DNA of 33,331 nucleotides from Candidatus Izemoplasma sp. (GTDB taxonomy: Bacteria; Bacillota_I; Bacilli_A; Izemoplasmatales; Izemoplasmataceae): NCBI GenBank assembly GCA_007117835.1, contig SKFU01000091.1, forward strand, positions 1 to 33,331, given 5' to 3'. Both the position numbers and the translations under genes were made by a program. Numbering within the stretch: the stretch's first letter is position 1; each line of letters opens with the position of its first letter. The notes beneath the pieces were generated by a model that saw only the letters and a list, made by a program, of their open reading frames with translations, searched no databases and was not told where the DNA came from. Shown in pieces: positions 1 through 33,331 of the stretch.

Positions 1-73
1 CATTCTTAAAACAACTCTAATACCATAACTTTAACCTCAAATTCACTAATTGCTACTAAGTATTACAACCCTT

Positions 74-94
74 TTGTTATGCTATTAATAACAA
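74..94. repeat. Short inverted repeat downstream of rlmH
   Basis: TTGTTAT and ATAACAA arms separated by 7 bases. It lies between the window edge and the rlmH stop. No U-tract follows on the minus strand, so it is a poor intrinsic terminator. Nothing else is visible in bases 1-103. Confidence 0.35.
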
Positions 95-103
95 TTATTG
101 CAC

Positions 104-580
104 CTATTTATGATACGGCTCGTTGTTTAATATTTTCATTAAACGAAATAGTTGTTCTAATAAAATCACCTGCATAAGCTGATGTGGAAATGTCATGGGT
201 GAAAATGAAAGTTTTAAGTTTGCTTGTTGTTTGATTGTTTCTGACAACCCATGTGACCCACCAATGATGAACGTGAGTTTAGAATCTTGATACGTTCTAA
301 TGTGGTTAATTTTTTCTGCGAGAGATTCACTACTTAACATGTTTCCTTCGATACAAAGTGTGATAATGTAACTGGGTTTTAGTTTATTAAGTATGCGTTC
401 TGTTTCAATATCTTGAATCGTTTTTATGTCAGCTTCACTCATGTTTTTAAACTCTTTTTCATCTTTAACTTCAATCATGTTTAATGTAATGTATTTTGAC
501 AGTCTTTTACTGTACTCCTTGATTGCTTCTTGTAAATACTTTTCTTTAATTTTTCCGACACTGATGATGGTGATATGCAT
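104..580 (-). CDS. rlmH: 23S rRNA (pseudouridine-1915 N3)-methyltransferase RlmH
   Basis: A SPOUT-class methyltransferase that methylates the pseudouridine of 23S rRNA helix 69 on assembled ribosomes, using S-adenosylmethionine. The protein is 158 residues, the usual family length. The SAM-binding knot motif IIGGSHG is at residues 105-111. The family stretch SFSPMTFPHQ begins at 125 and the conserved C-terminal YHK ends the protein. The segment usually reading LDExGK is LCIEGN here (75-80), a mild departure. The ATG is preceded by AAGGATG at good spacing. The gene follows xerC by 13 bases on the same strand and is probably the last gene of the trmFO-xerC-rlmH unit. Confidence 0.95.
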   Translation of the reverse strand: MHITIISVGKIKEKYLQEAIKEYSKRLSKYITLNMIEVKDEKEFKNMSEADIKTIQDIETERILNKLKPSYIITLCIEGNMLSSESLAEKINHIRTYQDSKLTFIIGGSHGLSETIKQQANLKLSFSPMTFPHQLMQVILLEQLFRLMKILNNEPYHK

Positions 581-593
581 AGAATCATCCTTA

Positions 594-1496
594 CTATGAT
601 TTTTTTTGTGCTCTTGGGTGGGCCGATAAATACTGTTTTTTTAGATCTTCTTTTGCGACTGCCGTGTAAATCTGAGTGCTCGAGATATGGGCATGTCCAA
701 GCATTTCTTGGACACTTCTTAAATCTGCACCGTTGCTGAGCATGTGCGAAGCAAAAGTATGTCTTAGTGTATGGGGGGTTAAATTCAAAAAGCTACTCGA
801 TTTTAGTAGAATTTGGTGCACTATATATCGCACGCCTCGAGCGGTAATGGGATCACCTTTTAGATTCACAAAAAGTGCTTTATGAGTTTTGGTTTTAACT
901 AAAGATTTTCTCGTCATAATAATGTATGTTTTTAATTGCTCTGACAAACGAATACTTAGCGGTATTAAGCGGTCTTTTTGACCTTTCCCATGCACTATAA
1001 TTGTCCGATCATCAAATCGAACATCTTTGAGAAGTAATCCCGACAACTCTGAAACGCGCATCCCCGTTGAATAGAGTGTTTCTAAAATCGTGTAATCGCG
1101 AATACCTTTATCGGTTGTTTGTTCAATCGTCTGAAAAATATGTTCTAAGTCCTCTGGATAAATGAACTGTGGTAATTTTTTTATAACTTTAGGTAGTTTA
1201 ACCTCTAAAAAGGGATGATGTTCAACAACATTTTCTTGCATTAAAAAGTGGTAAAAGGAGCGTAGAGTGCTAATTTTTCTTGCAAGACTTTTGGCGTGAA
1301 CTCTTGCCGATAAATCACTGATATAAAATTTTGCAGTACGGCTTGATACATCCGGGATGTTCCCTAAATTTTCACGGTTTAAAAACTTAACTAAGTCTTC
1401 ACAATCGTGGCGATAAGCAATTGCTGTTTGTGAAGAATAATGTTTAACGCCTAACAAATAATCCATAAACAATTGAATAATTTGCTCATTGTTCAC
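594..1496 (-). CDS. xerC: Tyrosine recombinase XerC
   Basis: A site-specific tyrosine recombinase expected to resolve chromosome dimers at dif with a XerD partner. It has 300 residues with an N-terminal SAM-like core-binding domain (about 1-95) and a C-terminal catalytic domain. All catalytic residues are present: Arg147 (STGMRVSEL), Lys171 (GKGQKDR), His242 and Arg245 (HTLRHTF), His268 (LGHAHIS) and Tyr277 (QIYTAV). The start is GTG, with GGAGG upstream inside the end of trmFO. The genes overlap by 11 bases, which suggests translational coupling. Position directly after trmFO is the classic place of xerC in Bacillota, so XerC is preferred over XerD; a mobile-element integrase is unlikely. 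Confidence 0.9.
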
Positions 1497-2781
1497 GAAT
1501 AAACGCCTCCATCGCTTCTAAAGCACGTGAAGCATAGAGTGCCTTACGCTGATTTTTGCGGTGCTTAAACTCAAGTGGTGGTAACAACCCAAAATTTGCA
1601 TTCATTGGTTGAAAATGTTTTGGGTTAGCGTTTGCAATATAATCGGCTTGTGCCCCCATCACAGATTCAACCGGTAGTTTAATCATCGGGATTTCGTTAA
1701 GCAATCTGTGCATATTTAAAGCCGCAATTAATCCGCTGGCTGCACTTTCGACATAACCCTCAACTCCGCTCAATTGTCCAGCAATAAAGACCTTAGGGTT
1801 GCTTCTAAGTTGATAGGATTCATTTAAGTGTTTTGGGGCATTAATAAACGCGTTTTTGTGCATCACACCATAACGTATGATGCGTGCATTTTCTAGACCA
1901 GGTATCATTCGAACAATACGTTTTTGTTCTGAGAAAGTTAAATGTGTTTGAAACCCTACAATATTGTACATTGAAGCCCTAATATCATCTTGTCTTAATT
2001 GTACAACTGCATGCGGTTTATGTGATGGATCTTTGGCTAAACCTACCGGTTTCATCGGACCAAAACGCAAGGTGTCTTTACCCCGCTTAGCCATTGTTTC
2101 AAATGGCATACACCCTTCAAATACCTTCATCTCAAAACTTTTTATTGGCACGCACTCTGCTTCAATGAGTGCGTCATAAAACGCGTTATATTCTGTTTCA
2201 TTCATCGCACAGTTTAAATAATCGCCTTCACTGTCTTCTTCATAGCGACTTTTTTGATAACAAACGCTTAAGTCAATACTTTCTTTATCAATAATCGGTG
2301 CCGCTGCATCATAAAAATACAGTGTTGATTCCCCCAGTAATGTTTGTAACGTTGTTAACAAGATATCACTCGTTAATGGGCCTGTAGCTATAATTGTTGG
2401 TACATCATTAAACTCGGTAAACTCTTGATCAATTACGGTAATCATCGGGTGATTTTTAATGGTTTTTGTGATTGCCTCTGAAAAACCTTCACGGTCGACT
2501 GCAAGTGCACCACCCGCTGGCACTTGATGATTATCTGCAGTATTAATGATTAATGAGTTTAATAGACGCATCTCTGCTTTCATCACACCCACCGCATTGC
2601 TTAATGTATTGCTTCTTAATGAATTTGAACACACCAACTCAGCAAAATTGCCTGTGTGATGGGCTGGTGTCATTAATTTTGGGCGCATTTCATAAAGCTT
2701 CACGTGAATGCCACGCTCAGCAAGGTAATAAGCGGCCTCAGAACCTGCAAGACCAGCACCAATAACTTGAACAGTTTTCAT
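1486..2781 (-). CDS. trmFO: Folate/FAD-dependent tRNA (uracil-54 C5)-methyltransferase TrmFO
   Basis: Makes ribothymidine at position 54 of the tRNA T-loop, using methylenetetrahydrofolate as carbon donor and FADH2 as reductant. It is a cytosolic flavoprotein of 431 residues, normal for the family. The N-terminal dinucleotide-binding motif [12 protein letters not shown] is at residues 6-17. Two family cysteines are visible: Cys51 in [11 protein letters not shown] and Cys224 in FEGCMP, the latter matching the catalytic cysteine of known TrmFO. A second FAD-contact stretch, [12 protein letters not shown], lies near residue 330. It is first in the trmFO-xerC-rlmH run, behind an extended -10 promoter, and the weak Shine-Dalgarno is GAGTG. 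Confidence 0.95.
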
Positions 2782-2817
2782 TGAATCACTCTTTCTTAAT
2801 CAAGATTTGCTTGTTTT

Positions 2818-2826
2818 ATTATAGCA
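2818..2826 (-). promoter_or_regulatory. Extended -10 promoter of trmFO
   Basis: Minus-strand TGCTATAAT (a TGn-extended -10) about 37 bases upstream of the trmFO ATG. No good -35 is visible, as expected for extended -10 promoters. Confidence 0.55.
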
Positions 2827-2860
2827 TAATTTACAGCTTTAAAATATGATTAAATAGTTT

Positions 2861-2889
2861 TTGACATATGTCATTAATACGTGTATACT
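2861..2889 (+). promoter_or_regulatory. Sigma-A promoter with overlapping palindrome, upstream of the DUF134/NifX gene
   Basis: TTGACA (2861-2866), 17-base spacer, TATACT (2884-2889), then AGGAGGT and the ATG at 2911. A perfect 12-base palindrome, TGACATATGTCA, at 2862-2873 covers most of the -35 and the start of the spacer. This is a natural operator position for a repressor, possibly the HTH product of the gene itself. Confidence 0.75.
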
Positions 2890-2910
2890 ATGTTTAGTTA
2901 GGAGGTATTT

Positions 2911-3654
2911 ATGTCGCGACCACGCAAATTCAAACATCTGGGGTGCTTGCCAAAAAAATGCTTGTTTGGACCAAAAGATAACCTTTCTGAAACTTCTTAT
3001 GTCCTCACGTTAGAACAGTTTGAAACCATACGTTTGATTGATCAGATGAAATACCAACAAATTGACGCCGCACAGGCAATGGGTGTTGCAAGAACGACTG
3101 TACAAAAGCTTTATAAAGAAGCACGTACAATCATTGCGAATGCTTTGGTTGAAGGTGCCTATATTCATATTAAAGGAGAAAACACAATGAAAGAAAACTG
3201 TTGTCAAGACCATGCTCACCAAGCCACAAAATTATTAATTGCCGCAGACAAAGACCAAGTCGCAATCGACTACCGACACGCTGAACGGTTCGAACTTTTC
3301 ACTTTAGAAGACAATGCCGTTAGTCGTCAAGACACGATACTGCCAGATGCACAAGGAGGATGTCGACGCTTTATCTTGTCACTCGGTGTTGAACATCTTG
3401 TTACAGGCAGTATGAACCAACATCATTTTGAGCGTTACCAAGACAGCCATGTTAAAGTCTATTACGGCCGAAATTTATCGGTTAAAGACGCGTTAAATCA
3501 GTTTTTAAATAACCAACTTTTTTCAATCGAAGATCATCTTACCGATGGTGAACAACACACCCATGGCGAGGAAGGGTGTTGTGGAAAAAAAGAAGATCAA
3601 CATGAGCATAAACATAATAATGATGGGTGTTGCGGAAAACATCATCACGAATAA
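2911..3654 (+). CDS. DUF134 (UPF0251) HTH protein fused to a NifX/NifB-type iron-molybdenum cofactor domain
   Basis: A two-domain protein of 247 residues. Residues 1-92 match the DUF134 family: MSRPRK start, the Cys12/Cys17 pair in GCLPKKC, and a helix-turn-helix around 46-72 (IDAAQAMGVARTTVQKLY). Residues about 105-200 look like the dinitrogenase Fe-Mo cofactor-binding fold (NifX/NafY/YHI type), with the glycine-rich turn DAQGGCRRF. The tail is Cys/His-rich, with two GCCGK units and the ending KHHHE, suggesting metal binding. No nitrogenase genes are present, so a metal or Fe-S related role is likelier than nitrogen fixation. A strong internal start at codon 93 could yield the NifX part alone. 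SD is AGGAGGT. Confidence 0.85.
   Translation: MSRPRKFKHLGCLPKKCLFGPKDNLSETSYVLTLEQFETIRLIDQMKYQQIDAAQAMGVARTTVQKLYKEARTIIANALVEGAYIHIKGENTMKENCCQDHAHQATKLLIAADKDQVAIDYRHAERFELFTLEDNAVSRQDTILPDAQGGCRRFILSLGVEHLVTGSMNQHHFERYQDSHVKVYYGRNLSVKDALNQFLNNQLFSIEDHLTDGEQHTHGEEGCCGKKEDQHEHKHNNDGCCGKHHHE
3172..3189 (+). promoter_or_regulatory. Internal ribosome-binding site and ATG inside the DUF134/NifX gene
   Basis: AAAGGAG (3172-3178) sits 8 bases before an in-frame ATG at 3187-3189 (codon 93), exactly at the domain boundary. It is at least as good as the gene's own start. Initiation here would give a 155-residue NifX-type protein (3187-3654) beginning MKENCCQDHAH. Confidence 0.6.
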
Positions 3655-3655
3655 T

Positions 3656-3692
3656 AAAAATGCGATGGTCACTATGAGACCTTCGCATTTTT
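3656..3692. terminator. Bidirectional terminator between the DUF134/NifX and GH13 genes
   Basis: AAAAATGCGATGGTC and GACCTTCGCATTTTT arms (one T-T mismatch) around a 7-base loop, with T-runs on both strands. It serves two convergent genes. Confidence 0.85.
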
Positions 3693-4985
3693 TTAGTCAA
3701 TTTCGATAATTATTGGGTCTTCAGATACTAATAGAAGACCGTTTTTAATCGTTACATTATTGCCTGTGATTAAGTTAGAGTATGTCCCATCAAGCGCATT
3801 AACTTTAACTTTACCTGATTCATGGTTGACATTAAAAACACCGAGCATTGTTTTTTCTGCATTGGTATACTTGCCAACAATAACATCCTTGTCTTCGGCT
3901 TTTTCTAACGTATAAATGCCCGATGAAAAAATCGGATCCGAAACAATGTCTTGACATAAACGAATCAACTCACTAATGTTTGTTCCTGTCTTAACAATTG
4001 TATCTTTATTGAATAAATCGGGATGTTTGCTATCTGTAAATTCACCACCAGCATAAACCATAGTCGCGCCTTTATTAAAAAAGGCAAACGCATACCATTG
4101 CTTAATCAACGTTAAATCATGATTAAGCAATCCGGCAATACGACCAAAATCATGGTTTTCTAAATTACGCATTTTTATGTAGTTTTTCGGATAAATTTGT
4201 TCTTGCAACATGACCCAATCAACATAAGCTTTTAACGGGCCTTCTTTTCTCAAATACTTAAGAAATGCATCATGCGTATCATAGTCATACGCCATATCAA
4301 ACACTTGATAAATTTCACACTCTGAGAGTGCTTCAAACCCTTGGTCTCTAAACGTTTTTAAAAACGCACCATGAACACTTTCGCTAAGCCAAAGAGACTC
4401 TGGATTAACTTCGAGTACAGCATCGTGTGCTTGTTCTAAGAAAGCAAGTGGTAAGAAACTCGCCACATCGAAGCGAAAACCATCTACACCCAGTTGTGTC
4501 CAATATACGAGATTATCAATTAAGTACGTCCATAATTTTGCATCTTTTGTGTAATCCAAATCGGTAATATCCCACCAATCGCCAACACGATTGGAAAAAT
4601 CATCTGCGTGATTTTTATAAAAAAATTCAGGATGTTCTTTAAGTAAAACCGAGTCATATGATGTATGATTAAAGACAATATCCATCATAATTTTCATGCC
4701 CGCTTTATGTGTTGCATCGATTAGCGCTTTAAAATCCTCTAAAGTGCCGAGTTCAGCGTTAATCTTATAGTAGTCTTGGATTGAATAAGGGCTCCCTAAT
4801 TTACCTTTACGTTGAATTTCGCCGATTGGATGGATTGGCAATAAATAAAGAATATTGGTCCCTAAATCACAAATGCGTTCTAAATCATCTTGAAGGGCTT
4901 TAAAAGTGCCTTCTTCTGAATAATTACGGACGTATACTTGATAAATCATGACATGTCTTAAATCTGTTTTGGTTGTAACACTCAT
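3693..4985 (-). CDS. Cytoplasmic alpha-amylase family (GH13) glycosidase
   Basis: A retaining alpha-glucan hydrolase or transferase, probably acting on imported maltodextrins. From the chosen ATG it has 430 residues and no signal peptide. The four GH13 blocks are visible: DIVFNHT (102-108), GFRFDVASF with nucleophile Asp173, LSESVHG with acid/base Glu202, and ENHDF with Asp279. An upstream in-frame start at 5069 is rejected. The ATG at 4985 has AGGAG at 8 bases, and the upstream extension lies over the promoter and has a noncoding composition. The gene is divergent from a LacI-type regulator, which probably controls it. Specificity (maltogenic, neopullulanase, oligo-1,6) cannot be read from sequence alone. 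Confidence 0.88.
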   Translation of the reverse strand: MSVTTKTDLRHVMIYQVYVRNYSEEGTFKALQDDLERICDLGTNILYLLPIHPIGEIQRKGKLGSPYSIQDYYKINAELGTLEDFKALIDATHKAGMKIMMDIVFNHTSYDSVLLKEHPEFFYKNHADDFSNRVGDWWDITDLDYTKDAKLWTYLIDNLVYWTQLGVDGFRFDVASFLPLAFLEQAHDAVLEVNPESLWLSESVHGAFLKTFRDQGFEALSECEIYQVFDMAYDYDTHDAFLKYLRKEGPLKAYVDWVMLQEQIYPKNYIKMRNLENHDFGRIAGLLNHDLTLIKQWYAFAFFNKGATMVYAGGEFTDSKHPDLFNKDTIVKTGTNISELIRLCQDIVSDPIFSSGIYTLEKAEDKDVIVGKYTNAEKTMLGVFNVNHESGKVKVNALDGTYSNLITGNNVTIKNGLLLVSEDPIIIEID

Positions 4986-5010
4986 ACAATCAACTCCTAA
5001 TCTCTTAAAC

Positions 5011-5040
5011 ATCATAACACAGAATAAAAACACATGACAA
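5011..5040 (-). promoter_or_regulatory. Promoter of the GH13 gene
   Basis: Minus-strand TTGTCA (5035-5040), 18-base spacer, TATGAT (5011-5016), followed by AGGAG and the ATG at 4985. Confidence 0.6.
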
Positions 5041-5054
5041 GTATTATTCTTTGA

Positions 5055-5083
5055 TTGAAAACAAACCAATAATCACATATAAT
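5055..5083 (+). promoter_or_regulatory. Promoter of the LacI-type regulator gene
   Basis: TTGAAA (5055-5060), 17-base spacer, perfect TATAAT (5078-5083). The predicted leader is only about 14 bases. A loose inverted repeat, TGATT (5052-5056) and AATCA (5071-5075), spans the -35 and spacer and could be an operator, but the evidence is weak. Confidence 0.7.
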
Positions 5084-5103
5084 CAAAACAAGGATGTGAT
5101 GCA

Positions 5104-6084
5104 ATGTCAACGATTAAAGATGTCGCGAAAAAAGCCAATGTGAGTGTTGCTACCGTATCCCGTGTCATCAATAACACGGGTTATGTCAATCATGAGACCA
5201 AAAAACTGGTTGTTGATGCGATTGAAGCACTAGGTTATGTGCCAAATGAGCTCGCACGATCACTTTTTCTTAAGCAATCAAAAATCATTGGTATGATTGT
5301 CCCTCATATTTCGACTATTTTTTTTGCGTCCTTGATTGAAGCGATTGAGGATGTGCTAGTAACACAAGGTTTTAAGTTAATGATTTTTAATTCTCGTGAT
5401 GATGTTGAACGCGAACATATGACCATAAAAGTATTAAGTCAATATAACATCGACGGGATAATCTTAGTTGCGAACACCAAAAGCATTAAAGACTATCAAG
5501 CCTTGAATATACCGATGATTACAATTGATCATCAAGTCGGCAAGGATATCCCTTCTGTCACATCAGACAACTATTTAGGTGGGCAAGTCGCTGCGATTAC
5601 GCTGATTCAAGAAGGTGCTAAAAACATTATCCACTTTCGCGGACCAAGTGTATTACTGACGGTAACCGAGCGTGCGCGTGGTTTTTATGACGCATTAAAC
5701 GCACATAATGTCACTGTCAACAGTTTTGATTTAGACTTTAAAAAGCCTGACGCAGATGACATTGCGATGTTCTTAAAAAAACACCCTGAAGTTGACGGCA
5801 TATTTTGTTCAAGTGACATCATTGCCATTAACGTCATACGGGTTTTGCACACACTAAATAAAAAAATACCCGACGATGTTCAAGTCATTGGGTTTGACAA
5901 TATCGAACTGTGTGATTTAGTTACCCCCACCTTGACAAGTGTTGCACAACCTATAGATGCGATTGCCGTTAAGGCTGCCAACAATCTATTAACATTGATT
6001 GATAAAAAACCACTCGAGCAAACACACATCATTTTGCCGGTTAATTTAGTTAAGCGCGACAGTACAAAAAATAATTTCAAATAA
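5104..6084 (+). CDS. LacI/GalR-family transcriptional regulator
   Basis: A sugar-responsive DNA-binding repressor of 326 residues. The N-terminal LacI helix-turn-helix is textbook (TIKDVAKKANVSVATVSRVIN, residues 3-23), followed by the hinge-helix motif PNELARSL near 51-58. A periplasmic-binding-protein-like effector domain fills the rest, with the family signatures DGIFCSSD and VIGFDN. It is transcribed divergently from the GH13 glycosidase with 118 bases between the starts. The likely role is local control of alpha-glucan use, probably with autoregulation; the ligand is unknown. The C-terminal stop runs into an intrinsic terminator. Confidence 0.92.
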   Translation: MSTIKDVAKKANVSVATVSRVINNTGYVNHETKKLVVDAIEALGYVPNELARSLFLKQSKIIGMIVPHISTIFFASLIEAIEDVLVTQGFKLMIFNSRDDVEREHMTIKVLSQYNIDGIILVANTKSIKDYQALNIPMITIDHQVGKDIPSVTSDNYLGGQVAAITLIQEGAKNIIHFRGPSVLLTVTERARGFYDALNAHNVTVNSFDLDFKKPDADDIAMFLKKHPEVDGIFCSSDIIAINVIRVLHTLNKKIPDDVQVIGFDNIELCDLVTPTLTSVAQPIDAIAVKAANNLLTLIDKKPLEQTHIILPVNLVKRDSTKNNFK

Positions 6085-6113
6085 AAAAGCGTAAATCAAT
6101 ACGCTTTTTTTTT
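6083..6113. terminator. Bidirectional terminator after the LacI-type gene
   Basis: AAAAAAGCGTA and TACGCTTTTTT arms with a 6-base loop, flanked by A- and T-runs, so it works on both strands. It ends the LacI gene on the plus strand and the chromate-type transporter genes on the minus strand. Confidence 0.85.
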
Positions 6114-6128
6114 GAAATACGCTAGATT

Positions 6129-6650
6129 TTAAGCGTAAACTATAATTCCAATAATCCCAGAAAGTAAAATCACATAAATAGGATGCCATTTAAGCTTGAA
6201 CAATACCACCAAAATAATTCCGAACAATATCAAACTCATCCAATCAAGCAGCGCTGTTTGTGCCACTGAAAATACACTGGCCATAATCAGTCCTACCAGT
6301 GCCGGTCTCAATCCCGTAAAAATGGCTTGGACGGTCTGCGATTTTAAAAACTGCGTCTTGTATTTAGAAACAATACTCACCAATACCAATGGTATACTCA
6401 TCACACCGAGTGTACTTAACAGTGCGCCTGAAACACCCGCAATCTGATACCCAATAAACGTCGCACTATTCACTGCAATCGGTCCAGGGGTTATTTGGCT
6501 TAACGCAATCATATCAATAAACATATCCCTTGATAACCAGGCGTTTTCAATAACGATAATGCGTTCAAATAAAGGCAACATGGCATAACCCCCGCCAAAT
6601 GAAACCATGCCTATCATCAAAAATGCAATAAACAAACTAATGATCATCAT
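6129..6650 (-). CDS. Chromate transporter family (CHR) half-protein, second of a pair
   Basis: An integral membrane protein of 173 residues, the short single-domain form of the CHR family. The N-terminal signature FGGGYAMLPLFER lies near residues 18-31, and SQITPGPIAVNSATFIG further on is the second family motif. About five to six hydrophobic segments follow. It overlaps the upstream CHR gene by 4 bases (ATGA), so the two are translationally coupled and probably form a heterodimer equal to one full-length ChrA. The family exports chromate by proton antiport in studied cases, but many members have unknown anion substrates, so the substrate here is inference. Confidence 0.85.
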   Translation of the reverse strand: MMIISLFIAFLMIGMVSFGGGYAMLPLFERIIVIENAWLSRDMFIDMIALSQITPGPIAVNSATFIGYQIAGVSGALLSTLGVMSIPLVLVSIVSKYKTQFLKSQTVQAIFTGLRPALVGLIMASVFSVAQTALLDWMSLILFGIILVVLFKLKWHPIYVILLSGIIGIIVYA

Positions 6651-7195
6651 AAGGACTCACCACTTTTGTTTATTTGAGTAATGATATAGCCCAAAAATCC
6701 CATGATTAATATTACCAAAAACGGATGCACAAAATAAACGGCCACCAGTGCAAAAGTCAATGTTGCAATAAAAAACCCAAATCCGTGCATATTGCGTCTT
6801 AACAGTTTAATGCCTGCGACAAATATTAATGCCACCACACTCACCCTAACACCTTTGAAAAACGCCAATACAAGCGGATTCTCAATCGCTTGGAAAAAGA
6901 GTGTTGCAATGACCAAAATAATAATAAATGACGGTAACGTGACCCCAAGTACACTTAAAAAAGCGCCTTTAACACCTTTAAGTTTCGACCCTAACAATAC
7001 CGCCATATTAACGGCAATCATGCCTGGCAATGATTGACATATTACAATCGTATCATAAAAGTCATCTTGCGTGATAAGCTTTGCCTGATGGACCAACTCA
7101 CGTTCAATGATTGGAATCATAGCATAGCCACCACCAAATGTGAAAGCACCAAGTTTTAAAAATACAATGAATAACTGAGGGTATGATATTACCAT
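6647..7195 (-). CDS. Chromate transporter family (CHR) half-protein, first of a pair
   Basis: An integral membrane protein of 182 residues, paralogous to the following gene. The motif GAFTFGGGYAMIPIIERE lies near 16-33 and CQSLPGMIAVNMAVLLG is the second CHR motif. The two halves differ enough that they likely insert with opposite topology, as described for short CHR pairs. The ATG at 7195 has only a modest GGATG upstream. No metal-responsive operator or regulator gene is visible beside the pair, so a chromate trigger cannot be claimed. Confidence 0.85.
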   Translation of the reverse strand: MVISYPQLFIVFLKLGAFTFGGGYAMIPIIERELVHQAKLITQDDFYDTIVICQSLPGMIAVNMAVLLGSKLKGVKGAFLSVLGVTLPSFIIILVIATLFFQAIENPLVLAFFKGVRVSVVALIFVAGIKLLRRNMHGFGFFIATLTFALVAVYFVHPFLVILIMGFLGYIITQINKSGESL

Positions 7196-7232
7196 TCAAT
7201 CACATCCATTCTAAACCTATTCCTATCATAAC

Positions 7233-7261
7233 AAAAAAAGTGTTGTTTAACCAACACTTTT
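7233..7261 (-). terminator. clpB terminator
   Basis: AAAAGTGTTG and CAACACTTTT arms with a 6-base loop and a minus-strand run of seven T. It overlaps the clpB stop codon. Confidence 0.8.
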
Positions 7262-9830
7262 ATTGTGGTTTGAAACTAAACTTATGGTCGTCATAATCAA
7301 CAACAACTGTATCTTGAGGCATAATGCTAGCTTCAATTACGGCTTTACTTAACCCTGTTTCAATGTGCTTTTGGATAAACCTTTTAATTGGTCTTGCACC
7401 GTATTGCATATCATACCCCAATTCCAAAATCATCCATTTAGCAGCTTCTGTGAACTCAAGTTGAATCTGTTGTTCACTCAGTTTTTGATTGAGACGCTTT
7501 ATCTGAAGATCAATAATCAACATAATTTCATCTTTTGTTAACGGTTTAAACATAATGACATCATCAATCCGATTTAAAAACTCTGGTTTGAATGCCTGTT
7601 GTAACTGATCCATCACTTGTTTTTCAACTGATTTTTCAATATTTCCTTTTTCGTCAAGGCCTTCTAATAACCATACCGAACCTAAATTACTCGTCATAAT
7701 GACCACTGTGTTTTTAAAATTAACTATCCGTCCTTTAGCGTCTGTTAAGCGACCATCATCAAGCATTTGTAATAAGACGTTAAACACCTCTGGATGGGCT
7801 TTTTCGATTTCATCAAACAAAGTGACACTGTATGGTTTACGGCGCACTTGTTCGGTCAGTTGTCCGCCCTCTTCATAGCCGACATAACCCGGGGGTGCCC
7901 CAATGAGTCTTGCAACCGTATGACGTTCTTGATACTCACTCATATCAATTCGAATCATATGATCTTCATGATCAAACAATGCCTCAGCAAGTGCTTTGGC
8001 AAGTTCTGTTTTACCAACGCCTGTCGGCCCTAAAAAAATGAATGATCCAATCGGTCTTTGTGGGTCTTTTAATAATGCACGTGCACGTAATACAGCGTCT
8101 GAGACACTTTTAACAGCCTCATCTTGTCCAATCACACGCTGATGTAAAACTGACTCTAAATTGAGTAATTTATCGCGTTCAGATGCCACCAACTTAGACA
8201 CCGGAATGCCTGTCCATTTAGAAACGATTTGAGCAATTTCTTCATCCGTAACCGTTTCTTTAATCATTGAACCTGACGCATGCTTTTTAGCCTTTTCAAG
8301 TAATGATTCCGCCTCAGGTAAATCACCATATTGTAGTTTCGCTAAACGCTCTAAGTCATAATCACGTGATGCGGACTCAATATCACTTTTAAGTTGATCA
8401 ATTTTTTGTTTGATTGCTTTAACTTCACTCAAACCTAATTTTTCGTTATCCCAAGTTAACTTCATTTGATCATGAGATGCTTTAATCATTTGAATTTCAG
8501 CATTCAAATCTTCCAGTCTTTTTTTTGACGCCGCATCTTTTTCTTTCATTAAGCTGGTTCTTTCAATCTCTAATTGCAATAGTTTTCGACTTAATAAATC
8601 CAGTTCGGTTGGCATTGAATCAATTTCAGTGCGAATCATCGATGCCGCTTCGTCCATTAAATCAATCGCCTTATCCGGTAAGAAACGATCTGTGATGTAT
8701 TGGTTTGATAACATCGCACAAGCGACCAATGCTTGGTCGGTAATGCGCACACCATGGTGAATCTCAAATTTCTCTTTGATTCCTCTTAAAATACTGATTG
8801 TATCTTCAACAGAAGGTTGATCAATCATGACTTGTTGAAAGCGACGTTCTAAGGCAGCATCTTTTTCAATATACTTGCGATACTCATCAAAAGTCGTTGC
8901 CCCAATACAATGGAGCGTCCCACGGGCTAACATCGGTTTTAATAAATTCCCCGCATCCATTGCCCCGTCTGTTTTACCAGCACCCACAATTAAATGTAGT
9001 TCATCTATAAATAAGATAATCTTTCCATCAGATTCTGAAATTGTTTTTAAAACCGCTTTTAACCGTTCCTCAAATTCACCGCGGTACTTAGCACCAGCCA
9101 CAAGTGCACCCATATCAAGTGCGTAAATCGTTTTGTCTTTAAGACTATCTGGTACATCTTGATTAAGTATCCTTAATGCCAGACCTTCAGCAATGGCAGT
9201 CTTACCGACACCAGGTTCACCAATTAACACTGGATTATTTTTAGTACGTCTTGATAAAATCCTGATGACACGACGAATTTCTTCATCACGTCCAATAACA
9301 GGGTCAAGTTCGCCCATTCGCGCCATCTCAACCAAATCACGACCATACTTTTCTAATGCTTGATAAGACGCTTCCGGGTGATCTGAATCAGCCTTTTTGT
9401 TTTGACGGATTTTTTTTAACGCGTCTAAAAATTGTGCTTTCGTAAGATTTACTTCTTCAAACAAAGGACGTTGAGAACTGTCTTTAAAACATGCTAAATA
9501 CGCGTGTTCAACACTGATAAAGCTATCTCTAAACTTCGTTTTTTCATCTTCAGCATTAAGCAGTAATTGATTGAACTGACGCGTCATATAAAGTTCTTCT
9601 TGATTACTTATCGTAGGGTTTTTTCCTAAGTTTAAGTGTAGCCTATGTTTAAGGGCCTCAACATCAGTTTTTAAGTGTTTTAATATTTCAACCACAAAAG
9701 ATCCATCAATCGTCAAAAGCGACAGATGTAAATGATCTGGTGTGAGTGATTGATGATTCATTCTAATCGCAATATTTTGACTTTCTTGCAACGCTTGACG
9801 CATTTTTTCAGTCATCTTCTGATAATCCAT
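7260..9830 (-). CDS. clpB: ATP-dependent disaggregase ClpB
   Basis: A hexameric AAA+ chaperone that pulls proteins out of aggregates together with DnaK/DnaJ/GrpE and small heat-shock proteins. At 856 residues it is full length. Order: Clp N-domain (about 1-145), first ATPase with Walker A GEPGVGKT at 204-211 and Walker B FIDELH, ClpB-specific middle coiled coil (about 405-520), second ATPase with Walker A GPTGVGKT near 600 and the pore loop GYVGYEEGG. The middle domain separates it from ClpA/ClpC. The ATG has AGGATG upstream. It lies 48 bases (from stop to start) behind hsp20 on the same strand, with a terminator hairpin in between, so it is probably expressed by read-through of the CIRCE-controlled hsp20 transcript. 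Confidence 0.97.
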
Positions 9831-9850
9831 ATTTTCACATCCTATCTGGT

Positions 9851-9880
9851 AAAAAACTCAGGACAAGCCTGAGTTTTTTT
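9851..9880 (-). terminator. Intercistronic terminator between hsp20 and clpB
   Basis: AAAAAACTCAGG and CCTGAGTTTTTT arms with a 5-base loop, and a T-run on the minus strand. It sits between two co-oriented heat-shock genes only 48 bases apart and would make clpB a minority read-through product. Confidence 0.8.
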
Positions 9881-10313
9881 ACTCTACCTCAATTAATTTG
9901 CTGCTATCAACAATATCTAGTTTAGCAGCATGAACTGTTAACACACCTTGGTCTAGTTTCGCTTTAATCTTATTGACATCAACATCCGGTAAATGTAGTG
10001 AACGTTTCATTGAACACAACTGGCGTTCACGATGAATAAACTCTTTTTCATCGATTTCTTTTTCAGTGGCACGTTCAACCTCAATGGTTAAAACTTGATC
10101 TTGATAATTAATTCTCACTTCTTTTTTATCAACACCTGGCAAATCCGCATAAACCAAATACCCATCAGGGTTCGTCTCAACATCTAAGCGGAACGATTCA
10201 TTACGCGTTGATCTAAACGGAGAACTGATAAAGAAATCATCAATCATGTTGTAAAAGTCAACCAAATCATTACGTCTTTGTCTTGGTGTGTTGTATGTGG
10301 TTAATTTAACCAT
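9879..10313 (-). CDS. hsp20: Small heat-shock protein (Hsp20/alpha-crystallin family)
   Basis: An ATP-independent holdase that binds unfolding proteins and hands them to DnaK/ClpB. From the ATG at 10313 it has 144 residues: a short N-terminal arm, an alpha-crystallin domain (about 40-130; DLPGVDKKEVRINY, GVLTVHAAK) and a short tail. An upstream ATG at 10346 is rejected. It would fall inside the CIRCE element, whereas GGGAGG lies 7 bases before 10313. The promoter and CIRCE lie immediately upstream, so HrcA control is expected; hrcA itself is not in this window. A terminator follows directly. Confidence 0.93.
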   Translation of the reverse strand: MVKLTTYNTPRQRRNDLVDFYNMIDDFFISSPFRSTRNESFRLDVETNPDGYLVYADLPGVDKKEVRINYQDQVLTIEVERATEKEIDEKEFIHRERQLCSMKRSLHLPDVDVNKIKAKLDQGVLTVHAAKLDIVDSSKLIEVE

Positions 10314-10339
10314 AGGAATCCCTCCCAAATTATTTATTG

Positions 10340-10366
10340 TTAGCACTCGTTATCTTTGAGTGCTAA
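10340..10366 (-). promoter_or_regulatory. CIRCE element (HrcA operator)
   Basis: Perfect consensus inverted repeat TTAGCACTC-N9-GAGTGCTAA. It covers roughly +3 to +29 of the predicted hsp20 transcript. HrcA binds this operator at normal temperature and releases it on heat shock. Confidence 0.98.
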
Positions 10367-10375
10367 TCTAATTAT

Positions 10376-10403
10376 ATTATATCTTAAATTTTATTTTTGT
10401 CAA
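10376..10403 (-). promoter_or_regulatory. Promoter of the hsp20-clpB unit
   Basis: Minus-strand TTGACA (10398-10403), 16-base spacer, TATAAT (10376-10381). The predicted start lies just before CIRCE. Confidence 0.85.
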
Positions 10404-10426
10404 CCAGTTTAATTCAATTTTTTTAC

Positions 10427-10455
10427 ATAAAAAAAAGGTGTCACAAACACCTTTT
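10427..10455 (-). terminator. Terminator of the ZIP transporter gene
   Basis: AAAAGGTGT and ACACCTTTT arms with a 5-base loop, then a T-run of about eight on the minus strand. It overlaps the ZIP stop codon. Confidence 0.85.
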
Positions 10456-11290
10456 AAAACATATCTGGTAAAATTATTAAACTGAATGCCATGACCGCCA
10501 TCCCTGCAAGCAATCCGTAGATTACTTTATGGTGTGTACCATATTTTTCAGCGGTTGGTAATAACTCATCAAGCGCAATATAAACCATAATACCACCAAC
10601 GGCTGCAAAGACCAGTCCAAATGTCATATCCGTCATAAATGATGACAAAATAAAGAACCCTACAACCGCGCCAAGTGGCTCTGCAAGTCCACTTAAAAAT
10701 GAATAGAAAAATGCTTTCTTACGTGAGCCTGTTGCATAATAAATCGGCATGCTTACTGCGATACCCTCAGGAATATTATGAATCGCAACAGCAATTGCAA
10801 TACTAATACCAAGTGCTGGGTTTTCTAATGCGGCTAAGAACGTTGCGATACCCTCAGGAAAATTATGAAGTGTAATTGCAATCGCTGTGAAAACACCCAT
10901 GCGCATCAACGATTTTGATTTTAAAACAATGTCTTCTTCATCTCGTGACTCAAGTTCAGCCACATCTCTGATTTCATGTGGGTTGGCAAGTTCCGGAACC
11001 AATCGATCGATTAAGGCGGTTAATGCAATCCCGACAAAAAACGCAATGGTCGCATAAATAAACGCGTTGGATTCAGACGTTGTTTCTGCTAAAGATTCCA
11101 TCGCCTTTGGAAAAATCTCAATAAACGATAAATAAATCATAACACCCGCTGAAAAACCGAGTGCAATACTTAAGAATGACGTATTTGTTCTTTTTGTAAA
11201 AAACGCCAAAGCACTCCCAATACCTGTCGATAACCCAGCAATCAATGTTAATGTAAAGGCAAACATCAGTTCATTTAAAGAATAATCCAA
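10454..11290 (-). CDS. ZIP-family divalent metal transporter (ZupT-like)
   Basis: An inner-membrane importer for zinc or other divalent cations. It has 278 residues with about eight hydrophobic segments. The ZIP binuclear metal site is clear: HNFPEG with His142/Glu146 in the fourth segment and HNIPEG with His171/Glu175 in the fifth, plus Glu204 (GLAEPLG). An acidic loop (about 105-122) joins segments three and four. The start codon is TTG, with GGAGG 7 bases upstream. It is divergent from pcm, and the promoter regions are about 35 bases apart. No Zur or Fur box is obvious. Zinc versus iron or manganese cannot be decided. Confidence 0.9.
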   Translation of the reverse strand: MDYSLNELMFAFTLTLIAGLSTGIGSALAFFTKRTNTSFLSIALGFSAGVMIYLSFIEIFPKAMESLAETTSESNAFIYATIAFFVGIALTALIDRLVPELANPHEIRDVAELESRDEEDIVLKSKSLMRMGVFTAIAITLHNFPEGIATFLAALENPALGISIAIAVAIHNIPEGIAVSMPIYYATGSRKKAFFYSFLSGLAEPLGAVVGFFILSSFMTDMTFGLVFAAVGGIMVYIALDELLPTAEKYGTHHKVIYGLLAGMAVMAFSLIILPDMF

Positions 11291-11326
11291 GCAAACGCCT
11301 CCATTCTATCCTTAATTGTTTAAAAC

Positions 11327-11335
11327 ATTATAACA
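11327..11335 (-). promoter_or_regulatory. Extended -10 promoter of the ZIP gene
   Basis: Minus-strand TGTTATAAT, about 37 bases upstream of the TTG start. No convincing -35 is seen. Confidence 0.5.
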
Positions 11336-11367
11336 CGTTTTGACCCAATCAAACAAGTGCTTAGCTA

Positions 11368-11376
11368 TGGTATAAT
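11368..11376 (+). promoter_or_regulatory. Extended -10 promoter of pcm
   Basis: TGGTATAAT followed after a short leader by GGGGTGG and the pcm ATG at 11396. The -35 is weak. Confidence 0.6.
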
Positions 11377-11395
11377 ATAAGCGGGGTGGTTATTG

Positions 11396-12028
11396 ATGAA
11401 ACCATCATTACATCATATGATTCAATCACAGTGTGTACACCGAGGGATTCAGTCTAAACGTGTGTTAAATGCATTAAAACAAGTTGACCGTGTCCATTTT
11501 GTTGCTGGGGATGATCGCGCTTATGCCTATGGCGATTACCCTTTATGTATTGGTGAAAAACAAACCATTTCTCAACCTTATATGGTTGCACTTATGAGTG
11601 AATCATTAGACATTAATCCGGATGATTACGTATTAGAAATTGGTACAGGTTCCGGTTATCAAACAGCAATTTTAGCGATGTTATCAGACCATGTTTATAC
11701 CATAGAGCGTCATGCGTCGTTGTCTATAAAGGCCAAAAAAACACTCGAATCTTTGAATATCCATCATGTTTTTTATCATATTGGGGATGGTGCTTTAGGG
11801 TGGCCTGAGGTTATTAAATTCGATAAAATCATGGTGACCGCTGCAGCACAAAACATACCAAAAGAATTAATAAAGCAACTCAAAACACACGGCAAAATGA
11901 TTATCCCAGTCGGTCATCAATTGTACCAAGATTTGTTGCTAATCACAAAGAAAAACAACCATATCGATCAAAAGGTGATTACTCAATGTCGTTTTGTTCC
12001 ACTCATTTCAAAAGATGCATCGGATTAA
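11396..12028 (+). CDS. pcm: Protein-L-isoaspartate O-methyltransferase
   Basis: Repairs isoaspartyl residues in aged proteins by methylating their alpha-carboxyl group with S-adenosylmethionine; cytosolic. It has 210 residues, the normal length. The PCMT signature YPLCIGEKQTISQPYMVALM (about 47-66) and the SAM-binding motif LEIGTGSGYQTAIL (about 79-92) are intact. A TTG one codon earlier (11393) is possible, but the ATG at 11396 has better spacing from GGGGTGG. Its last five residues (KDASD) and stop lie in the hairpin shared with the convergent gltS gene, and the two genes overlap by 4 bases. Confidence 0.93.
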   Translation: MKPSLHHMIQSQCVHRGIQSKRVLNALKQVDRVHFVAGDDRAYAYGDYPLCIGEKQTISQPYMVALMSESLDINPDDYVLEIGTGSGYQTAILAMLSDHVYTIERHASLSIKAKKTLESLNIHHVFYHIGDGALGWPEVIKFDKIMVTAAAQNIPKELIKQLKTHGKMIIPVGHQLYQDLLLITKKNNHIDQKVITQCRFVPLISKDASD

Positions 12029-12049
12029 GTGATATCCGATGCATCTTTT
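12010..12049. terminator. Shared bidirectional terminator with both stop codons in its loop
   Basis: A perfect 16-base stem: AAAAGATGCATCGGAT (12010-12025) and ATCCGATGCATCTTTT (12034-12049) around an 8-base loop. The loop-side TTAA carries the TAA of pcm (+) and the TAA of gltS (-), overlapping. Both arms are coding and give KDASD on each strand. Confidence 0.9.
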
Positions 12050-13449
12050 CTTCCGAAATAAAACAAGCCAAGTATTAACCATCCAAGCATCACGATGGCA
12101 GTAAAAATCAAAATCGGAATCAACCCAAACTGAAATATTAACGGCACACTGAGTGCTGTCATTAAACCACCGCCAACAAACGGTTCAAACAATAATTGTT
12201 TATAACCAAATGCTTCTAGTGCTTTGGTATCACTTTTACTGTCAACAATACGAATAAGCATTAATCCAGCTGCCGTCATCCCCATCGATTGACCAAAATC
12301 GCCAATGCCGCGCTCAAACCAGTTTTTTGGAATCATTCTGCGTGCCAAAACAATAAACGCAGACACATTCCAAAAAATCCCTGTCAATGCCAAAATCATA
12401 AAGACACCAATGTTCTCACCAATCACTGCAAGTGATAGTGAGGCAATGGCACTTACGATAAGAAAGTCGAGAGATAAGCCTTGTATTCTTAACACCGTTT
12501 CACGATCTAATATCTTAAAACGATCGAAACGATCGATTAACATTTGTAGTAAAACACCACCAATCATCGCCAACGGAAATAATGGAATGTATACCATAAT
12601 TAACATATTCCCAGAACGCCCCCAAGTAATGGACTCAATGAATATTAACAGTTCAAGTAAGCCATATCCAATTAATATCGCAACACCAATTAATCCAACG
12701 TGTAAGGCTAAGGGTTCAATCGACTGTGGACTTGTTGTTAAAAAACCACTACTTTTTCTTTGCTCAATTTCAACCACACCGCGCAGTTGAGTTTCATCAA
12801 AGTCTTCAGGTCTTTTTAAATAGTTGGTATGATTTTTTCGGACACCCCAATTGATGAGTGCAACACCAAATATCACACCACTAACAACACCTACTGTGGC
12901 CAAGCCCATTGCCAAATCCGCGCCTTCTTCAAACCCAAGCTCAGCAAACGTACCGGCAAGTCCAGCACTGGTCCCGTGACCCCCTTCAAAGGCAATCTCA
13001 ATTAAGGCTCCTGACAAAGGATTTGCATCAAACAAAGGCACTAAGACCAGTAAAGTGACTAAGATACCAAAAACATATTGACCCCAAGCCACCGTTTGCC
13101 CAAACGCAACTTGTGGTCCTGCGGTCATCCATATGTCTTTAATATTTGGGATTTTTTTTCCTAAAAACAACGCCGCGAAGATAACCGAAATCAGTAACCC
13201 AGGAATTGAAGAAAACACTGTCATAATCGGTTCAGTGAATATCCCGTATTCCCAGTTTTCTACCGCAGTAAACCGTCTTACGATTGCACCTAAAACCTCA
13301 GGTCCTAGTAACAACATAACAAATCCGGCAATGATGCTGCTTGGTAAAAAATATTTAGATAAAAGATTTACTTTTAACCGGATAATCTTTCCTATGACCA
13401 AAAACACACCAATAATAACAATACTAAATCCAATTACATTTGCGCTCAT
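12025..13449 (-). CDS. gltS: Sodium:glutamate symporter family (ESS/GltS) transporter
   Basis: A polytopic membrane carrier of 474 residues, somewhat longer than E. coli GltS (about 400). The two re-entrant-loop type motifs of the family are visible: FEGGHGTSAGLAGTFAELGF in the first half and DFGQSMGMTAAGLMLIRIVD in the second, with about ten or more hydrophobic segments. A hydrophilic stretch between the halves (about 200-235, NWGVRKNHTN through EQRKSSG) is a likely cytoplasmic loop. It begins 9 bases after guaB with AGGAGG upstream and is probably the last gene of the fetA-fetB-guaA-guaB-gltS run. Glutamate is the family substrate, but this divergent member may carry another carboxylate. 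Confidence 0.85.
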   Translation of the reverse strand: MSANVIGFSIVIIGVFLVIGKIIRLKVNLLSKYFLPSSIIAGFVMLLLGPEVLGAIVRRFTAVENWEYGIFTEPIMTVFSSIPGLLISVIFAALFLGKKIPNIKDIWMTAGPQVAFGQTVAWGQYVFGILVTLLVLVPLFDANPLSGALIEIAFEGGHGTSAGLAGTFAELGFEEGADLAMGLATVGVVSGVIFGVALINWGVRKNHTNYLKRPEDFDETQLRGVVEIEQRKSSGFLTTSPQSIEPLALHVGLIGVAILIGYGLLELLIFIESITWGRSGNMLIMVYIPLFPLAMIGGVLLQMLIDRFDRFKILDRETVLRIQGLSLDFLIVSAIASLSLAVIGENIGVFMILALTGIFWNVSAFIVLARRMIPKNWFERGIGDFGQSMGMTAAGLMLIRIVDSKSDTKALEAFGYKQLLFEPFVGGGLMTALSVPLIFQFGLIPILIFTAIVMLGWLILGLFYFGRKDASDIT

Positions 13450-13458
13450 AACAACCTC

Positions 13459-14928
13459 CTATTTTTGATAGTTAGGCGCCTCTTGCGTCATTTCTACATG
13501 ATGCGGGTGTGATTCTTTTTGCCCCGCTGATGTTATTTTAACAAACTGACCGGTTCGAATCAAATCAGGAATCGTTTTTGCACCACAGTAACCCATACCT
13601 GAGCGTAACCCACCGACCAATTGATAAATCACATCGTCGAGTTGGCCTTTGTATGGTACACGGCCTTCAATGCCTTCAGCGACCAATTTATTCAATGCAA
13701 CGGTGCCACCTTGGAAGTAACGATCACTCGAACCACGCTTCATTGCAGAAATCGATCCCATGCCTTGATACACCTTATAACGTTTGCCTTGATATAGCAA
13801 CATCTCACCTGGAGCGCTATCAGTACCCGCAAGTAACCCACCAAGCATGACCGCAGAGGCCCCCGCCGCAATCGCCTTAGTAATATCGCCACTGTATTGA
13901 ATGCCACCATCCGCAATCACTGGGATATGCTTTTCTCTAGCGATTGAAAAAACTTCGTTAATGGCCGTTATTTGGGGAATTCCAACACCAGCAATGACAC
14001 GTGTGGTACATATTGAACCCGGTCCAACGCCCACTTTTAAACAATCGGCCCCAGCGTTAATTAAATCAATAGCCGCTTCTTTTGTGGCGATATTGCCACC
14101 AATCACAGGTAACTTTGGATACGCCTTTTTAATGGCCTTTATTGTGAAAATTACTCCCTCAGAATGCCCATGTGCGGAGTCGATGGTGACAATATCTACA
14201 CCGGCCTCATACAGTGCTTTCACACGCGCCAATATGTCGTCTGAAACACCCAAAGCTGCCCCAACCAACAAACGTCCTTGATTGTCTTTTGCGGCGTTCG
14301 GATACGATTTAGCCTTGTCAATATCTTTTATCGTAATTAATCCCTTCAATACCTCGCCATCAACAATCGGCAGTTTCTCAATTCGATGTTTAAGCAGGAT
14401 CGACTTTGCGGTTTCCAAGGTGGTCCCAACCGATGCTGTAATCAACGGTGCTTTTGTCATCACAGATGCAATCGATTCAGTTAAGTCTTCACGGTATTTT
14501 AAATCGCGGTTAGTAATGATGCCCAACAATCGCTTTGCATCATCGACGACTGGTAATCCTGAAATTTTGTAGTAACGCATGAGTTCATTTGCATCCGCTA
14601 AGGTTTTATCCAGTGTTAGCGTGACCGGATCGGTAATCATCCCACTCTGAGAGCGTTTAACGCGTTTAACTTCACCAGCCTGTTTTTCAATCGTCATATT
14701 TTTATGGATAATGCCAATACCACCTTGGCGTGCTAAACTGATGGCCATGTCAGATTCAGTCACGGTGTCCATCGCAGCCGATAAAATCGGTATGTTTAGT
14801 GTAATGTTCGGTGCAATTATTGTTTTGACATTTGTGTCTTTCGGTAACACTTTAGATTGGGCTGGTACCAATAATACATCATCAAAAGTGAACCCCTCTA
14901 GTGCCATTTTACCATGTAATAAACTCAT
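13459..14928 (-). CDS. guaB: Inosine-5'-monophosphate dehydrogenase
   Basis: Oxidises IMP to XMP with NAD+, the committed step to GMP. From the ATG at 14928 it has 489 residues, the usual bacterial size. The barrel starts at FTFDDVLLVPAQ. Two CBS domains (about 98-150 and 157-205) are inserted in it, and the catalytic cysteine is Cys307 in GPGSICTTR. The flap and distal segment with MGSISAM and GVEGRVPYKG-like (here GIEGRVPYKG) are present. A start 24 bases further upstream is open but has no ribosome site; AAAGGATG precedes 14928. It follows guaA by 14 bases, giving consecutive steps of GMP synthesis in one transcript. Confidence 0.97.
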   Translation of the reverse strand: MSLLHGKMALEGFTFDDVLLVPAQSKVLPKDTNVKTIIAPNITLNIPILSAAMDTVTESDMAISLARQGGIGIIHKNMTIEKQAGEVKRVKRSQSGMITDPVTLTLDKTLADANELMRYYKISGLPVVDDAKRLLGIITNRDLKYREDLTESIASVMTKAPLITASVGTTLETAKSILLKHRIEKLPIVDGEVLKGLITIKDIDKAKSYPNAAKDNQGRLLVGAALGVSDDILARVKALYEAGVDIVTIDSAHGHSEGVIFTIKAIKKAYPKLPVIGGNIATKEAAIDLINAGADCLKVGVGPGSICTTRVIAGVGIPQITAINEVFSIAREKHIPVIADGGIQYSGDITKAIAAGASAVMLGGLLAGTDSAPGEMLLYQGKRYKVYQGMGSISAMKRGSSDRYFQGGTVALNKLVAEGIEGRVPYKGQLDDVIYQLVGGLRSGMGYCGAKTIPDLIRTGQFVKITSAGQKESHPHHVEMTQEAPNYQK

Positions 14929-14942
14929 AAAATCATCCTTTC

Positions 14943-16478
14943 TTATTCCCACTCAATGGTGCCCGGTGGTTTAGACGTGATATCATAAACAACACGATTA
15001 ACACCACGCACCGTATTGACAATACGGTTTGAAACTTGTGCCAAAACATCATATGGAATTTTAGAAAAATCAGCGGTCATACCGTCTGTTGAATCGACCG
15101 CGCGGATTGCAAGAACATGTTCATAACTACGCTTATCACCCATGACTCCTACGGTCTTTAAAGGGGTTAGTACTGTAAAGTACTGCCACACAGTTTTGTT
15201 TAGGCCAGTGTCATTAAAGATTTCCCTTAATATCGCATCAGCGTTTCTAACGATATCTAGTCTCTCTTCAGTGACCTCACCTAAGATTCTAATCGCCAAC
15301 CCTGGTCCGGGAAACGGTTGTCTTTGAACCATCTCATCCGGCATCTTTAAAACGTTTCCCAGTACTCTTACTTCATCTTTAAATAACGTGTTAAGTGGCT
15401 CTAACAACTTTAATTTCATTGTCTTAGGTAAACCACCAACATTGTGATGAGATTTAATCAATTGGGCTGTTTGTGTGCCTGATTCAATCAAATCTGTGTA
15501 AAGCGTCCCTTGAGCTAAAAAATGAAAATCACCCAGTTGGTCGGTGGTGGCTTCAAACACTTCAATAAACGCTCTACCAATGGCTTTGCGTTTTTCTTCT
15601 GGGTCTATCACCCCTTTTAAAGCCTTTAAAAATCGTTCTTTCGCATCAACTTTTATGACCTTAAGACCAAACTGGTCTTTAAACGTATGCATCACTTCTT
15701 CTGCTTCGTTTTGTCTTAACAGACCATGATCAACAAAGACGCACGTTAACTGAGACTTGATTGCTTGATGCAGTAAAAGTGCCGTCACACTGGAATCGAC
15801 ACCCCCACTAAGACCCAAAACAACCGCTTTGTCTTGAACGGTTTCTCGTATCAAATGAACCTGTTCATCAATAAACGAAGCCATTTCCCAATTGTTATTT
15901 GCTCGACACACATCAAAAGCAAATTGTTTTAACATCAGTTTGCCTGATTCAGTATGATGGACCTCAGGATGAAACTGAACCCCAAAGAATGGTTTGGTTT
16001 TATGTTTTATCGCCGCATAGGGGCATGAAGACGACTGTGCGATAACTTCAAATGATGAGGGCATCACCGCAATTTGATCACCATGAGACATCCAAACAAC
16101 TTGTTCACTTAATAATCCTTTAAATAATTTACTTTCCTCAGTTATACGCATCATTACTTTGCCATACTCATGGGCAACACCAGGATCAATCTTTCCACCA
16201 AAATGTTGCGCCATCCATTGCATGCCATAACAAATACCCAATATCGGAATATCAAGTTCAAACAATGCCTCATCAACATTAAATGCCGAATCTTCGTATA
16301 CACTATGTGGCCCACCACTTAGTATAATCCCCTTAACTCCTGGCATCTTTTTTATTTGACTAATCTTTGTGTCTGGTGGTAACAAAACGCTATAAATGCC
16401 CATTTCACGAATTCTACGTGTAATCAGCTGATTGGTTTGACTACCAAAATCAATCACCACAAGTGTATCAAAAATCAT
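14943..16478 (-). CDS. guaA: GMP synthase (glutamine-hydrolysing)
   Basis: Converts XMP to GMP using ATP and glutamine-derived ammonia. It has 511 residues, full length. The class I glutamine amidotransferase domain has Cys83 (GICYGMQ), His170 and Glu172 (FHPEV). The ATP pyrophosphatase domain has the PP-loop SGGVDS at 224-229, and the C-terminal dimerisation domain ends in KPPGTIEWE, the classic GuaA tail. It begins 2 bases after fetB with a GGGGG-type ribosome site inside the fetB end, so it is cotranscribed with the ABC exporter genes. No guanine or PRPP riboswitch is visible upstream. Confidence 0.98.
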   Translation of the reverse strand: MIFDTLVVIDFGSQTNQLITRRIREMGIYSVLLPPDTKISQIKKMPGVKGIILSGGPHSVYEDSAFNVDEALFELDIPILGICYGMQWMAQHFGGKIDPGVAHEYGKVMMRITEESKLFKGLLSEQVVWMSHGDQIAVMPSSFEVIAQSSSCPYAAIKHKTKPFFGVQFHPEVHHTESGKLMLKQFAFDVCRANNNWEMASFIDEQVHLIRETVQDKAVVLGLSGGVDSSVTALLLHQAIKSQLTCVFVDHGLLRQNEAEEVMHTFKDQFGLKVIKVDAKERFLKALKGVIDPEEKRKAIGRAFIEVFEATTDQLGDFHFLAQGTLYTDLIESGTQTAQLIKSHHNVGGLPKTMKLKLLEPLNTLFKDEVRVLGNVLKMPDEMVQRQPFPGPGLAIRILGEVTEERLDIVRNADAILREIFNDTGLNKTVWQYFTVLTPLKTVGVMGDKRSYEHVLAIRAVDSTDGMTADFSKIPYDVLAQVSNRIVNTVRGVNRVVYDITSKPPGTIEWE

Positions 16479-16480
16479 AA

Positions 16481-17281
16481 TTAACCCCCGTTCTCAGTTG
16501 AAATCAACTGAACTTGTTCATTAAAGAAAGTGCGGTATCCAAGAATAAGAAACAAGTACGTGCTCAATGCAACACCGCCAAGAATCGCTAACATCACACC
16601 GATTTGATACATAATCGCAATGTTTGGTGCAATCCCTGCGAGTATTTGCCCAGTCATCATTCCTGGTAAGAAAACAATACCCATACCAAGCATATTGTTT
16701 AATGTAGGCATAATTGCCGTATCAAATGATTCGTTAATAATGTCGTGCGAAGCTTGTTTTTCATTTGCCCCAAGTATTAAGGCTTGTTCAATGGTTTCTT
16801 TTTGATCTTTAAAACGTCTAATCATACTGTTAATACCCAATGTAATCCCTGTCATGCTATTGCCAATAACCATGCCCGTAATGGGAATAATATATTGTGG
16901 ATTATAATAAGGCTCAATGCGTATAACCATATATAAAAAATAACTGAGCGCAACAAGTCCACCCACAGGTAAACTAATGATGATAACCTTTTTAATCGGT
17001 CTTGATAATAAGCCTTTAAACTTATTGAATACAGTGAAAATCGCAAACACAATCATCAATAATACCGCTGATAATGAAATCAATGGGTGCGGTTCTTCAA
17101 AAATCGCCGTTAAAATAAATCCGACAAGTACCAGTTGCACTGTCATTCGAATGCTTGCAATAATTAATACTTTCTCTTTATTTAAACCACGTAAGCGAAT
17201 AATAATCAAAATGATTACGATAAATAAATACCCAAGAAGAACTTGGAAGAAGTTTAGTTCAATCACCGTGTTATTGATCAT
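16481..17281 (-). CDS. fetB: FetB-like (UPF0014) ABC transporter permease
   Basis: A membrane subunit of the FetAB-type exporter, which in E. coli lowers cellular iron under oxidative stress. It has 266 residues with about seven hydrophobic segments. Recognisable UPF0014 stretches are IVIILIIIRLRGLNKEK near the N-terminus, ITGMVIGNSMTGITLGINSM in the middle and FLPGMMTGQILAGIAP in the C-terminal half. It overlaps the end of fetA by 11 bases with AGAAGG before the ATG, so the two are translationally coupled. Iron as substrate is inferred from the family; some members are annotated for other metals. Confidence 0.85.
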   Translation of the reverse strand: MINNTVIELNFFQVLLGYLFIVIILIIIRLRGLNKEKVLIIASIRMTVQLVLVGFILTAIFEEPHPLISLSAVLLMIVFAIFTVFNKFKGLLSRPIKKVIIISLPVGGLVALSYFLYMVIRIEPYYNPQYIIPITGMVIGNSMTGITLGINSMIRRFKDQKETIEQALILGANEKQASHDIINESFDTAIMPTLNNMLGMGIVFLPGMMTGQILAGIAPNIAIMYQIGVMLAILGGVALSTYLFLILGYRTFFNEQVQLISTENGG

Positions 17282-17912
17282 CTAAACGACCTTCTTTCAC
17301 ATGACCATTAGTAAACTCAATAACTGTATCACAGTATTTTTTTGCGATACTTTGATTGTGTGTTACCATGATTAATGTTTTTTGATTGGCTTTAACAAAA
17401 TTAACGATCGTTTCAATTAAAAACAACTCAGATTTTTCATCCAAAGCACTTGATGGCTCGTCCATTAAATAAATAGCCGCATCCAAAACAAAAACACGTG
17501 CAAGCGCTAACCGTTGGGCTTCCCCACCACTTAAATTGTTGATAGACTCAGACAATGGTTTGTTTAAATTGACGGTATTTAACCATTGAATCAATACGTC
17601 ATCTGAACATGTCTTTTTATGGTACATCAACCCTTTTAAAAGGTTATCTTTGATTGTCCCAGTAAAAAGGTGTGGTTTTTGACTTAACATCACCACAGAC
17701 TGACGGTGTTCTACACTGTTTATTTCGGCCAATGATTTTCCGTTTAGCATAATTACACCAGCGGTTGGAGACACCAGTTTACATAGCAATTTCAGTAATG
17801 TTGTTTTACCACTACCACTATCGCCAATCAAACCGGTAATTAACCCTGGTTGTATCACAAGTGTTGGAATATCTAATACCGCTTTGTAACGAACATCTTT
17901 AAGTTCAAACAT
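17271..17912 (-). CDS. fetA: FetA-like ABC transporter ATP-binding protein
   Basis: The ATPase partner of the following UPF0014 permease. It has 213 residues, a single compact nucleotide-binding domain. Walker A GDSGSGKT is at 30-37, followed by the Q-loop region (VVMLSQKPHLF), ABC signature NNLSGGEAQRLALAR, Walker B AIYLMDEPSSALDE and the H-loop VTHN. It is the first gene of a five-gene run, behind an extended -10 promoter. AAAGGG lies about 9 bases before the ATG. Confidence 0.88.
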   Translation of the reverse strand: MFELKDVRYKAVLDIPTLVIQPGLITGLIGDSGSGKTTLLKLLCKLVSPTAGVIMLNGKSLAEINSVEHRQSVVMLSQKPHLFTGTIKDNLLKGLMYHKKTCSDDVLIQWLNTVNLNKPLSESINNLSGGEAQRLALARVFVLDAAIYLMDEPSSALDEKSELFLIETIVNFVKANQKTLIMVTHNQSIAKKYCDTVIEFTNGHVKEGRLDDQ

Positions 17913-17950
17913 TGGGCATTACCCTTTCAGAATAATTCTTGATTTTGCTT

Positions 17951-17959
17951 ATTATACCA
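17951..17959 (-). promoter_or_regulatory. Extended -10 promoter of the fetA-fetB-guaA-guaB-gltS run
   Basis: Minus-strand TGGTATAAT immediately downstream of the PAP2 terminator. It is the same TATGGTATAAT string found before pcm. Confidence 0.6.
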
Positions 17960-17960
17960 T

Positions 17961-17986
17961 AAAAAAGAGGTGTAAAAAACACCTCT
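17961..17986 (-). terminator. Terminator of the PAP2 gene
   Basis: AGAGGTGT and ACACCTCT arms with a 5-base loop and a minus-strand run of six T. The stem starts within the last codons of the gene. Confidence 0.85.
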
Positions 17987-18875
17987 AAAATTTAAGTTTG
18001 GTAAATAACATTGGATACAAACCAAAGCCCACAAATGCGACTAAGAAGTAGCGAATGAAATCCAATAAATTGTAAATAAACCCACCTTCTGTGGCATTAA
18101 ATACACCAAATATTTCTTTAACAATAATTAAGGTTCCTGCCATTAAAACCAAGCCTAAAACTAAGCGAATGATGCGTTTTGCCCACGGGATTATCAAAGA
18201 AAATGACACAAAACGTTTTTCTAACATAATGCCGAACACAAGTCCGACTAATATCCCATAGCCTTTAAAAAAGTCATTGCCTTGAATCAGGATAAAACCC
18301 GGTAAAAAAAGCAGTATCAAAATTAAATAATAACGATGTAATAAGCGATCATTATCTTTAAAGCGTTTAAAGAAATAATAATTTGCACAGGCAACCGAAA
18401 CACCGATGAATGCGCCAAAAATTACATCTTGAATGTAATGCACTCCCAAGTACATGCGACTAATCATCATTAACACCGTGATAATAATCGCAGCGATTAA
18501 AAACATGCGTTTTTTAAGATAAAAATAAATCGCAAAAAATAGACTACTCGAGCCTTGAACATGCCCGCTTGGAAAAGCACTTCCTGTGGCAGTGTACTCT
18601 CTTAGGTTGTCTACTTGATTGGGATACTCTTGAAATGGTCGTGGTAAATTAAATATCTCTTTCAACGTATTGTTAAGCGTGATAGACGTACCCAGTGTTA
18701 TCCCTAAGTACTCACCAAAACGCTTACTTACAACCCAATAAATCATCCCTAACACAACAATATAGAAGTACTCTTCTCCCAATAAACTAACAAAATTCAT
18801 CAACGCGTTAAACACGGCAACATCTTGAAAACTTTGAAGCCAAATTATAATGTCTAGCGGTATACTTAAAACCAT
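17985..18875 (-). CDS. PAP2-family membrane phosphatase
   Basis: A membrane-bound acid phosphatase of the phosphatidic-acid/undecaprenyl-diphosphate phosphatase fold. It has 296 residues. The three-part active site is complete: KEIFNLPRP (Kx6RP, near 70), FPSGH (near 100) and SRMYLGVHYIQD (SRx5Hx3D, near 140-152). These residues are expected on the outer face between hydrophobic segments. About seven to eight membrane segments follow in total, longer than minimal PAP2 enzymes. The ATG at 18875 has AAAGGGTG at 5 bases; an adjacent TTG at 18878 is less likely. A 26-codon ORF ends 4 bases upstream. The lipid substrate is unknown. Confidence 0.9.
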   Translation of the reverse strand: MVLSIPLDIIIWLQSFQDVAVFNALMNFVSLLGEEYFYIVVLGMIYWVVSKRFGEYLGITLGTSITLNNTLKEIFNLPRPFQEYPNQVDNLREYTATGSAFPSGHVQGSSSLFFAIYFYLKKRMFLIAAIIITVLMMISRMYLGVHYIQDVIFGAFIGVSVACANYYFFKRFKDNDRLLHRYYLILILLFLPGFILIQGNDFFKGYGILVGLVFGIMLEKRFVSFSLIIPWAKRIIRLVLGLVLMAGTLIIVKEIFGVFNATEGGFIYNLLDFIRYFLVAFVGFGLYPMLFTKLKF

Positions 18876-18879
18876 CAAA

Positions 18880-18960
18880 TCACCCTTTCAATGTTTGATT
18901 GAATCGTTTTGTTTCAACATTAACATAACCCTTTAATGCCCATGAAATAACGTATGCCAA
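18880..18960 (-). CDS. Candidate 26-residue small protein upstream of the PAP2 gene
   Basis: A TTG start with GGAGGG exactly 7 bases upstream (18968-18973) begins a 26-codon frame (MAYVISWALKGY...). Its TGA ends 4 bases before the PAP2 ATG, and the PAP2 ribosome site lies inside its last codons. The strong Shine-Dalgarno and coupling geometry argue for translation. It could be a leader peptide that opens the PAP2 start, or a small membrane-associated peptide. I do not recognise the sequence. The rest of the 18961-19015 gap shows only a possible weak promoter. Confidence 0.4.
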   Translation of the reverse strand: MAYVISWALKGYVNVETKRFNQTLKG

Positions 18961-19015
18961 ATCAAGACCCTCCGATTAAAATAATGCATTTATCTTTAAC
19001 TTCACAAAATCACCA

Positions 19016-19735
19016 TTACTGCAGTGTTTTTTCAATCATTTGCACAATTAAAAAGACAGTCATCATTAATTGTTGTTCAGCTGTGATTGTTGCGTTGCCA
19101 TCGTTACGTTGCGGCCCATAACTACCAAAATAAGCATGGTTTCCACCATCAATCACAACATACTCAGTATGTGAAGGGAGTAAACGCTGTGTACTTAAAA
19201 ACTGTGCTTGATTTAAAATTTTATCTTCGCTCGCAGTAATTGATAGTACCGGTTGGGTGATATGACTTAAATCAACACTTTCTGGCGGATACGCGGCAAG
19301 TAAAATAATGCCTGCGACTTTTTCAGGATCTGTTGACACAACATAAGTTGCACTCGCACCACCGAGTGAATGTCCTGCAATAAAGTATGGTGTTGAACCT
19401 GCTTCGTAAAAATCATTAAAAGCAAAACGGTTTATAATCGCTAAGTTTAATGGCATTTTAGGTAAAATCACATGGATGCCATGTTCAGATAACTGGTTAG
19501 CGAGTGCTAAGTAAGCGGCAGTATCAACTAACCCACCTTGATAAAAAACCAATGTCGCAATCACCGCATCTTTAGGCATCACTTCAATCGCATGCCGTGT
19601 GACAGTGACATGTTCTTCTAACAATAAATCAGCAATCTGGTCACTGGGTGCATAAGTAATGATGCGAAGACTAATGAGTACAATCAAAACAATAACAAAC
19701 AAAACCAACAAGATACCTTTAATCCATTTAATCAT
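19016..19735 (-). CDS. Membrane-anchored alpha/beta hydrolase
   Basis: An alpha/beta-fold hydrolase of 239 residues, resembling the abhydrolase_5 group. An N-terminal hydrophobic anchor (about 5-28, GILLVLFVIVLIVLISLRII) leaves the catalytic domain outside the membrane. The triad is readable: nucleophile Ser in GHSLGGAS, acid Asp in TASEDKIL and His in DGGNHAYFG. The fold start is seen in VFYQGGLVDTAAY, where the oxyanion-hole region has QGG. The substrate is unknown. It lies between the AAC(6')-like gene (49 bases upstream) and the PAP2 small ORF, all on one strand. AAAGGATG precedes the ATG. Confidence 0.85.
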   Translation of the reverse strand: MIKWIKGILLVLFVIVLIVLISLRIITYAPSDQIADLLLEEHVTVTRHAIEVMPKDAVIATLVFYQGGLVDTAAYLALANQLSEHGIHVILPKMPLNLAIINRFAFNDFYEAGSTPYFIAGHSLGGASATYVVSTDPEKVAGIILLAAYPPESVDLSHITQPVLSITASEDKILNQAQFLSTQRLLPSHTEYVVIDGGNHAYFGSYGPQRNDGNATITAEQQLMMTVFLIVQMIEKTLQ

Positions 19736-19784
19736 GATTACACATCCTTTACGTGTATCATCATTATATCAAAACACATCCCAA

Positions 19785-20333
19785 TTATGATGATTGAAAC
19801 GCGATTCTTTTTGCCATTATAATATCAGGACGATGAAACCCGTTAGCATCAGGTATCACACCGACAATGGTATACCCACATTTTTCGTAAAACGTATATG
19901 GATGATTTGCTTTATTTTTAATCGCTTTAATTTTCTCAAATGGCCGATCAAACAAATCGCTATCCGCTAATGATGTTTGATCAAACGCATCATCAGTACC
20001 CAAGTACATCACAATGCCACCCGCGTTTGACACTGCGTGTTCAAGCGCTTTTACAAGTGCCTTACCAATCCCTTTAAAGCGATGATTAACATCAACAGCT
20101 AACGGGTGCAGTTCCCAACCAGTCTTGCCATATTGTGGTTGTGCGCCAATCATACCTAAAAGCACACTCCCTTGTAAAGCCACTAAAAAAATACCCGTCT
20201 CAATGAGTTGTTCCATCGTCTGACGTGCGACTTTTTCAGGGTAACAATGCGGCCATGACTCTTCAAGCAAAGCCACCGTTTGTTCAAAAACAAGTGATGA
20301 CTTAGGTATCGAAACAATATCATAAGTACTCAA
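19785..20333 (-). CDS. GNAT acetyltransferase closely resembling aminoglycoside 6'-N-acetyltransferase AAC(6')-Ii
   Basis: An acetyl-CoA-dependent N-acetyltransferase of 182 residues, the same length as Enterococcus faecium AAC(6')-Ii. From memory of that protein, several blocks match closely: IGAQPQYGKTGWELHPLAV, the acetyl-CoA loop RFKGIGKALVKALE, GGIVMYLGTDD, HPYTFYEKCGYTIVGVIPDANG and PDIIMAK. In enterococci the enzyme is a chromosomal, intrinsic activity giving low-level aminoglycoside resistance, with other possible native substrates. The gene overlaps the tetR-type gene upstream by 4 bases, so the regulator and enzyme are translationally coupled. A resistance phenotype here is inference. 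Confidence 0.85.
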   Translation of the reverse strand: MSTYDIVSIPKSSLVFEQTVALLEESWPHCYPEKVARQTMEQLIETGIFLVALQGSVLLGMIGAQPQYGKTGWELHPLAVDVNHRFKGIGKALVKALEHAVSNAGGIVMYLGTDDAFDQTSLADSDLFDRPFEKIKAIKNKANHPYTFYEKCGYTIVGVIPDANGFHRPDIIMAKRIAFQSS

Positions 20334-20881
20334 AGACTAATCCCCCTTAACATTAACACCTTCAAAGATTCGGCTTCTTTTTTGCGTACTGAATCCGGGT
20401 GAAAAATCAATGTTTGTACGTAAGCTAAAACGGCATACAATGTTTCAACTGTGATCGTTTTATTAATCATTTCAAGGGCGTGATATTGATTCTCAATCAC
20501 TGGTTTAATCTGTGTTTCTATAAAATCATCAATCACTGGTTTAAAACAGTGATGTTTGTCATCCTTAAGTGTAGCCTCAACATTCGCGTGAAATCCACGC
20601 ATCATATTAAGCACTGTCATAAGCACATCGATAAGACTTTGAACAGTGGTTTTTTCCATTTGAATGGCGTACTTTAAAGAGTTTAAATGCCGTGTTAACA
20701 CGACGGCCAATACACCTTCTTTGTTGCCAAAATAGTTATAAATACTGACTGGTGAAACACCGGCGTACTTAGCAATATCTTGAATGTTGGTGTCTGAAAA
20801 ACCATGTTCTTGAAATAAATAAGTTGCTTGTTCAATGATTTTATCTTTTTTTGCTTCAGTTCGTTTTTGAAATCCATCCAT
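20330..20881 (-). CDS. TetR-family transcriptional regulator
   Basis: A one-component repressor of 183 residues. The N-terminal TetR helix-turn-helix is clear (KIIEQATYLFQEHGFSDTNIQDIAKYAGVSPVSIYNYFGNKEGV, roughly residues 14-57). The C-terminal ligand and dimer domain is unrecognised. The ATG at 20881 has GGAG 9 bases upstream; an in-frame TTG five codons earlier has no ribosome site. It follows a 2TM protein by 25 bases and overlaps the AAC(6')-like gene by 4 bases. It probably controls this small operon. No clear palindromic operator was found upstream of 21134. Confidence 0.88.
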   Translation of the reverse strand: MDGFQKRTEAKKDKIIEQATYLFQEHGFSDTNIQDIAKYAGVSPVSIYNYFGNKEGVLAVVLTRHLNSLKYAIQMEKTTVQSLIDVLMTVLNMMRGFHANVEATLKDDKHHCFKPVIDDFIETQIKPVIENQYHALEMINKTITVETLYAVLAYVQTLIFHPDSVRKKEAESLKVLMLRGISL

Positions 20882-20906
20882 TAAATCCATCTCCAATGTA
20901 CCAATC

Positions 20907-21134
20907 TTACTCTGCTTTGATTTGTTTAAATAGTTTACGGTAAATGAAATAGTGCATAATCACCCATACTGGTAGAAACACAATCACATGTACAATCGCT
21001 TCTAATCCACTGTATGTTGCACGTGAAAGTAACCAGTTAATAAGTACAAACACCGCTGTTGCAATAACACCGGAAACCCAAATCCTCAAATGCAGTGCTT
21101 TTAGTCTATCGTTTTTTGAACCTTTTTCTTGCAT
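20907..21134 (-). CDS. Small two-helix (2TM domain) membrane protein
   Basis: A 75-residue protein with a charged N-terminus (MQEKGSKNDRLKALHLR) and two hydrophobic helices (about 20-38 and 45-64) joined by a short loop, ending FIYRKLFKQIKAE. This layout matches the 2TM domain family of unknown function. The ATG at 21134 is chosen because AAAGGAAG lies just upstream; the longer open frame to 21194 has no such site. It appears to be first in an operon with TetR and the AAC(6')-like enzyme. A TGTTATTAT extended -10 candidate lies about 50 bases upstream. Confidence 0.75.
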   Translation of the reverse strand: MQEKGSKNDRLKALHLRIWVSGVIATAVFVLINWLLSRATYSGLEAIVHVIVFLPVWVIMHYFIYRKLFKQIKAE

Positions 21135-21232
21135 AACACACTTCCTTTCCAAAACACGTTTAATCGATGTTTTCAGACACCTTAATAATAACACATTCAG
21201 CCTTTATTTTTTGTCTAATTAAAACATAATCA

Positions 21233-21265
21233 ATAAAAAAAGGCTATCTAATTAAACAGCCTTTT
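21233..21265 (-). terminator. Terminator of the 35-residue small gene
   Basis: AAAAGGCT and AGCCTTTT arms, 12-base loop, and a run of T on the minus strand. It starts 10 bases after the stop of the small ORF. Confidence 0.8.
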
Positions 21266-21274
21266 AAATTGAAT

Positions 21275-21382
21275 TTATCGTTTTTTGCGAACATCGCCAA
21301 AACGATAGTCGATCATTTGATTAATATATGCTTCAAATGATTGCATCATTTTTTTTAATGGATACTTCTCTTGCGGTTTCAT
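21275..21382 (-). CDS. Small protein of 35 residues with its own promoter and terminator
   Basis: ATG with AAGGAG 8 bases upstream; the frame encodes MKPQEKYPLKKMMQSFEAY... and ends GDVRKKR. It is highly basic, with a likely amphipathic helix in the middle. A terminator follows within 10 bases and a consensus promoter lies upstream (21498-21526), so this is a complete transcription unit. I do not recognise the family. Similar short basic proteins sometimes bind nucleic acid, ribosome or membrane, but no function is claimed. Confidence 0.65.
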   Translation of the reverse strand: MKPQEKYPLKKMMQSFEAYINQMIDYRFGDVRKKR

Positions 21383-21403
21383 TCCATCATCTCCTTATGT
21401 CAA

Positions 21404-21493
21404 TTATGTCGGTAAACGAGATATCGGTATGTTTTTATTATTAAAACATGGTTCAAACAATTCGTTTACAATACGATGCGGATAATGCATCAT
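21404..21493 (-). CDS. Candidate 29-residue peptide at the predicted transcript start
   Basis: Open frame MMHYPHRIVNELFEPCF... ending SRLPT, stop at 21404, ahead of the 35-residue gene. No Shine-Dalgarno is present. Its ATG is 5-8 bases after the -10 of the promoter, so it would need leaderless translation. Codon use looks plausible but the case is weak. It may simply be the 5' leader of the downstream small gene. Confidence 0.25.
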   Translation of the reverse strand: MMHYPHRIVNELFEPCFNNKNIPISRLPT

Positions 21494-21497
21494 CAAT

Positions 21498-21526
21498 ATA
21501 TTAACATAAAAAGTGTGAAATGTCAA
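21498..21526 (-). promoter_or_regulatory. Promoter of the small-protein transcript
   Basis: Minus-strand TTGACA (21521-21526), 17-base spacer, TAATAT (21498-21503). It lies just downstream of mgtE. The predicted leader to the 35-residue gene is about 108 bases and contains the inverted repeat ATGTTTT/AAAACAT. Confidence 0.7.
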
Positions 21527-21542
21527 AGTTTGTGACTTGACT

Positions 21543-21557
21543 ATGAAAACTTTTCAT
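21543..21557. repeat. Palindrome ATGAAAACTTTTCAT between mgtE and the small-protein promoter
   Basis: A 7-base inverted repeat around a single C, 17 bases upstream of the -35. It has no T-run and so is not a standard terminator. It could be an operator or RNA-end structure. Confidence 0.35.
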
Positions 21558-21560
21558 TAT

Positions 21561-22931
21561 CTAAAACAAGAATATGCTTGCGAGTAAAAAGTAAATAAAC
21601 AAGCCTGAAATATCTTTTATCGTGGTAATAAATGGTGCAGCAGCTGCGGCTTGATCAACGCCCGTTTTCAAAAGGAGAAATGGCACCATAAATCCGAGGC
21701 CTGCGGCCATCGTAATGGTGAACATTATCGCCAATGAAATAACGATTGTCAATTGGATATCGCCTTGCCAAACATAGACAACCAATCCAGCAGCAAAACC
21801 TAAAATTGCACCCATGGTTACACCCACCAACAGTTCTTTTGCCCATTGCTTAATAAAGCGCTTGAAATCAATGTGGCCTAAAGCAAGTGCGCGCGTGAAT
21901 ATTGTGGATGATTGGGTCCCAACATTGCCCCCCATATCCATCACAACAGGAATAAAAAACGCCAGTGTGACAATCGTTGCAAGTTGTTCTTCAAAACGAC
22001 CAATCACACCGCCTGCGACCATTCCGCCTGCGAGCGTTATCAATAAAAACGGTATGCGTACTTTCCAAATGCTAAAAAGCGAGCCCGAGGTAAGAATACG
22101 GCTTCTATCGGTTTCTTTGTTGCTAAACTCTAGAAATCCTGACGTGGTTAATTCGCGTTCAATGTTTTCATCTTCTAAAACGTCCATTGCATCATCGACA
22201 GTTACAACACCCAAGAGTCGGTTTTCTTTATCAACAACAGGTACCGAAAGTAAATCTGAATCTTGCAATAGTTTTGCAACGACTTCATCATTGACATCAT
22301 AATCAACTTTGATTGGGTCTTCGATCATGATTTCTTCGATAAGCGCATCAGGATCTGCGGTAATCAAATCTCTTAACTCGATCATACCTTCTAACTGTCT
22401 GGTTGCATTCGTAACATATAAATGATAAATCGTCTCAACTTCATCGGCAACTAAGCGTATACGCGCAAACGCATCTTGCACACTCATACCGCGTTTGAAT
22501 GAGATGTATTTTGGGGTCATGATGTTCCCCGCAGAACCTGTACGGTAACCCAAAACTAATGTGGTTAGCTCTTTTTCTTTTTTCGATAAACTCGCCAATA
22601 ATCTTGTGGCAACCTTTGCAGGCAGTTCATCCATTAACGCAGCTCGATCATCAGGTTCAAGGTTTTTAAAAAATTCAAGTGCGCGTTCATCGGTAAAGTT
22701 TTGAATCAAATCTTGTTGTACGTCAGTTTCAATGTACTCAAATACTTCAAGCGCAGTATCTTTATCTAACAAACGAAAAACAACCACTTGTTTTTCAGGT
22801 TCTAATATTTCAATGATATCGGCTAAAAAATAAGGTTCTAACTCTTGTAATGATTGTTTCAAAATCTCAGTTTGGTTGGTGTTAATAAGTTGTCTAATTT
22901 CTTTTAAAACCATAATTTTTTCTTTTTGCAT
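21561..22931 (-). CDS. mgtE: Magnesium transporter MgtE
   Basis: A homodimeric Mg2+ channel of the inner membrane. From the ATG at 22931 it has 456 residues. Order: cytosolic MgtE N-domain (about 15-120, with the DLIQNFTDERALEFFKNLEPDDRAALMDELP type superhelix), tandem CBS domains (about 130-250) that sense Mg2+, a connecting helix, and five membrane helices (about 280-455). The conserved pore region MDMGGNVGTQSSTIFTRALALG is intact. GGAG lies 8 bases before the ATG; a GTG ten codons earlier lacks a ribosome site. The gene is controlled by an M-box riboswitch and preceded by a 28-codon leader ORF. Confidence 0.96.
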   Translation of the reverse strand: MQKEKIMVLKEIRQLINTNQTEILKQSLQELEPYFLADIIEILEPEKQVVVFRLLDKDTALEVFEYIETDVQQDLIQNFTDERALEFFKNLEPDDRAALMDELPAKVATRLLASLSKKEKELTTLVLGYRTGSAGNIMTPKYISFKRGMSVQDAFARIRLVADEVETIYHLYVTNATRQLEGMIELRDLITADPDALIEEIMIEDPIKVDYDVNDEVVAKLLQDSDLLSVPVVDKENRLLGVVTVDDAMDVLEDENIERELTTSGFLEFSNKETDRSRILTSGSLFSIWKVRIPFLLITLAGGMVAGGVIGRFEEQLATIVTLAFFIPVVMDMGGNVGTQSSTIFTRALALGHIDFKRFIKQWAKELLVGVTMGAILGFAAGLVVYVWQGDIQLTIVISLAIMFTITMAAGLGFMVPFLLLKTGVDQAAAAAPFITTIKDISGLFIYFLLASIFLF

Positions 22932-22970
22932 AGATTTCACTCCATTCTTCACTATTTTCACTGATAGAAG

Positions 22971-23057
22971 TTAACGTCTATGGCTTAAACAGCTCACCAA
23001 ACGGTGAGATGATTTAAGTAGCCATAAACTGATCTGGGACGGTAATGTTTCAGACAT
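22971..23057 (-). CDS. 28-codon leader ORF between the M-box terminator and mgtE
   Basis: An ATG preceded by GGAGG at 8 bases, a better ribosome site than that of mgtE, opens a frame MSETLPSQISLWLL... ending SHRR and TAA. The stop is 39 bases before the mgtE ATG. The frame covers a long hairpin (22979-23026), and its own Shine-Dalgarno can pair with a segment inside that hairpin. This suggests a regulatory leader peptide rather than a structural protein. I do not recognise the peptide. Confidence 0.5.
   Translation of the reverse strand: MSETLPSQISLWLLKSSHRLVSCLSHRR
22979..23026 (-). promoter_or_regulatory. Leader hairpin with alternative pairing upstream of mgtE
   Basis: The RNA (5' to 3', minus strand) has TATGG, CTTAAA and CTCACC paired with GGTGAG, TTTAAG and CCATA around a GTTT loop, with small bulges. 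The segment CATCTCACC (23003-23011) is also perfectly complementary (9 bases) to GGTGAGATG at 23059-23067, which contains part of the leader-ORF ribosome site. Two exclusive structures are therefore possible. Confidence 0.5.
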
Positions 23058-23070
23058 ACATCTCACCTCC

Positions 23071-23105
23071 ATAAAAATAAAAAGTCTACTCAAAGAAAGT
23101 AGACT
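23071..23105 (-). terminator. M-box expression-platform terminator
   Basis: AGTCTACT and AGTAGACT arms with a 7-base loop, then TTTTATTTTTAT on the minus strand, directly after the riboswitch core. Confidence 0.85.
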
Positions 23106-23117
23106 GCGTTAAAAACG

Positions 23118-23270
23118 TAACCTTACCTTCGTTGAGTTTTAGCACTATACAGCGTCTTTTTTTAGCTACGTTAAACAACACCTTAATCCGATGATGTTTG
23201 CTGACCCATTGGCATCTTTAGATGTTTCTGGGTAGTAGCGTATATCTATATAGGAGCCTCACCTAACATA
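23118..23270 (-). promoter_or_regulatory. M-box (ykoK leader) Mg2+ riboswitch
   Basis: The minus strand carries the conserved M-box core in order: GTTAGGTGAGGCTCCTATAT, ACGCTACTACCCAGAAACAT, AAAGATGCCAATGGGTCAGC, the variable arm ATCATCGGATTAAGGTG, then GTGCTAAAACTC and AACGAAGGTAAGG. These match the well-known family closely. When Mg2+ is high the aptamer folds and allows the terminator at 23071-23105, switching off mgtE. Confidence 0.95.
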
Positions 23271-23287
23271 AGTGTTGTCCGTTATGC

Positions 23288-23316
23288 ATTATAACTGATT
23301 TGTCGTCTTTTAACAA
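23288..23316 (-). promoter_or_regulatory. Promoter of the M-box-mgtE transcript
   Basis: Minus-strand TTGTTA (23311-23316), 17-base spacer, TATAAT (23288-23293). This gives a leader of about 350 bases before mgtE. Confidence 0.75.
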
Positions 23317-23343
23317 CCAAAATCAGTGAATTAATGAATTTTG

Positions 23344-23940
23344 TTACGCATTAACAGCACAAATATAAACCTCAATGTGTTTACGATACGCAATGCATCG
23401 ATGGGTTGGGAAAATCGTATTTAACTCAGCCAATATATTGTTTTTAAAGCTAAAGTATTGTCCACCTTCTAAGCGCTCAATCCATTGAATAAAACGCGAT
23501 GCCGATTTGCTGTGTTCATACAAAATCACATAGTGCGATGCAACGCGTTTCATCGCTTTAAGGAGCGCAATGCGATCATCGGCTTCTAATCCATGAACCA
23601 TGTAAGATGCAATCACGAAATCAAAGGTGTTGTCTGCATAAGGTAACCCTTTTAATACATCTTGATGCAACAATTTAAGTGTCGATAACCCAGATTTTTT
23701 CTTGGCAATTTGAACCATATTTTTAGCGCCTTCAATGCCTTCCATTCGATAATTGAATTGCGTTAATGCGCTGAGCAATGCCCCGGTGCCAAATCCAATA
23801 TCAAGGCCTGTGGGATATTCAGATTGTGGCACCCATTGATTAAATACGCGCATAAAGTTCATATACCTTTTATATTGTCTTGTGTAAAACAGTCCGTAAA
23901 CAGGCGCAATACGGTTAAATAATTGAATGTGTTTTTTCAT
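23344..23940 (-). CDS. Class I SAM-dependent methyltransferase
   Basis: A small methyltransferase of 198 residues with the Rossmann-type SAM-binding motif GLDIGFGTGALLSAL (about 44-58), motif II acidic position near EGIEGAKNM and the post-II stretch DNTFDFVIASYMVHGL. It resembles UbiE/COQ5-type enzymes in fold, but the substrate cannot be inferred. The N-terminus (MKKHIQLFNRIAPVYGLFYTRQYKRY) is typical of that group. It begins 13 bases after the GH3 gene on the same strand with AAGGAAG upstream, so it is probably cotranscribed. Confidence 0.82.
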   Translation of the reverse strand: MKKHIQLFNRIAPVYGLFYTRQYKRYMNFMRVFNQWVPQSEYPTGLDIGFGTGALLSALTQFNYRMEGIEGAKNMVQIAKKKSGLSTLKLLHQDVLKGLPYADNTFDFVIASYMVHGLEADDRIALLKAMKRVASHYVILYEHSKSASRFIQWIERLEGGQYFSFKNNILAELNTIFPTHRCIAYRKHIEVYICAVNA

Positions 23941-23953
23941 TACATCTTCCTTT

Positions 23954-26350
23954 TTACATGGTTTTGGTATTTTTAAACATCCCTTTAATAATCTTTTTTA
24001 AGCCTTTTATATAATGGTGATTCATCATCTCAACAAGCCCTTCAGCGAGAATTAATGGCAGTTGGTTTTGTGAGAAATTCACCACCGCACGAAGTGGCAC
24101 TTCTTTTAGCATTGCCAACATCATATCATTACCGTTTTGGCTGTGCACTTGTTTTTCGATACGATTATATATGCGGTGACCAATAAAGTTTGTTTGCATT
24201 TCGTAGATGGGTGTATTGAGTGTCATGATTTTACGGTTTGGCTGGTCTGGTAAAGCGGTCGGCATCAGTGCTTGAAATTGCGCTGTTGAAACACTAAAAG
24301 GCTCACTTTTCAATGAATAGTAAGTCGGTGCTGAATCTCGATAATCCGGTACTTCAACGCCATTTTTTGAAGCGTTTACGTTTATTACTGAACGCAAACG
24401 AATATCCTGCACGCTTGCGCCAATCATAACTTCATACAATCCATTCTCAATTTCAAACGTTTGCGTATTCACATTAAAATAATCGAATGCTGTTTTATCC
24501 AATGTAAATGATACAGACACACGTTCACCTTTAGGAAGCCAAACTTTTTTGAAATCGGCAAGTGTTTTTACAGGTTTGAATAACGCACTCACCGAAGGAT
24601 TGACATAAACTTGAACAACTTCGTGTCCATCCATTTCACCAACATTACAAACATCACACGTGATTTCTACAGTATCAGAATCAGTCATTTCTTTTGCTGA
24701 TACACGGATGTTTTCATAAGTGAAACGGGTGTAACTTAACCCGTGTCCAAAAGGAAATAAAACGGGTTTATCCGCAGTTTCATAATAACGATATCCAACC
24801 AGTACACTTTCACGATAATGTTGGTGGTATAACTGATTGGCAAAATAACGATAACTTGGAACATCACTGTATTTAAGTGGATAACTTTCGGTAAGTTTTC
24901 CTGATGGATTCACATGGCCCATTAGGATATTTTTAATCGCTAATGCACCGGCTTGTCCTGGTAAATATGCGTGAACGATGGCTTGGACTTTATCGTGCCA
25001 AGGCATGGTCACAGGGCTACCGCCAAATAAAACCACAACAATGTTTTTATGAACATCTGTAAGGGCTTCGATTAAAGCGGTTTGTGCATCACTTAAATCT
25101 AAGTGCTTACGATCGAAACCTTCTGATTCATCACGGTCACTTAACCCCAAACAAACCACAACAACATCTTTGTTTTCTACTGTTTGCATTGCTTGATTAA
25201 TCAAATCAGTTTGTGGTTCCCACTGATCGACTGAATAACCCGGTGCATAAACAGCGGAACTAAACAACGCTTTAAGCTCTGTTACCTTGGTTGGATTAAC
25301 TTTTGAACTGCCCCCACCTTGAAAACGTAAGGTTTCAGCAAACTGACCAATTAACGCCATATTCGTCTCTGTTTGAAGCGGTAAAACACCGGTGTTTTTA
25401 AGTAAGACTATCGATGCTTCTGCGGCGGATGTTGCCAGTGTATGATGTTTGTCTAAATCACATGTTTTGGCAGTGTTTAACGCCGGTTGAACATGATTAA
25501 TTAACGATAAAATACGTCTAACCGCTTGGTCAACAATCACCATGTCGAGTGTGCCATCTTCAACCGCAGCAATAATGCGATTTGTGTGACTATTTTGCGG
25601 TCCAGGCATTTCTAAGTCTAATCCCGCTTTCAATCCTTCAATACGACCATTTGTCGCACCCCAATCAGACACAACCATACCTTTAAAACCATAGGTGTTT
25701 CTAAGTAAAGTGTTGAGTAACGGCATACTTTCTGAAGCATAAATGTTATTTACTAAATTGTAAGCACTCATAACAGCCATGGGTTGAGACTTTTGAATCG
25801 CAATATTGAATGCTTTTAAATATATTTCATGCAAGGCACGTGGATCAACAACACTATTAATTGTCATTCTACGATGTTCTTGGTTATTGACAGCAAAATG
25901 TTTAATGGTCGCACCAATACCTTGTGATTGAATCCCGTTAATCATCGCTGAAGCCAAACGGCCCGATAACAAAGGGTCTTCTGAATAATACTCAAAATTA
26001 CGGCCACATAATGGGTTTCTCTTGATGTTAACACCCGGTGCTAATAAGAGACCAACACCTTCTTGTTTGGCATGGTTTGCAATCGCAGAACCGACTGCAT
26101 GAATGAGGGTTTCATCCCAACTATTGGCAAGACATGCAGCGGTTGGAAAACTTACCGCTTTTATACTATTGTACATGTCCATTTGATGGTTTAAATCAAC
26201 CTGTTTACGGAGTCCATGCGGCCCGTCTGCCATACATAGACTTGGCACCTTGTAATCCCTAAATTCATGGGTTTCCCATAAGTTTTTACCACTGAGTAAA
26301 AGTGCTTTTTCGGCCAAAGACATGGCCTTGATAATTCTTTCTATATCCAC
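23954..26350 (-). CDS. Glycoside hydrolase family 3 (beta-glucosidase-like)
   Basis: A retaining beta-glycosidase of 798 residues with no signal peptide, so cytosolic. Order: TIM-barrel domain with substrate motif KHFAVNNQEHRR (near 153) and nucleophile Asp229 in MVVSDWGATNG; alpha/beta sandwich domain (GGGSSKVNP, VVVCLGLSDRDESEGFDR, the latter containing a plausible acid/base Glu); fibronectin type III-like domain (GHEVVQVYV, near 575); and a C-terminal extension common in Bacillota GH3. The GTG at 26350 is chosen, with AGAAGG 8 bases upstream. The GTG at 26359 overlaps that site. An extended -10 lies about 24 bases upstream. Exact sugar and linkage are unknown. Confidence 0.92.
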   Translation of the reverse strand: MDIERIIKAMSLAEKALLLSGKNLWETHEFRDYKVPSLCMADGPHGLRKQVDLNHQMDMYNSIKAVSFPTAACLANSWDETLIHAVGSAIANHAKQEGVGLLLAPGVNIKRNPLCGRNFEYYSEDPLLSGRLASAMINGIQSQGIGATIKHFAVNNQEHRRMTINSVVDPRALHEIYLKAFNIAIQKSQPMAVMSAYNLVNNIYASESMPLLNTLLRNTYGFKGMVVSDWGATNGRIEGLKAGLDLEMPGPQNSHTNRIIAAVEDGTLDMVIVDQAVRRILSLINHVQPALNTAKTCDLDKHHTLATSAAEASIVLLKNTGVLPLQTETNMALIGQFAETLRFQGGGSSKVNPTKVTELKALFSSAVYAPGYSVDQWEPQTDLINQAMQTVENKDVVVVCLGLSDRDESEGFDRKHLDLSDAQTALIEALTDVHKNIVVVLFGGSPVTMPWHDKVQAIVHAYLPGQAGALAIKNILMGHVNPSGKLTESYPLKYSDVPSYRYFANQLYHQHYRESVLVGYRYYETADKPVLFPFGHGLSYTRFTYENIRVSAKEMTDSDTVEITCDVCNVGEMDGHEVVQVYVNPSVSALFKPVKTLADFKKVWLPKGERVSVSFTLDKTAFDYFNVNTQTFEIENGLYEVMIGASVQDIRLRSVINVNASKNGVEVPDYRDSAPTYYSLKSEPFSVSTAQFQALMPTALPDQPNRKIMTLNTPIYEMQTNFIGHRIYNRIEKQVHSQNGNDMMLAMLKEVPLRAVVNFSQNQLPLILAEGLVEMMNHHYIKGLKKIIKGMFKNTKTM

Positions 26351-26373
26351 GTTGAACACCTTCTTTCATATTC

Positions 26374-26382
26374 ATTATAACA
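26374..26382 (-). promoter_or_regulatory. Extended -10 promoter of the GH3 gene
   Basis: Minus-strand TGTTATAAT shortly before the GH3 ribosome site. No catabolite-responsive (cre) site was seen nearby. Confidence 0.5.
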
Positions 26383-26496
26383 CCCGCATTAAAAAGCGAA
26401 AGATTTTTATCAGAGATTTAACAATTAGATGCATATAAGCGGATAGATTGAGACTTAATATGCTATGCTTATTACAACAGTTTATGGGGGTGTTTT

Positions 26497-26778
26497 ATGG
26501 AAGAACTATTGCCATTTATCATTGTTTTAATAATCACATCGATTGGTATTGTAACTGGGTATCTTTTACACCGTATAAAACCGATTTTAATCTTTATGCC
26601 GACATTTTTTTATACACTGATTGCCGTTATTTTTTATGGACTTACTGTTTTCATTGATTTTGGTATGGGGAATATCGCATTCTTACTCTTCGCCATTATT
26701 TTTGGTATTTCAGCGCTACTCAATTTATTGTTTGTGCTCAGTTATCGCTATCAAACTAAAAAGAAACCCAAAAATTAA
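26497..26778 (+). CDS. Small integral membrane protein, unknown function
   Basis: A 93-residue protein with three hydrophobic helices (about 4-22, 28-52 and 58-82) and a basic end (RYQTKKKPKN). GGGGGTG precedes the ATG. No family is recognised; topology suggests the C-terminus is cytosolic by the positive-inside rule. It is a single-gene unit divergent from GH3 and convergent with an esterase gene. Both convergent stops share the TTAA in the loop of one terminator. Confidence 0.75.
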   Translation: MEELLPFIIVLIITSIGIVTGYLLHRIKPILIFMPTFFYTLIAVIFYGLTVFIDFGMGNIAFLLFAIIFGISALLNLLFVLSYRYQTKKKPKN

Positions 26779-26790
26779 TGGGTTTCTTTT
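26759..26790. terminator. Shared bidirectional terminator, membrane protein versus esterase
   Basis: AAAAGAAACCCA (26759-26770) and TGGGTTTCTTTT (26779-26790), a perfect 12-base stem with an 8-base loop. The TAA stops of both convergent genes overlap in the loop (26775-26778), as in the pcm/gltS pair. Confidence 0.88.
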
Positions 26791-27392
26791 CTTATTATCG
26801 TATCAATCCAACGCTTGGTTTCTGTAATGGTGTCTTTGGTGATTTGATGGCCAGCGTTTGTCCAATGGACAAACAAACGCGCATCGGCGTGTTTGAGCAA
26901 AGAAATTAACTGTTTAACCTCTTGTTTCGGACTGATTGGATCATTAATTCCAGCACTAATGAACACATTTGTGTTCACATGTGATGGCAATCCGATGTTT
27001 TTGATGGGCACCACTGGATTATATAACACTGCTTTACTAATTGTCTTGTTGTCGTGAAAAAGTATACTCGCGATTAAATTAGCACCATTTGAATAGCCTA
27101 ATGCTATGATGCGATTTAAGTCAATTTGGTTGGTTTGTGATAATGTCTTGATACGATTTATCATGGCATAGGTGCGATTGATTAAGTCGGTCTCATCAAA
27201 CACGCCAGGTGACAGTCTTTTAAAAAAACGATTGGCACCATACTCATTTACATCACCACGAAAACTTAAGTACCCTGATTTGGGATTTAGCAGGTTTTTA
27301 ATTGCAATTAAATCGTCTTCTGTGCCGCCTGTGCCGTGCAATAAAATGAAAAAGGGATGCGCTGAATCACCTTTATGGTATAAATGTTCCAT
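26775..27392 (-). CDS. Carboxylesterase/phospholipase-type alpha/beta hydrolase (MhqD/YtpA-like group)
   Basis: A soluble serine hydrolase of 205 residues. The fold opens with FFILLHGTGGTEDDLI (oxyanion region HGTGG). The nucleophile is Ser101 in GYSNGANL, the acid is probably Asp in INDPISP (near 155) and the histidine is in NAGHQIT (near 184). The residue pattern and length resemble Bacillus MhqD-type carboxylesterases, some of which respond to quinones, but no dioxygenase or MarR partner is present here. AGGAGG sits 6 bases before the ATG. Confidence 0.85.
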   Translation of the reverse strand: MEHLYHKGDSAHPFFILLHGTGGTEDDLIAIKNLLNPKSGYLSFRGDVNEYGANRFFKRLSPGVFDETDLINRTYAMINRIKTLSQTNQIDLNRIIALGYSNGANLIASILFHDNKTISKAVLYNPVVPIKNIGLPSHVNTNVFISAGINDPISPKQEVKQLISLLKHADARLFVHWTNAGHQITKDTITETKRWIDTIIRKETH

Positions 27393-27416
27393 GATTTACC
27401 TCCTAATATAATCTGG

Positions 27417-27604
27417 GCTGTTAATAAGGGTTAGTTTCTCTAAAACACTGTATGAATTGACTATTTTTAGGTGAAAACTTACGACTTTCTGTGCTTTTTG
27501 ATGCGTTTCAGGCTTACTTATAGTACCCTTATGGTCAATAGACGTAACAATAATCAATCTTGCAAGTACACTGCCCAAGCGCCATTTGCATGGCGCTTTT
27601 TTTA
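27417..27604 (+). ncRNA. Candidate structured RNA of about 190 nt (6S-like size and layout)
   Basis: A perfect TATAAT lies at 27407-27412 and a strong terminator at 27577-27603, with no plausible coding frame between. Ends can close as GGGC (27415-27418) with GCCC (27573-27576). Inside, ATTGAC (27466-27471) pairs with GTCAAT (27534-27539), extended outward by UGUAUG with CGUAACA. Small hairpins flank the centre (UUAG-UUUCU-CUAA; CUUGCAAG). Length and long-rod layout recall 6S RNA, but I cannot confirm that from conserved bases. The -35 is weak. It is antisense to the esterase leader. Confidence 0.4.
27577..27603 (+). terminator. Strong plus-strand terminator of the candidate RNA
   Basis: AAGCGCCAT and ATGGCGCTT arms around TTGC, then seven T. 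No plus-strand gene ends here, so it must serve an unannotated transcript. I see nothing clear in 27605-27710. Confidence 0.85.
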
Positions 27605-27710
27605 GTCCGTTACTTTAACGCTTAATTTCCCAGCTGATAACACCTTTATTGATGCAACTATGTGTACTTCTATGCTAACACAATCATATATTTTATGTGT
27701 TGTTGATGCA

Positions 27711-27736
27711 AAAAAAAGATGAGTTAAACCCATCTC
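27711..27736 (-). terminator. Terminator of the DUF188-to-propeller-protein operon
   Basis: AGATGGG and CTCATCT (one G-T pair) with a TTTAA loop, then a run of T on the minus strand, overlapping the final stop codon. Confidence 0.75.
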
Positions 27737-28931
27737 ATTCAATAACTCTTTTTTGATGTGTTACTGGATTCACCTGAATCACGAAAGGCGAACCAGAAAC
27801 ACGGTAGTATACCCAATGATTGATGAGGACTAATTCCTCAACATTGCCGTCTAATGTCATGATGCGTTCAACCTTATTAGGGTCATTAAACAAGGTTCTA
27901 TATAATGTGGCGTCTTTCGTGAAATAGACGTATGTTCCATCATAGTTTAGATTTTTGACATTACCAGTAGCCACCTCAATAAACTCATTGTCTTCTTCGT
28001 GATAAATGTAAACACCAGTGGTTTGTCCAATCCTTGCGATCAACACAAAACTCGCTTGGTAGTTTTGATTGTAGCGAATGACAAACAGCGCTTGCAGTTC
28101 GGTCACGTCAAATTCGGTATCTAAGTTAACGATGGTTGAACGGCCTGCCCCAGACCCTTCATCTCTTATCTCTATTTGAAGTGGATTTGATCCTGTCATG
28201 TATGCTCTATTACCATAAAAACTGATGTGATTGGCATTATAGATTGTACCAAATGGGCTTTCATTTCGTTCTGAATAACGTGCCCAAGCAACGCCCCAAT
28301 TGCTATCAAACTTAAGGTGAATTTGATGGTTTGTTAATTGTAAAAAATAATGCACTTCTTCATACACTAAAGTCGTGGCAGATTCACTAATGTCATAGCG
28401 GTAAAAAAAACCATCATCAGAGTTAATATAAAACAATGAGTCATCCCGATAATTTAAATAAATAGCACGCCCACTTGTCAACGGATTCAATACAGTTAAC
28501 TGGCTGGTATGCGGATCAAATCGATATATATTACCCCCTGAACCAATGTAATGCACATCGGATTGATTATTATAAACAGCGATGCCAGCATTGTTGATAT
28601 TACCGTTTGTATTGCCAAGTGAGTTAAAATAAGAAATAACCTCAGTAACGAGTAAAGGATCTCTGTCAGGTTCTGTGGTGTCATCAGGTTCTGTGGTGTC
28701 ATCAGGTTCTGTGGTGTCATTAGGTTCTGTGGTGTCATTAGGTTTTGTGATGTCACCATTAACTACTGGTGGTGGCGTTCTTCCTTGTTGTGTACCAAAT
28801 GGATCATGGTGATAACTGGTGATGAATAGACCGATCAACAATGTAAACATAAACGCCAAAAAAGTAATGGCTTTAATCGTTTCTAATGATAGTGCTTTAA
28901 GATATACGAAAATTTTAGCAAAAAAGGTCAT
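27735..28931 (-). CDS. Membrane-anchored protein with DTTEP repeats and a DUF5050-like propeller
   Basis: A 398-residue surface protein. One membrane helix (about 18-40, IKAITFLAFMFTLLIGLFI) is followed by a Pro/Thr/Asp/Glu linker (about 58-90) built of five six-residue units (D/N-DTTEP). The rest looks like a repeated beta-sheet domain of the DUF5050/prolow-density-receptor-like type: repeated short strands such as VHYIGSGGNIYRFD, DSLFYINSDDGFFYRYD and TYVYFTKDATLYR. The linker would hold the propeller away from the membrane. It is last of five co-oriented genes; AAGGGAG precedes the ATG by 7 bases. No enzyme motif is seen; a sensor or binding role is only a guess. Confidence 0.75.
   Translation of the reverse strand: MTFFAKIFVYLKALSLETIKAITFLAFMFTLLIGLFITSYHHDPFGTQQGRTPPPVVNGDITKPNDTTEPNDTTEPDDTTEPDDTTEPDRDPLLVTEVISYFNSLGNTNGNINNAGIAVYNNQSDVHYIGSGGNIYRFDPHTSQLTVLNPLTSGRAIYLNYRDDSLFYINSDDGFFYRYDISESATTLVYEEVHYFLQLTNHQIHLKFDSNWGVAWARYSERNESPFGTIYNANHISFYGNRAYMTGSNPLQIEIRDEGSGAGRSTIVNLDTEFDVTELQALFVIRYNQNYQASFVLIARIGQTTGVYIYHEEDNEFIEVATGNVKNLNYDGTYVYFTKDATLYRTLFNDPNKVERIMTLDGNVEELVLINHWVYYRVSGSPFVIQVNPVTHQKRVIE
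28668..28757 (-). repeat. Five tandem 18-bp units coding the DTTEP linker
   Basis: Five direct units of 18 bp (plus-strand form AGGTTCTGTGGTGTCATC). Units 1-2 are identical to each other, and 3-4 likewise; the last has three changes. In-frame copy-number change would lengthen or shorten the linker without a frameshift. Confidence 0.9.
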
Positions 28932-28956
28932 TAGTAAACTCCCTTATACATTATTT

Positions 28957-29988
28957 TTACCATTTGTTTTGAATGTCTTCAGCAAAACCCATCATGTCTT
29001 TAATAATTATTGTTTTATTGTTATCTAAAACTATCTGACCGTTGAATAACCCAAAAACTTGATGTTGCTTACTTTGTAAAACCCCCACTGAAATCATGTC
29101 TTTGCGATCAATCAGTGGTGTCATTGTTAATTCGATTCGCTGATCACTTGACGTAAACTGCCATGGTTCTAAGTATCGTTTGTTTCCTTTATCATCTTCT
29201 TTGATATGAAACGTTATGTCGTTTGTTTTGTGTGCTTTTCCATCGTAAAATATCATGTTTTCTGTCGCAGTGCTGTTATCGCCAAAACCGTAACCTAGAT
29301 TAAAGGCAATATGCTTTCCGTTTTGATAGCCTTGTGCCATTGACCAAAACCATTGATTTTTATATGGCCAAACACCGCGACCCCAATCAAGCAACCCCAA
29401 ACTTTTTGCATCAAAGCGTTTCACTGCATTATTAATGATGATTTGACCGTTAACTTTAAATCCTGGTATTTTCTGATTGTAGTAAAATTGTGTGGGTTTT
29501 TCTTTAAACGGGACAACAATAACCATACTCTCTTTAGGTTCTTCGGTCAGATACACATCAATTTCAATGGGTAAGTTATTTTGAAATTTTGGAAACTTTA
29601 CGTATAAATGCCGACTATTACCATTGTAATCGAAAGTGAATCGCGTATTTTTTTTATGAATATCGATGCGTCCTAGCATCGGTGTTTCTGGTAAATTTAG
29701 TTTCCCTAAAGACATCGGAATAATATGACTTTTAGTCACATAATGTTTGGTTTTAAAATCAATATAAGAAACACTTAATAACCCCAAATAGCCATTATCA
29801 GCAATGGTTAGTGCCAACCCGAAATCAGGCCCTTGACAGTAAAAGTAATCCCATTCTTTAATTCTAATTTTAGGCGCATTAATCGCGTTTCTGTTATATG
29901 TTTTAACATGTTCGGTATGGTAGCCTGATTCATTGAGTACACCCAAATCGTTTAACAGTTTTCCTGGTTTAAGTTTATTTTGCATCAT
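28957..29988 (-). CDS. DUF2804-family protein
   Basis: A 343-residue protein matching DUF2804 in start (LLNDLGVLNESGYHTE), the WDYFYCQGPDFGLALTIADNGYLG stretch and the C-terminal half with LGLLDWGRGVWPYKNQWFWSMAQG and NLGYGFGD. The family is predicted to be beta-rich (resembling the AttH/lipocalin-like hydrolase-associated fold) and has no established function. It has no signal peptide or membrane helix. Two adjacent ATGs exist; GGGG precedes both and the second (29985) has better spacing. It follows the 103-residue gene by 11 bases. Confidence 0.8.
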   Translation of the reverse strand: MMQNKLKPGKLLNDLGVLNESGYHTEHVKTYNRNAINAPKIRIKEWDYFYCQGPDFGLALTIADNGYLGLLSVSYIDFKTKHYVTKSHIIPMSLGKLNLPETPMLGRIDIHKKNTRFTFDYNGNSRHLYVKFPKFQNNLPIEIDVYLTEEPKESMVIVVPFKEKPTQFYYNQKIPGFKVNGQIIINNAVKRFDAKSLGLLDWGRGVWPYKNQWFWSMAQGYQNGKHIAFNLGYGFGDNSTATENMIFYDGKAHKTNDITFHIKEDDKGNKRYLEPWQFTSSDQRIELTMTPLIDRKDMISVGVLQSKQHQVFGLFNGQIVLDNNKTIIIKDMMGFAEDIQNKW

Positions 29989-29999
29989 TAGACCCCAAC

Positions 30000-30311
30000 T
30001 CAGTTTGACTTAAAATCAAGTGGCTTTAACGTTTCAATAATTAAGTCAAATATTGCTTTATTCGATGGTTTACCCGTCACAACGGCATCGACGATGATCT
30101 GTCTTTCTTCCCCTGTGAGCATAACACTCACCGTCGCAGTTTCATCGAGAATCGATGCCTCATAAACCATCATCACAATATTAACTTTTCCTTGCCTTCT
30201 GGTAATGCCCCGAACTTTTTGTACTTGTAAACCGCCATCACGCATCACTGTATCCAATGTTTTCGCAATACTTTGGATTGGACCTTCACCTTTTAAACTA
30301 ATATGATTCAT
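30000..30311 (-). CDS. Uncharacterised 103-residue protein
   Basis: No family is recognised with confidence. The sequence has an N-terminal amphipathic part (IQSIAKTLDTVMRDGG) and alternating beta-type stretches (GKVNIVMMVYEASILDETATVSVMLTGEERQIIVDAVVTG), which suggests a small alpha/beta domain, with a closing helix (KAIFDLIIETLKPLDF). It is soluble, without cysteines. Its ATG overlaps the stop of the ArsC-like gene by 4 bases, so it is translationally coupled; the partner relation is the best clue to its role. Confidence 0.75.
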   Translation of the reverse strand: MNHISLKGEGPIQSIAKTLDTVMRDGGLQVQKVRGITRRQGKVNIVMMVYEASILDETATVSVMLTGEERQIIVDAVVTGKPSNKAIFDLIIETLKPLDFKSN

Positions 30312-30673
30312 GATAGATGCTTTAGCACAGTTTCATATTCTGAGACTTTGAAGCCTACCAATACATGCTGGCCAATCACAACAATCGGGCGTTTAATTAA
30401 CATCCCTTGTGAAGCCAATAATTGAATGTGTTCTAATTCAGTCATTTCGGAAAGTTTGTCTTTGAGTCCGAGTTGCTTATAGACATTGCCTGATGTGTTA
30501 AAAAAACGTTTAAGCGGTAACCCACTTTTTTGTATCCAACCTGTCAACTCTGACACAGTTGGTGTTGACTCAACGATATGTCTTGATTCAATCATTATGC
30601 CTTGTTCTAACAAATATTTTTTTGCTTTTTTACACGTACTACACGGTGGGTACTCAATAAATAATGCTGTCAT
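30308..30673 (-). CDS. ArsC/Spx-family thioredoxin-fold protein
   Basis: A 121-residue protein of the arsenate-reductase/Spx superfamily. The N-terminal redox motif is CSTCKKAKKYL with Cys11 and Cys14, as in Spx and YusI-like proteins rather than the single-cysteine plasmid ArsC. NTSGNVYKQLGL (around 60) and the IKRPIVVIG strand with a conserved Arg are typical of the family. It could be an Spx-like RNA-polymerase regulator or an uncharacterised reductase; the Spx C-terminal RPI segment is matched only partly (KRPIVV). It overlaps its neighbours on both sides by 4 bases, between DUF188 and the 103-residue protein. Confidence 0.85.
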   Translation of the reverse strand: MTALFIEYPPCSTCKKAKKYLLEQGIMIESRHIVESTPTVSELTGWIQKSGLPLKRFFNTSGNVYKQLGLKDKLSEMTELEHIQLLASQGMLIKRPIVVIGQHVLVGFKVSEYETVLKHLS

Positions 30674-31116
30674 TTAGTCACTCCCTTTTCAATTAAAAAC
30701 TGTGTTAACTTCTCTTTAAAAACGTTGTTTTGAATGGCTTTTCGTTTTGGAATTTTAGTGTATCTTTTTGTAAATTTTCTTTGTTTTTGTTGTAAATGGC
30801 GACGGGTGAGTAGTTGATCGATATTAGATGCTTTATAAAACCACCCATCATGATGCATCGCATAAGCTTTTTTTGAAAGAATGAGTGCCGCAAGTCCATA
30901 ATCTTGGGTAATCACTAAATCACCATTCAATGTATGTGAGATAATGGCGTGATCAGCACTATCCTGCGCTTGATCAACCAAAATCACAGTGCCATACTCT
31001 GTTTCTAAGTGATGGTTATAATCACTAATAATTAGTAATGGAATCTTAGCAAAAGAAGCAACAGCAACAACTTCTTTTAAAACCGGTGTTGCATCAGCAT
31101 CTAGCACTATTTTCAC
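30670..31116 (-). CDS. YaiI/YqxD family (DUF188, UPF0178) protein
   Basis: A 148-residue protein with a PIN-like nuclease fold predicted for the family; no function is established. The acidic motif at the N-terminus, KIVLDADATPV (Asp6, Asp8), and further acidic positions in DQAQDSADHAII and VITQDYGLAALIL are conserved features. The usual DADACP is DADATP here. The GTG start has AAGGAAGG about 9 bases upstream and a consensus promoter behind it. It is the first gene of a five-gene operon (DUF188, ArsC/Spx-like, 103-residue protein, DUF2804, propeller protein). The C-terminal third is very basic. Confidence 0.88.
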   Translation of the reverse strand: MKIVLDADATPVLKEVVAVASFAKIPLLIISDYNHHLETEYGTVILVDQAQDSADHAIISHTLNGDLVITQDYGLAALILSKKAYAMHHDGWFYKASNIDQLLTRRHLQQKQRKFTKRYTKIPKRKAIQNNVFKEKLTQFLIEKGVTK

Positions 31117-31138
31117 GGTTTACGACCTTCCTTTATGA

Positions 31139-31167
31139 ACTATAATTATCTCTTATTGGTGTATCAA
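31139..31167 (-). promoter_or_regulatory. Promoter of the DUF188 operon
   Basis: Minus-strand TTGATA (31162-31167), 17-base spacer, TATAGT (31139-31144), directly upstream of the GTG start at 31116. Confidence 0.7.
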
Positions 31168-31222
31168 TATTATTATAACATATCCTATAAACCGAGAATG
31201 CGTAAATCAGTTACATACATAA

Positions 31223-31379
31223 AAACAATTGTTTAGACATATTCTGATTGTTAAGTTAAACTTGTAATGCAACTCATTAAGATTAAACTGTATAATGTGG
31301 TTTACATGTTGTTAAAATTTTTGTTTTTTTGTACCATTATTTTGGGTAAAAAAACCCCTTTTGAAAGGATTGATTAATA
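31223..31379 (+). promoter_or_regulatory. Upstream region of the lipoprotein-MBOAT operon
   Basis: It holds a perfect 12-base palindrome AAACAATTGTTT (31223-31234), a TATAAT (31291-31296) with a poor -35, a small GGGT-ACCC hairpin near 31345-31358, and AAAGGA before the ATG at 31380. The predicted leader is about 75 bases. Confidence 0.45.
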
Positions 31380-32429
31380 ATGAAAAAGATATTTCTGCTA
31401 CTTTTACTAATGACCTTAACTTTGGTCGCATGCAACACAAAAGAAACGTCTGATCCCAGCCAAGAAAAAATAGATCAGGCAATTGGAATTATTGAGTTAC
31501 TGAGCCCTTTAAACGCGTTAGTCATTGAAGAAGATTCGCAAACCGAAAAAGTGCGTGTTGTCACTGAATTTTTGCAAAACCACAGTGAATTAAAACCGTT
31601 AGGACTCACAATCTCTGTCTCCACAATTGATGGGTTAACGTTTGTTGTAACACTCTCTAAAGAAACACATATTAAATCGGTTAACATCACTGTCAGTGAC
31701 TTTATTGTTGAAACAGTTGACCATGAAAGCATCGTCGATGAAGCCATTAGATTGATTGAATCTAGTAATACTTATCCAACCATCGAAGTCACAGACGATT
31801 CTGAAGAAGCCTATCTTAAAGGCATTATTGATTATCTATCACGCTTAGATGGAATGGATGATTTACGCGTTATTCTCGCTGTTACTTTCAACCCCGAGCA
31901 TTGGAATTACCAAGTTGAGATCACACGTGGTGATGTCACTAAATCTGTGGATTTTAATGTCGGTGATTTTAGAGTTGTTAAGCCGGTGATTGATCCTTTT
32001 CTTTACATACTCGTGGATGCCGTTCGCGATCATTTTGGTGAAGATTATGCGCCAAGTTCACCCATTGGTGAACAACAGTTAAATGAAATGTATGGTTTGA
32101 GTTCAGAGTGGATGGTTGATTTTTATGCCGAAGGTCCGATGTGGACAATGGCTGTGGATTTATTCATTGGTATCAGTGTTAAAGAAGGCCACATCGATGA
32201 TGTCGTTGAAGCACTAAATAACTACCGTGAATATTTGATTAATGATTCGTTTCAATATCCGATGAACATGCCAAAAGTTGAAGCCAGTAAAGTCCATGTA
32301 ATGGGTGATTACGCGTTCTTAATTTTACTTTCTGCGCCGTTCGATGGTGCTGATGAAGACGCAAAAGCGTTTTACGAAAGCATAAATGAAACAGCCATAG
32401 TTCAGATCAATAGCGCCTACAATAATTAG
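31380..32429 (+). CDS. Lipoprotein with two repeated domains and a C-terminal DUF4358-like domain
   Basis: A 349-residue exported lipoprotein. Signal peptide 1-17 ends in a lipobox LVAC with Cys18. Residues about 29-110 and 116-199 are an internal duplication: both start as a helix (DQAIGIIELL / DEAIRLIESS) and end on nearly the same strand (KSVNITVSDF / KSVDFNVGDF). Residues about 205-349 resemble DUF4358 (YILVDAVRDHFGEDYAPSSPI, GISVKEGHIDDVVEALNNYRE), a domain often found next to MBOAT and DHHW genes in Bacillota. The MBOAT gene follows 21 bases later, supporting a shared role in extracellular O-acylation. Confidence 0.8.
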   Translation: MKKIFLLLLLMTLTLVACNTKETSDPSQEKIDQAIGIIELLSPLNALVIEEDSQTEKVRVVTEFLQNHSELKPLGLTISVSTIDGLTFVVTLSKETHIKSVNITVSDFIVETVDHESIVDEAIRLIESSNTYPTIEVTDDSEEAYLKGIIDYLSRLDGMDDLRVILAVTFNPEHWNYQVEITRGDVTKSVDFNVGDFRVVKPVIDPFLYILVDAVRDHFGEDYAPSSPIGEQQLNEMYGLSSEWMVDFYAEGPMWTMAVDLFIGISVKEGHIDDVVEALNNYREYLINDSFQYPMNMPKVEASKVHVMGDYAFLILLSAPFDGADEDAKAFYESINETAIVQINSAYNN

Positions 32430-32450
32430 TCTTTAAAGGAGGTAACGCCA

Positions 32451-33331
32451 ATGGTATTTAGCAGTATATTGTTTTTGTTCCGTTTTTTACCACTTGCGTT
32501 ACTTTTGGTGTACATTGCACCAAAGAAATACCGCAATCTGATTTTATTCATCCTGAGTTTGGTGTTTTACTCTTGGGGTGAGGTTCGATACATTTTCATT
32601 ATGCTCGCAAGTGTGGTTGTTGACTATACGGCATCGAACTTAATTGAAAATCATCGGTCTAATGCACAAAAAATGAAAATGTTTTTGTTGATGTCCATCG
32701 TCTTTAATGTGGGGATATTAGTGTTTTTTAAATATACAGGTTTTTTCACACACAACCTAAACACTGTGTTCGGGTCGGATTTACCCATTCTTGAGTTTAC
32801 ATTACCGTTAGGGATTAGTTTTTATACATTTCAAACCATGTCTTATACGATTGATGTTTACAGAAATAAAGTAAGTGCAGAAAAAAACATCATTACCTTT
32901 GGTACTTATGTGGCTTTATTCCCCCAACTTATTGCAGGTCCTATTGTTAAATATCGTACAATTAAGGAAGAACTGCAAAATCCAGTGCTCACCGTTCAAA
33001 AGTTTGAAACAGGGATTAAGTTTTTTATTGCTGGGCTTGCAAGCAAGGTATTAATCGCAAATAACATTGGCATGATGTGGGATGATATTTTAGCTTTATC
33101 AAACCCAACCATGATTACCGCATGGTTAGGTTTGATAGCTTTCGGACTGCAAATTTACTTTGATTTTTCTGGATATTCCTACATGGCCATAGGTCTTGGA
33201 CACATGCTTGGGTTTAGTTTTCCTGAGAACTTTAACTTCCCTTACATCTCAAAAAGCATGACTGAGTTTTGGCAACGTTGGCACATGACACTCGGCTCTT
33301 GGTTTAAAGAGTACGTTTACATTCCCCTTGG
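32451..33331 (+). CDS. MBOAT-family O-acyltransferase (AlgI-like), 3' end missing
   Basis: A polytopic membrane acyltransferase that passes acyl (often acetyl) groups to an extracellular polymer. 293 codons are present and the frame is open to the window edge, so perhaps 150-200 residues are missing. The start is ATG with AAAGGAGGT upstream. Family marks are FYSWGEVRYIFIMLASVVVDY, FTLPLGISFYTFQTMSYTIDVYR, LFPQLIAGPIVKY and the catalytic region EFWQRWHMTLGSWFKEYVYIPL, with the expected active-site His near residue 278. It is coupled in an operon with the DUF4358-type lipoprotein. The acceptor polymer is unknown; a DHHW or AlgJ-type partner would be expected just beyond the edge. Confidence 0.93.
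   Translation, partial: MVFSSILFLFRFLPLALLLVYIAPKKYRNLILFILSLVFYSWGEVRYIFIMLASVVVDYTASNLIENHRSNAQKMKMFLLMSIVFNVGILVFFKYTGFFTHNLNTVFGSDLPILEFTLPLGISFYTFQTMSYTIDVYRNKVSAEKNIITFGTYVALFPQLIAGPIVKYRTIKEELQNPVLTVQKFETGIKFFIAGLASKVLIANNIGMMWDDILALSNPTMITAWLGLIAFGLQIYFDFSGYSYMAIGLGHMLGFSFPENFNFPYISKSMTEFWQRWHMTLGSWFKEYVYIPL

Follow-up and report, generated by a model that had tools for sequence, protein, structure and literature searches.

A short ORF with a strong ribosome binding site is located behind the M-box riboswitch of the mgtE gene in the window (the complete stretch of 33,331 nt analyzed here, Candidatus Izemoplasma sp., contig SKFU01000091.1), and ORFs of the same layout recur in most of the M-box leaders that were compared. 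The M-box is the textbook single-layer transcription switch. We propose, with a probability of about 0.6, that Mg2+ acts on the mgtE leader through two layers, the M-box with its terminator and, behind it, a translation-dependent leader ORF. As read from the sequences, the anatomy of these leaders is clear, as are its recurrence, the acidic bias at the start of the encoded peptides and the self-pairing of the ORF start region. The comparison suggests that a second, translation-dependent layer of Mg2+ control is widespread and apparently undescribed.

Anatomy of the mgtE leader

The leader is encoded on the minus strand. A TATAAT hexamer at 23288..23293, recognized by eye, is probably the -10 box from which mgtE is transcribed. 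The M-box (ykoK/mgtE) aptamer at 23117..23277 matches Rfam RF00380 over its full length (model positions 1-169) with 138.4 bits, far beyond the gathering cut-off of 44. Its expression platform is an intrinsic terminator at 23105-23073 (AGTCTACT-TTCTTTG-AGTAGACT followed by a T tract; hairpin -11.0 kcal/mol), and the gene downstream, mgtE (21561..22931), encodes a Mg2+ transporter with MgtE_N, CBS and MgtE domains according to Pfam.

Between terminator and mgtE lies the leader ORF (22971..23057), which runs from the ATG at 23057 to the TAA at 22971 and encodes the 28-codon peptide MSETLPSQISLWLLKSSHRLVSCLSHRR, for which no Pfam match was obtained. Its Shine-Dalgarno sequence (SD) GGAGGTGAG at 23062..23070 pairs with the anti-SD at -13.6 kcal/mol, compared to -6.5 kcal/mol for the SD region of mgtE (AATGGAGTG, 22938..22946), whose ATG at 22931 is found 39 nt beyond the stop of the leader ORF. 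A first-pass annotation of this DNA had already described the M-box with terminator ahead of mgtE and the 28-codon ORF with a ribosome site stronger than that of mgtE, and both descriptions hold. A DNA search with the window leader revealed neither a second copy in its own genome nor any close homologue elsewhere in the order, so the leader is not a dispersed repeat.

By eye, a minimal ORF (ATG-TAT-GTC-TGA, 23050..23061) overlaps the leader ORF and starts 4 nt upstream of it. ORFs of 2-3 codons that overlap the leader-ORF start at the same SD were seen in the window (23061-23050), L011 and L013. As the SD is shared, the ribosome may pick either start in these three leaders.

Pairings and folds in the window leader

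Part of the initiation region of the leader ORF, GGTGAGATG (23059..23067), is complementary over 9 bases to CATCTCACC (23003..23011) in the second half of the ORF, with a duplex energy of -14.5 kcal/mol, and CATCTCACC has an adjoining competitor, GGTGAG (22993..22998). These elements, read along the minus strand as 23067-23059, 23011-23003 and 22998-22993, had been placed exactly by the first reading. The long hairpin it had seen inside the ORF (22976..23029) is likewise confirmed, with -25.0 kcal/mol and a z of -6.86 that was matched by 0 of 200 shuffles. Taken by itself in the window leader, the 9-bp match is not significant in a shuffle test (z -0.8, p 0.22).

It had further been suggested that ribosome occupancy chooses between these two folds of the window leader. 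Pairing between the start region and the ORF does recur in relatives (see below), but judged by folding energies the ORF-internal hairpin, at -25 kcal/mol, should be favored over the 9-bp pairing at -14.5 kcal/mol, and in the predicted MFE fold the SD of the ORF pairs with ACTTCTAT just past the ORF and not with CATCTCACC. ACTTCTAT (22964..22971) is able to pair with either SD (-8.0 kcal/mol with that of the ORF, -4.8 kcal/mol with that of mgtE). In the relative L016 the 3' arm of the hairpin and the following ACTTC(C/T)AT are recognizably kept, ACTTCCAT being the counterpart of ACTTCTAT, and the 5' arm is also altered in a pairing-compatible way. There is no T tract behind the ORF hairpin of the window, i.e., no terminator downstream of the leader ORF as in trp-type leaders; terminator-like hairpins were found in the relatives L102 and L103.

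The leader ORF recurs across M-box leaders

The comparison set consisted of 59 Bacilli M-box leaders with an identified gene, many of them from draft genomes. ORFs were called with an SD energy of at most -7 and a length of at least 8 codons, keeping the best SD; by this rule, which was fixed after the first sequences had been viewed, 43 of the 59 leaders, the window included, hold a short strong-SD ORF between the terminator and the transporter gene. The fraction rises to 40 of 43 among leaders of at least 115 nt, and in most leaders lacking the ORF the transporter gene is located directly behind the terminator. Seven families contribute leaders with the ORF, and across the Bacilli the same layout is found before mgtE and before mgtA-type P-ATPase genes. 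SAM-riboswitch leaders of the same class, a control that is fair only in part because these leaders are shorter on average, hold such an ORF in only 1-2 of 28 cases (one with ATG, one with TTG), or in 1 of 14 if restricted to at least 85 nt.

Within the Izimaplasma family both leader types occur before mgtE. The short ones measure 68-83 nt from the aptamer end to the ATG, with mgtE directly behind the terminator, and the long ones measure 134-195 nt and carry an SD-bearing ATG ORF behind the terminator. L007, where the contig ends within the gene, also has a leader of the long type with an SD-bearing ATG ORF. A phylum-wide M-box search added one locus, from the same class.

Leader peptides start with acidic residues

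For the peptide counts near duplicates were removed, leaving 38 nonredundant ORFs. Residue 2 is Asp or Glu in 22 of these peptides (shuffle mean 9.1, sd 2.2), compared to 7 of 38 for the downstream main genes. Residues 2-10 hold 65 acidic residues in total, where shuffling gives 35 (sd 5) with a maximum of 49 in 500 shuffles. The excess is specific for the ORF frame (65 vs. 14 and 26 in frames +1 and +2) and concentrated early, since acidic residues make up 37 of 76 positions at residues 2-3 vs. 69 of 646 at residues 4-20. Lys or Arg occupies residue 2 in only one of the 38 peptides, showing that the acidic start is not simply a consequence of purine-rich DNA. Examples are MDEGPKPEQ (L112), MDEGPSCR (L114), MEDSPHCK (L071), MDEPSRR (L055), MDTGSSSGPIP (L063), MQETTDAIDDDDW (L119) and MNDKPDEED (L006); in relatives Gly and Pro often accompany the initial Asp/Glu codons. 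Between genera no peptide conservation was detected beyond this acidic start.

The window peptide itself is weakly acidic, with Glu3 as the sole acidic residue among residues 2-10 and with Pro6 present, and therefore the Mg2+ sensing step proposed below is least certain in the window. The peptides of L005 and L014, too, have little or no net acidity.

The start region pairs with the second half of its own ORF

In the 32 leaders with room for such a pairing, the duplex energy of the initiation region (positions -16 to +10) with the downstream leader was compared to shuffles. The initiation region pairs with the second half of its own ORF with a mean z of -2.36, and 20 of the 32 leaders reach p<=0.05; the pooled Stouffer z of -13.4 overstates independence, because leaders inside families are related. 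In leaders whose ORF does not overlap the transporter gene, the partner is nearly always found between 0.5 and 0.8 of the way along the ORF. The controls were null, with 0 of 38 for transporter starts tested against their own coding sequence and 1 of 28 for SAM-controlled genes. The 9-bp match in the window gains meaning because the same relation is found across these 32 M-box leaders, and with equivalent pairing in 20 of them it can be counted as one instance of a class.

Non-overlapping ORFs fall within strongly structured RNA, with a mean MFE z of -2.25 (-2.72 when the SDs are left out), and the most stable leader hairpins reach a z of -7.7. The ORF runs over the transporter start in 12 leaders and terminates 41-155 nt beyond it. 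These overlapping ORFs always precede mgtE, and their RNA is unstructured (mean z -0.01).

The first-pass annotation had proposed a second, translation-dependent control layer built from three elements, i.e., the ribosome site, its complement and a second copy of the site. Pairing of the start region with the later part of the ORF is indeed a recurrent design, but the three-element switch is not general, since competing further copies of the start region are no commoner across the leaders than expected by chance. The transporter's own SD pairs only weakly with the leader (mean z of -0.64 for n=29), and a crude ribosome-position model on the predicted folds gave no uniform direction of control across leaders. 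In an RNAalifold alignment of four related leaders (L059, L063, L125 and L126) the start-region helix is kept with few changes, either one-sided or to G-U; the long outer helix varies in sequence, in an alignment too poor to count covariation.

Leaders outside the Bacilli and without M-box

On a plasmid of Cetobacterium somerae (Fusobacteriota, NZ_CP092522.1) an M-box of 109.6 bits is followed by the ORF MEGDVQSSRRSTFYLKYYLRIDLSSLTVANLFYF and mgtA, and on a plasmid of Enterococcus gallinarum an M-box of 125 bits is followed by the ORF MEYPSPQMNNKKNARGSKCNS and mgtA. The annotation tables list no gene at either leader ORF, and the start-region pairing is not significant in C. somerae (p 0.08) and E. 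gallinarum (p 0.09).

Two further leaders, L142 and L024, carry no M-box at Rfam thresholds. L142, the Mg2+ P-ATPase region of an E. faecalis plasmid (LR962597.1), holds at 560-646 the acidic leader ORF MDDSSSMQKGLAEEDIKIYRQLLLSICF, with a start-site hairpin of roughly 25 bp (z -6.4). L024, an Izimaplasma relative (minus strand, uORF at 1336), holds the ORF MARKSNQIPQRSGCIADLDIEPDERLFSPFLRMC with a paired start region (z -1.9, p 0.04). As the ORF with its paired start region is present without an M-box in both, the module can stand apart from the riboswitch. The mgtE orthologue of L024 is 74% identical, and the leader ORF is kept with DLDIEPDER inside. In Vescimonas fastidiosa an M-box and mgtE were found but no leader ORF.

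Proposed two-layer control

The first layer would be the ordinary M-box with its intrinsic terminator, and the second a leader ORF translated only on those RNAs that pass the terminator. Ribosomes running through the ORF would keep its start site open and would sit on, or pass over, the stretch ahead of the transporter gene; after early ribosome loss the start site would close onto the second half of the ORF. By analogy with MgtL and MgtQ, the Asp/Glu codons (often with Gly/Pro) at the beginning of the ORF in most relatives may destabilize ribosomes at low Mg2+. With enough Mg2+ the ORF would be translated completely and transporter expression would stay low, whereas drop-off at low Mg2+ would raise it. 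We infer the translation of the ORF, the drop-off at low Mg2+ and the effect on mgtE with its direction.

Repression may take different routes. For overlapping ORFs the ribosome would run over the mgtE start codon and block mgtE directly; for at least two relatives (L102 and L103) a terminator may be exposed by translation of the ORF; and for the others the RNA folds before the transporter SD may be changed.

More tentatively, and at slightly less than even odds, leaders of Mg2+ transporters in Bacillota and Fusobacteriota may commonly hold a second sensor of Mg2+, whether or not an M-box precedes it. It would be an acidic-start, ribosome-destabilizing ORF with an initiation region sequestered by its own 3' half. 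The ribosome would serve as the sensor, a solution reached independently of the enterobacterial MgtL/MgtQ. If most of the longer M-box leaders hold a translated acidic-start ORF, control of Mg2+ in Gram-positive bacteria gains a second layer, for which the stability of ribosomes is the signal. Ribosomal sensing of Mg2+ via acidic nascent chains, known from enterobacteria, would then become a general idea that other lineages can be used to test. Leader ORFs so far unannotated would be added by the dozen, as well as a design in which the start site of an ORF is masked by the ORF's own end.

Alternative explanations

The leader could depend on translation without sensing Mg2+, responding to charged tRNA, proline or general translation capacity, or simply making translation of the transporter depend on a ribosome upstream. 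In L112, L113, L118, L066 and L107 the transporter SD would be freed by a ribosome standing at the ORF stop, several peptides of the window's family are not acidic, and many leader peptides of other kinds exist (e.g., PMC13009471). However, the acidic bias is tied to frame and position, no codon run for one amino acid is common to the ORFs, and the ORFs always adjoin Mg2+ transporters behind a Mg2+ riboswitch, with L060 as one exception. The end of the overlapping ORFs 41-155 nt past the transporter start argues against stop-restart coupling in these leaders. We consider such a leader unlikely, though a serious candidate.

A lower probability still is given to an element acting by RNA only, in which the hairpins influence mRNA stability, RNase sites or transcription pausing and the ORF is incidental. 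The very stable hairpins, with z down to -7.7 in the set and -6.86 in the window, would fit. Against it stand the strong SDs, placed at the correct distance from a start codon in 43 of the 59 leaders, the acidic start bias, and the overlapping ORFs, which lack any structure.

It is also conceivable, with quite a small probability, that the ORF encodes a functional small protein, which might for example regulate the transporter. Enterobacteria do have small proteins related to Mg2+, and the peptides of L005, L008, L066 and L111 have hydrophobic C-terminal halves. The uORF behind an M-box in Mycobacterium tuberculosis is a conserved peptide (PMC12810186). In the present set, however, no sequence is conserved between genera, the window peptide has no Pfam match, the ORFs of 12 leaders overlap the transporter start, and hydrophobic C-termini can arise simply because the segment complementary to the purine-rich start region is rich in pyrimidines. 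A chance ORF in a spacer left behind the riboswitch, which the window alone with its unconvincing ORF and 9-bp match (p 0.22) would allow, is scarcely credible given the recurrence in seven families, the SAM-riboswitch control, the acidic bias and the self-pairing.

Comparison with known leader systems

MgtL, the leader peptide of mgtA in E. coli and Salmonella, is fully translated at sufficient Mg2+ and the transporter is off, while at low Mg2+ ribosomes are lost at EPDP and mgtA is switched on (PMC11282234). Like MgtL, the ORFs described here precede a Mg2+ transporter gene and have an acidic start in most relatives (the MgtL start EPDP consists of acidic residues and Pro). In contrast, MgtL acts with a Rho-dependent terminator and without an M-box, whereas here M-box and intrinsic terminator precede the ORF, and the peptides have no sequence relationship to MgtL.

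MgtQ is encoded by a short strong-SD ORF between mgtC and mgtB of Salmonella and resembles the present ORFs in the Mg2+ transporter downstream and, as far as most relatives are concerned, in Asp/Glu near the start, with alternative stem-loops that involve the ORF as a further, probable likeness; Asp2, Glu5 and the alternative stem-loops are required to free the mgtB ribosome site (PMC8092293). It differs in its length of 8 codons, its position within an operon, its PhoP-controlled promoter and the lack of a riboswitch. The switched element is the transporter SD in MgtQ, whereas the recurrent paired element here is the start region of the ORF itself. Compared to both systems, a short strong-SD ORF directly upstream of a Mg2+ transporter was found in the window and 42 other M-box leaders. 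The acidic N-terminus, with Pro, is strong across the set and weak in the window, which has only Glu3 and Pro6. As to alternative folds selected by the ribosome, self-pairing of the start region is significant in the set but switching to the transporter SD is not general.

In M. tuberculosis the pe20 M-box controls the conserved uORF2/Rv1805A by masking of the SD together with Rho (PMC12810186). The order of M-box and short ORF before the annotated genes is the same, and the ORF is translated in M. tuberculosis. However, that M-box masks an SD, acts with Rho and precedes a conserved mycobacterial peptide, whereas the leaders in our set have an intrinsic terminator and unconserved peptides with an acidic start in most relatives. 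The statement of the first-pass annotation that an M-box followed by such an ORF had not been described was thus too broad; for the order of intrinsic terminator, ORF and Mg2+ transporter gene in Bacilli the searched literature yielded no account. In our literature search, which left most subscription journals outside its coverage, we found no description of a leader ORF downstream of a terminator-type M-box in Bacillota, and none of acidic-start leader ORFs before Bacillota Mg2+ transporters.

The mgtE (ykoK) M-box of B. subtilis shares the aptamer family, the mechanism of transcription termination and the mgtE target, but no leader ORF is mentioned in the available parts of PMC12288461 and PMC6711546. 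The leader ORFs MgtM and MgtP of the Salmonella mgtCBR operon (PMC3641672) respond, according to PMC8092293, to ATP and to charging of proline tRNA. With their tandem short ORFs and attenuation before Mg2+ genes they resemble L102 and L103, but they differ in this responsiveness and have no M-box.

Further leader variants

The M-box is patchy within the order (16 of 90 genomes). In L028, L032 and L047, all from one Izimaplasma genus, mgtE orthologues without leader are located directly behind an apparent hydrolase/esterase gene. A Mn2+ riboswitch was considered as second control and rejected, as the matches were too few and below the cut-off. In L060, starting at about 1948, the gene behind M-box and leader ORF encodes a membrane protein (MVFYYAMFAIFFVLVSLLFY...) without a match to the mgtE or mgtA products in the set.

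Past the aptamer end of L058 an SD is followed by ATA-GAC-GAG-GAT-AGT-CCC, which would encode MDEDSP if AUA starts, with an in-frame GTG upstream; a non-canonical start of this leader ORF is possible. In L102 (1659-1990) and L103 (1655-1950) two acidic-start ORFs follow in a row behind one M-box terminator. The first ORF is followed by its own terminator-like hairpin, and by reading of the sequence a segment of the ORF can pair with the 5' arm of this terminator. Apparently, three Mg2+-linked checkpoints would thereby lie ahead of one transporter gene.
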